DNA of 64,000 bases from Plasmopara viticola (lineage: Eukaryota; Oomycota; Peronosporomycetes; Peronosporales; Peronosporaceae), in assembly GCA_001695595.3 (NCBI GenBank), contig MBPM02000047.1, positions 434,001 through 498,000 of the forward strand, in the 5' to 3' direction. The notes below the pieces were generated by a model that did not search any database, had not been told where the DNA came from, and saw nothing but the letters and a program-made list of their open reading frames with translations. The translations under genes were made by a program, and so were the position numbers. The stretch's first letter is position 1. Every line of letters begins with the position of its first letter. Positions 1 to 64,000 of the stretch are shown one piece after another.

Positions 1-2590
1 TTGAGGATATGCTAAATGCACCCTTTTGCTCTAACGGCACTCAAAAATCACTATGTCTCTGTTGCGTTTAACTACTGGAAAGCAAAAGACAGAGCAAGGC
101 TTATGAACTCGACGCTGTCCGCAAGAACTTCGCATAAGAGACGACTTTTGGGCCGCACGTCTAAGCTATAAGCCCGAGAATATCTGTACTTTCTACTCTT
201 TTGCAAACATGGCAACCAAAATATGCAAGAGACCCAAACTAGTCAAATGGTTTTGTCATATGAGTCTGCGATGATTGACGCCTTGTGTCTGACGAATCCA
301 TTCGTCATAAGAGCTTTAAGCCTTGCCGATACAGGCAAACGCACAGTCTGATCTTCGCGAAAGTGTATTGGCGAGCAAGCATACCTAGCCGAGGTAAATC
401 CATATAATGTATTTTGCAAAGAATGACGACCGTCTTGCTATTCTCTGGAATGAGTGAAGCGTATTGACGTCATTGTAAGAGTTCATCTCTTTCAAACACA
501 ACGAGCTTAAGGTGTATAAAACACACCCTGGGAAGTACCAGTGCTTGCGTCGTGCTAAGTTTTTTTTTTGTCTTGAAAAAGAGATTACGTTAGGCAACCC
601 TACGACGCCCAATCCAAAACGCGATAATGCTGGATGTCACGTAGCTGATAACATGGTCGCAAGCATAGCCAAGGCTTTGTTTCATCCGGCAGCATTAGAA
701 GAAATGTGTGGTGGAGGTTTTCATGATGCTGTCAAAGCACCCTGGTGCTGACCCACATAATATCATTTAATTGAAAAGAAGCTTTGCGAGACCTTTCAAA
801 CCAGCACTGTACTTGTGCATATCGTCGGCTAGACCTACCCACTCCCTTCGATACTTAAAGCGTGGAGTAGGTCAAACGACGACAACTTCACTTTTTCAGA
901 GCCTGCGCGGACCCCATGGGTGCTCACATTGCAGCCGTGAAATTCGTTGTTTCTATTAGGATCTTAACGACACATTGCGCATAATGTGATCTGAGGGCTA
1001 TATTCGGCCAGCCAGACTTCTATGGTCAAGCTTGCAATGGTCACAAAATTCCGAGTTTTACATTTTTCTGTACAAATAAACCAAAGCACTAAAGAGTCTC
1101 ACACCTTGTAGAAGCACAAGTGTTGCACAAATAATCAAACCAATCGACCTGCAACAAATAACATTCGACCTCGCAAAAAGTTGGCTAAATGAATCCAACA
1201 GGGCAAGGGATGCGACTCCATCCGCCCAATACACAGAGAAGACATTTCTGGATAAATATGGAGAGAAATTTCGATTTATCAATGAAACGAACAAGATATT
1301 GTTGGATATTGAACACCTACCATTAAAAACGGTTGCTTCGTTGTTACGAATAAGGAATAATATCATTCTGGACTTTTCATGGTACTGGAAATGTTTGAGC
1401 GGCACAGCGTTGACCTCGTCGAGTCGATGTTAACGAGATTTTGTCATTATGTTCTGAGCCTCAGGACTTTGGGGTCTTATATGAACCCTGTTGTGCCCCC
1501 GCACCTCTACGAAGCGCTTATCCTTTGCTGGTAGAATGAGTACCGATAGTCACACGGAGACTAAAAGTACTGTCAAACATAAATTTGAGTAACGAATGTC
1601 CATAGAGCTGTGCGCTTTAAGCCACTGCCAAGTTTGTAGCTTTTAGAAAGCAAGCGCCTTGTCAAGACAATTAAAAGGCGCATAAGGACGCGCGGCAATA
1701 AAGTCGACTGTAAATCTATCTTCTTGTCAAGAGCATCGAGGGCTTCAAGGTACCAAAGTCGCAGCGGAGAGACCGCTGGCTGACCGCCGAGTCAGACTTA
1801 ATGAGCAATCTAGGCACGGCAATATAAGCACCCAGTAGCTGCAGCCCCTCCTAAAGAAAGCGCAAGAACGAGGTATAAGCGGTCTCCAAGTGCGCACTTT
1901 GATTTCCAAGACTAGCAGCAGATTTAAGACTTTTTTAAGAGTTGGGGCGATTACCCCACTTCACAAAATTTGCGAAATTCGTTGGTCTGGCTATAGCAGG
2001 TCTTGTTGGCACCATAGACCAGAAGCAGCAGATTCAGTGTAAGTTAGCAGTGCTCTTTTGGCCACGCGTAGTCAATGGTGAGGTGACCCTACAATTGCAC
2101 CTTTAACGCTTCCAATGCTTTAATACTGAATCCGACACATTTCAGAGGTTGGGCTGTGTCTGATCCACCAAGTGAACCAATATTTACTTGAAGTTTATAG
2201 ACTCCGCTATTTATTGTTCGGTTGTGAGCTATTTTCGTCACCTCTTTTCCTGTGCCAGTATTGGTAATCTTATCATTGAGGGCATCCCACGCCGCGTATT
2301 TGTCCCTTCAAACAGTTTATTCCTTACAAGTGAGAAAGTTCGCATAACTAGTGGGAGTTTGACACATTTTGGGGCTTGCCTGCTTTTTTCATGAATAATG
2401 TTGTCGTTCACCTGGGGCTTCTTCGCAGCCTTAATACGCGAAAAGATAGTCGAGTAATCAATGTGGTAATCCAATTGACGGTATCGCTCAGCCCGATCGG
2501 ATTGCTTTGTCTACCTGATGCTGTAAGCTTATTTTCGTCCAACAAGATAGCAAATGTCAAGGTCTGCCATCAAACTCGCTGTCAAGGCCC
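1..2590. other. Gene desert with degraded repeat sequence
   Basis: No gene can be supported here. Short open frames on both strands look like chance frames or transposon debris. Part of the stretch (about 1,160-1,830) shares three collinear blocks of similarity with about 33,460-34,100, so at least that part is an old interspersed repeat. A frame at 512-751 has protein-like composition, but I recognise nothing in it. Confidence 0.5.
1160..1830. repeat. Degraded interspersed repeat (family A, copy 1)
   Basis: Older or more degraded partner of 33,460-34,100. The three shared blocks lie at 1,167, about 1,607 and about 1,803, a spacing of roughly 440 and 196 bp against 404 and 204 bp in the partner. 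Collinear order and spacing make chance similarity unlikely. No protein domain survives. Confidence 0.5.
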
Positions 2591-2601
2591 ATAAAAACTA
2601 T

Positions 2602-2931
2602 TGTATTGTATTGTATTACGTTATCGCGTTGCCAAGTTATGTATGTGCTAGGCTCTATGGCTAGTCCACGGCATAGAGTGGTGTCCGCATACGTCGGGTC
2701 TCGTTCGGCGGGTAGTGCAGCCAGCACCGAGGCCGTGAGGGTCTTCCATTATTTTGTGTAGTTCTGACTTGGTAAGAGCCCAGGTGGCGCCCTGGTGCTG
2801 GAGACCGCCGCGTCGAGGGTGAGACTCGTTAGAGACCTGCAGATGCCCGAGAGCACCTGCCCGAAGCGCACGAGCATTTAGCCCCCGCGCTTGGAAGGAG
2901 GGCGTCACCCCAACCTTTTCCGAAAACATAA
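2602..2931 (-). mobile_element. SINE-like element, copy 1
   Basis: One of five near-identical elements of about 330 bp in the window. In element orientation it starts near GGAAAAGGTTGGGGTGACG and ends with a short A/T-rich pentamer tail (AATAC/ACAAT units). It is flanked by an 11-bp direct repeat, ATAAAAACTAT, at 2591-2601 and 2932-2942. This is read as the target-site duplication of a target-primed insertion. No ORF in it resembles a known protein, so it is non-autonomous. It lies about 155 bp upstream of the dynein light intermediate chain start codon, in antisense orientation to that gene. I could not confidently place polymerase III A and B boxes. Confidence 0.85.
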
Positions 2932-3097
2932 ATAAAAACTATATTAGAGATAAATTATTGTCGTTGTATGAATCTAAAAAAATAGCGAAATAATATCTCT
3001 AAAAAGGGTTTTCTAGCCAAGATTTAAGACTAATACGTAAGTCTACAACAATGTTGAATTAAGTAATACTCTATCGGAAGCAAAGTCAAACGCAACC

Positions 3098-4870
3098 ATG
3101 ACGGCGGGGGACAATTTATGGCAACAAATGCTGTGCGATTGCTCCGTGCGGTCCAAGCTACCCGCAGTCAACCTACTCATGGTAGGTGACGCAGAAAGTG
3201 GAAAGTCGGCCTTACTGGCGCGCCTTGATGAGACCAAATCGTCCCCGTCGGATGCGGCAGATGACCCGCAAACGATAGACACGTTGTTGGCCTATAAAAC
3301 GCTCGACGTGTTGGACCCGCGCGCCAAAGATGGTAGCAGCGACACCACTGGTGCGTGAAAAGACTTCACAGCTGCCAATAGGGTTTATTGCAATGCTTTA
3401 TCTATTTGTATGTTTAGAGGACGTGATAGCGCACATTGGCTCGTGGAGTCTTAATGATTTAGACCTTAAAGATCTTATTAAAATTACGGTGAAGCCTCAA
3501 TCGCTCCAGAAGGTACAGGCTGCAAGTTCTGAGTACAACTAGGTAGCAATTTTAAGGAAATGGAAATGCTAGACTGTGGTAGCGATTGTGCTGGATCTAT
3601 CGCGGCCTTGGACTATTAAGAGCTCATTGGAGCAGTGGCTTTCAGCGCTAGAAGGACAATTGCTTGAGCAATTTAATCAACTAATGCCTGAGACTAGGAG
3701 TGAGCTGTACGCGGCTATCAAGCAGTACATTTTGGCGTATGAAGACCCGGTATGGGATGAGAAAAGGATGTTGTGATTATGAGCCGAAATTAATGTCGAC
3801 GTGCTGTTTACAGAGTGTTGCTCACTCGGCACCGACACCTATGGACGTGTCTACGAGTGAATTCGTAAGCTTTGTGTTGTCTCTGGTCTGTTTACAGCTT
3901 TCATTTTCTTTCAATTTGGGTACTAGATGGAAGACGGAGTGTTGTCGAAAAATGTTGGCGTGCCCCTCGTGTTTGTCGTGACCAAGGCAGATGTGGGTAC
4001 ACTCTGCTGATCGTGAATCGATGGTCTCAGTATACTGATCTTGTATTGTCAAATCAATTAGCTGCGTCCGGACAATTCGGTAAAGATGGACTACATCGAG
4101 TACACTTTGCGCCAATTTGCGATACGGTGTAAGACTGTAGCTGTGTTTGCTCTCGAATCAAGTTTTGTACTCTGACGTGCGTCATGGCTACACGACTATC
4201 AGATGGTGCCTCGGTGATCTTTACGTCTGCTAAAACGGGATCAAATGTGGATACACTTCGCAAGTATGTTTTGCATCGTGCTTTTCCATCTCAATTCAAG
4301 CTCAAAGAGTCACCGGAGTTAGTGGATCACAATCGCATTTTTATTCCGTCGGGTTACGACTCCTTCTCGCTGATCAACCAGAGTCTTGTTGGCTCGCAAG
4401 CTCGTTGGCCCGTGGACACGCCGTTTGAAAAAATTGTCCCAGCGCCGACAGAAGACACAGAGGATGTTGCTACGTCGATTGCTGCTGATGTCCGTGTTAA
4501 CAGCCACGACCAGTGGCTGGAAAAACTGGAAAAGAGTGCTGGTGCTGGACTTGGAGATCTTCAAAAGCAAAGTATAGAAGCGAGCAAAAAGACGGAACAG
4601 GCAGCAGTCGCCCGTCGCGCTGCTGCTGATCGCCGAAAGCGTGAAGAAAAGGACGTGAGCTCGAAACACTTGCAAAATTTTTTCAATAATCTGCTTAGTC
4701 GGCCGGAAAAGACCAAATCTTCTCGATTGCTGACCGACAAAAAGGTAAAGAAGTATCGTTTGCCATTGACACAAACGTAATGGAAATATCTAATAACGCC
4801 ACAATTACAACGTCTGTTTTCGAAGAAGGAAAAAAGTGACAAACCACAAAATGCTGAAGGTCAAGAGTAA
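3098..4870 (+). CDS. DYNC1LI: Cytoplasmic dynein light intermediate chain (eight exons)
   Basis: Subunit of the dynein motor that links the heavy chain to cargo adaptors. Hand-spliced exons are 3098-3350, 3418-3512, 3573-3749, 3814-3864, 3927-3992, 4062-4128, 4203-4744 and 4826-4870. All introns are GT-AG, 60-81 nt, and the frame stays open for 431 residues. Visible motifs are a Ras-like P-loop GDAESGKS (residues 30-37), the block WSLNDLDLKDLIK, VVAIVLDLSRPW, a G4-like TKAD (211-214), and a block after it reading RPDNSVKMDYIEYTLRQF. The C-terminal helix LQNFFNNLLSR (about 393-403) matches the adaptor-binding helix 1 of animal LICs. The last exon is supported by conservation in the broken copy at 39.9-41.2 kb; its acceptor could lie 3 nt further on. 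SINE copies flank the gene on both sides. Confidence 0.9.
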
Positions 4871-4964
4871 CTTTCTACGAAGCAAAGCACTTTTTCGTGT
4901 ATACATGGCGGGCCGCGAGTGCTCTTATTAAAACTAGTATAGGACGTTAAATCACAATCTGCTT

Positions 4965-5297
4965 GTATTGTATTGTATTACGTTATCGCGTTGCCAAGTT
5001 ATGCACGTGCTAGGCTCAGTCTGGCTAGTCCACGGCATAGAGTGGTGTCCGCATACGTCGGGTCTCGTTCGGCGGACAGTGCAGCCAGCACCGAGGTCAT
5101 GAGGGTCTTCCATTGTTTCGTTTAACTCTGACTTGGTAAGAGCCCAGGTGGCGCCCTGGTGCTGGAGATCGTCGCGTCGAGGGTGAGACTCGTTAGAGAC
5201 CTGCAGATGCCCGAAAGCACCTGCCCGAAGCGCGCGAGCATTTAGCCCCCGCGCTTGGAAGGAGGGCGTCACCCCAACCTTCTCCAAGCGAAAAGTT
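4965..5297 (-). mobile_element. SINE-like element, copy 2
   Basis: Same family and orientation as copy 1, starting about 95 bp downstream of the dynein light intermediate chain stop codon. The tail side reads (TTGTA)n on the plus strand. The head carries a slightly different 5' end (CTTGGAGAAGG instead of CGGAAAAGG). A candidate target-site duplication is imperfect (AATCTGCTT near 4956-4964 against TATGTGCTT near 5298-5306), so the exact ends are uncertain. The body is intact. Confidence 0.8.
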
Positions 5298-6473
5298 TAT
5301 GTGCTTATATAAATTTACCCACCCATTGTAGAAAGGACTGGCCATACTTAAATAAATAGTAGCACTCAGATGTTGGTGGCACGAGCAGATAAATGTACTT
5401 AGTACACGTTGGCCAACCGCGTTTTTCAAGCTGGCCTGCTGCTTTCTTCCATCAGTACAACGAAGACCGGGTGCTTTCACGATATTTTAATTTTGCTTTG
5501 ATTGTCTAATCAAATTGTCGACATGCAAAAGAGCAGGTATCTATGTCGACGGAGTGCTTGCTATGAGTACTAATCAAGCTCTTTCAAAGCAGAATGCGTG
5601 AAGTCAATGTGGTTGGAAATGAACTGATTGATGAATTATCAGAAAAGAAAGCAATGCAGGGATATGGAGGTACACATCATAGAGTACTCACGACTGCTAA
5701 CATTATTTTGGTGCACAGGCGGTTGAGAGTTCAGAAGTCGAAATTTAAATTGGTGGAAATAAAGCTAGCAGAACCCACACGCTAGGTCTAGCGCGGGATG
5801 CTGGTTGACATCTGACCAATTTCGGGACCGAGATCCTCGCCCCCCAATACACGATGGAGCTATTTTGCTCAGTGGGGCGCCCAGCCTACCCAACAGTAAC
5901 ACGTCCATTTTGAGCAGCAGTCACCCTTTGGGTGAAACTATTCGTCCAATCAAGTGACCCATTTGTAGCTGCCTTATCAGGATTCTATGGGTATTAAATC
6001 GACAACGACTATACACTCGAGCCACAAGTAGCGATGTGCATGGGGCTTTCAATTTTAGTCTCACTATGCCGAAGCGGTCTTATTTAACAACGTAGATGAA
6101 GACCGACCGTTCTATGCTTATAAATTAGGACATTTGTAATTGTAGGGGCTTCAATCGTCGTGTATATTTCTGAGACATTTTATATAGATAAGTGTGCGAT
6201 ACAATTCTTTTGTAAATATTTGAATTTGAATGAGTAATAGACAGCTTACGACCCTTAAAAGTATTGGCCACCTCGGCAATCATCTCGATATAGCTAAGTT
6301 GCTAAAGTTGGTGGTCGAGTTGCGGTGATAGTATGGAGCTACGAAATCAGATGACAATAAGCAGACGTATCAAAATAAGGCGTGGTGCGATGAGCGACAC
6401 TGAAGTAAAAAGCAAATTTTTTATTGCTTCTTTTCCATGAAAGCAACCGATAACTTTGCTACTATTGCAGATG

Positions 6474-6520
6474 TGACGGGACCTCACGGTGCCTTGCACA
6501 AGGGGACGTGCAAAAATATA
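6474..6520. repeat. Possible degraded LTR edge
   Basis: The stretch starting GATGTGACGGGACCTCACGG is similar to the sequence at about 19,853-19,890, including a shared TTGCACA-(A/G)-GG segment. Beyond roughly 45 bp the similarity fades. LTRs of oomycete retroelements begin with TG-rich motifs of this kind, but no internal retroelement protein sits next to either site, so this is a weak call. Confidence 0.25.
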
Positions 6521-9500
6521 CGAGGATTCCGTGAACGACCGTTCCTATCATCGGTCTTATAGGTTGACGCATGCAATAAAATGCAATTTAACGACTTATC
6601 TATATGAAACAATGTTTGTCCTTCCTATGTATACTATAGTCAACTCTGTAATTTCGGCAGGGATTACACCAATTTGTATTTTTTAAGTATGCAAACCGTC
6701 AAAGTTAGTGATGCGTTGTTTGTCGTGCACCAAAAGCCACCATCATTATATAAATTCTTCAGCTTTTGCCGCAAAAGATGGTTCCATCCCCCCACATAAA
6801 ATGAATTATGCCGACTTGAAGGGGTATAAGTGTTACACATCACTTTTGACATTCGAATGGCAATTGGCTTGGTCATAGCGATGAACAAACAGGGCAGTAG
6901 GTCAGCAGCTTTCTTAAAAAGACAAAGCCAGCAGCAAAAAAGGTGCTTCACAAAGTAAAGCTTTTTTATTTTTTTAGCTTTAATTTTAAACTCAAATGCT
7001 TATTAAATAAAAAGCGGCATTCACGCTTTAGGCCGCGAAAGCTGCACCTGCGACGAAAGCTGCTCCTACCACAAAGATTTCAAGTTTGTCGCAGAGGGCA
7101 AGCCTTAAAAAGTTTGCTTTTCAATGAGCCGCTCAGGCAAGGAAGGCTCTGAAATCGCCACCCACTTTATATTAGCAAAGAACGCGCGCCAATCACTTTC
7201 TCATACAAAGGCATATGCACTATCGGACGATGTGTATAGTGAGCAGTCGCCTAGTTCTTCGATATCTAGGGCTGCGTAGATGCCTCAGGCTTTAAGAGAC
7301 ATTGCCATCACCCGGAGGCCCCGTATATGTGTCAAACTTACCAGCCATTCGATAACCTAAATTAAACGGACAAAGCGGTCCATTGCGCACTAAGGCAAAC
7401 ACCCGATTTGTAACTCGCTTGATGATTAAATCACATAATTGGAAGCGTGGAGAAAGAGTGGAAGTCAAACACGACAGCCTCGGCCCGAGTTTAGTGACAG
7501 GAGCCACCATCACAGAGGGCGAAAGGCTATGTGACTCACCCTCCAATGGGCATTGCCGCGTGTTTGTGTCTGCACAGCGGATTTATATGGAAAAAGAACT
7601 TCCGAAAAGTACGCCTGGTTGATTAAGGACATCGTGCCAATCAATATGCTTAACTACTTTGAGTGCCAAGGGGAAGATAAGAAGGCCCCACCATGCGTTG
7701 CATTTTGGAACAGCGCTAGGTTAAAAAAGAGCCTTAGTATAACGCGCCTTACAAAGTCTAAGCAGCACAAACAATAGGGTCAGTATTTATTCTTGGGTAC
7801 CCTACAGCGCTACCGCCACCAAGGTTTGTCAGCGGAATCTATTTTGTAATGCGGTTGAATCACAACCAAAACCCAACCACATTGGCCGAAGCACCCTACG
7901 TCAGTGAGATAAAAGTGCTTTTATATGTATATCTTTAGTAAGTCGGGAAAATCTCATCTTAGGACAATCTCGAGCTCAGCGCAACGCGGTAAAAACGTGA
8001 AAAGAATTCTAGTTTACCTCAAGATTAGAAGACCGCGCCTTACTTTCAGATCGCTCGCTGCTTCAAGCTCAGATCGCAATGACCATCACGTACTTATTTT
8101 AAAGCCTCTGAACGCTTAATTAAGTAAGATAAGCATATAACGTAAAAAAGCTCTTAGTTTTTTTGTAAGAGACTCTTCTAGAAAATTACTATCACGACCC
8201 TTGGCGGACAAGGATTGGCGGAAAAGGCCACCTTCATTCCAAACTTGTGCCTTCTCAATGAACGATAGTAAACCCTGCACTATCGAACGCACGCTCCGAA
8301 GGGTTTTCATAAGGTCCCCCCTGGTTGTCATATCGCGGATAATTTAAAGCCTCTGGCCGTGTACAACATGAGCTTTAGCGTCAGATCAGCCTGTGAACTT
8401 GGAACGTATTTTTTGTTTTGCAGTGGTAATTTTACTTAAACCCCTTGAAAACACGCAGCTTTTTGAGTCCACGATTTTCAGCCTAATGGCCTATACGAGA
8501 ATGGCTGTGAGCTTCTCATCACTAAAGTCGAGTATGAGACATTTTTGGAGAAGGGCTAGGAAAGTCTCAGAGCGCACATGACACCCAGAGTGTCGAGGAT
8601 AAAATGAACACTCAAGAGATCTCACATAAACGCTAGGTGCGTTGAAGTTGCCTTAAATTTGTTAGTATAGATTTTGACAACGTAGCAATATCAACCTTCG
8701 GATCGTTATTTGTAACTTTATATGATATTTGTTTAGGCGCAGAGCTGTCCAAGCTGTCTCTAAACACTTTGGACTAGTTACGCTTCTAGCTACGGTTGTG
8801 ATTGTACTTGTCATCTTAAAGACAAGAATCGACTCACTTGAGTGTCATTGTCAAGCCTATTTCGAACGTCTCATCAGCTCGATGAGCCGAAAGTAATCTG
8901 TCTACATTTTTATGGCCTTAATGCTTAGATCAAACACCTCAATCATCTGCCCGCTCTTGCGCGTTTTCAACTCGACGATGTCTTATCAAAATTTAATACA
9001 CATGCGTATTCAACAAACATTCACGTGCTACTAGTTTTCCCGTTTTAGTTAAAATGCCGTCAGAAGTAAAGTTCTTGTGGTGTAACTCAGCCACACACCA
9101 ATAGTGATAACTTGGTTTGTTCCCAATAAGGTACTGACAGTCGGCTTTTTCCTCGCTTCCGAGAGGTGCTACTAACAAATCTTTACAAACCTTGAGCGAA
9201 AATTTAAATATCTCCGTGGATATTCTTAAAAATAGCCATAGATTGTGACTTTACGGCTTTGACAAGCAAAGTTTCTATGCTCGACAACGCTTGGATCCAG
9301 CACAATCAAGCAATCTACACGTATCACTGCTTGAAATATTAAACGACGAATCCTGCCTATCCACGACAGCTTAAAAGAGCGAGCCTGTTTGTTATTGTCT
9401 CAAAAAGGAGCAGGATATATTTCGCTTCTTATATCGCCGCTGCCCACAGTAGCGCTGAGCGGAGATATCTCTTGGCATTTGATCAACACAGCCACCTTGA

Positions 9501-12429
9501 CTAGATCGAGGTTATTGTGACCGCTGCTACAATAAACTCAGCTTACAAAATAAAGTTGGTGTTCCGTTTGATGTGTCTCAAAAGTGTTTGTGGCCATTTG
9601 AGTCCAGCAAGCGCTCACTCAGTATTTGTACTGCTAGACATAATATAGTAGTATTAAAAGCTTGACTTTTATCATTTAAGCATAACGTAAAAAGTTACAC
9701 TACGGGGATAACACTATTGTATGCAAAATCTTCCGCATCAAATTAAAAGCTCTGCATTTTTGAGCGAGGTAAATAAAATGTTTTTCCAAATTTTCTTCAG
9801 TCCTGAAATGACATGAGTCAGCGTGGATGCTAACTTTTCGATACAGCTTTGATCGTGGTTGCATTAGTATTGCCTAACAAGAAGTAAAGGGATGAGCAGA
9901 GCCTATGCATAGATTAATGTAGAAATCTGTCGCAAACTGTATTTTGATACATACGTTGATTCCTGAGGCCCAAAATAATAGCCCGTCGCTATTTAAAAGA
10001 GTTTACAAATTTCTGCACACTTCCCAGCGAAGTATTGAGCTTATTTGTTAGTACTTTGAGGTCAATCGTATACCTACGCGAACAAGTTGTCGACCTAAAC
10101 ATTTTTAACGTTTTTTTAAATGGCCTCACTTTTCGATGTTTGTTCAATGCTCAGCTTAGGCTGCTTGCATGAAATGCTGGCCTTAATAAATCGACGACTT
10201 TATTTGCAGCGACCTCTACTTCTTAGCAGCTGGAACGCGTCACAGCACTCAAGCCTTACACATAAGAAGGATACTGTGGGCCCAGGCTGCACAGGCTTTT
10301 TTAGTTCCGGTAATAAGTCTAAGCCGGAAAACATAATGATTGTAGATTAAACTAAGATCTCAACCTTCTCTTGAACCAAGCTAAAAGCTGTACAGCTTTT
10401 CACCCGTAAACATTTGACTAAGCGATTTCTGTCTGAAGAATATATAAACAAGTAAATAAGAGCAAAATGTATCCGACAGACTTCGCCGGTAAATAAGATT
10501 GACGTGAGCTTTATAGATAGATTAGTGGCTGAGAAAATTTGATGTATTAATCCGTGGAGTGCCTCACCCGAAAATAGCAAAATGAGGATGACCTCAGGAT
10601 AGGTCCGCGTCGAACTTCACACTTAAAGTACAGACAGCAACGATCAAAGGGGCCTTATTAAAGAAACAAATACAGTTACAATCAGGGTTTACTCTTATAA
10701 TACTACTTCTTCGGCATTTGGAAATCGTGGGCCGCTGACCCGATTTACTGTCAGGATAGGGCGGTCTGTAGCGATTCTTGCTGGAAAATACCAGACCTAA
10801 ATTATGATGTCACCAGTGCTGACAAACGGGGAAAAAATGATGAAGTCAAAGACGACAGCTTACTCTGCATTTATAGCATTATTCCGATGACCAATAACAC
10901 CAACACAGCCAGTGGTGGACTTTGCTACTTGTAAGCCGCTAGGAGCCGCGAGCACACGACACGCAAGGAGTGGACTCCAGATAGCTCTTTTGGTGCGCGA
11001 AGCAGAATAGTGCAGGGCTTGTAGCCATGACCTGCATCGTCTGGGTAATAACCTTCTAGGAAACCCTTCTTTTTGTCTGGTAAGGTATCCAAAGAGTAAA
11101 TAGACCTCTTGCGGACTCACGAAACAGTTTGACTACTACAGTGATATTTTAAGTGCAAACATATGGCGGCTATACACGCACCGGACTAAGTCGCAACTAA
11201 TGCTTTTCTCGGTATCGCAAGAGTGTCTTAAACCATAGCACTTTGCACTTCGTCTGAAGAGCCCTGTTTACCATTACAATTGGGAGATTTGATAGACCTT
11301 CAGGGTATTGCAGTTCAAAGCTCAAACAACTGAACGAAGCGCTTTGCGCTTGCTTGCTTAAAGTACAAACACTTCATTTCGCATTCAGGAAACAACTCAA
11401 CTCGGGTATGTCTCGGCTCCGGCATTGTAACAAGCCCGGCGCCGGTAGCAAGTACGGGTACGGGTACACTCACATTGTATTTTATTGTGAGACCCTGAGA
11501 CCGAAAAAGAGCGACTTGCTTAAGAAGTGCACGCTGACTCCGCTTTAGACAGGAATATTTTTGAGCAGTCATACCGGGGTCGGTCAAGCGGCTTCAACGA
11601 GTTCTGTGAAGCAAAATAACCGCTGCACATTAAAAGAGTCTCTTAAAGCTTTCAAAAAAGAACACGAACCTCACACCAACGAAGCTCTAGTCTTACATGA
11701 ACATATACCGCTTATGCCCTACTTGAGCATCTTTTTTGCAATCAAGTATGTGTGCTCAATAATGTTCTTGCAGACGGGCTAGCATTCAGACTACAAGAAA
11801 TATGTCCTTTTCACAGACCCTCGATGACCTCAAAAGGTGTTAGACTTCTTTGACAGCGTGACCCACAAGCTTTGCGGATTAATCAACAGCCACAAATCTC
11901 AGCGTTTTCTGCCTTCCTAATTTAACGTGGGTCAGCACACATTCTGGACCGCATTTGAAATCAAAAGTGATACGCAGAGATAGCTTTCTTAGCTTTCTCC
12001 TTAAGCTGCATTCAATTGAATAGAAGGGCAATTTTGTGTTCTTCCTCATCGACTTGCAGAAACTTACATGCTTAAGATAGCTGGTCCTTCAAAAGTGACC
12101 AGATCAGGCGTAGATAAAAATTTTGCATGGCAAAAGCCAGTATGATTCGCAGCAATGATGCGGCCAAACGATAAAAAGAGTCGTCTGAGCTTTCTAAATA
12201 TCATCTACAACTTTGTGACATGTCGCTAGATGTACCAGCCGCGAAGTGTATACTAATCAGATTTGATAGTATCCATCTATCAAATGAGAATCAGTGTACA
12301 GCAAAAATGCGAAAATGTTGTCAAGCGTTCCTACTTGGTTGAGGTGTTTGTTCAGATAGCGACTCGTTGTTAAAGCAAGACGCTAGCCGCTGTTTTCCAT
12401 TTGACTCTTAAGCAGATGGTCGGTGGTGA

Positions 12430-13060
12430 TTACAGGAATTTCGACTCCCGCGCATCTCTTTCTTTGCTTTTCAGCTGCGAAGGCATCAATAAGCTCTCAT
12501 GCTCTTTTGGTGGCGATGACACGAAATCAACATCCGCTCTATCATCCGGTGAACGTTCTAGAGTTTGGTCTTTACACACCGCATCTGAGCATTTCTGGAT
12601 AGAGTATACATACCAAATCATTGGGATCGCTTAGAACATTTGTGCCAAGACTGCCGATGAGGCTAATCTAAGACATCTTCGTCGAAATGAAATGTATCAA
12701 CAAACATGCTCCTAGTGACTTTGAACTCTTCGAGATTTGATAGCTCTGACATCTTTGGTGGTGTCAACAATTGGAGCTCATCTGCCGCGACACAAGTATC
12801 AGCTAGATTGTCGATTACCTGTGTAGATAGGATTTCTTTTTCTTCCTCGAAGAATCTAAGGATCAACTTTATATTAAATACCCGTTTTTCTAGCGGACCT
12901 ATGTCTCCCGCTATAGCAGTTATCTAATGTCAAATGTGATTATTCGTCTACAACTGTATCTTGCAGACCTATGTTTTCCGTATTTGATGGATATATGCTG
13001 CCTACATGTTGCGTCATGTTATTAACCCTGTCTTGATGGTATTAATTAAATATATCTCCC
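12430..13060. repeat. Degraded interspersed repeat (family B, copy 1)
   Basis: Two blocks match another part of the window. TTCGACTCCCGCG at 12,439 followed by a shared CTTTTCAGC...GAAGGCATC pattern matches about 32,026. TATGCTGCC followed by TGTTG and TTGATGGTA near 12,990 matches about 31,301. The order of the two blocks is reversed between the loci, so this is either a rearranged element or two different repeats. No coding domain is recognised. Confidence 0.35.
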
Positions 13061-15524
13061 TGTAAAGCTATGCTTCTCATATTTAGATTACCATATTTAG
13101 CATCTTTAGCATCCGGTGCTGCTAATGAAAGTTTTGGATTCCACTTATGAAGGTACTACCAACATCGTCACGTCTGCATTTGTGAAGTTATCAGAGCTTC
13201 CATATCAATCCTAGGCACATACTCGCCGATTTTTTCTTACATGCCTTACCAAAGTCCTGTTGTACGAAATAATGTCTGGCCATTTTCGTCTTACCCACTA
13301 CCCTATTCAAAGCTCGTGTTTCTTTAAGTACGGCATGCCCAAGTCAAACCAAACTTGTCCCTGTTATCGACACAAATTGGCTCTGTAATGGTGTTTAAGA
13401 CACATGTCTATTTTAATCTTTAGGAACACCTGCAACTGTTTCATCGACCAGTCGGACCGATGTTGGCCTCATTTCCGCTGCCATCTTTTATAGCACCAGT
13501 CAGTTGCTTGCCGATGTGCTTAATGTGCGACACGCCGATTTAGATGTAGTAGTAGCGCCCTCAAATCTTGTATAAGTAGCTCACCACTGCTGCGTTTTCC
13601 GCCAAAAGCCTTCAAGCTTTTAACGGCTAAATGTCCCTGGTGTGTAATAATCAGACATCGATCATGTTGACTTAGGTTTCCCTCAGAAGCTCTTCGGTAA
13701 TCGGCGTTCTTCTGCTTTGAAAAAATGATTTTACTAGCGACCTTTTATAGCTCTTGGGCAAGACAGAGGTCCACCCCGTTGGCTCCTTTGGAGATTGACA
13801 CGTATCATATTACTGGAGTGGAAGCAGCGAGAGCTACTTTGCTCGACAACACTTAAGTCTACTCACTATGATTTTTTTATAAAACGGGGAGGGGCTCCCC
13901 AGCGCAATCTGGAGAAAACTTATATCGTTAGGTGCAATCATTTTAGAAAGCACTCTACATCACTTTAAATATTGCTGCGTCCTGAACTTTATGGAGCCAA
14001 GCTTAAGATTAGGTTGTCCATGAATTTAACCACCTTGACTTGCTTCTGAAGTGGCACCCTAGAAACGTCAAATTCCACGAACGTTTTCGTGGAGCCTGAG
14101 ACTTTCTGGTTGGTAATAATGGGCGCAGGAAAAACTCAAAGCCTGCCGATCAAATATTCTCGAAAACAACCTTATGTGCTTTTTGAGCACAAACTCTTTC
14201 GATGATGCTGATAGCCCAGCTTTTGGCACGGCATTCCAGTAAAGAAGTATGAATACTTTGCCGCCTATTTAGGCCCATAGAAGCCAACAAGTCAATCGAG
14301 CAGTGTGGACTGCTTGTCGGATGGATGTGTAAATCTGGATTTTTTTTCTGCCCGCGTGGGCGCAAGACTGGTTACAATTGCTTCCAGGTTTGACGGGTTC
14401 ACTCAGCCCCTTGTAAAGAGAAGGTGCGCAGAAAAATATACGGCGCCCAATAAGTTGCAGCTCAAAGGGTACTATATGCACGCAATAGCTACGATTCTTT
14501 ACATACACTATGCTTTTAGGAGCTATATATCTACCTCCGGTACAAACACCGAAAGAAAGACCAAGATTCAACGACGGGAAGCCAGCTTCTGTACCAATTT
14601 TATCAACTATCTTGTGCAGTTCATTGCCACTGATGGTCCACACAATTACCACACGTATAGTCAAAAAGGTGATGCGGATAACAGCGTCAACGTCTTCGAT
14701 GTCGCGTGGATATTCCACATGTGCACTTTTTTATAGACGCAATATAACTGCCCGTTAAGACCTTCGATCTGCTACATACGTCTGAACACTATAGAACCTT
14801 AGTTCAGCCAAAGATGTCCCAACTTAAGCGCAAGATTCGTGAGCCGACAACTTTAAATATGGAGGATTTAAGTGAATTCAATGCACCGGTACGCTCAATG
14901 CGAGTTTTGGTTGGGTGAAAATGGCGTATGCTTCGACGTTTATTAGTTAAATGGAAATTATTGCAAGACAAAAGCAATAATTGGCCCGGAAACGAAGACG
15001 CTGATGCAGTTGTTTGGCGGTATAAATTATTGATTGCTGAATTTCTTAAAGCATGAAAATTGGACAAGTCGAACAGCTGCACTAGTCCAACATTTTGCGA
15101 TGAATTTGGAATAACTGCGAAAAGTTATGCAACAAAGATTCCAAAGCGTGTCCAATGGTTTTCGAACTCTTAGGTTTACTATTAGCAATTGCTGATGACA
15201 AAGCCTATGTCTCGATGTGTATACACTTCCCAGAAATTCTTTCACAATGGCTCATGCGATTCCATTTTTCTTTGCGAGAATTTAGTGTGCTGTCGTACGC
15301 TCGTCAACTCTCTAGTTCCCTACCGTCACTGTCCTGAGGAATGCCTGCCTCAGCCGCAGCAACTGAGAATATCATTTACTTCTATCAGTGTGAGTCTCAC
15401 TGCAACACTCGTCAGCCTATCCCTTACAGTATCATGAACTTCAAATACTGCGTCAATAACTTTATTGTCACAATCATTTTTACTCCTTCATCGTTCTCCT
15501 TCACCCTTGCAGCCATATCAATTA

Positions 15525-16502
15525 CTATGCATCATCTGTAAACCATTTCGTATGCGTAAGAGCTCCAGCAGCGTGTGGAAGCTTTGGTGCAGTGTGATTC
15601 GAAGATTCTTCTATCATTTCCACATCCCCTGCATCCTTGTCAAGACACAACCACCTTGTCTTCGACCCAAAGCTCTGATCCCTCGACAATATAACACCAG
15701 GCTCGATCAACTTTGCTTCCATCTGCGATTCAATTTGCCCTTCGTTATTCCTCGCTGCTGTAGGCTTCATCTCTCTCATGTATTGTTTGTGAGCGTGATA
15801 CCACTGCCTTTTCTCAGCCATCGACAAATTTTCAAATTCATTTGGCTTCAGCGATATATATGCCGGCAAGTCTTGTACCAGAGGCGTCTTGACTGCCACG
15901 GACGGTCTAAAAACGACAATTGAATCACCCTGTGACGTGTTAATATCCGTGGACGTAGAATTTGCTGCGACTGCCACATAATGGCGGTAAACTCGGTCCA
16001 TCGCTCGATGACGCTTTCCTGCTCCTTTGGACACAGTGCTTAGTTCTCTACCAATTGCTGCGTCTCCGTAAACTTGCAATCCTCTCAATTTACCTACAAC
16101 ATCCCCCATTCCATCTCCATCACTACTACAATTGTCAATGTCCAAACCCTCCTCTTGATTGATATCGTCCAGCTCAATGAACCTTGCAGCGCCTACCGTC
16201 TTGGCTTTCGCTGGACGCAACTCCCTTCTGCTTCTTCCTTGAAAGCCATCAGCCGCTTGACTGTTGGTGCCTTGCAAACAAAGATCGTCCAACTGCTCCG
16301 CCAATGTTCGTTGCCTCTTTATGGACGCCGGTCCGCATCGCAACGATGAGCAGAATGTCGACGTCCGCGGAGGCCTGGATCCTACACGGTGATGTTGAAA
16401 GTAGTTGTACGAGTTTTGCCGCATAGTACATGAATCTAACTCTTCAATCTCTAGAGCATTTGGTTCCTCACGTCGTCGGCGGACTCCCTGAGCGTGTGGC
16501 AT
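15525..16502 (-). CDS. Orphan protein of 325 residues, single exon
   Basis: This is the only long open frame in a 15-kb desert. I do not recognise a family. The N-terminal half is basic and low in order (RRRREE near residue 9, SIKRQR near 60) and could carry nuclear localisation signals. An acidic patch follows (FIELDDINQEEGLDIDN, about 109-125). The C-terminal third is more ordered, with ENLSMAEKRQWYHAHKQYM at about 229-247. There is no signal peptide or membrane segment. Antisense frames in the same region are shorter and look like shadows. The length and the clear ATG near a normal terminator argue for a real gene. It could instead be a lineage-specific or transposon-derived protein. Confidence 0.55.
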   Translation of the reverse strand: MPHAQGVRRRREEPNALEIEELDSCTMRQNSYNYFQHHRVGSRPPRTSTFCSSLRCGPASIKRQRTLAEQLDDLCLQGTNSQAADGFQGRSRRELRPAKAKTVGAARFIELDDINQEEGLDIDNCSSDGDGMGDVVGKLRGLQVYGDAAIGRELSTVSKGAGKRHRAMDRVYRHYVAVAANSTSTDINTSQGDSIVVFRPSVAVKTPLVQDLPAYISLKPNEFENLSMAEKRQWYHAHKQYMREMKPTAARNNEGQIESQMEAKLIEPGVILSRDQSFGSKTRWLCLDKDAGDVEMIEESSNHTAPKLPHAAGALTHTKWFTDDA

Positions 16503-19500
16503 TAATGAGATTTAGCTAGTCTATAAAAGTTGAAATTTGACAATGAGCCCAAAAAACAAAGACAAAAGTTAGCTTTATTCTTCAGACTTATTGCTAAAAA
16601 TTTTAGTTGAGTGAGGCCACAGCCTCTCTCTTCCATTGAGACACCTTCATTAACCAGCAGCTTAACCAACATATAAAATCGAAGTCTCACAAGTTTAAGT
16701 AGCACTCAGGAGGCTTATCCCACAGCAATTGCGACATTTATACGGTTGCTGGAGCTGAAGCATATCAGCATGGACTTTTATGCTATGTAAAACAAGACCT
16801 TTATCTTTTGAATCAAGGAAGTACTTAGGTGTCCTTAATCACGAATAATGAGGAGCTCAAGGTGCCCACACCTTCTTGCCTGAGAAGCAGGGTCACAAGC
16901 TCGCCTATCAGCTTTGCTCTGTCCCGGGTCCAGGGTAAAAATATCATGAGAAATTATATATATCGACAGATTTTGAGCTCCACCTGCGATCACATTTTCT
17001 TACCAGCAAGCAAGCAAGGCGCAAGCTTCATAAATACGCTCATAAGTTGGGACATTTGCAGCTTTTATTACTAATTCGCCACTTCCTAAACAAGACACGA
17101 AGACTAAGACCATGGACTGAACGATGGAAAAGGCAATCGGAGCTGATTGTTAAGCTAAGTACAGTTGATGGAGGAATGCTTCATCGGAAAGCGCTTAATG
17201 AGAACGTCCCTGTCCTACTGGATCCAATAGATTATGTCCGTAGACCCACTAGCTTGGGTTTAGTCGCTATAAACTTAATTTTGAATAAAACAGCATTCGC
17301 TAAATTTGCTACGGTAAGCAAGGACACATGGTGCGTGCAATTTATTGAAAGGGGCCTACGAAATGGAGTGTTGTCTCTTTGATGGCTGTAAAGAGTCGCC
17401 GGCAAAAACCGATTCCTCAGATTCGAGAACTTTCTGGTCACTAGATACATTTTGGGGAGGGTGTGTGGCCAATGCATTTTTCTAAAAATCTTGACAGGGC
17501 TCGAACGAAGAATAGCAGCGCTTGACAGTCAAAAGCCCATGCAAGTGTAAGAAAGAATTAAAATCTTGGTCAATATTGGGCGTCGCGAAAACTTCCAAAA
17601 TAGTGTATAAATTTAATTGAAAAGAAAGCAGAAATAAGTCAATTTCGGTTTGACTGGCTAATATAACGCTTTTAGGATTTGAATAGACCTGATCGTGAAT
17701 TCAAGAATTTCGGCAGCTTCGAGTTTTACAAGCATGACTTAAACTTGGATTGATACTAACAAGTCTTAGATCGATTATCGGGCAAGGCCATAAGTATCAG
17801 CCGCGCACCCCGTACAACAGAGCTTTGGTGAGTCATGTACACGCCACTTTGTAGCGCGCATGGATCGCTTGTATTGAAGCTTAAGACTTCTTGCGGCTAT
17901 GATCAAGGAAGGAGACATTCATGAAATTTTCTCGAATGTAGACGTAATGACGTCCAGCCGGCCTTACTTATTGTAGCCGATTCCCGCTAGCGTTACTAGG
18001 CATTAAAGACACTATAGATAGCGATCAAGCTGCGTGTAACATATAGATATCATAGTGCCATTGGTGGCAGGTACAAAAGCCGCAAGTGGGTTGGAAAAGG
18101 CTTGAAAGACACATTAATATTGTAAAGCCACAGATGGGTGGCGAATTCTCATCACCACAAGCGGGTGGTGTAGCTCTACTAGAAGAGAGTGAGGATGCTA
18201 TACTAAATTGGCACCAACAACTCTGCGAAAATTGACTTTATTTTCCGAGATAATATTAAAATCGGCCCCCGAGTCACGACAAATGAACTTCAGTCAGAGG
18301 CACTGCCGAGGATGGCAGACTTTCTGAACCACAAAGGGCTCAATATCAATGAATTTGATTGTATTAAAAGCCATTTTAGTTTTCACAGAAAAGAAAATTG
18401 TCTCAAGGATATCAATGCGTTTCCTACTTTGGATGAGAACGTCTTTTGTTAGTTTTGTAAACAGTGTACATCGCGTCTTATCAAAGATACCCTGAAAACA
18501 AAAAAATGGTAAAAGTTCTAATAAAAAATTCTCACTAGAGATCCGCCACCGAAATTTCCACCGTATAAAGTGGGAATGTTAATCTTGTGCCACTGAATTA
18601 CAAAGCAGTGGCCGCATTTATGAAATAGTGTGAGGTCATCAATGCCTTCTACCCCAGACAGGCAAAGCAAGGCATGGTGCGGGGGTCAAAACTTTTGCAC
18701 TCGTCACCGACATTTTGTGCTCTAAAAGCCAAGAAGAAAGCAGCAATTGGCTTACGCTTGTCATATACTAAAAATCGCAGAGATAACTGCGTAAGCATCT
18801 GTTTAAGAAATAAGATACTCCTAATTAATATCTTCAGGTGTAAAGTGCACTAAATTTGGTCAATGGATCTTTCAAATCCAGTAAAACCCTTAAGACGAGA
18901 AGTGCACCTAGCCATAAGCTATGGAAGTAATCATGAAGCTGCAAGCACTACGTAGTCATTTTCATCAGCATGCGGCGACAATTCTGACTTTTGGCCAAAA
19001 ATACCTTAACGACATACGCGTTCATAGCTGATTGTTTGCCTATGACGGCTATCCAGGCTACATAACAAGAATGTTTGAGGTTACGTTCGTGGCCTTTACA
19101 CCCACAAATGTGTTTGTAGGGAAACTGGAAGGTGTCTTAGCTTTGCCCAGGCCATGCTCTTAAAAGGAAAAAAAAGATTAGACCTTGCCTATAATTTGCG
19201 TAGAAATAACCTTTTTCCCTACTTACTATCTCTGCCCAAAGGAAGAGAATTGTGTAAAAGGTGGCTGCTTAACACCGGAATTGTTCAAAGCATTTGTAGA
19301 CCTACATCTAGCCGGCATCATGGAATAGCCCGCAGCAGGCAGTTCGATATAAGCTGTAGTTCGGGTAGACAATAAATCAAGTGTGGGTGTACAATTGACT
19401 ACAAGTGCTATTGGATGCAACGGGATTGCAAACAACGTGGTGGAGGCGTACAATGAGATTAATGATTTTATAGAGAACAACTGTTCTTTCATTCCGGGCT

Positions 19501-20528
19501 TTAGGGATTGAAGTGTGCTAAAGGATATACGTTTATTGAAAATTCTATTCGTGCGTTTCTTGCTTTACATAAGCGACTGATTCTACTATCACAATTAAGA
19601 CGGAGAATTTACCGCTTTATAGGTAAGTATCTTTCGGAGCACGATAAAATGCAAACCGATGCGGTACCCGTCGTACCCTTGAAGTACAAAAGTACAGAGC
19701 TTCGATGATAGGGAGACAATTTTTAATTCCAGAAGCCTAAGATCAAGTATTAGTCCGTTACAAGTGATTTGATCTTTTCCGGAAACTTTGCGAGGAAACA
19801 GGCAGACAATCTGCCCGGGTAGGCGTAGGATTGCTTAAGAGTGCTATTTGATGTGACGGGATCACAAAGCACTTTGCACAGAGGATATTTGACGATCTTT
19901 CAGTGTCATTATTCCGGTTTCACGGATTAAATGTGTGCACTACAACGCCCTATCTGCTTTAAGCAAATTTAACTGATTCTCTGCTTTTAATCTGGCAAAG
20001 GTTTAAATTTGCTCACACGATTTGGGCAGAGATTTAGAATTAGTATCCCTTCTGCCTCTAATTCGGACATTTTTCACTCTCACGATTGAAACAAGGTCTT
20101 TGTTCGTGTTCACTTTTCAAATGACCTTGTGCACCAAGCCGTCAGTCTCTTGAGGCTCCATTCAACATCGATTACAAATTTGGCTTTGTGTGGTGCCAAA
20201 AGAGACTTCAAGCACCTAGAAAAGATAGAGTGAAGAGGACGCTGAATATCTAGTCGTAGAAATAAGTAAGATTCTGCTCAAAGGAAGAAGGATCGTAATT
20301 TCTTAACACGTTACCTTGTTCTGATTATTGCCTTGCCTTCTTTTGAATCACTACATGGGCGCACTGTTCCTTCGCACTATAAGTTTGCCTTCATTTTTTT
20401 GCTGACTTTACCACACGCAGTAGTCCTAAGAGTCAAGTTTTGGCAGGTAGACAATTTCGTACTTATTATAACCAAAAGCGACACATGCATCGTAACGACC
20501 TTAGTTTGCATTCAAGTCCACTAGTACC
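16503..20528. other. 4-kb gene desert
   Basis: No complete gene is seen. A short coding-like run lies near 19,400-19,505 (plus), including NNVVEAYNEINDFIENN, but it has no neighbouring domain and no start. The GATGTGACGGGATCAC sequence near 19,853 resembles the one near 6,474. The last 300 bp before the XPG start codon should contain its promoter; I recognise no defined element there. Confidence 0.45.
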
Positions 20529-23500
20529 ATGGGCGTGCAGAATCTCTGGGTGTTGCTGGCGCCAGTAGGACGGCAGATCGAAATCGAGTCTCTAGCGGGT
20601 CAGGTGCTGGCAGTAGATGCCAGTATATGGCTCACCCAATTTGTAAAGGCAATGCGCGACGACGAGGGTAACATGATCCGCAACGCGCATCTCATGGGTA
20701 CATTGCACCGAGTAGCTAAACTGCTTTACTATGGGATCCGCCCTGTCTTCGTTTTCGATGGTCAAACACCTGAAATCAAAAAGCGAACGACTGCTAGACG
20801 CAAAAAGAGACAAGAGCAGCAAAGTGCCAATTTCCGCCACACCGCGCAGCGCATTTTACTCAATAAATTAAAACAAGCTAGACAGGAGATGAAAAAGCGA
20901 GGAGGGGCACCAGCTCTTGCGGTCGCTCCAGGCTTTACGCTACCAAAAGATTCAAGTGCAACGAATGGGAAGGAGAAAACTAAAACGGCACAACCTGAAG
21001 CTAAAACTGTAGAACAAGAAAGTATTGAAAAAGGTGAAGCCGATGACATTGAGAAGAATAGCACGCAGACAGGTTGGGAAACAGCCGATAAGGACGAGGA
21101 ACAGCTTACAATCGATGACATTGAGATGGATTCATTAAGTCTGTCCAAGATTGATCTCCACGCCGTGTTTTCTCTGCCACCTCACTTACAGAAAGACATG
21201 ATTCACAAGATCCAGCGTGATCGACGTCAAAATGTGAGAAACCAATTCATTCCGCTAGCCGGTAATCCGGAAAAGTACTCGCACACCCAACTTTCAGCCT
21301 TTTTAAAAACAAGTGCATTAAATCGACGCATTGAAGCAGCGAAAAGACAGAAACGCGAAGAAGAGATAAATCACGAGGGTGGGGTAGGCCAAGGACATCG
21401 CATTGATTCGAATTGCGATCGATTTTACATTTACGAAAACAATGCAAAGCGAAAGGTCGAAAAAGATGAGGACCGCGATGACGTGATGGCAGAAACTGAA
21501 CAAGCCTCTGCTATTGAGGCTATGCAGCCTAATCAAAAAAGTGATAAAGTCTTTGAGTCGATAGAGAAACCACCATTGATTGAGCTTCCTACTGCGAAAG
21601 ATTGGTCGTCTCCAAAAGCCAGTGCAGCGGACATTGCTACAGCATGGGTTGCACGGCATCAGGTTCGTGTCAAACAAGAGCCCGTGCTCGAGATTGAGAA
21701 ATTGAGGCAAGCGCGAATCAAAGCTGACAAACAAATATTTCCTATTGAGCCTTTCGAATCTTCTGACACCAAGCTGCTTCCTCAACACGATCTTTGTGTT
21801 TCGACAAAGCTTAGAGACTTAATTGATCCGAAAGCGATGGTACACTCGCAAAAGGTGCTTCCAGCATCTGAGCTCACATCTGCTCCTGTCGTTTCGGATG
21901 GTGATGAAAGTGATGATGTTCAATGGGAAGAGGTGGCAGCACCGACGACAGAGCAACCTTTGATTAATTCGTTACAGTCTGGAAGTGTCGAGCAAAAAGT
22001 GCCAGGTCAATTTTCAAAGGCTGAGGTAACGACTAGCAATTCTCCAGACCTAAGCACGAAAAGCTTGAACCACGCGAATGTTCAAAATTCTGGAAGCGAT
22101 GAAGAGGTGGAATGGGAAAATGTACCAAGAGCGTCGGTTGATGGTGCCGCTACTTCTACGTCTGGACTCGAAAAATCTGTCTATAAAGAAAAGTGTGATT
22201 CGTCAAACCCCCTTGTGAATACTCCAGATGAAAAATTACTTAATCTACAGGACAAAGAAGAGAATGAGCTGTTTTTGACGCTGAAAAGTGAGATGGAAGA
22301 CGGAAAGGCCCACGAAGATCTTCACCTACTGAAAGCTGACGCGTTGCAATCTGCTATGGTAACTGCTTCGAATTTAACGCAATGGGCTGCAGGAGCGGTG
22401 CGCCGTGCACTGCAAGCACATTCTTTACAACAGAGCGGAAATGTTGAAAGGGATGCAAGCCGAAACCAGTTGGCAGATGATCGACTCGATTTCCAATGTC
22501 AACCCACAGAGGGAACAGCGAAGGCTCCACTTAAAATCTTGGATGAGGAAGACGGGCCCAAGCTGGATAGTACTGAAAGAAAGACGAGTGCTGAAGCGAG
22601 TGTTGTCAAAGACGAGAGCGATGACACACAGAATGACGATGTTGCACAGGGTGAAATGGTGGATAGCTATGAACAGTTGCAAGCCGCACTGGCCGCTTCA
22701 GTCGAGGGTGTGCGTGAAGAAGAGAATGCTGGAAACTCCCGTGCTCGTTATCTTCAATATGCACAATCGAGTTCGACCCCTCAGTCGAATGATACCAATG
22801 AACCAGAAATGGATGCAAAAGCACTGCAAATGGAGCAACTGGAGCTGAAGAAACTCAGGAATCGACAATTGCGTGACACAGAAGGCGTTACTGACGATAT
22901 GGTCGCTGAGGTGATGGCGCTGTTGCGTTTGTTTGGTGTGCCATTTCTCGTAAGTCCAATGGAAGCTGAAGCGCAATGTGCAGCTCTCGAGCAACTTGGC
23001 CTCGTGGATGGCGTCATCACGGACGATAGTGATATCTTCCCGTTTGGGGGCCAGCGAGTTTACAAGAATATTTTTCACCATCAAAAATTTGTGGAAGCCT
23101 TTTCGGCTAGTGACATTGAACGAGAGTTGGGGTTTTCACGAGACCAAATCATCGCTCTAGCGCTGCTTCTCGGTAGCGATTACACGGACGGTGTACGAGG
23201 TATTGGCATTGTTAATGCAACTGAAATTGCAGCGGCTTATCCGGGAATTGAAGGCCTTCGCGACTTTAAACAGTGGGTTTGTGACTTTGATGTAAGTGAA
23301 GAGGCTCAACGCGTAGCTCTGGCTGGTTCGAAGAAGAAAAAGAGAAAAGCGACAAAGAATGAAGTTAAGAATGAAATGGAACAAGACAGTGACGACACTG
23401 AGGAAGAAACGGCGCGCATACGCTTTCAGCGGGCCCACGCAACTGCGCGACGGAAATGGGAGTTGGGTGAGGAATTTCCAAGTAAGCAGGTGGTACAGGC

Positions 23501-23816
23501 GTACATGGCTCCACGAGTTGATCGTTCCGAGGAGCGCTTTTCATGGAGTGCTCCAGACGTGGCTGCGTTACGCAACTATTGCGCCAATGCCTTTGGGTGG
23601 GATCAGCAAAAAAGTGATGGGGTGTTGAAGCCACTCGAGGAAAAGACTCAAGCGGCCCTTGCGAGCGGGGGGCGTCACATCCAAACGCGATTGGATCGAT
23701 TTTTTACGAGCTATAAGGATCAAGTACATTACGCCCAGATTAAAAGTAAACGCTTGCGCTCTGCTGTTCTTCAGGGCAATAAAGACAGCAACAAGAGCAA
23801 GAAATCGCGAAAGTGA
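20529..23816 (+). CDS. ERCC5: XPG/Rad2-type structure-specific endonuclease
   Basis: Single-exon gene of 1,095 residues for the nuclease that makes the 3' incision in nucleotide excision repair. The N nuclease domain starts MGVQNLWVLL; the metal-binding aspartates are at D30 (AVDASIWL) and D77 (VFVFDGQTP). The I domain follows a long acidic spacer: MEAEAQCAALEQLG from residue 811, TDDSDIFPFGG with D833 and D835, then LLGSDYTDGVRGIG with D884 and D887. The spacer of about 700 residues marks this as XPG rather than FEN1 or EXO1. It holds two acidic-tryptophan motifs, DDVQWEEV and EEVEWENV. Near the C terminus QTRLDRFF (1052-1059) fits a PCNA-binding PIP box, followed by a basic tail. The 3' end converges on the next gene with about 60 bp between stops. 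Confidence 0.95.
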   Translation: MGVQNLWVLLAPVGRQIEIESLAGQVLAVDASIWLTQFVKAMRDDEGNMIRNAHLMGTLHRVAKLLYYGIRPVFVFDGQTPEIKKRTTARRKKRQEQQSANFRHTAQRILLNKLKQARQEMKKRGGAPALAVAPGFTLPKDSSATNGKEKTKTAQPEAKTVEQESIEKGEADDIEKNSTQTGWETADKDEEQLTIDDIEMDSLSLSKIDLHAVFSLPPHLQKDMIHKIQRDRRQNVRNQFIPLAGNPEKYSHTQLSAFLKTSALNRRIEAAKRQKREEEINHEGGVGQGHRIDSNCDRFYIYENNAKRKVEKDEDRDDVMAETEQASAIEAMQPNQKSDKVFESIEKPPLIELPTAKDWSSPKASAADIATAWVARHQVRVKQEPVLEIEKLRQARIKADKQIFPIEPFESSDTKLLPQHDLCVSTKLRDLIDPKAMVHSQKVLPASELTSAPVVSDGDESDDVQWEEVAAPTTEQPLINSLQSGSVEQKVPGQFSKAEVTTSNSPDLSTKSLNHANVQNSGSDEEVEWENVPRASVDGAATSTSGLEKSVYKEKCDSSNPLVNTPDEKLLNLQDKEENELFLTLKSEMEDGKAHEDLHLLKADALQSAMVTASNLTQWAAGAVRRALQAHSLQQSGNVERDASRNQLADDRLDFQCQPTEGTAKAPLKILDEEDGPKLDSTERKTSAEASVVKDESDDTQNDDVAQGEMVDSYEQLQAALAASVEGVREEENAGNSRARYLQYAQSSSTPQSNDTNEPEMDAKALQMEQLELKKLRNRQLRDTEGVTDDMVAEVMALLRLFGVPFLVSPMEAEAQCAALEQLGLVDGVITDDSDIFPFGGQRVYKNIFHHQKFVEAFSASDIERELGFSRDQIIALALLLGSDYTDGVRGIGIVNATEIAAAYPGIEGLRDFKQWVCDFDVSEEAQRVALAGSKKKKRKATKNEVKNEMEQDSDDTEEETARIRFQRAHATARRKWELGEEFPSKQVVQAYMAPRVDRSEERFSWSAPDVAALRNYCANAFGWDQQKSDGVLKPLEEKTQAALASGGRHIQTRLDRFFTSYKDQVHYAQIKSKRLRSAVLQGNKDSNKSKKSRK

Positions 23817-23878
23817 AAGCAGAGATCGATAATATATGCAACTATTGTAGCATACGTGTCTGTGTTGAATCGCTAAAT

Positions 23879-25066
23879 TCATCGAATAATGGCGGTTGAA
23901 CCTCCGCCAAGTGCCGTACCAGTGTGATTTCCAACGCCGTTTCCCGCTGTTGAGCTTACCATTGCTTCCGGCATTTGAGACGTGACGGCTGCTGCCTTCT
24001 TTTGAGCTCGTTGAGCGTCGATGCGGCCCTGAACGATCGCGGTAAAATCTTTCATGTAAGCGGCGACGACATCGAGGTCAACTATAGCACGCTGTCCAAG
24101 ACGCATCACATCAGCTTCGAAAAGGTCGCTACCAGTCTTACCGCCTAAAGAATTTGCTAAAAGTGATGACGTAGCAAACCCTCCGGCTTCCGCAGTATTA
24201 CCGTTGCTGCGTTCACTGCTATGATAACTCCCTTCGACGTGCTTTAGAATCTGTCCATGCGTGCCAGTAGTACATCGCTGCAGCAAGTTACCAATCGCCA
24301 TGATAATCTGTCCGAGTGCAAGTGTCTTTTGCATTGTCCCACGAAGCGTTGCATCCGTCTCGTGTTGCAAACGCACACCCTGCACTTCCTCTTGTTCTAA
24401 AGTACGTTGGAGCGCGGCGATGCGATTGTTGAATGCCAAGACCTCGTTTACACACTCTTTTTGATACGCAGCAAACTCAAGCCGCTTCCCTTCACTTTCC
24501 TCTTCATGTAAACATTGATTCCGGCTCAAATCGTCGTTTGTTTCGCGCAAAGTGTGGTATCGATTGATGAGATCGCCCACTTCGGGATAGTCCTCGGGCA
24601 CCGTTTCTTGCACGAGCTCCAGGTATCGTGTATACTTTAAATGGTGTCGAACCTGCGTCTTAAGCGTGTCTCTCTCTTGCTGCAGTGTCATGAGCTGGGC
24701 TTGCAATCTGGTCATCTCCTCTTCTTTACTCAAGCGCTGCTTGACTTCGTCATTCGCTCGCTTGACTGCGCGATTGCGCTTGGATTCATTCTCTTGCAAA
24801 AATTTGTTGAATTTAATCAGCGACTCTTGCAGCTCCAAATCCTTTTTGCGCAAAGCGTCTTCTCGACGATGAAACGCGTCATCACGACGGGCAAACTCTT
24901 CTTTTTGAGCATCAAGTGCTTCCTGCACCTCAAATATTTGCCGACGCTTTTCCAGCATTCGCGTCGCTGGTGATACGTGAGCCAGCGTTAAAGTTTGTGG
25001 CATAATGGACCGATTCATGATCATGGAGGCGCCAGCACAAGCAAACGCGGTGCTACGAGGCTCCAT
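23879..25066 (-). CDS. CCDC42/CFAP73-like coiled-coil protein (DUF4200), flagellar
   Basis: Single-exon gene of 395 residues. Residues about 35-190 are almost continuous coiled coil, with the block RRQIFEVQEALDAQKEEF, a stretch rich in RREDALRKKDLELQ, and LIKFNKFLQENESKRNRA. These are hallmarks of the DUF4200 family (CCDC42, CFAP73/MIA2). Members sit on axonemes and, in Chlamydomonas, in the complex that modifies inner dynein arms. The C-terminal part is less ordered and Gly/Ala/Thr-rich. The gene is convergent with XPG. If it is functional, the organism keeps flagellar genes and therefore probably zoospores. The exact paralogue (CCDC42 or CFAP73) cannot be told here. Confidence 0.75.
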   Translation of the reverse strand: MEPRSTAFACAGASMIMNRSIMPQTLTLAHVSPATRMLEKRRQIFEVQEALDAQKEEFARRDDAFHRREDALRKKDLELQESLIKFNKFLQENESKRNRAVKRANDEVKQRLSKEEEMTRLQAQLMTLQQERDTLKTQVRHHLKYTRYLELVQETVPEDYPEVGDLINRYHTLRETNDDLSRNQCLHEEESEGKRLEFAAYQKECVNEVLAFNNRIAALQRTLEQEEVQGVRLQHETDATLRGTMQKTLALGQIIMAIGNLLQRCTTGTHGQILKHVEGSYHSSERSNGNTAEAGGFATSSLLANSLGGKTGSDLFEADVMRLGQRAIVDLDVVAAYMKDFTAIVQGRIDAQRAQKKAAAVTSQMPEAMVSSTAGNGVGNHTGTALGGGSTAIIR

Positions 25067-25337
25067 CTTGAACGATGAGAATAGATGTGACGCTTAGCTA
25101 ACTTTATCAAGAGCAAATTGACCTATCGTTCAGCATATCAAATAAATACTATTTGTTATTGCCAAGCGCTTAGTTTTCGGGTTTCATCTCTCTTGGCCTC
25201 GGATCGAATTGTTTGAACTTTAAAAGTGGCTGTAATATTGTGACCGTCAACCTCCAAACGCAAAGGTTTTCTAGATTGTACTCCTGCTTCAAAGTCTGCA
25301 TACTTTGCTCGTAGTTGTTTTTGTCACAGCATACAAA

Positions 25338-25478
25338 ATGAACGGCTTGGAAGACGATGAAAAGCGCATATTTGACTCGTATTTATGCACGCGCGGCCTG
25401 CATAGAGTCAAATATGCGCATACATGTCGAAGTTTTGCATCACGGTTCAGGAGGATTGGAGAGGCTGCGGTAGATTAA
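25338..25478 (+). CDS. Possible small ORF, 46 residues
   Basis: ATG at 25,338 in a good context (ACAAAATGAAC) opens a 46-residue frame starting MNGLEDDEKRIFDSYL and ending EAAVD before TAA. Composition is protein-like: acidic start, then a basic stretch rich in Arg. No family is recognised and no splice partner is obvious. It could be an unannotated peptide, an upstream ORF in a transcript leader, or chance. A 15-bp inverted repeat lies within it. Confidence 0.2.
   Translation: MNGLEDDEKRIFDSYLCTRGLHRVKYAHTCRSFASRFRRIGEAAVD
25364..25419. repeat. Perfect 15-bp inverted repeat (hairpin)
   Basis: The arms GCGCATATTTGACTC (25,364-25,378) and GAGTCAAATATGCGC (25,405-25,419) are exact reverse complements around a 26-nt GC-richer spacer. 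Arms this long and perfect are rare by chance in a single short spacer. The structure could act in DNA or RNA. It is not followed by a T-run as a polymerase III terminator would be. Confidence 0.8.
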
Positions 25479-25837
25479 CGCTAGTTCTCCTATATATATG
25501 CATCGGGATACGCAAATTGAAGTGTCCAATATATTTCCTCGAAAAACGATTTCGAGTTGTGTTTACAAGTATATAGCTAAAAGTGGTGTTGATCGTCGAA
25601 GAAGGAACAATGCTTTATGATAAGGTCACTGCAGCCAATCAGAAGCCAAAAAGATGACCGAGGGGTTCCGCCAGGGCAAGCGCCCAAGCCCCAAAACTAA
25701 GCGCCTGGCAGAGGTTCCATTCGTTATGCTATATAATAGGTCGATCTTGAAGGGGTGCTGCAGATTTCAAAGTTGAAGTATATAAAGCCAGCGTGGGATT
25801 TGCACACGTTTCTCGCTAACAAAAAGGAACAATCTGG

Positions 25838-28800
25838 ATGGCAACTATGGCCAACGAAGACGGTGACATGTCTCATCAAGCTGTGGAAGGAGATGGTGGA
25901 GAATGGACGAGTTTAGGATGCGTTGAAAAGCAAGCGCAGGCTGCCAGGCGTCATAGTGGGACCTCGATTGCTGAGGCCGGTCAGATTGCAAATTGTGGTC
26001 AAATAAGCGCAGATAGTGAGCTTTTGGAAGAGCCGAAAGAGGCGTTGCTTTCAGTGACGGTATTGACGTCACTGGAGGCGGAGACCAAGTCTGCAAATGG
26101 TCATGGCTTTCACTCCGAGTCGGCCGAGCACGTAGTGGAGAAAGATGATGGTGAGGAGACGGAAGATGACATTGCATTGTTAGAATATTTATCGGGTACG
26201 GAAAGCGATTGCTACGAAGTGGATCGCGCGAGTCGTAAAAGTGACGACGCAGATAATCAGATGTTTAAGGTGGTACTGTCACCTCGATCGAAGAATGAAA
26301 ACTTAGGCACGCCAGATAGTCCTGATGAGCCTCACGTGCTCGGAAAATCAAATTTACACCCAACGGCATCGCATCGAATGAGAGAGGTTCCACGACAGGC
26401 GTCACCTCGACTATTGGAGTCTTTGCCAAGGTCACGCAATGTAGGAGAAGAAGAGCAGAGCACGAAAGCTTCACAAATGATCCACGGGTCACGACCTCTA
26501 GATGGGACGCGGCCAAAAGCACACGAGGGCGAGAGTGAGTGGATTGCGTGCTGTACAGAGGACGGACTCACGTATTACTATAATCAACACACGCATGAAT
26601 CCCAGTGGACGAATCCAACAGTTCCCGGAGTACGGATCTACGTAACTGACGATTTATTTGCTGCTGTATCCGAAAAAGAGCCGTCAAATGCAGATTTGAA
26701 GCAGCTGAACGAGATGCTGCAGTCGGGTATGGATCTTGATGCTGTAAATGCTGAAGGCTTGACGCCATTGCACGTCGCTTGCAAGCTCAAGAATGAACAA
26801 GCAGCAACGCTGTTGGTTTACTATGGAGCCAATCTGGACGCAAAAGCTCTTCCCGATGACGCTACTTCACTGATCTTAGCTTGTAGAGTCAAGAGTACAA
26901 ATGTTGCCAACCTGCTTGTCGAGTCAAATGCAACACTCTTAGCATGCGATAGCGATGGAAATACGGCGCTTCACGTTGCCGCTACCACTGGAGATGAAGA
27001 GCTGGTCATGTGTTTGCTGCGTGGCTGTGATGATACGTTGATCTGCAAGAAAAATGGAGTAGGCGAGACGGCTCTGCATATTGCAGCAAAGCTAGGGTAC
27101 TTAAGCATCGCACAAAGGTTGCTGGCTTACGGTGCAAGTGCTAAAGACGAAGACTTCCAAGGCCGAACGCCACTAATACTAGGCATCTTGGAAAATCACG
27201 TAGAGTGCGTCCAACTTCTTCAGAGCGTCGAGGACACTGCAAGTGAAAATAAACCAGCCGTAGCATCATATCATGGCTCAGTTGATCGTAGAAAGGGAGA
27301 CATTGAGCGCGATGCGCTGAGTATTCTCCATTCGTATCTCTTCCACGTTTTCCCTCAACCATCGACTTCTGAATCGCAAACAATATGTCAGCTTGTTGAT
27401 GAAGTGCGAGATCAAATTGAGTCACTCGAAGCAAATTTGCAGGTAAGTTGCAATCGCCGATAAGTCATGCACCTCACTTTTAGAATCCATTGTCTTTTTA
27501 GTCATTTAGTACTCGTGAACAACAGTACCGGAAACAAATGAAAATCATGTCATCCACTCTTGCAGCGAGTGCTGAAGAGCTGCAAAAGGTTTGGGTTTGT
27601 CGTATACTCTATAACGGCGAACTTGACGGGAAAACTTGACGGTAGTTTTTTTGCATTTTGTAGGAAAAGACGCTTCATGGCGCGGCTCAAAATCAGCTTG
27701 TAGTGCGTGAATTGGAGCTGAATGCAAGCCGCGTATCCCATCAAGCCTTGACGTCGCGATGCGATCTTTTGGAATCAATAGCTCGCAACGCCCAAGAAAG
27801 GCTCGGAAGAGAGCGCTTAGAGCGTACCAACTACGAAGAAAGTATGCAAGAAACGCTACAGTACAGCTTGCAGGAGAATGCAAAGGTAATTGGGTCATGT
27901 CAGCAGCTTCAAGCAAATTGGAATGAGCGGCAGCAGCTGTTTGATCTGCAACAGAGTCGTCCGAATAGCCAAGAAATGTACACTTATCCACGCGACCAAG
28001 CACGTTCTTTCAGCGAGCAAGAACTTAGTAAAGATAGTTATCATCGCTCACAAACCGAAGAATTTACGGGCACTTCATCTAGTACCCAACCAATCAAACA
28101 GTGTTCAAGTGATTATCAGACACAATATCAGCAAGGACAGCACGCCGGATTGAACCACTCGTTGGGGCCGTATCGCTATGCCTATGGGCCAGAAATACTC
28201 GATGCACCCCCACCTCAACTAGACACTGATGATAGTGGGAATGTCAGTGGCACTTCAACGCCGCCATGTGCCCCGACTCGCATTGGTGCTGTTTGGAATC
28301 ATTTTTTTGAAAATGTAGGGTATGCAAGCGATCCAAATAGCTCGGATTCCTTTCATCCGCTATCCCATAAAGTCGGTCAACCCACGATTTCGCATCCTGT
28401 GAACTCGCTCGTTTTCGATGCTATACGGAGAAATAATGTGCAGAAATTGCAACGAATTCTTATGGAAGGTGTCTCTCCGAATCAACGAGACGTTGCTGAA
28501 AAAGGCACGCCGCTCCATTTAGCGTAAGAACTTTTGCCACTACTGTTTGAGACACTGTTTTCTGAAAGCCCCTTCTATTCTTGTAGATGTGAGTTGGGTG
28601 ACATTGACTCGGTCATGTTGCTCAATGAGTTCGGTGCGGAACTTGAAGCCCGAGACGAGGCGGGAAATTCACCACTCCTGGCTGCGTGTTTTCAAGGAAA
28701 CTTTGACTGTGTCAAGTTTCTTCTCCAAAATGCTGTCAATAATCATTCGGTGAACGAGAACGGCGACTCTGCTCTTCATTTAGCAGCCTGGGATGGCAGT

Positions 28801-29634
28801 ATCTCTTGCGTCTTGATCCTGCTAGACTATGGGGTCGATCCAATGGCAACCAATCGATTTGGATTGACAGCTCTTGGGAACATCAAAACCCGATCCCCCA
28901 TGCGGCACAAGTTTGACGATTTGCCGGAAACACATCCGATTCGCAGGACATTAATGGCCTTAGAGGATGCCGAACACCAAAGACTACACGTAAGCCAATC
29001 AATGTGTACAATCCACTGCCATCAGCGGTTACTGACACATCCTTTGCAGCAGTTGATTGAAGGTCAATCTACAAGTACGGAAGATGCCAATGACTCCCCA
29101 CCGTCCAAGCACGATGCTACTATAATATCTCCAAAAACGTCATGGACGGTAGGAGTTTTTTCTGTGCTTCCGCTTTCTTACAGCCAAATTTAAGGAAAGT
29201 TACTGCTTTGATTACAGCAATGGCTTCTTGGCTTCCGAGGTGCTCAAACAAATGCCAAAGAGGAAAAACAGCTACAGAAGAGCGAAGCTGGCGATACCAA
29301 CACCTCCACTACATATACTGAACACGAAGGTGACAGTGAAGATGCAGACGCCGTTTCGACGTACGAAGATTCCATATCTAGTGAGACCCAGTACGAGCCA
29401 TTGGTCCCACCGCCTGATGTCGAGGAAGGTCTTCGACGACTAAAGGCCAAGCAGCTAGCGGGTGGGTACGAGCAGTCGGGTTCTGCTGCACAAACGTTCC
29501 CTATAACGCAGCAGGAATTGTTAAAGCACGTTAATCGGACACCAAGTTCCCAAAAAATTTCGACGACTCACCCTCCAGTAGCACCAACTCGAATCAATGC
29601 ACGATACGTCGACACATTTATTATGTCGTCATAA
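25838..29634 (+). CDS. WW domain, ankyrin and coiled-coil protein (six exons)
   Basis: Hand-spliced exons are 25838-27442, 27502-27588, 27664-28523, 28587-28989, 29050-29148 and 29218-29634, giving 1,156 residues with phase conserved at every junction. The first ~230 residues are acidic and disordered. A WW domain spans about 233-261, with W235, the YYYN core, W257 and P260. Ankyrin repeats follow at about 305-460 (TPLHVACKLKNEQAATLLVY, TALHVAATTG, TALHIAAKLG). A coiled coil covers about 530-650. A second ankyrin block at about 815-975 is split across exons 3 and 4 (GTPLHLACELGDIDSVMLL). The tail is low-complexity. The fourth intron is 60 nt with no in-frame stop, so it could be retained. WW domains bind proline-rich ligands and ankyrins bind proteins, so a scaffold role is likely; no enzyme domain is seen. 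Confidence 0.88.
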
Positions 29635-29759
29635 AAAAAATTTATAAGCTAAATTACGCGAGAAATTGCTATCAATGAAAAGGCTAAAAAGTCGCTCATA
29701 TCGCACCGAGACTGTGACAGAAATTGGAGTTTTGTTTTTCCCTTGGTACGTACGTGTCA

Positions 29760-30086
29760 AGCTTGGAAAAGGTTGGGGTGACGCCCTCCTTCCAAGCGCG
29801 GGGGCTAAATGCTCGCGCGCTTCGGGCAGGTGCTCTCGGGCATCTGCAGGTCTCTAACGAGTCTCACCTTCGACGCGACGGTCTCCAGCACCGGGCGCCA
29901 CCTGGGCTCTTACCAAGTCAGAGCTAAGCAGAATAATGAAAGACCCTCACGACCTCGGTGCTGGCTGCACTGCCCGCCGAACGAGACCCGACGTATGCGG
30001 ACACCACTCTATGCCGTGGACTAGCCAGACTGAGCCTAGCACGTGCATAACTTGGCAACGCGATAACGTAATACATTACATTACAT
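29760..30086 (+). mobile_element. SINE-like element, copy 3
   Basis: Full-length member of the SINE family with the best target-site duplication in the window: TACGTACGTGTCA, 13 bp, at 29,747-29,759 and again at 30,087-30,099. The body runs from AGCTTGGAAAAGGTTGG to a tail of TTACA/ATTAC units. It lies 125 bp after the stop codon of the WW/ankyrin gene in the same orientation, so it may enter that gene's 3' untranslated region. Confidence 0.9.
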
Positions 30087-31229
30087 TACGTACGTGTCAC
30101 GAACATTTTAGCCGAGTACATCCAAAAGACTTGTTTGCTCCAACTTCGCGCACTTAGTTTCAAGCTTGACTTGGAGCGCAAGAATGATGTGTATATGTCT
30201 GTAAACTCACATCTACTACTGAATTGTGCGTTGCGCGTAGCAATTTTTTGATAAAATACATGGTGTAAAGCTCACTTAGCAAGCAAAGCAACATCCGCTA
30301 CTTCAGCTGCGGCAACTAATGCATATGATTTGTGCGTGTCTCGAAGAAGCCGGCGAGGCGGTCCTTCGTCTACTTGAAAAGTTTTAAAGGATTGCAGGTA
30401 GAAGCCACGTACTTGGACCGAGGAAAACGGATCAGGCACACCCTATGGGATCTTAGCCCTTAAAAGCTTTGCATCTTTCAGAGGAGAACCATCCAGCAAC
30501 GGTGGACTGCTATTTGCACACGCAAGCTTGCGAGGTTTAGCGGTATTAAATCTGAAATAGACTCTGGTAAGTTTAGGATCTCGCATGCTGGCGAACGAGC
30601 TGACAGTAGAGAGCAACAATGAAAAGTCAATCAAGATTCAACGGGAGTTTTGAAAGTCCCCAAGGCGAAAGTCTGGCTTGGATCTCAACAGCTTTAAGTC
30701 TTTTTTTGTCCTTGACATGCACAAGTATGAATTTATCCTATGCATGCCATGAATAAAAAAGCACGAGCCCTGGATCAATTAGTTGGGCAGGGACATAAGT
30801 GCTATCCGCTCAATCTCTCGCAAAATGTAGTCCCTTATTATAGGTATGGGTCATTTAAAAAAAGTCTGGGGAAGTATACGACCGAGATAGACATGAAGGG
30901 TACTGAGATTTACCCGAAGGCAGATCTGTAAAGCCTTCATTAGCGGGTAACTAAGCTCCGCTAGCAGCACCGGCCACCTGTGACCATTCGGGATAGCGAA
31001 AAAAATGAGTAATGCAGCTCCATAGGTACATAACGTAAAGCCGCTAATTAGGAATAGCAAATTCTTGATACTTTTTAGACTAATATCATCAAGAAAGCTT
31101 TCTTTATGTAGGAGAATCACCATTAAACTGATTTGCTTCGAGTACTTCGAGGTTCAATGGCTCCAAATTCTCTGGCAGAGCTTTGACTTATATTGCACCT
31201 GCCGTGACATGACAACCAAATGAACTATC

Positions 31230-32080
31230 GATCATTCAAACGGAGGATGTCATCCGCACTTGGTGCGGCTGGTTTTAAGTTATCTACACTGTTTTGCGGC
31301 TCTATGCTACCCACTTGTTGAGCTTTGTTATCCACAATTGATGGTACTATATTGCCTATAAGAACTGTGTTATTGACTGAGTCGTGCGAAGCTATATTAC
31401 ACATTTTCTGTCCTACCCGCATCATATCTGGCACCTGGTCTCGAAGGTACCGAACAGGTGAACAGATTTGAGCTTGTGCCAGCTGTAATTTTAGATGCTA
31501 CAAGAAAGTGTTAAAGTTTTGCGAATATTGGCTAGATTTAATCATTTTTTCAAACGGTTTTGGAAAGTGTCACAGGCCAAGCCGAGACGGCTTTAAGTTT
31601 CGAATGTCTGCGCGAGTCTGTGGGAGTTTACATAGCAGTCGTGGACATTAATTTTCTCTTCCGCAGAGAAAATTTGTCAGTGTAAGAGGATTGTTCATTT
31701 CGTTCTCATAACCACCAATTTTAGCCTTGAGAGATCTAACTGAGCCTCCATAACGACTGACTCTTTGTTAGGTGCTCTAAACTTAGATATTTTTAATATA
31801 TGTCTGGGCGAGAGCCGTCATTGGTTGTAACAACTGAACGATCCGACAATTGGGCGTCGCCCAAGCTTTAATAGCCTTGTGTCGCACAAACCAATTTTAT
31901 AGCATGCAGCTGGGTGTAATTTTCGTCGCAAAAGATATATCGACTAACTTACTTTAGTTTGGAAGCAAATTCGAGTGCAAGTTCCAAGGCATTTTTTGCA
32001 CAGAAAGTCGATGACGGGGACATGAACTTCGACTCTCGCGCCATGTCATTTTGTCTTTTCAGCGAAGAAGGCATCCATGG
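31230..32080. repeat. Degraded interspersed repeat (family B, copy 2)
   Basis: Counterpart of the 12.4-13.0 kb region. Near 31,301 it has TATGCTACCCACTTGTTG followed by TTGATGGTA; near 32,026 it has TTCGACTCTCGCG followed by CTTTTCAGC and GAAGGCATC. The two blocks are in the opposite order from copy 1. Nothing coding is recognised. Confidence 0.35.
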
Positions 32081-32750
32081 GATAGTGCTGGTGCGACGGT
32101 TTGAAAGAAGGAGCACCAGAATGCTCTGATTGCATGAAGAAATACTTCAGTAGACAGATGCTGGTTTTCATAAACAAGGCAAGCCGGTCAGCATGTTTCC
32201 AATTAAGCCATCCTCTGCGCGTTGTTGCAGCTTCGCGTGGAAATCATTTCGCCTACTACTTGTCAATTTAGAGGTACGAAACGGAGCTGAAGCAGTCATG
32301 GTAAGTAAATACATCTCCCGGACTCTAGATCCTTAGTAGTCTATTCAGATCATGTGACACGTTCCATTCGTTCTTAAAGATGAATGTCCTTCTTTGCGAA
32401 ATATTTGTTTTGACTTGGAACAAGTCGGCGAACTCAACGTACTTGCCTATACGCTTCACGTAGTTCGCCCACGTCAGCGAAGCTGGAAGCTTTAATGACT
32501 AATATATTCGTCAGGCATGTGAACCGGATGCTCATCTAAAACCTATTTTTTATTGCAGGCAAGTATAATATAGCCCAAAAGATAGCCCTTCCGACAGCGA
32601 TCACAAGTGCATCGCTACAGATGGGCAGTGACTCTGCTACACGAAAAAGTGATTTATCTTCGTCGTTGCATCAAACAACAAAATATGGTGTAAAAAATAT
32701 ACTTCGAAAGCACATGTTAATTCATTTAGCGGTTATTTGGGCCAACAACG

Positions 32751-32784
32751 ATCATTTTATTAATCCAATCATTTTATTAATCCA
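32751..32784. repeat. 17-bp tandem duplication
   Basis: ATCATTTTATTAATCCA occurs twice in direct, adjacent copies (32,751-32,767 and 32,768-32,784). This is typical of replication slippage in AT-rich DNA and carries no evident function. Confidence 0.8.
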
Positions 32785-33459
32785 CCACATGCTAGTGCTC
32801 CACATGGATAAAGTAGGTGAAAAGTATATGAGGAACCGCAAGACCTCCGATTCGCGGATTGCCGCTAGCTTCTTTATGGAGCCTGCCGACACCGGCGGAC
32901 TGTCGGAAGTCCATAAGTCTTGACTTTGTCCATGGTAAGTTGAAGGATAATATCAACACAAGATAAGTGGCGTTCGTGTGCCGCCTGACCAAGAAAGCGC
33001 AGTTAACGCCAGTTTCAGTAAGTGAAGCGGGAAAAGAAAGAGCAGACCGGTTATGGAGACAAAATTAAAATATAGTGGCCGCCCGGACAATGAATGATAT
33101 CGAAAAGTTTACTCTTGGCTTACCGCTGCAAACATCAGTTATCACAACTATTGGAAGCCCGCTTGCTGATGTCAGCAAACCTTTCACAGTCAAATGGCCA
33201 GATATTAGGTCAGCCGTGTGCTTACAGCCATACTGTGCGGTACTTGCGTTGAGTATCGAACAACGATTTCTTTGTGGTTGTGTGTGAACTGAACAATGCG
33301 GCTCACTACTTTAACTAGCGTTAAATCGTTTTATACAAGCGATTTTGATTTTCCCACGTCTTCAATAGCTTTTTGAAAGCCAAGGGCCACTGGAATGTGG
33401 GAGGGTTCGGCAAATCCTTTTTCCTCTGTCTCTTATTCGAAAATGATTTTTTACGATAG

Positions 33460-34100
33460 CAGTTATCCGACCTCGCAAAAAATCGGCTAATGTAATCAGC
33501 GGACACGACTTTTAATTGCATCCGCTATAACATTTCGTATGATTATAAAAGAACATTTCAGTACCGTTGTAAAGTGAATGTGTAGTCTTAGACACTAAAA
33601 GCCTGATTTTAGTCATCACAGTACTTACGAACGAGAGGCGACTTTGTCTTAGGATTATTATATTTTCGAGAAAGTATGCGTCGGCGACACTATCGACTTT
33701 TCAGAATGATGTTTACACATCTAGCATATATGTAGACTTCAAGTTTCATGCGAGTTCTGAGTTGGCCACTTATACAAATTGCAGCCCCGCGATTTACCGT
33801 TTTGGCAAGGCAATTTGGCGTTGCCTTACAGCGGCTGACAGTGAAAGACCTGAGAGGTTCCATACGCATAAAGCTGTGTGCTTTAAGCAGTCAACCAAGT
33901 TTGAAGATCACTGCGAAGGGGATCGATTTCCAACGCGTTTGAAAATGTTGCGCAAAGAGATGCAGTGGTTGATCCGATTGCGAAGCTTACAGTTGTATGG
34001 CAAAAATTTCTTTTATCTCAAGGAATTCGGAGCTACCCTATAAAGCGGTCCACTGACCATGAGGGCCACAGTCGAGAGCAATCTCAAGCACGCATTTGGT
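33460..34100. repeat. Degraded interspersed repeat (family A, copy 2)
   Basis: Three blocks match 1,160-1,830 in the same order and with similar spacing: GACCTCGCAAAA at 33,469 (1,167 in copy 1), GCTGTGTGCTTTAAGC near 33,873 (1,607), and GAGCAATCT near 34,077 (1,803). A plus-strand frame includes FHTHKAVCFKQSTKFEDH and DRFPTRLKMLRKEMQW, which look like a decayed transposon protein that I cannot name. Confidence 0.5.
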
Positions 34101-36419
34101 GATACAAGATCTATTTCTCCTGATGAAGCAGACGCAGCTTTGACGTGCAAATGACCTCCTCTGGCGTTTCTTGACCGCCAAGGCCAGCAAAGGCATAAAT
34201 TTGAAAGCATAACGAAGGAAAAACGCTTTCATGAGCACAATACCTTTGTGTGAAGTGGTGCGTTGTTCTCGCTTCTAACGGAATTTTTTAGACATCGGCA
34301 TGACTCGTTGCTGTATACAATTCGAAGCAGCGGTTGATTCATAGGTAAGCCACTATTTTTGGCGTGTGGTATACGTGACATCTACTGTCGCCCAGAATCT
34401 ACGCGCTTGGTGCACAACATCGTCCCAAAGGCATCTTAGATGTAAGCAATCCATGACCCGACACATAGCTCAAGGATATCGAGTATCCTGGCCAATAAGT
34501 TGGGTTTTGGGTTTTGCTCTACTTTACCGGATGATCAACGATTCCGTAACAGGTTTACCAAATTAACCGTGGCGGCGACAATACCTAAGATTTTATTTAC
34601 TCCAATCCTTGTCAATTGGCTTTGACCGATGCCGAGTAGAATTTTCATTTGTTTTTTCAATCTGGTGCTGAAAGTAAGTACAAAACTGCTGTGGGGTCGC
34701 GCTGAAAAAGCAGCTTTTTTAAATCAAAGTTTGTTCTTCGATGTCACGCAAGTATGGCTCTGACAAATTCACACATAGTTATAGAGTGTCGATTTTTTTC
34801 GTGCTCGCAGCGCGCAAAGCAGATGGACATAGTGCTCGGCACTTCGATCAAACGGGTACTACTCATTTGAAAGATCTCTGTCTTCCTCGTGGACGAAATG
34901 TCAAGAGGGTGATTATCGCACTTCTTGGGACGGATATTTGCGTCGGTAGCTGGCAGTATTTGAGTCAGACATCCTCTCGCTCACTGCCGGAGCGACTTTA
35001 GCCATTAATTAATGGGCCGAATTCCTCCTCTTTCACTTTGCCCCTCTTGCTCCTGCCACTGAATTTAGCGATCCCATAATTAAAGGCACTTTTAGTTTGG
35101 ACACAATAGAGATCCATGTCCTCTGGAGTAAGGCGTATTGCATGGCGGATGAGCTTAATATCAACTCTGTAGCCCAGCCGTACCCCTTTTTTTGTTGACG
35201 TTGTCATTGACCTAAAATTGTTTTGCAGCCCTAGTGAGCGAAGAGTCTGGTATGGCCAATAATTGCCATACCTGTCTTCCAAAGGCAAAGTTGTCTGTGA
35301 AGTATCGGGTGGAAGAATTACTGGCGCGCCATTTCCGCCGTGATAATGTGGGAGACTCTTCTAGAGCTAAATGGCTTTCGCGCGATATTTTTTTTTGATT
35401 TATCATTTTACAGATACTAAATAAATTTTTCATTGGTCCTATAAAATCCAATGATAAGAAAACTACTGAGTGAAAGGAAATTCAAGAATGAAAGAATTGA
35501 AGAACAAGATGCTCCTTTTTTTATGAATTTCATTGACTCATGTTATTACTTATTTCTTAGATCAATATTTAGATATTCTTTCAAGCTTACAGCCTTCAAA
35601 TTTTTTGAAAAATGTACGGCTTGACCCCCGACACAGGTAAAGCTTTTGCTTTTTTATGCGCAGAGGCGTGGTAGCACTTGATTATTACAAGATGATCTGG
35701 CTAAGCAACAACCCTGTTTGTTTCCTGTTTGCTCATCGTTATGAAAAAGATCCAATTTTCGTAAAACATCAGGAGTGATAATTAATCATCAATCTGACGT
35801 AATTTAAGCTTAAGTGGAGAAATGAAAGGAGCCATTGCAAAAATCCGAGCTTATATGGTTCTATAGAAGGGACCTAAAAATGATGGCTCGTGGTGCACGA
35901 CAGACAATCTATCAATATTGATGCCGATTTGCATACTGATGTAATACAAGAAAGTCTGCACACAAATATAATTTTTAGTGTTTATACAAGAACATTGGTA
36001 GGTTAAAACTCGGATAGAGTTGCATGACGTTAACTTTCAAATCGAATCTTAGTACCCACAAAAACCTTCTTTTGATAAATGAAGAAAAACAGTCGTTCAC
36101 CTGTGTGTGTGTATCACCGTCACATTTCACGTAGCGCACTCGCCGGTTACACATGAGTTTGCTAGCAATGCATACGTTCCTATTTAGTATCGTGTGCTCT
36201 ACGTCATCTGCATGCATGATCGCACACCTTCAACGCAGCGAACGCTAGGTGCATAGCCTATCTAAGTAAATTGAAAGGCTTGCTAAGGCGAGGCTTGTAA
36301 GCTACCCTTTCCATTTTTAGAAAGGCAAAAATAATAATGAATACCGCTAGCTGAACAGTTGGTGTGAGGAGAAAAGTGAAAAGTTTGCGTATCAATAACC
36401 TTGTACACAATAATTACAG

Positions 36420-36650
36420 GCGATTGAATGCAAGCGAGGAAGCGAAGGCGCCATTCTAGAAAGAAAAAGTTCGCGAAAGTGGGCTGACGCCGCTTTAGAG
36501 AGCAGTGAGGAGCGGGTTCAGATTTTTCGGTTAATGCGTTGTCTAAAGATGAAGATGGTGGAGACGAGCTGACGCCGCGGATAAAGCGATGGTTGCGGAT
36601 GCCAGGAGAAGAAGCTTGCCCAAGTGTGGGTGGTAAGCAGCACGACACGT
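36420..36650. other. Coding-like GC-richer island, unidentified
   Basis: Within AT-rich desert, this 230-bp stretch has protein-like frames on both strands. On the plus strand, different frames read ECKRGSEGAILERKSS, SSEERVQIFRLMR and SKDEDGGDELTPRIKRWLR. On the minus strand, a 121-codon frame at 36,283-36,648 starts MSCCLPPTLG. No frame has a signal peptide or recognised domain. It may be the relic of a secreted effector or another gene broken by frameshifts; the identity is unknown. Confidence 0.2.
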
Positions 36651-37551
36651 AGAAGAAGATCGTTGAGAGTTTAAATAAAGCCTGGTGTATTATATTTTGT
36701 TAAACCTGAAAAGTCTTGTTAGTTTGCAAAAATTAGACAGCAGACCAGAATGTTTGTATATCACTGGTAAATTCTTGGTAGAAATATATGACGGGATTTG
36801 ATCGGTAACGCAGCAGGCCGGCCCGAAAAGATCGATTGGCTAAAAAGGCTACGTGCGCTAATCTGTTCCTGCAGCACCCAGTTTTTACTATTGATTTTGG
36901 TATGAACAGATCATTGGGTGAAGTAAGTCAGTTGCTTCGATATATATGTATGTGCTCGCGAGACACAAGCCTATTACATTACATCATCTTCCGAACCCTA
37001 TTATCAGGCATTAATTCAGGTCATACTACCAAGGCGTGGTGACCATTACGGTGTACATGATTTGAAGTTGGTTTACCTACGTACTGCTTGATATGACTCT
37101 TACGGGCTAACGGCTAGGAGCTCATTATTCTCCTCGCCATAAATGATACTCATCTTGTCAGTGCGAAATGTCGCGCTTGAATAATGTCCAAACCTACTAT
37201 ATGAAAGCCGTTGATATGAAAAATAATAAAAAAAGTATCGAGATGGTCGGGTGATTGCTGCCGACTATTGCTCAATCCTTGCGAAAATATATTAACGTAG
37301 GATGAAAATGCGAGTAATATTAAATGCTTAAGTTCCGACGAGACATTGTCTCTTACATTTAGATCAGATTGCATGTGCGTCATTTTCAAATTGGTCTGCC
37401 ATTGTGTATTGTTTGCCTCTCAACTTCTATCCGATGGTTTGATCTACGCAACCGTGTCCATATTTATAGCTTTGCGAAACTTGGTCAGTTATCATTTCTT
37501 TAACTCGTCACTTGTGCGTGGTGGCAAAGTTGGCAAAGTGTCCAGCGGAGC

Positions 37552-39788
37552 ATGGGGGACGCACTTAAGGGTGCGATGAGACCTCGCGATACTAAGGAGG
37601 TCTCGCAACCACATGGAGAGCATGCAGCGGGAAAGAATGGACGCGTGTGGCTTGGTGCGCTGCATGGAAATCGTTCGGAGGTTGTGCCGGCCTCCAACCG
37701 CGTTTCGATGAGAGTGGCAGAGCAGGAGCGCCAGGTTCGCCTCGCGCGGTCCAATCGCACGCACAAGTATATGATATTACCCGACTCAATGTTTCGATAC
37801 TGCTGGGACCTTCTACTCGCCATTGCAACCATTTTGCTCATTTGGCGTGTACCGTACACGATTGCTTTCGGAGACAGCGACCTCTGGTATTGGTTTGCTT
37901 TCAACAAAACCACCGATGCAATATATTTGCTTGACGTTGTATTGAATTTTCGGTACATGTCGATGATAGTGGCTTCGAAATTAGTTGGTTATAGTAACTC
38001 GGTTAAATGATTGCAGAACAGGATACGTGGAAGACACAGAAGTCATCATGGACCATCGTTTGGTCGCCAAACACTACTTGAAAGTGAGTGGATATCGAAG
38101 CTCGTCTAAGCGTTGGCGACTGAGTTTATTTGGTTTTACAGAGCTGGTTTATTGTGGATCTCATCGGCTCGGTTCCGGTCGAATACATCATCACTTTTAA
38201 ATCAGCCGGCATCTCTAGTGTTGAACGAAAAGCTTTTAAAGCTTCTATGAAATACACTAAAATTCCGGTACGGCCCCTTGCACTTGATCTTGATGATCTG
38301 TATGGAGGATTTAATTGATTTGATGGCCATCTAGAAACTTTTTCGTGTCACTCGGCTCATCAAATTCGTTCAGTAAGCCACAGAAATTAGATTCGCCGCT
38401 CGAGTCTAACGATGTCACTTATTTTAATTCTTAGGAAGTATTTGAAGTTTGCGTATGCTGTCCAAGTGTTTGCGTGTTATATCTCCATTATCCACTGGGT
38501 CGCTTGTCTGTGGGCTGGGCCAATGTTGGGGCTGACGAATGTAGAGGACGAGCAATTAGTTTACAATGAGGCACTTTACTCGGCCGTGCTTCTTATGCTC
38601 AATATATCCGCAGCTGCTGTGGAGCCCAAGTGGCAATTCGTGAGTGCTCTCCTCGGTATTGTGGGCTTCTTGTTCCAATGTTTGACACTCGCAAGTATTA
38701 CAGCTGCTGTAATTGGTTCCAGCTCACGCGCATTGCAATACCAAGAAAAAGTTCGGATGGTTATGAGCGATTTGAAAGCGCTTCATGTTCCGTATGAATT
38801 GCGCAAATCTGCTAAAAAGTACTATGAAACACTTTGGCGTATGAAAAACACTTCCGATCGATACGAAAAGGCCATTTATGATGATGAGGACCTCTCGCCA
38901 GCATTACGGGCCGAGATCGCGCTGTACATCCATCGAAGTCTTATTGCAACGGTTCCTTTGTTCCAAGACTGCTCCGATTCGTGTCTTGCAGCTTGTGTCA
39001 TGAAGCTTAAGACGGAGCTATACATGCGCGGCGATGCAATCTTTCACAAAGGGGACCCGGCTTACTCTATGGTCATAATTAGTCGGGGAGAAGTCAAAGT
39101 AATTTCCCCCGATAATGAAGGTCTTCTTGCAATTCTTCAGCAAGGAAGCTTTTTCGGAGAGATTGGCCTGTTGCGTCATATGACGCGCTCTTGCACAGTG
39201 ATCGCAGGCACTTTTTGTGAACTTAAGTCGCTGGAGAGAAATGATGCGGAAGAAATCTTTGATGCCTATCCGCATATTTACGATCGGCTTCTCGCCGAGG
39301 CTGAGAAACGTCGACTCGAAACTCGTTTGAAAGCACGACTTTACAATGTTAAAGTGCTGGACAATGCTCATGCTGTGGATGTCAGTAGTATTGTCGATGT
39401 ACCCGCAGGAGGTACAAATCGGAAATTCTTCGTCGACGGAGCTGCAGACGATAAGCCTTTGCCCACAGATTCCGGAGAGAAGCGATCCCGCGTCAATTCT
39501 TTCCAAACTGAAGATGGCATTGCTGTCAATAGTGAGTTGGACAGCATGGACATCACTCTTGCCGAGATACAACGCTTAGTCGAAACGCTTAAGTCCACAC
39601 AGGGTCGACTATCTCGAGTTCAGGAACGACGGCAGTCTATTCATATGGCGCTTAGTTCTACTTCGTCCGTCAACAGTATCAACTCAACTCTATTTAATCA
39701 GTCATCATTCGATGTTGAATCCAAAAGCAGCTCTGCCCTTCGCAAGCGAGATTCTTTTCGAGAAAAATACTCTTCAGCCAAAAGGTGA
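37552..39788 (+). CDS. Cyclic-nucleotide-binding, voltage-sensor-type channel without a canonical pore filter
   Basis: Exons are 37552-37952, 38017-38083, 38142-38267, 38335-38372 and 38435-39788, giving 661 residues with all junction phases consistent. The fold is EAG/HCN/CNG-like: S1 around YCWDLLLAIATILLIW, the S2 end LLDVVLNFRTGYVED, S3 SWFIVDLIGSVPVEY, and an S4 of LFRVTRLIKFVQKYLK with positives at R202, R205, K208 and K212. S5 is followed by a pore loop reading MLNISAAAVEPKW (265-277) where K+ channels have a T-x-G-Y/F-G filter. S6, a C-linker and a cyclic-nucleotide domain follow; its phosphate cassette is FFGEIGLLRHMTRSCTV, with E453 and R462 retained. The tail is Ser-rich. The ligand-binding part looks competent, while ion selectivity or conduction is in doubt. 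Confidence 0.88.
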
Positions 39789-39898
39789 TCGCTGAGTTGG
39801 AACAATTTTACGTGCCTCGACTACGTATCACAAACGTCATATATAAGTAATCGTGACACAAAATAATCCTTTGCTCATTAATTTTTGAGCACATTTAT

Positions 39899-41175
39899 GT
39901 ACACGACGGAGTGCTTTGCCTTTTAAAGTAATTACTCATGACCTCCAGCATTTCGTGGCTTGTCACTTTTTTCCTTCTCAAGTACAGATAGTCATATCTA
40001 CCAAGATTAACGCAATGGCTAGTACTGCTTTACCTTCTTCTCGATCGGCAAACGAGAAAATTTGGTCTTCTCCGATCGAATTAGCAGATGATTAAAGATT
40101 TTGTGCAAGTGTTTCGAGCTCAAGTTCTTTTCTTAGCGCGTTTTGTAATCAGCAGCAGCAGCACGACGCACAAATGCTGCCTGCTCCGTCTTTTTGCTCG
40201 CTTCAATACTTTGCATTCGAAGTTCTTCGAGTCCAGCAACATCACTCTTTCCAGCCACTGCTTGTGGCTATCGACACGGACATCAGCAGCAATCGACATA
40301 GCAGTATCTCTAGCCAGTCGATGGGCAAGCATTTCGCGATGGAAGTGCACCAACTATCCACTGGTAGAAGCCAGAAGCTAAATCAACTATACAGCTAAAT
40401 GTGCTCGCAAGTTTATTGTAGCGCGCCTGGCAGTAATCAATACTTTTTTCTGCAGCAGTAAGAACATGGCTACTTCTCCATGTGACGTTGCAAAGACTGG
40501 CTTGCTTACAAGATTCAGGCTTTTGCTTACTCACTTGCTTGATTGTTGCCCAATTACTAATTAAAGTTTGAAATTGTGCGCGTAACGGTCATAGCATGAA
40601 AATACAGTGGTGGCCACGTTGAATAGGTAGGCACAATGCAGAGCATACTTGCGAAGTGTACACAGCTATTGTCTCCTACCGGATTGCAGATTGGCGCAGA
40701 GTGTACTCGACATAGTCCATCTCTCAGAATCACCGGACACATTACAACACAAGGCCAGACAACCAAGTTCATGTGGTCACAATCAGCAGTGTGCACGTAC
40801 ATCTGCATAGAGGGCACTCAAAGAAATTCAACAACACTCCTACTTTTATCTCGTACCCGAAAGAAAAATCATTAACTACACAAAGCTAACAAATTGCAAT
40901 CGTAGACACTCTCGTAGGTGTCGGTGCCGACTAATAAACACTTTGTAAATAGCATTTCAACAATAAAAACTGATTCAGGATCATAGCATCCTTTTCTCAT
41001 CCAACGGTCTTCATAAGTAAAATTACGGCTTGACGGTCCCGCTTGCAGCCCATTTCTCGTCTCAAACGCTGGGTAATCTGCATGAAGAATTGTTCTCCTG
41101 GCGCCGAAGCCCACTGTTAGTTTATTTTATTTAGGACCGCTACAGATCTAGCACAATCGCTAGTCCACAATGGCG
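39899..41175 (-). pseudogene. DYNC1LI: Broken partial copy of the dynein light intermediate chain gene
   Basis: The minus strand matches the 3' two-thirds of the intact gene at 3.1-4.9 kb, from exon 3 to the last exon and 3' flank. Recognisable pieces are the start of exon 3 (GCGATTGTGCTAGATCT, with a TAG in it), the exon 4 region GTCGGCACCGACACCTA, the exon 6 region GATGGACTATGTCGAGTACA, the exon 7 peptide SIAADVRVDSH, and the terminal GGAAAAAAGTGACAA and stop. Intron sequences are kept, so this arose by DNA duplication rather than retroposition. Exon 6 runs almost directly into CGCAAGTATG of exon 7, which shows an internal deletion, and the frames are broken. It begins about 110 bp past the channel gene's stop codon. 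Confidence 0.85.
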
Positions 41176-43182
41176 TCTTCATCTTTTTTTTCAAAACTTT
41201 AACCTTTTTTCAAAAGCTTAAGCCCTTACCTTCTGCAGCATTAGTGGTTTTCAGCGTTTGGGGCTTCACTGTTGCACAGGAAGTGCTATCACGTCCCCTA
41301 AGCATATTAATATAAATAAATCAAATGTCGAAAGCCCTATGAAGTCTATTCGCGCACCAGAGTTGTCGCCGCTTCGTTCTTGACACAGCATGCCGAGCAT
41401 TCTAAAGTTTAATGGAGTGTCTCTGGTTGCGGTTCATGTGCCGCATTCAAAGTAAGCGACTCTACCTCATCGAGATACATCAGCAAGGCCAACCTACCAA
41501 TTTCCGTGTCACCCACCATCAGTAGGCTAATTACGGGTACCTTGGATCACACGGAGTAATCGCACGGCATTTTATTGCTCTTGAAGTTTTTTCTCAGATT
41601 ACAGCATCGGCACACGAAGTGACTGAGCGCCACCTTTGATTCAAACCTCAATAAACACTTTCTGCAGAGTAGCCCCAAGTTATTGACAACGTGGTAAAAA
41701 GGACTTAATTAACCATTGGCAAGTGTTGGACTTGTCGTCAGATCACTGGTCATGCAAGAACCTTAACTCGTTAAGATAGAGAAGTCTATCACAACTTTCA
41801 GGGACAAAGGCTCGACCCAGAATTTAAGGCCATCACTATCGGGCACTCGGAAAATAGGCAAAGCTAAAAATGACCATAAGATAGCCATATCATTAATGCC
41901 AATATGCTTTTGCCCGTCTGGTGGATCGGAAATAATTTTCCTTATAAATATCTCGTCTTTGGTATGATACCACACCAGGTGCTGAATGAGCAAGTCCCGA
42001 GCGCTGGTATGGACCATACGCTAACGTATTGCCGGGCGACCACTGCTTACTTACAAAGCGCGTGCAATTTTCTAATTTACACGAAAACGGCCTTTGAGCA
42101 GCCATGCTGAAGACATTCTTGCGCTTTCACCAAATTTTAAAAGAGAGATCATCGCATTGCTACACAAGATGGTTTTGCGTCCGTGAAAGCGTCTTTGTGT
42201 TATCATCCGTTTCACAAGAAGTTCTTCTAACCTTGACAATCGTGGAGTGCCGAAAGTGTTTACTATCTATTGCGCCTTGCGCCATATTGAGGAGAAGCTA
42301 CTTCTGCGGTTTCGAATGTGTGCGTTTGAGCACGCTCTCGGATTTGGCCCTGTTGGTCAGGCCGCGGCTTCTTCGGAATCTTAGGTTCTACAAGGGAAAA
42401 ATTGACTTCTTTGGCGATGTCAATGGCTCATACTCTTTGCAGCCAGCTCAACTGTCATGCGTCTGATATACTGACTCAATATTAAAGGCCTTAGAGGAAA
42501 CGGGAAATTGATCCTCTTTCTTACTTAGCTCGAGGCCGTTCATGCTTCAAGAGTTGATTGGTTTCCGTGCTGCCCTTGTTCATCTCCATATAAGGATGTG
42601 GATGCGTGAACCGCATTGTAAAGTGCAAGCTAACCGTAAAAAACTTGTCGATCCGCTAATGTGGCGCCTCAGTGCACATACTAAACAATGCATCTTTAAG
42701 CTATTGGCTGGCCGGTCATCTGCTTGGGGATGATTTCGTATTGAAAGTAGCCCTATTCGGCACTATCTTATTTGTGCGTGAGCCTCGCCGATTATTTGCA
42801 CAAGTACAGTCCTGGCTGCGTGACTCTCGCAGAGGCTTTGTCCGATCCGCTAGAAGCACGAACGTCTATGAGGTAGACGAGAGAAGCAAAATTACATTTC
42901 CATCCAGATTTCTAAGGTAAAACCAGTTGTTTTTACAGAATCAGGTATCGATAATTGCGAAAAGTCGGCCTAACATAGTAAGCAGAACAAGGGATGTAAT
43001 TATACTCGCCTATTGTAAGCAGCGAAAACTCGTTGAATCAAACAGGAGAAGCGATTTAAATGTGATTGAAGAAGGTGATAAAGTGTCGCAAGATAAAAAA
43101 GGTATTGGTAAAAGTAGTATTTTTAGGCAGAACAGAAATCCATTTCGTCCGCTCTGTCACGGTCCTGGAAAGACATGAATTG

Positions 43183-43416
43183 TCAAACTTTTAGTGACGA
43201 TTCAGCGCTTTTAAGACTAAATGTAGTTAAAAATTCAAGCATCGGAACCGAGGTTCTGTAGAATCCTAAGGATCCGCTTAATGTCCTGAGCTCCATCTTG
43301 CCAAGAAGGCAAGTAAGGGTAGACATATGGCAGCTTATTGTTCCTATAACTTCGCCAAAAAATGAAGTTGAGGGCCGAGAAGCCATATGGCTGTATTTTA
43401 AGTGATCGGCCAACAC
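43183..43416 (-). mobile_element. Possible Ty3/Gypsy polymerase relic
   Basis: The minus-strand frame reads HLKYSHMASRPSTSFFG and later LRTLSGSLGFYRTSVPMLEF. This order and spacing resembles the end of a Gypsy reverse transcriptase and its link to RNase H, where one expects a K-C-x-F block, then L-G and x-FLGLxxYYRxF. The match is partial, and no catalytic YVDD-type motif is seen upstream. The element is dead in any case. Confidence 0.3.
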
Positions 43417-45229
43417 AACATCCTGAGCCTACCTTTTGACGCAGTTAAAAAATCTCGCAGTGAGACACGCTGCGCTAAACCCGTCGATGCAGCTCATGGG
43501 TCACATGGCCAAATTCCGTCTGTTCCTCAAGAGCTTCGAAGCCCATAGATAACCTCGAGGGAATCCTAGCTTGACCACCTAGGCTGGCCCCAGGGAAAAT
43601 TGAAACAGGTACATTCAATTACGTGGGAGCTACTCCGGCTGCATAATATCCGTAACCTTTCATAAAGAAGAAAAAAGGACGAGGCTACTCTAGCTCTTTT
43701 TGGCCACCAAGACCAGTTGCACTTCTATGTGGAATGAGTTGTTAGGCGAGCGCACTTTACGGTCGCCTAGAGTTTCTTGTGAGTGCCACGGTTTTCCACT
43801 ATACAGATCCCGCAGCAACAGACGCTTTCAATTAAACCACAGTCGTTTGTCTGTACGTTGGGATGAGGTGAAAATGATCCCATTTCGGCGCTTGAAATTT
43901 ATGTATCTCAGCTCCCACGCCGGAGAAGAGAAATCGCGGGGGTGCGTGTGCATACCTTTGTCAAAGGCTTCAAAAGATAAGAGATTAAAATCTAGCCGTG
44001 AAAATGTCGGCACATTGAAGGGCAAGCATTCGTAGCTCTTGCTTTAAGCTGGGCTGTAGTGTTTCAGCTATGCCCGAGGCGTTCCATCTTGTAAGGTCTT
44101 TCCCGAAGATGAAAAAATGTTATAATTTGTAAATTAGAATGGCCATATGCTGTCCACTTCACAGACCTGCCATGAAGGTCGGTCTCAGATCAAGCAGAGA
44201 ATCCACTGACAAAATAGAATTTAGGCTCTTTACCGGAGTGATACCACTTCGATAGAGGTATAGCCAAGCGCTAACGACCCGACATGCCCACTCTATATGC
44301 CCTCCACTCAAGCAAAACGTCCAGTTATGATTGATGAGCACCATAGATTTGCTAACAAGATCGACTACCTCTCTCCGTTTAAAATTTGTAACAACAAACT
44401 TGTGCATCGAGATTAGACGTCAAAGTCGACATCTACTGATGAGCTTGTTACTAGTTTTTCAATTTTTAGAAGAACAGCCCTCCAGATATAGTCGACTTAA
44501 TTACACCGGACATACAGAAAATGCTGTCTATAACAATTGCTGCTCAGTGTGTATGTGCCACTCCGCATGCATAGTCGGCTCGTATTCTCTATGCCTTTCC
44601 AAAATTTTTGCGTGGCATACAATAAACATCGTTCCCGTCAAGCGAAATTTAGTGAACACTCGCGTATTGGTCGGGCCCTGTCCTAAATGCCTTGTCCTAA
44701 AGTCGACCACTTCGTTGATGGCATGTAGCGACTGCTATCTCTTTCGAGCACTGTCGGACAAAGAACTTGCTACCCCAAGTGCCATGACAGGGCCTCGTCC
44801 AGCGCCGACAATGTCTGCAGCAAGTACTGCTAATAACAATAGTAATATTATTAGTTAAAGTGCCACTTCACGTCTTATGTTGCTGTCCTCGACACCACGA
44901 GTGTCATTTCTTAGCTTGTTAGTGTTTTGGACATCGATTGACTCGTTCCGGCGTCTGCGCGAATAGCTTTTTGCTATCTCGCTCGGGTAGATCAATGGAG
45001 CACCTAGGCTTTGCTACTAGAGCTTTGAATCCAATTGATCCAGATGATCCCAAAATTTGTAATGGTCTGATTAACTGGCGCTTGACGCTGTTTGCATCAT
45101 AACAATACTTACTATAATTAGTATCGATATGATGAAAACAGGATTTTTTTTCTACTTAAAATCGGAAATCGAAAAAAGTGCTGCTAAACCGCATCGACCA
45201 CATACTTCAATTAACCCCTTATCAATCAC

Positions 45230-45960
45230 TTTGTAGTCGACGAAGACAGATGAATGACTCTGTCTTTTATGTGAAATGATAGAAGCTTGCATCACTTTGT
45301 AGCTGGTATTTTGAATCGAAGCCAATAAACAGCATGATCACATGGTACTTGCATGTCTTCACTGTAGCAATACGTGCACTGATGATATTTATCAGGAAGT
45401 TAAGTACCATATTCCACTGGCATGCTGGCACAAGCAGTCAATACTTTCGTGATAAGTGCTTGCCAAACCTGACTTTCAGATGACATCGAAGCACCACATT
45501 GCTTCAAACGGGCCGAAACAGCGAAAATTAAAGAGTGGGATGCACTTACGAAGAAGGCAATTAAGCAAGTGGTTCCTTGTTCACCAAGTCATCGCCACCA
45601 AGCGCACTGTTATACGGTTCAACAATGTTTAATTTTAGGGTTACAAAGCGAGAAAAGGGATTCAATCGCAATGACCAGTTTCATTGTCAATGCTCAATAA
45701 AATATAAGTGTCCGAATATTCTTCGACCTTGTCTGCAACGCATAATTTAAAGCCAGAGTCTGTACGCGCTCTGGCGATTTCCCAAGCTAGCATTCACAGA
45801 TCTTTCGACTCAAACACCTTGTTGAAGTTTTATAACAAATGGCGGTAGCAATAGAAGTGGTGAGTGCTACTGTCAGCCTCTATAAGAGCAGGTAAAGAAC
45901 TTTGTCGCGATCAGATATGACAAAATTTGGGCGAGTTAATAAGTGGGGTAAAAGAAAACA
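45230..45960 (-). mobile_element. MULE (Mutator-like) transposase relic with SWIM finger
   Basis: On the minus strand, broken frames give in order PNFVISDRDK, then THHFYCYRHL, then FESKDL-stop-MLAWEIARARTDSGFK, and further on QCTYCYSEDMQVPCDHAVYW. This matches the layout of MULE transposases: a catalytic D in SDRDxAL, a C..H motif, a helical stretch, and a C-terminal SWIM zinc finger (CxC...PCxHA). Several stops and frameshifts mark it as dead. Terminal inverted repeats were not found by eye. Confidence 0.6.
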
Positions 45961-47579
45961 ATACATCGCCTTCTCTATGTGATTTGCAGCCACACAAAGA
46001 TTTCTTCTTTCCTCTATTTCTCTATGGTAACTAGCTCACCAGATATGTCCTACTGCTTCTTCTGTCCGATATCTCTTAGTAAGATTATAATCAATTCATC
46101 GACACATGTCGACTCGTTATAATCCTTCTAATTAACCTAACACTTGCGTTAGATGCGGTCTTATCTTTTACAGCGTCCAGATCTCACACAGACGATCCGA
46201 TATACTCTAAACTTGTCCGTTTTAAGCTTCTGTTATAAGGTTCACTCAGGCAATGAAACTTTATTGAATTTTACGAGGTTGGTGGCTAGCATAATGGCTG
46301 GAAAATATAGGTATGAATTCACCAGCTTGACCATCGACACAGGAATGCCAAACTTGCGTTCCCACAATTTGAAGACGAATTACATACTGATCTACCATTG
46401 TTTTGATCTAAAAAAAATTGAGCTACATGTATACCATCTAAATAAATACAACCGTAGCCAATCGCTCGTCTTGGTAAACCAAAACTTCGTCCGGAGCGCA
46501 ATCAAGCGCACGTTAAGCGCTTTGCATGCTCAGTCCAATGTCTTTAATATGTTTTCAACGCACAATTTTCGTACTCTGGTCAACGTTTCCACCATTCGTT
46601 TGGCTGTTGGATTGGCTAAATACCGTTACGCCATCGTACCGTGTTGTCTTTAGAGCGAACTGATTCTGTGCTGCCTAGGCTCGGTTGCAGAGTCCTGCAC
46701 TGAGTACTAATAATATTTCCACTCACGCAGTGTCCATTCCTATGGGTACACAAAATAGTCGGTGGGTGTGACTGGGTGTCAGGGAGGCGTGAGCATTGGT
46801 GAGTATGGCATACGCAAACACATCTTACTTGCATATTACTAGGCAGATTTCTGCACTGGGTCCATATCTACCGCATGGATAAGTATAGACCCGACGCGAA
46901 AATCGTTGCAGGACTTAGCTTTAAAGCATATACTTAGCTTGCAATGCTCAACTGTTTCGAAATAGAAAGCAATCGCTCAACATTAGATCGTAAATCTTTC
47001 TGCACGCCTTTGACTGACCGCGTCACATCTGGCAATAGCATTAAATTCACGCAGAAGATCGACTACCTTAAGCTTCCTAGATGGCTAAAGCCACCCTACC
47101 GCTTCCGTCGGGTGAGCAGCTTGCGATGCATCGAACGACTTGCCGGCATTTATGGGCGAGAAGAGACGACTGCATTTGCAACTATCCTTGCTGTCTGAGG
47201 CAAAGACGTAGCTTGCGCAAGAGCTACATATCTCAATTCCAATTTAATGAGTAACAATTCATGCAATCAACAACCGCGTTTACAGATGTCATTGAGAATT
47301 TATATGGACGCAATAAAAATGGTCTCTTGCTGGACGGGTCTCAAACCAAGCATCTCGCTGTTTGGCTAGCACATGGATTTCTAAGTTCTTCGAAGGTACT
47401 TGAGGCAAGCGGGCTTATTATCAACATGTATTGTAAAGGTCCCAGCGAATGCTCGTAACTGACGCGTAGAGGCTCATCAGGTTCCTGATCGTTACAGCTC
47501 AATGGTCAGCATTAGCACATCGTGCATCGGAGCAGCTATCGTAATTTTTCACTTTGTCTCTCCAACATCATTTTGGTGT

Positions 47580-47835
47580 GAGGCACTATACTTTAACAAC
47601 TCCTGTCTCGCCTTTTCGGGCTTATCCAGCAGCACATCAGTGACAACTCCGATGTCGTGGAAACTCTATCCGGCGCAATCCTATACTCTTAATAGCTCAA
47701 GAAATATGAAGCTAGAAGAATTACCAATATAGAATACTGTCTATCGAAGCGAAAGCGATTCAGCTGCACGGCGTCTAGCTTTTGCAGCTTCTTGTAAAGC
47801 TGCTCCTTGCGCTGCTTGGCCATCTGCCCGTTTTC
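47580..47835 (-). pseudogene. Coding-like fragments, possibly from a TAF11-like or unknown gene
   Basis: The minus strand carries a run EENGQMAKQRKEQLYKKL followed by QKLDAVQLNRFRF (about 47,745-47,830). It resembles the segment before the TAF11 histone fold, but the fold itself does not follow. Separated by about 120 bp is a second run, DVLLDKPEKARQELLKY (about 47,585-47,650). Neither joins into a gene. Identity is uncertain; they could also come from a transposon protein. Confidence 0.25.
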
Positions 47836-47969
47836 CTCCCACTCACTCTAGTTTGCGCTTTAATCTTGCAACGCATTAAGCAAGTAAAGTGTGTATGAAG
47901 TTTAGTTAAATGTATCTTTCACGTACGCGCAAATTGCCGCTTTGGTAAAATGGTCGGGCTATGCATACA

Positions 47970-48296
47970 TTTTCGGAAAAGGTTGGGGTGATGCCCTCCT
48001 TCCAAGCGCGGGGGATAAATGCTCGCGCGCTTCGGGCAGGTGCTCTCGGGCATCTGCAGGTCTCTAACGAGTCTCACCCTCGACGCGACGGTCTCCAGCA
48101 CTAGGGCGCCACCTGGGCTCTTACCAAGTCAGAACTACACAAAACAATGGAAGACCTACACGGCCTCGGTGCTGGCTGCACTGCCCGCCGAACGAGACTC
48201 GACGTATGCGGACACCACTCTATGCCGTGGACTAGCCATAGAGCCTAGCACGTGCATAACTTGGCAACGCGATAACGTAATACAATACAATACAAT
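47970..48296 (+). mobile_element. SINE-like element, copy 4
   Basis: Full-length member of the SINE family, from TTTTCGGAAAAGGTTGG to a tail of ACAAT units. An exact 12-bp target-site duplication, GCTATGCATACA, flanks it at 47,958-47,969 and 48,297-48,308. Its 3' end is only about 65 bp upstream of the TFIIIC subunit start codon, in the same orientation, so it sits where that gene's promoter or leader should be. Confidence 0.9.
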
Positions 48297-48361
48297 GCTA
48301 TGCATACAACGTATGACTCGCTACTTAAAGTACGAAATAATCCGAAGTTTTGGACCCAATA

Positions 48362-51348
48362 ATGTCGTTCCGGACGTTGCTAGAGGCGGCCATGGGCTCC
48401 GCACAGGATTTGCCGCAGGACGAAGTAGGTCGCATTGACGCCGAAATGGACATGCTGGATGCTGAGTACGAGCGATCGGATGGACCCGATGAGAGTGACG
48501 ACGCGTACGTACCGCCATCTAGCGAAGAGGACAATTACGACGTCGAAGAAGAAGAAGAAGACTCGGACATTGAGCGTCAGTTGTGGGGAAAGTCTCGCAA
48601 GCGCAGGCGACGTGGAAGTGGCGTGGTTCGACGTCGTCGACGCCGTGGACATACGGGCAAACGCAGCGTCACGGCTACGAAAGTGCCGCCAGAGTTGGCG
48701 ACTGTGCTGGGTGAAGCCAACATGCTGTATGCATCCCACCACTACAATGAGGCCATCGCAATGCTCAAGGATTTCATCAAAAAGGCTCCGACTATTCCAG
48801 ACCCCTACCATACACTTGGAATGATCTACGAAGATCGACAGGATCGAATCAAAGCTCTGCAATTTTTTTTGATTGCGTGCACCTTGACGCCCCAAGACGC
48901 AGAGCTTTGGAAACGCGTGGGACGTATTGCAAAAGATGAAAAGAACTTTGATCAAGCTTTGTTTTGCTTTAAAAAGGCGAGCAATGCAGATCCGAAAGAT
49001 AAAGAGGCTTTATTTAGTTACGCCGAGTTGTGTCGAGAACAGGGTGACAATCGACGAGCTGCCGAGGTTTTCAAGAGGCTGACAGTGCTGATTCCAAAGG
49101 ATCTGTCGTTATGGATTCAAATTGCCGAGGCTTATCATTGCAATGAGCAAGAAGAAGAAGCAGTGGATGCGCTTAAGAGGTGCATTGAGAAAGCCGCGAC
49201 GTCAGATCCAACACAGAGTCTGCACTCGTCGAAATACGAGCTTAATGCTGTGAATATGCTCGCGGACTTGTACATCACACTGAAGAGATATCGGGAAGCC
49301 ATTGATGTGATTCACCACCTCCATTTACGACGAGCATCAAATCTAGACTCTGAACAAGTGGAAGGTGACCCAGGTGGCTTGCCACTCGATATTGCTGTAA
49401 AGTACGGCATTTGTCACCTGTTTGAGCAAGATTTTGCTACAGCCGAGTCTATGTTTACGCATTTGTTCGCACAAAACGTGGAAGTTTTTGGCGATCTGTA
49501 TCTTGATGTGGCTGATGCCTATATTGCGCTAGGAAATCACGACCGGAAGGCTGCAGCAATTTTAGAGCAGCTACTGAGCTGTGAAGAGTTTCCGATGGAG
49601 CAAATCTGTACTAAGTATGCCGCATGTCACGACCGATTGGGCATTTATGACGTTGCTGTAGAGTATTATGAGAAAGCTTTGGCTCATCAGCGCTCATCAC
49701 CAGATTTGACTGTCGACCCAGAGTTGATGTTGCAGGCCATGCAGGCCACGCGGAAAAAGAATCGACCATTGGAGGGCATTGATTTGCTGCAAAAGTATCT
49801 GCCCGAGGCGATGCGCCCGCCAATTAGACCGTACTGGATAAATTCGTCTCAGAAAAATAAGAGCCACGACTCGGGTTCAGACGGAATCGGCAAACGTGCT
49901 CTGGATGACAAAGACAGTGTTGTTGACGAATCAGGTGATGACGAAGAAGAAGCAGAGGACCAGCCTCGAATGGAGATGGCGCATGACCCATCATTGTCAG
50001 TCGATGCTATGGAAAATGGTGTACGTTTAAAACTCTTAATTGAGTATGGCCACTTGAAGAAGTTGTCGGGTGAGATTGAAGTGCTGTGCCAGGTCGGCAT
50101 CCCAATTATCCTTACTTCTCTGAACCAGACGTCTTTTCGCTTGTCTGGTCGTGTAAGAAACCCCATGGCAGAACCGCAGGACGTCATTACAGAAAGCGAT
50201 GCACAGTCTATGGGCTTCCAAGTCTTGAAATCCGAGTACTTGGTTGACATTACGGATTCGAGACAGCGCGAGTCGTTCATGGGCATTGTAATACGCGTGG
50301 CGCAGCAGATTGTCGTTTCGCGTGCGCTTGGCGAACAGCAGTACTTTAACTTGGTAATTGACGTCGCACAGACACTTACCGAGCTTGGCAAGTACGTGGC
50401 CGCAATCGAGTTGCTGACAGATGTAAACACGTCAAACAAGATCATAAAACCCACATTGCGATTTGAGCTGCGCTTCCTGGCCCTTGTCATCGCCCTTGAA
50501 TTCAAAGAGAACCGTATGGCATACGAGTGTGCACGCTTAAATATAATGGAGGATCCCCACAATCTTGGTTATTGGAATCTGTTTTCGCGCGTGATCGCGA
50601 TCACGGGTGTTTTTTCGTGGCATCAAAAGTTCTTGGCGAAGTTACTGCGCGACGATCCCGAGAGCTACCCCGCCATACTCCTTGCTGGCCACCAATCGTC
50701 TGCGTGGGACATTGCGTCACTGACGGTGGGGGAGCTGACGCTTGCTCACCAAAAGCACCCTGACGATCCACTGACGCTCTTCTGCATTGGCTTGGCGTTT
50801 CTGTCTGCTTCGATGCAGCGGACCATTAACGATCGTCAGCACACTGTAGCCAAAGCTTTTGCGTTTCTTCAGCAGTATGAGCGAACTCGCATTGCGGCCC
50901 CGAGTGACATCTCGACGGAATTTCGTCAGATTGAGGCCTCGTACAACATTGGTCGCGCTCACCAGCAATTGGTACGTCCAACGTTCGTATTGAGTATCGC
51001 GATTACATGTTGCTTGTATTAATCACCATTGACGCAATAAATGTCATGTGTTAGGGTTTGTTTCATTTGGCAATTCCCATGTACGAGCGAGTGCTGCGAT
51101 TCTTTGAGGAGAGCAAGAAGAGCAAACGTGAGGTGCCTCCAGAGTACTTGATCTGTCGAGAAACAGCCTACAATTTGTCGCTTATCTACAAGCAAAGGTG
51201 CGTCTCTGGTACAGCTTGGTGATTTATCCATCAAGTGTGTTTTGACTTGGCTTTTCTATTTGTATTTTTGTTCTGCTGACCTTTGTGCTATAGTGGTGCC
51301 AATGATTTGGCCAGGTACCTGATCGCAAAATATCTTACGATAGAGTAA
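48362..51348 (+). CDS. GTF3C3: TFIIIC subunit with TPR repeats (GTF3C3/Tfc4 type)
   Basis: Exons are 48362-50971, 51055-51197 and 51294-51348, giving 935 residues. The protein is the TPR-scaffold subunit of RNA polymerase III factor TFIIIC, which in yeast (tau131) recruits TFIIIB. The N terminus is very acidic (EEEEEDSDIE), then strongly basic (SRKRRRRGSG, RRRRRRG). TPR repeats start near residue 115 (LGEANMLYASHHYNEAIAML, PYHTLGMIYEDRQDRIKAL) and continue through the first half; a disordered acidic break (DESGDDEEEAED) precedes the second half. The spliced C terminus reads LSLIYKQSGANDLARYLIAK, as in this family. An upstream in-frame TTG exists, but the ATG at 48,362 is the natural start. 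Exon 1 could read into intron 1 for 17 codons if unspliced. Confidence 0.92.
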
Positions 51349-52058
51349 GTTGTCGAACGTTTCGACCACTTTCGTTCAAAGGGTCGACTACTGCGTGGGG
51401 TTAGTGACACCGACCAACTTCCATGTTCCGGTGCATTGGTTCACTTTATAGTTTTATCTGTCAGATACTCGCCTCGTTGTGACGAATTGCTTCGCCTCGT
51501 GCGTTGTGATTACGTTCGTACATCAAAGGGGCTTAATTATAGGTCGTCTTTGCGGCGTCCAAATTTTTTCTGTGGGTTTTATACGTAGAATTAATTGCCT
51601 TACAACTAGACATGGACTTGTACCAAAGATTGGAGATATGAAAACGTCAATAGATACTTTTAACAGGCTTCACAGCGCAGCGCAGCTTCGCGTGAATCAA
51701 TATGTACAATACAATATATGCGCCAACGTCTGGACAATTATAACAAGAGATTGCGGGAGACTGCGACTCGCGTGTAAACTTCACACTTGGTGGCGTTGAG
51801 ACGCCAGACTGCAGGTATAGAGATCCGAACGACGTAAATGCTGCTGCAATGACGTTATCCATTCGATTTTGTAAATTTATCACCGCGTGTGGAGGTTCTG
51901 TCGTCTCATTAGTTTATTGTGTAAAAGTCTTTACAACGTCTGAGCTGCGGTCTATTTTTTCCTTTTGAAATTTTTCGAAGCGATCGATCTCAAATTATTC
52001 TATTCGAGATATTGTTTGTCAAAAGATAACTTTACTGTAACACAACCTTTCGCCACAC
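51349..52058. other. Intergenic region
   Basis: About 700 bp between the TFIIIC subunit and the next small gene. A 106-codon plus-strand frame at 51,479-51,799 has no recognisable domain. Nothing else stands out. Confidence 0.5.
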
Positions 52059-52538
52059 ATGGCCGACCCGGAGGTGGAGACACTCAGGCGCGAGCTCGAG
52101 GCGCTAAAGCTGCAGCTGGAGCATGAGCGCAAGAAAACTATCATAGATCAAAGCAGTAGGGGCAGTGACGCCAAGCAGCAACTCAAGCCCGAACTAAATG
52201 CATGTTTATACGAAGAGAACGTCTCGCGAGGGGGCGATAAAGAGGATGTTCTTTCCATCAATGAAGTCAAAGAGCCACGCAATTATGTGCAGCACGCTGC
52301 AGCTGGAAGTAGGCGAGGAAAATGGTGGCTCCGCGACCGCCAAGTGCTTTCGCGCACTTCTGCAGCTGAAGTTGGCGCGGTGACATTAAAAGTTCGAGAA
52401 ATGTGGGCTTGGAGTGGCCGGACGGTAATCCTAGACAAAATTGTGCGACTTGATGAAGATTTAAAAAAGGAAGAGCTGGCAGTAAAGGCGGAAAACGCAA
52501 AGATGGAAGAGATTGTAGACAAGAGCGAAGTTTTTTAA
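52059..52538 (+). CDS. Small coiled-coil protein, unknown function
   Basis: ATG in a good context (CACACATGGCC) opens a 159-residue frame. Residues 1-30 form a heptad-like helix (VETLRRELEALKLQLEHERK), the middle is polar, and the C-terminal 35 residues are again helical and charged (DEDLKKEELAVKAENAKMEE). No family is recognised. The 3' end may be spliced differently: GT after EEI at about 52,512 and a TATGCAG acceptor near 52,556 would replace the last seven residues with a coil-compatible RLEIGELKSQRLTAKH segment ending at TGA near 52,620. It could be a fragment of a longer coiled-coil gene. Confidence 0.5.
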   Translation: MADPEVETLRRELEALKLQLEHERKKTIIDQSSRGSDAKQQLKPELNACLYEENVSRGGDKEDVLSINEVKEPRNYVQHAAAGSRRGKWWLRDRQVLSRTSAAEVGAVTLKVREMWAWSGRTVILDKIVRLDEDLKKEELAVKAENAKMEEIVDKSEVF

Positions 52539-52624
52539 AATTGCTTTTTATGCAGCGTCTCGAAATAGGAGAATTAAAGTCGCAAAGGCTGACGGCGAAA
52601 CACGCAAAAGATCGGCCCTGATGG

Positions 52625-53559
52625 TAGTAGTTTAATCAGTTGTCACAGAATACACAGAATGAATTACCACTTGTAAATCGTTTGGCCTACCACCTAATCA
52701 TTGTTAAGAAAATGTAGAGATTGTGATCCGGCAGGATAATTTGCTTTTTAATTTTCAAAGACTGATTTCCATTGCTCTTGGGCTTTTGGTAGTCAAGCAA
52801 CCGCGTACTGCGTTGATAATTATTGATATTGATATCTTGATGTTTTAATGCAATACGTACGTGATCGTGCGATCTTACATTTTTAGATACCGACCGACTT
52901 GCGGTTCTTCTGTGCACTGTGCTTGTGTTTTAATGTTTTCAGCTGGCAAATGTGATATACTAATTGGATATTGTTTTTTTTTCGTCAAATGCATAAAAGA
53001 TAATTGAAAAAAATTTCTGGTACTGAGTGAGCAACATTAAATGATGGTAACATTCAAAATGCAGTTCTGTGAGCAATTAATCAATCGACAACGGCGTATG
53101 CACTACTACCACTTTTATCATTTTTATCACTTTACGCACGCACTGATCAGGCCGTCAGAAGTTGAGCTCAAAGCTTATCCACAATATGTAAACTTCACCA
53201 AAATTAGCTCCACGTGCTATCAAAAGTGTCTAAGCATTTTATGAGAAGGACGTCTACCTCATGCTCAAATTGCACACACAACAGCCGATTGTACCTTGTT
53301 CGCCATCTAAGGACTCTGACACGGCACAAATATTTCACATACATTTCGCCAAGATGAAGCTGAAAGACCTAGACGGCGCCATCAAGTCAAAAGCCACCAG
53401 AGGATCGAGCCAGCCTCGCCAAACAATCATATCAAAAAGTGTCATTTGCATCACACCCAAAAACCCTCGTTGACCCATCAACATACGAAAATCTTAATAG
53501 AACCTGTAAAACCAAATTCGTCTAAAAGGACCGTTAAAGCCCAACAAATAAGTAAGTAG
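52625..53559. other. Intergenic region
   Basis: About 930 bp of AT-rich sequence with only short frames on either strand. Nothing recognisable. Confidence 0.5.
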
Positions 53560-53571
53560 ACCTATCACCAA

Positions 53572-53883
53572 TTTTCGGAAAAGGTTGGGGTGACGCCCTC
53601 CTTCCAAGCGCGGGGGCTAAATGCTCGCGCGCTTCGGGCAGGTGCTCTCGGGCATCTGCAGGTCTCTAACGAGTCTCACCCTCGACGCGACGGTCACCTG
53701 GGCTCTTACCAAGTCAGAGATAAACAAATCAATGGAAGACTCTCACGACCTCGGTGCTGGCTGCACTGCCCGCCGAACGAGACCCGACGTATGCGGACAC
53801 CACTCTATGCCGCGGACTAGCCATACTGAGCCTAGCACGTGCATAACTTGGCAACGCGATAACGTAATACCTTACATTACATT
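53572..53883 (+). mobile_element. SINE-like element, copy 5 (internal deletion)
   Basis: Member of the same family, flanked by a 12-bp duplication with one mismatch (ACCTATCACCAA at 53,560-53,571, ACCTGTCACCAA at 53,884-53,895). It lacks 17 bp after GACGCGACGGTC that all other copies carry (the segment TCCAGCACCAGGGCGCC in consensus). The tail consists of TTACA units. It is the only copy not within about 170 bp of a recognised gene. Confidence 0.88.
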
Positions 53884-53895
53884 ACCTGTCACCAA

Positions 53896-56323
53896 AAGCT
53901 TCTTAAGTAACGATAAGGCCCTTCCAGAGTATCGGCAGTTTTTAGCAAAATATGCAACATATCACAGAAAAATAAGTTTCTTTGTGTACACTACGAAACC
54001 AAAATAATTGTACAATGTATCTAATTAGTTAATATGTGTGGTTATATTGCTTTCAAGTCATTGGACTGGTCTATATAGAATATAATTATTCTTAGATCTA
54101 ATACCATTTAACTAACTCCATAGACGGCTATCAAATATAGTTCGCTCCTTTTGTAAAATTTCGCTTGAAGCTTTTATCGCACGATAGATCCAATCGGAAT
54201 GCTTTTTTTGGACTTGCTTGACGACATGTTCATTTTGTTCGATTTCAACAAAAATTGTTTCACTTTCCAATTCATATGGAGTCGCTTTGACAGCACAATG
54301 CTCTGTGTTATTGATAAACTTCACTGAAGAGTTTCAGGGTAAAATTTTAGACATTTTCGTTCGTCGACATGGCTCATTGTTCTAATGAAAGGATTGATCT
54401 TTCCAAGCACTGCATAATCACCAAAAATAGAATTGGTATAAATAATGAAGTTCTTTTGGAATTTTTTTTTCTACATTGTTTGCGAATTTCGTCCGATATC
54501 GATACAGGCACTTTATGCTCTGTAAAGAATTGATAAATAGCCTTCTTAACTGTTTTTATCATTTTGTTTTGCAATTGCTTTGCATATCCTGTTCGACTGT
54601 TGATATTGACTGATGTATCGGTGGCTTTCGCCAAAAATGCAAGATACATTTGGGGTTATTGCTCGTAATTTTGAATCTCCAACATTTCTTCTTTTGATGC
54701 TGAATGTTACTTTGTGTCTTTTACAGTTCTTTGACTTGTTATGTCAATTGCGTTTGCTTTTTGGTGTACTTGTTTGCTGCTAAGAAATCTGGTTTCGGAT
54801 CATTACCGAGTTTAAAAAGTAGTTAATTCACAGTGTAATCGTATACTGATGAAACAATACGTTTCGTGTGTAATTTGTTCGCTTGGAAACTGCTTCACTT
54901 TTTGAGTTAATACTGACGAATGAGCAAAGATTATACCCTCAGTTCCTTTTAGATCAGAGTCGACATGAGATTGACCCATTTGCTTACCAATAAGGTCTTT
55001 CTTGAAAGTCTGCTCCCACCGAGTCATCGCACAACATCATAATCAATCATTGCCGAATCTTTGACCTGGTGCCAAATTTTAGCATCAATATCTTCTGCCA
55101 AACACATAACTCGATAGTATTTCAGCTTGAAATATATATTGAAATGCCGAGATAAATTGTTAATTTACAATTCTGAAGGATATAATTGACTAATGCTCTT
55201 AAATTAGATTTATGGAAATCTATCGAGTATATATATTAAATTTCGAAGGCTCTTTGCTAACAAATATCGTTTGCTTGACAATCGGCTTCACCCAAAGCTT
55301 CTATGTGAACAATCCATCATTAGCTGGAAAACAATTTGTAATGCATTACCTTTAGCTTTCTCTTCATGACGCGCATTAAATAGTTTCCTTCACTAAAGCC
55401 TTCTTTTTAAAGATCACTAAAGCCTTCTTTTCAATATCCACGTTGGACAACCGTATACTAAGCAGCCTGAATATTTTTAACACCTCAAACCGCTTGTTTG
55501 CCAACAACGATCGATGCTTTACCAACAATATCATCAGTGAAAGGGCTGCTTTTTGCCAATAAAGAAAGACAAATCGAATTCATTTTGTCGTCTGCGGTTT
55601 AGCCAATCAGACAGTGCAATTTATTTGGGTGATCGAGGTCGAACAGTGTCTATTTATATAGACACAAAAAGTATGAATATTACGTACCTATCAGATACCG
55701 ATATTACTGTTTCAGAGTACCTGAGTCGGTAGATATCGAAATACCGAGTGATCGCCGAAATTTCGGTCATGATAAACCTAACGACACAAAACTTGAGCCT
55801 AGTGACCACAAAATTGGGGATTCGAATCAATACAAATTCACGATCTAAAAAGAAAATATTGTTATTTAAAGCCTAAGGCCAGCATGGTTGCCTTCAGTAG
55901 GATCAATTGAAATTATAATTAAGATTTTTCATCAGTTACGATCAGAAGAGAACTAGTCATCATCGGCAAAATCACAAGTATGAATACAAAGGGCACCTAG
56001 AAAATAGTCCGAGCATAGTCCAAAGTCGGGCGCTATGTCAATGGAGTTAAAGCTCTAGACTGGCGCGCAAATGTCATAAGTCGGGATTGTCCATCATTAA
56101 ATCGCTGGATCTGCGTGTTTACTTCCCCGGCCTCTCTTCTTGCAATAGCAATTATCGAATCTTTCCTCCAGACAGCACCAGATTGATAAAAACTGATCCA
56201 GGTAATATAAATCTCGAAAAATCTCTTCGAGACTAAAAGAGTGTATTACAATGGCTTGACCCAAAGAGGAGCAGCATAAAAGAAAAGCATACCACGTACA
56301 ACTTTCCCTATGCTCATTACCCT
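53896..56323. other. 2.4-kb AT-rich gene desert
   Basis: No gene. An integrase-like relic on the minus strand is listed separately. A duplicated 18-bp segment, TCACTAAAGCCTTCTTTT, lies at about 55,390 and 55,413. The rest is AT-rich with short frames only. Confidence 0.5.
54112..54649 (-). mobile_element. Integrase-like transposon relic
   Basis: Two successive minus-strand frames read GYAKQLQNKMIKTVKKAIY then QFFTEHK, and about 250 bp later INNTEHCAVKATPYELE. In retroelement and related integrases the catalytic glutamate helix (G-x-x-E-R-x-N-x-x-IK-x-L) is followed by an EH block and then N-x-x-H-x-AT-x-x-TPxEL. Order and content fit, but the catalytic Glu is not visible and the frames are interrupted. 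The family (Gypsy or other) is open. Confidence 0.4.
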
Positions 56324-57018
56324 TTACTTTAGTGGGATAAAACGCGAAGAGTTGGTGGCGCCGATACCGGGGCGACCGTGGGTTACCGGCTTGTACGATA
56401 TGGCAAATTCACCCAAGTAGTGACCAATCATCTCGGGCTGTCACGAATCATAATAAAATTAGAGTTAGTCAATCATAACTTATCATATTGATCTTTATGA
56501 CAAAAATTGTCATAACATGTGAAGAGCTCCCTGGGTCGACAAGGGGTGGCAGCCGGGTGTTTTATGTCATCGGTAACATCAAATGTGACAGTATCGAAAG
56601 TCACCACTCTTCGCATTATAAGCCGCACACCTCCCGAGAGCCACGAACGATTCTGGAAACATACCTTGATTTCAATACCGTTAAATTCCTTGCCGTTGTA
56701 CACGCCGACAACCGAGCCGATCATTTCAGGCACAATAATCATGTTACGCAAGTGAGTTTTTATGCCTTCGGGACGCTCCATGGGTTTTGCAGCGGCCTTG
56801 GCCTTGCGCAGACGCTTAATTAAAGCCATCGGCTTACGCTTTAGGCCGCGCGAGAAACGACGGCGAGCACGAGCGTTCACCAGCTCCATTAGCTCCTCAT
56901 GGTTCAGGTCGAGGAGCTTGTCCAAGTCCACACCACGGTAGCTGAATTTGCGAAACGTGCGCTTCTTGCGCAGAGCAGCAAGCTCGAGGTTTTTGTCTTC
57001 CACGGATTGGTCAGCCAT
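56324..57018 (-). CDS. RPS15: 40S ribosomal protein S15 (uS19)
   Basis: Small-subunit ribosomal protein located in the head of the 40S particle. Two exons on the minus strand (57018-56665 and 56437-56324) with a GT-AG intron of 227 nt give 155 residues. Diagnostic blocks are [19 protein letters not shown] near the N terminus, [38 protein letters not shown] at the exon 1 end, and [31 protein letters not shown] and a final PLK in exon 2. The intron falls exactly between K and P of the conserved IK-PEMIGHY block. An in-frame extension upstream of MADQS exists, but the family starts at this Met. Confidence 0.97.
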
Positions 57019-57199
57019 TGCTTTTTTGCAATACCACGGAGATGATGGGGCGGCAAATATTGATTGGCGCACATGTGGTCCGTATCATTGGCCTAAATGC
57101 AATAGAGTAGGCTAAGCGTAATAACAAAAAGTTTATAAATTTACGAACACTTTACCTAAACGTGCGCGAGTGTCAGCAGGCGATCTACATTGATGCTTG

Positions 57200-58075
57200 T
57201 AACTGATTTTTATAAGAATATTGGAAAGTGAACGGCTTACGATGTTGCTGCCTTGACATAAGGATACGGTACCGTGTGCGTTGATTGCTCGATCCAGTGA
57301 CGATGCTACCAGATTTACCACAAATAGCGCAAAAAGTCATGATCGCGAAGGCCTAAAGCGAGGTAAGCTTTGCACCGCATCTCCGGAGAGTGATTTGCAC
57401 TTTAAACATAATCAATTTACAGATAATAAAAGGCACTAAGGCACCGCGAGCGTATCACGCTCAAGTCGAAGGAGATGGCACGCAAAAAAGTGGTAGATTT
57501 AAAGTTTATTGTGCATGTAGTTGGTGTGGAGAGAAGCTTACTGTATTTGAGCTGCTGCAGATAGCATCGAATGAGGTAAAGGATTGCAACGTTGTAGCCG
57601 CCGAGGCTGCGACATCAAAAATGTTTCAAGTTTTGTGAGCAAGCCGACATTGACCTAATCACATTTCACGTCACGAATCGGCTATTATCTTAATTGAATC
57701 GACCATGGGTGCGTGCTTAGCGTTGCCAAATCATCAGCTAGTGCAACTTATTACTCGGCGTGGTAATAATCTAAGATTGCCACCGCAGTGAAGCATGGTC
57801 TCTACTTTGAAATTGCGTATACACCGTGCCTTGGTGACACCGCTGGACGACGATACTACTTCATCAATGCTAGCAATCTGGTCCATTTCACGAATGGAAA
57901 GAAATTGATTTTTCGCTTCGTTCACCTTATGATGTCATAAGCACCGGGCTCTAAGCTGGACCGAAATACAATCAAGCGCTTGACGCGATTTTCACATCAT
58001 GTCTGGCTGTGCTCGAGCACGCAGATAGGCGCAGAGGCATATTAGGAGGCGTGCAGGTCCACGACACTGAAACTT
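57200..58075 (+). pseudogene. RPP30: Decayed RNase P/MRP subunit p30 gene
   Basis: Plus-strand pieces align in order with the RPP30 TIM-barrel family: AYDVAALT near 57,235; ELLQIASNEVKDCNVVAAEA and KMFQVL ending near 57,636; then in another frame CEQADIDLITFHVTNRL, a TAA, and LNRPWVR near 57,705; VKHGLYFEIAYTPCLGDTAG and NASNLVHFTNGKKLIF (57,790-57,920); and SPYDVISTGL, a TAA, then NQALDAIFTSCLAVLEHA near 57,930-58,020. At least two frameshifts and two in-frame stops that an intron does not readily remove mark it as broken. RNase P p30 is essential, so an intact copy should exist elsewhere. It is divergent from RPS15 and tail to tail with the next relic. Confidence 0.7.
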
Positions 58076-58103
58076 GCATTATGGATTAATCAAATCGTAA
58101 ACT

Positions 58104-58610
58104 CTATGATTGATCCATAAATTCCGCAGAGTCCTCATCGCTGACATTCGGCTTCTGACCTCTTGTAATCTGATTGACAGGTTCCTGCTTTGTGCACAGC
58201 TTTGAAGAATGAATCCTCGTACTCCTCGGCATTCGATGGCTCGTCCACTGACTTCATGCCATCATTGCCGTCCCCCTCGTTAGTGTCAAAGGGAAACGAC
58301 TACGTTGGTAGTTTGCCCCCCCCTCCTCCTTGATTACAATGTTTTGTTTCTTAATCCGACAAGCAGCAGTCTTTGCTTCTGTAGCAGAAACCCGTTTCAC
58401 TTTATCATCGTTTTCTTGTAATATCAACCACGCAGCACGCCTCAATTGGCCCAATAAAGTGCTCAAATTCCGCGTCCCGTAGCGTTTGCAGCACATCCTC
58501 CAAGGTGATAGTACTGCGTTCGTTAGCTATCGAACTTTCGTGCGCTTTGCAGCAACCGTAACAGCAACCGGTCAGCACTTTATTGGAGGCAATAACGCTT
58601 TACTTGCCAC
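58104..58610 (-). pseudogene. POLE3: Decayed POLE3/Dpb3-like histone-fold gene
   Basis: The minus strand gives VASKALLPP near 58,600, then NERSTITLEDVLQTLRDAEF followed by EHFIGPIEAC (about 58,434-58,530). This is the alpha2-alpha3 region of the NF-YB/POLE3 histone fold, a DNA polymerase epsilon and chromatin-accessibility subunit. After a shift the reading continues ENDDKVKRVSATEAKTAA, then in other frames an acidic tail, MKSVDEPSNAEEYED and SDEDSAEFMDQS, before TAG. A basic then acidic tail is usual for POLE3. At least three frame changes are needed to read it through, and an 8-base homopolymer (C on the plus strand) lies near 58,315. It is divergent from the SDR-like gene 190 bp away. Confidence 0.6.
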
Positions 58611-58797
58611 ACGAGGATGCCAAACACAGGGTGAATACATTGGTCGCAGTTCGCCAATGTTGCGCGGTCCGGTAGCGTCCTCTTTCCCGCGCGCGCGGTC
58701 AAGCTAGTCGCATGCTCGTGCTCCATATAATAGCGATAAACCTTCAGTCACAGTATTTTGTGTGTCAAAAAAGGAGCCATCGCCCATTGCTGGGCAA

Positions 58798-60626
58798 ATG
58801 AATGACGCTGGTGTCAGCGATGCAGAGCTTGCAGCGTGTGTTGCAACCCTACAAAAGCTGCATAAAGAGGAACATTACCAGCAATATCAGCAGCTACCAC
58901 GCTTTAAGCCGCTACGGACGGCGCTAATCCCGCTGATTATTGACCTGCGCGCCAAGTTTTTTCATGGGAACTCAACAGGTAGCGACGATCTTCGTCAAAA
59001 GCGCAAGAGAGCAACAAAGGTAGAGCGCGCAAGGCAAAAGGCGCTTGATCAGCAATATGTAAACAACACAAATCTGCGTGCCGAGCGGATCGCGCGATTG
59101 TCGGCGCTCCAGTCACAGAACCCGCAGCTTGCCAATGTTCCGGACGGAGTCGCGGTGGCTGACGAGCACGAGCTAAAGTATGAAGAGAAGACTGAAAAGC
59201 ACTTAAACTATCACCGGGCTTGCTACACGTGTAAGGTCAAGTTTCGCAAGCTTCATCACTTCTACGACCGACTCTGTCCGACTTGTGCTGAGCTCAATTA
59301 CAAGAAGCGTTTCCAAGTTGCCGATTTACGGGGACATGTCGCGATTGTTACTGGTGCTCGAGTGAAGATTGGTTACGAGATTGCACTGAAGTTGCTGCGA
59401 AGCGAGGCAAAGGTAGTGGCCACAACGCGGTTTCCTAAGGATGCTGCCATTCGGTACGCCAAGGAAAAGGATTTTGAAGTCTGGAAAGATCGGTTGCAAA
59501 TTTACGGCATGGACTTCCGTGATCTAGGCGTGATCGACAAGTTCATGGATCACATCAAATTAACTTACGGGAGCCTTGACATCGTAATAAACAACGCAAC
59601 CCAAACAATTCGACGCCCCGTGCACTACTACAAACACTTGCTTGAGTGCGAGGTGGCACCGGTGATGGAAAGCACGACGAAAGCCAACCAGCTTCTTTGT
59701 GACAATGCCCGACTTCTTAATAGTGCGTCTTCTAGTGAGGACATTGAAAGTAATGACGTCGGTGTCAACGGTACCGCTATCATCACATCTGGCGAGGATG
59801 CCTCGCTTTTCACATCACCTGCATCAGTGCATCTGTCGCAAGTGCCTCTTATTGCTGAAGACCAGTCTTCCTCAGAAACGGAAGCTTTGTTTCCCAAAGG
59901 TCAAGTCGATAACAATCAGCAACAAGTGGATTTGCGCACCTCAAACTCATGGGTACAAAAAATCGACCAGATTGAGACTATGGGTTGGTTTAAGTGTGTC
60001 GCGACTTCGATGCTCGCGTTTTGACCGTTAGTATGTTTGCTGTTTAACTGTATACAGAGCTTGTGGAAGTGTTTGCGATTAACACTATGGCCCCTTTTCT
60101 TCTCAACAAACGTGCCATTCCTCTTCTAGAGGCGGTAAGTGGCAATTTGATGGTCGTGTCACTTGGATTAAAATCTTTGGTTGACTTTCTATGCTCAGAG
60201 TTCGAATGAATGTCGATTTATTATCAATGTCAGCGCAATGGAAGGCAAATTCTATCGTAACAAGACCCCGAATCACCCCCACACAAACATGGCAAAGGCC
60301 GCTGTAAACATGATGACGAGGACGTGTGGCGCAGATCTTGCCCAAAAGGGCATTTTTATGAACAGCGTTGACACGGTAACAATAGTTTTGTCAATTGACT
60401 AAAGTAAATTTGCTAAAAATGTTCTGTGCAGGGCTGGATTAACGACGAGAACCCGCGTGACGTGGCGGTTCGCATTGCTGATACCCACAATTTCCAGACG
60501 CCACTGGATGAAATTGATGCAGCTGCTCGAGTTCTCGACCCCATTTTTTTTCTGCACCAAGAGGGCAACACGGCCAAACCATTTTTTGGTCAGTTTTTGA
60601 AGGATTACGCGGTTTCGGAGTGGTGA
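58798..60626 (+). CDS. SDR-fold protein with zinc-ribbon-like N-terminal insert (four exons)
   Basis: Exons are 58798-59983, 60058-60134, 60199-60375 and 60432-60626, giving 544 residues. The first donor (ATGG-GTTGGT) is inferred from frame. Residues 1-130 are helical and charged. Four cysteines, C142-x2-C145 and C160-x2-C163, form a zinc-ribbon-like unit. A Rossmann domain starts at [20 protein letters not shown] (TGxxxxxG, 185-192), with INNAT at 264-268. A Ser/Asn-rich insert of about 100 residues precedes [13 protein letters not shown]. The catalytic region reads INVSAMEG (S433) and [11 protein letters not shown]454 is kept, but the residue four before it is T450, where SDR enzymes have Tyr. 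It may use another residue (Y440) or have lost redox activity. Substrate unknown. Confidence 0.85.
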
Positions 60627-61774
60627 ATGAAACATTGCAACCTTGCTAATCGATAGGTCATTGCTTCAAGAAAAGTAAAGATTAAAGCGCTTTGTATAGA
60701 AAATAGTATCAACAAGGGAGAAATGATGAGTTCAGACCAGTCATATGATAAAATACGCTATTTGTTCGATCTTTCAAAAATGGTCATTGGAAAGAAATGA
60801 CAGCGCCAGCATGCTTTTTTTAAAAGTGCATTGGAAATCCTATTACAGATATCAGTTTTAGCTCTAATAAGCCATTCATGAATCTTCAGACAATGCCGCT
60901 GGGTGCGTACTACTGAGGAAGGTAATAAGCAAGTGAACTTGTTTCGATCCAGAAAGCTACTTGCGATGAAGTTTGAGTGCATGCTGTGATAGTAAGGCTT
61001 ATACCTGTATGAGAGGCATTATGCGCGACCCACTTTTCCCAACAAATGGCAAGATGGTTGTCGTGTACCAGTGTAATACAACTTTTGCGTTGAATACAGA
61101 CAATGTGCTTGTTGAAGCGCTCTTGCAGCTACTTTAGCTTAATGATGAAATTACAAATTGTCTATTAATTTTATGGGCACTGCATTAAGGAGGGGGGGCT
61201 GTTTAACGAAAAGGGGCGCTGGTAAGCGGCTCCTTAAATTGATTAGTATAAGATTTGTGCTGACATATAACGGCAGTCAATGCCAACGAGTTCTGCTCAC
61301 TAAAAAATTGCTCACCATCACTGCTCTAATTAAACTCATTGTCCCAAAATGGCCGGGACAGTAATGAGTTCCTTCTCATGAATTAGCTTGCGAATCTGTG
61401 CTCAATAACATGCATGGGGTAGGAAGCTTATGTTTGCTGCACCGGTCAAGGACTAGGTGAAGAAGTAGATTGGAACGGCTACTAGAACACCTGCAATAAC
61501 GCGATATTGCACCAGCTTCAAATACTTTTTTTTTTACTTTTTTAGCTAGTAACTTATAATGCTCAAAATTGCACTGTGCAAGGAATGTTGCGCTGGAGCA
61601 TCCAATGCAAAAACTATTTAGGTATATTTAATAATTCGGCATCTATATTCTACACTTGTCTAATTGCTATTCGAATCTAGCCAGTATAAAATTTGCAAAG
61701 CAAAGATAAAATATCACTTTGCGTCTGGTACATTGTCTCCCTCCACAGCCAAGATTAAACGGAGAGCCGCGACG
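60627..61774. other. Intergenic region
   Basis: About 1.1 kb without a recognisable gene between the SDR-like gene and AP-4 sigma. Short frames only. The last 100 bp should include the AP4S1 promoter and leader. Confidence 0.5.
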
Positions 61775-62503
61775 ATGATCAAGTTCGTGCTAATGGTAAA
61801 CAAGCAAGGCCAGACACGGCTGGCGCAATACTACGACTTTCTGTCGATCCAGGAACGTGTGGCCCTTGAGGCCGAAATTATTCGCAAGTGTCTTGGTCGC
61901 AACGAGACGCAGGTTTGTCGTTTCTCTTCTCTTTTCAGGTAATTCCTGATCTGTGTTTTTACATGAAATAAGTGCTCGTTCGTGGAATACCGAGGCTATA
62001 AGGTCATCTATAGGCGATACGCGTCGCTCTTTTTTATCGTTGGCGTCAAGGATGACGACTCGGAGGTACGCGAGTTGAAAGTAATATAGTTCTGGGCTAG
62101 CGATTGTTTAACAGAAACGTTATAGAATGAATTGGGCATTTTGGAATTTATTCACGCGCTCGTTGAGACGATGGACAAGTATTTCGAAAGTGTGGTACGT
62201 TCAGGTTTGAAAGCCAGTGTTAAAGAAATTGGCATAACTGGGCATTTGCTGTTACTGTCGCGTTTGTTGTCAAATATGTGTTGTATTTACGTTGACAGTG
62301 TGAGCTCGACGTAAGTGTTGTATTTTAACAGAGCTAGACCCCCTTTTCGTACTTCCTGGTTCTAACATCGTCGCGTTCAGATCATGTTCAATTTGGAGAA
62401 GGCGCATTTTATATTAGACGAGATGGTTATGAATGGATACATCGTGGAGACAAACAAGATTTCTATCCTCAAGCCTATTCACTTGATGGAGAAGGCTTCG
62501 TAG
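61775..62503 (+). CDS. AP4S1: AP-4 adaptor complex sigma subunit (five exons)
   Basis: Small sigma subunit of the AP-4 vesicle coat at the trans-Golgi network. Exons are 61775-61912, 61973-62065, 62126-62194, 62299-62310 and 62381-62503, giving 144 residues, the usual sigma length. Family blocks are MIKFVLMVNKQGQTRLAQYY, CSFVEYRGYKVIYRRYASLF, NELGILEFIHALVETMDKYF, and across the micro-exon CELD-IMFNLEKAHFILDEMV, then NGYIVETNK. The start MIKF and the VNKQGQTR block favour AP-4 over AP-1, AP-2 or AP-3 sigma. Exon 4 is only 12 nt (TGTGAGCTCGAC) and is needed to restore the conserved ELDIMFN segment; all introns are GT-AG and 60-104 nt. Confidence 0.93.
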
Positions 62504-64000
62504 TGTCCCTGAGACTAAAGTGGCTGGCTCCACAGGGAACGGCCGTAATAAAGCCGAGTGGTCAATAAGAGGCGAGTATAATTGTGGCCTTCTTGTACTT
62601 AAACTGCGACTCTGCGTCTTCAGTATTAAGCATGTCGTTTTTGTATGGTGCACTGTGCTGACCTGAACTCTGTAGCCGGGAAGTGTTCAAGCGATCTGGC
62701 GGGCCGTCCATGGCAATGTCGGACCCAGCACGCTTGCGATATCATAGGATCGTTTGATAACTTCACGTATGCCGCCACTTTCATCTTCTCTGCAGGCAGA
62801 CGACAATTGTTGGGTCAGCTTGCGTCGTTTCGCATGCTCTTAAATATAGAAGAATGATTTCTGTATCGTTAGTTGGCGACCGCGCAAGTAGCATCCTTAA
62901 CACCAGGAAAGCTTCGCCTGTTTTTCATTATCACACGATGATGACGTCTGGAAGGCAAAGCTTGATCAAAATATTCTCCACTTTGATTACCATCCACACT
63001 GCTAACAAGAACACACCATCTGGGATGGGAGTTGTCTGACAAGACGAAGATTTCCGCTTGTCTAGCCAGATTGAGACCGTAGCAAAAAAAACGCTATAAT
63101 TTCTTTTCTCTTTTCACGCCAAGCACACAAAACTTGAGTTCAATAAGCACAGCACACGTCGAGTATAGCGTTGGCGCAGCTACTCCTTGTAGAGCATAAC
63201 TCTTTGGCCGCTCGCATGGATGATGCTATCCCACTCGATTGCTCGAAGTGGAGTTGAATCTTTACTCGCAAATGGAACCACACCTACCAGCTCCATATAC
63301 ATGTTGAGTTCCTGAAAAAGTCTTCTTGCCTTTGCTGTAACATTTACCCAGAAATTGTTAGCATCAATTTCTCGCTTCAACACCCATAGCGTCTAGGGGT
63401 TTCACCCTGACGTAATACTCTTCTTCGAGCTAAAAGTCCCCAACGCACTTTATTACATTGAGCTTCAATTACTTCCTCCTTATACGCGGTGTCGATAATA
63501 AGTTATACACCGTTCGTCTCTGTCAAGTACAGCGTCAATACGCTCAATGAAAACGGGAAGCGATCGCAGTACTATTGATTGTCAAATACGACCTTCTACA
63601 GCGCTTCTGACTCATTGTCACTGGAGAGCGATGATGCCTTGTCCTGTTGCCGTACGATTCAACATATCCAGAAAAGCTTCTACCCGGAACGTTACTATTG
63701 TCAGAGATCGACAAAAGTGATTTTAAAAGTGAAGGTTGGATATTAAACCGCAAACATATTAAAGTGACTGTTAGGTGGGAGGGGTCTCACTGCACTTAGG
63801 CATGCAAAATTGTTTTCGATTTCTGAGGGTTCGTGAACAGCCCCTGGTCATAAAGGGATCGACGTGCTATTTTGATTGCATCCTGAAGACTGATTTGATC
63901 AATCAATTAAACACCGTAATGTACTATGCAAACCTACCGCGAATTACCATTTTTTTAATCGTTTTTCGGTACCACAGAATGTCGATAAGTGTTGTCTGAA
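62504..64000. other. Gene desert with unidentified coding-like pieces
   Basis: No intact gene to the window end. A minus-strand run near 62,690-62,830 (GGIREVIKRSYDIASVLG) and a 67-codon minus-strand frame at 63,180-63,383 look protein-like, but I cannot assign either. They are probably transposon or pseudogene debris. Confidence 0.4.

Follow-up and report, generated by a model that had tools for sequence, protein, structure and literature searches.

What can a channel-like protein do that has a voltage sensor and a cyclic-nucleotide pocket, and a pore loop in which neither the K+ nor the CNG selectivity filter can be read? The question is raised by a gene of Plasmopara viticola encoding a channel with a cyclic-nucleotide-binding domain (CNBD), located at positions 37552-39788 (+) of the 64,000-nucleotide stretch of DNA analysed here, which we call the window. 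We refer to it as the degenerate-pore gene, and to its oomycete orthologues as the degenerate-pore family.

Gene model and domain architecture

The degenerate-pore gene consists of five exons separated by GT-AG introns and carries an open frame of 661 amino acids. Exon 1 (37552..37952, +) encodes the N-terminus, an HCN-domain-like stretch (aa 45-74; the label derives from the alignment to HCN1, which begins at aa 42), S1 and S2. Exon 2 (38017..38083, +) covers S2-S3, exon 3 (38142..38267, +) S3 and the first half of S4 (K186-P198), and exon 4 (38335..38372, +) the second half of S4 (K199, R202, R205 and K208). Exon 5 (38435..39788, +), in which residue n begins at window position 37800+3n, runs as an uninterrupted open frame from S5 through the stop codon. 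The exon 1 junction and exons 2 to 4 are matched by the orthologue P0001 (653 aa, from M9), which agrees with the gene model across all four junctions and shows four substitutions. The source contig of P0001 measures 2112 nt, compared to 2213 nt for the unspliced gene from M9 to stop, and must therefore be spliced. Since this spliced, transcript-sized contig encodes the same protein, no extra exon supplies a filter. A missed intron or exon carrying GYG was rejected on the same grounds, the gene model being open and the P0001 contig spliced. The preliminary description of this locus had considered exon 5 continuous and an overlooked intron unlikely, and both the open frame and the P0001 contig agree with it; the filter-supplying extra exon that it proposed to look for in cDNA did not appear in this contig.

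Within exon 5, S5 (aa 213-244; 38439..38534, +) was placed through the HCN1 alignment and an AlphaFold2 helix, the numbering used here being the P0001 number plus 8. Then come a pore helix that is kept (aa 250-266; 38550..38600, +), corresponding to AlphaFold2 helix 242-258 in P0001 numbering, in a block with pLDDT 84-90, and a degenerate filter loop, N-I-S-A-A-A-V-E-P (N267-P275; 38601..38627, +). These are followed by S6 (aa 277-311; 38631..38735, +), by the C-linker, defined on the HCN1 alignment (aa 312-400; 38736..39002, +), and by the CNBD (aa 401-500; 39003..39302, +), the sole domain that Pfam matches in this protein (PF00027, aa 407-488, E 7.7e-18). By its architecture, namely a voltage-sensing domain (VSD) with a basic S4, S5-P-S6, C-linker and CNBD, the degenerate-pore gene belongs to the CNBD-channel superfamily. 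The earlier account of S1-S6, C-linker and nucleotide-binding cassette in one open frame was confirmed by the 661-aa frame, with E453 and R462 at the places given for them.

The AlphaFold2 model shows the pore helix with confidence and a short loop after it. The P0001 monomer reached a pTM of 0.46 and a mean pLDDT of 71.8, and whole-chain TM-scores in the Foldseek rows listed were low (0.31-0.36); therefore, its domain arrangement is unreliable and we inferred no pore geometry from it. The best solved-structure matches were HCN1 and HCN4, both by sequence (HCN1, E 9.3e-54) and by Foldseek. Several of the top VIA-align rows were CNBD-only structures or CRP-type proteins.

The pore loop in orthologues and paralogues

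A protein search returned at least 93 matches, among which P0001-P0041 were counted as orthologues (45-99% identity over the aligned part). The named ones belong to nine genera: Phytophthora, Nothophytophthora, Pythium, Globisporangium, Lagenidium, Aphanomyces, Saprolegnia, Achlya and Thraustotheca. The loop is covered in 40 of the 41 listed orthologues, P0039 being the exception, and none of these 40 among the matches listed shows GYG, GFG or GET at this place. A GFG string in P0037 sits in S6 and a GEA string in P0012 where the pore helix begins, both outside the loop. Hence the absence of T-x-G-Y/F-G and of a CNG-style G-E-T, first noted in the Plasmopara sequence, holds throughout the orthologues covering the loop, and the search for orthologues with a normal GYG or GFG, suggested as a way to disprove it, found none.

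On the HCN1 alignment, CIGYG of HCN corresponds to NISAA in the degenerate-pore protein, and position 269 in this register is Gly in only 4 of the 33 sequences retained for the rate analysis below. In a CNG register set by CNGA1, the filter Gly position would be N, D or S in 33/33 family sequences. N267 is conserved as N in 29/33, while G288 and T300, in S6, are invariant (33/33). The loop of Peronosporales and Pythiales reads mostly LNIS followed by variable residues, and that of Saprolegniales reads LNMSP, FDLGK, FNLGQ or LNLGR. The TVGY/FG-type filter, the canonical mark of CNBD channels (PMC7576140), was thus found at the loop in none of the 40 orthologues, nor was the TIGE-type filter of animal CNG channels (0/40); no plant CNGC triplet occurs at the loop either, its place being taken by NIS or similar residues. 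Four orthologue gene models (P0014, P0029, P0036 and P0041) appear to be fused to neighbours (SNARE, AMP-binding) or to contain retained-intron-like insertions.

The same genome contains at least 11 CNBD-channel loci, as counted on the part of the 50 CNBD matches that was examined, with 20 further regions fetched. The K+ signature is absent at six of them. In addition to the degenerate-pore gene, these are L010 (loop CVNASPP), L011 (CLNASPP), L012 (G000:C26:594852-598505; MGQNITV, with GQN at the filter position), L013/L052 (LGISEST) and L014 (LGVSATH). L010 and L011 adjoin each other (G000:C2:40341-46627). The signature is kept at L015, L016 and L053 and in the two-repeat tandems L054 (G000:C25) and L056 (G000:C27), which have canonical filters and are of the kind described from oomycetes in PMC7576140.

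Among the homologues of L010 and L011, here termed family B, the loop is NASPP in all 63 covering sequences, and the pore is as constrained as the CNBD. The preliminary description had taken conservation of the loop across genera as support for a functional novel pore. This support is weak for the degenerate-pore gene, whose loop differs between orders, and strong for L010 and L011, whose NASPP loop may form a functional pore of a new kind and is arguably a better candidate for one than the loop of the degenerate-pore gene.

Constraint on the sensors and on the pore

Residues associated with sensing are kept throughout the family. S4 positions 193, 196, 199, 202, 205 and 208 are basic in 18/18 covering sequences, D128 in S2 is kept in 20/20 and D162 in S3 in 19/19, and G452, E453, R462 and S463 of the nucleotide pocket are invariant (33/33). 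On the basis of these residues, voltage sensing and cyclic-nucleotide binding are predicted to be retained, and both should still be expected of the degenerate-pore protein.

Protein-level site rates were computed under LG+G8. The degenerate-pore set comprised 33 of 42 sequences (the query plus 41), many of them incomplete, after removal of nine near-duplicates, fragments, fusions and odd models. As controls we used a canonical two-repeat CNBD channel with GYG, here the tandem control (33 of 34 input sequences retained, chosen from 116 matches), and family B (64 of 70 retained, chosen from 72 matches). Set means were near 1 (1.01, 1.04 and 0.95), with 32-38% of sites above 1.

Mean rates in the degenerate-pore family were 0.33 for S4, 0.32 for the C-linker and 0.37 for the CNBD. 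They rose to 0.79 in the pore helix, 1.24 in the filter decade (aa 267-276), 0.82 in S6 (1.10 in its outer and 0.52 in its inner half) and 2.12 in the turret. The C-terminal tail and the N-terminus reached 1.64 and 1.99, so that the pore, with its slower helix and S6, is not neutral. The ratio of the pore domain (254-311) to C-linker plus CNBD was 2.56 in the whole set (n=33), 2.18 without Saprolegniales (n=26), 2.02 in complete sequences (n=11) and 2.66 in Saprolegniales (n=7), with Mann-Whitney p values between 9e-12 and 1.5e-9.

The two repeats of the tandem control gave ratios in the opposite direction (0.53 and 0.44), while family B was level (1.11). Fast evolution of the two tandem CNBDs (0.56 and 1.10) accounts for part of the low tandem ratio, yet the tandem pore elements are also slower in themselves. 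Specifically, scaled to the mean of each protein, the pore helix evolves at 0.79 in the degenerate-pore family, compared to 0.14 and 0.18 in the tandem repeats and 0.27 in family B. The corresponding values are 1.24 against 0.29 and 0.49 and against 0.38 for the filter decade, and 0.82 against 0.29 and 0.40 and against 0.29 for S6; for inner S6, 0.52 stands against 0.13-0.18 in the controls.

In conclusion, the degenerate-pore family holds its voltage sensor, C-linker and nucleotide pocket, while turret, pore helix, loop and S6 are far less constrained. Since family B retains a tight pore, loss of GYG alone does not loosen a pore, and the rate contrast separates filter loss with a constrained pore, as in family B, from filter loss with a loosened pore and sensors kept, as in the degenerate-pore family.

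Readings of the degenerate pore

The preliminary description had left three options side by side, namely a new permeation path, a regulatory partner in a heteromer, or a non-conducting sensor. Site rates favour the latter two; a conserved novel pore is disfavoured, both by the rate contrast and by a loop that differs between orders. We therefore prefer, with the chances for and against it evenly balanced, to see the degenerate-pore protein as a putative voltage/cNMP-sensing regulatory subunit, or as a pseudo-channel that itself has no selective pore. Such a protein would still assemble through its C-linker and would move with voltage and cAMP/cGMP, and a homomer would form no selective ion path, because NISAA stands where HCN has CIGYG. 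Its role would be to regulate a mixed tetramer as one of its subunits, or to sense voltage and cNMP and act on a partner via C-linker and CNBD. A precedent is HCNL1, in which filter changes have left the central pore non-functional (PMC10651576). As a counterpoint, a subunit of a mixed tetramer should perhaps keep its pore-lining residues tighter, which might speak against the regulatory role. Coupling from S4 to the C-linker, which should run via inner S6, is weakened as an idea, since inner S6 is faster here than in the controls. The non-neutral rates of the pore, with G288 and T300 invariant in S6 and N267 mostly kept, also count against this reading, as do the plant CNGCs, which conduct with varied triplets. 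A dominant-negative HCN1 construct reportedly carries AAA in place of GYG; an engineered dominant-negative HCN1 is among the references listed in PMC10651576. A VSD and a CNBD used in regulation are also described for the sperm Na+/H+ exchanger sNHE, which differs in having an exchanger domain, Pfam showing the CNBD alone in the degenerate-pore protein.

A broader scenario, which we put forward tentatively and with the balance somewhat against it, is that of an oomycete lineage that may have abandoned conduction and turned into a coincidence sensor of voltage and cNMP, signalling via C-linker and CNBD, with the second family and its NASPP loop as a possible new pore. The rate contrast makes directly testable the notion of a 6TM-CNBD protein that is a sensor without being a channel. 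According to a CNBD-channel survey, strong departures from TVGY/FG mark individual channels and not clades, metazoan CNG being the sole exception analysed and plant CNGC a further case named outside its analysis (PMC7576140). This rule is broken by the degenerate-pore family in nine named genera, and by no fewer than five other loci of the genome that carries the degenerate-pore gene. In addition, a 2016 review mentions that many HCN homologues of oomycetes have TM helices and no discernible channel domain (PMC4820453), and the degenerate-pore family may be included among these; the comparison is by description, the portions of that review bearing on these homologues giving no pore alignment, family or rate analysis. 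These two papers came closest in the open-access literature, as represented by the parts of it consulted, where no earlier description of the pore of this family was found.

The main rival to a regulatory or non-conducting protein, which we hold to be rather unlikely, is a channel that conducts cations (Na+/K+/Ca2+) non-selectively through a short and wide filter of the CNG or plant CNGC type, in which L-N-I-S would replace I-G-E-T or G-Q-N. Animal CNG and plant CNGC are likewise CNBD channels with non-GYG filters, and the loops compared here follow a related [LMV]-[GN]-x-[STN] pattern: LGISE (L013), LGMSP (P0042), LGVSA (L014), LGQTV (P0046), MGQNI (L012) and VNASP (family B). We also count in its favour what looks to be a gapless length match to CNGA1, together with the pore helix and short loop retained in the AlphaFold2 model. 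GQN, present in the paralogue L012, is among the Arabidopsis CNGC triplets, and CNGCs conduct with varied triplets (PMC7830781). However, the degenerate-pore loop has neither GET nor a CNGC triplet and evolves fast, and the pore outpaces the regulatory domains by a factor of 2.0-2.7, which is not so in family B and the canonical family. The loop also varies between oomycete orders, and Gly is missing from the presumed CNG filter position in all sequences and from HCN position 269 in most.

That the degenerate-pore protein derives from an ordinary HCN-type channel whose filter was lost inside the oomycetes is improbable. HCN1 and HCN4, its best solved-structure matches, do share with it six TM helices, an HCN-domain-like N-terminus, S4, C-linker and CNBD; they differ in CIGYG and in the stretch after the filter, which is shorter here, and the AU test, applied to fast tree searches in which one sequence stood for HCN, rejected a forced grouping of the family with HCN (p 0.0075). 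The trees comprised one HCN (Narcine) and one partial CNG, weakly placed in both trees, and no plant CNGC. With pore columns, the canonical channels split from all non-GYG families (support 92). Without them, in a de novo alignment, a core of the degenerate-pore family, L013/P0042, L014/P0046 and P0047 was split off with support 95, all non-GYG families were grouped at only 55, and family B joined L012 at only 58. Both trees thus put the degenerate-pore family with other non-GYG lineages. One clade of all non-GYG families was not rejected (p 0.09), but the tree preferred by the AU test joins L012 and family B to the canonical set (p 0.78). The fast searches are rough, since two constraints with identical splits gave log-likelihoods 14 apart. 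P0042 and P0047, both metagenomic proteins without GYG, fell on the side of the degenerate-pore family in the trees, so that this lineage may reach beyond oomycetes.

Still less probable is a channel resembling zebrafish HCNL1, an HCN-like protein whose central pore is non-functional through filter changes (PMC10651576), with protons or cations passing through the voltage sensor and the central pore dead. The architecture is shared, the filter looks dead in both, and HCNL1 provides a precedent; as reported for it, however, HCNL1 requires an S4 methionine, which opens a gap for protons, and has lost the CNBD arginine, whereas the six basic S4 positions and R462 are invariant in the degenerate-pore family.

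A pseudogene, mis-splicing or assembly artefact, to which one could refer the retained-intron-like insertions in the P0036 and P0041 models, has a negligible probability and was rejected, given an intact, spliced, transcript-sized contig and a missing filter common to 40 orthologues.

Any link of the degenerate-pore family to zoospores or flagella is weak, and we do not claim one. Among the matches listed, none is named from Peronospora, Hyaloperonospora or Bremia, in a database where about a quarter of the proteins carry source names and which may lack these genomes; likewise, the zoosporic Plasmopara halstedii has no named match among those listed from the orthologue search. A depletion of PF00520 genes is reported for the Peronospora lineage (PMC6264045, Table 4), and the term "channel" is absent from the main text of a flagellar proteome paper. 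Elsewhere in the window, Pfam identified an XPG nuclease (20505-23816, +), a WW plus ankyrin protein (25820-27463, +), a TPR protein (48341-51022, +) and a short-chain dehydrogenase (58708-60024, +). A coiled-coil protein with DUF4200, a domain that we take to be typical of flagellar CFAP73/CCDC42-type proteins, is encoded at 23879-25093 (-).
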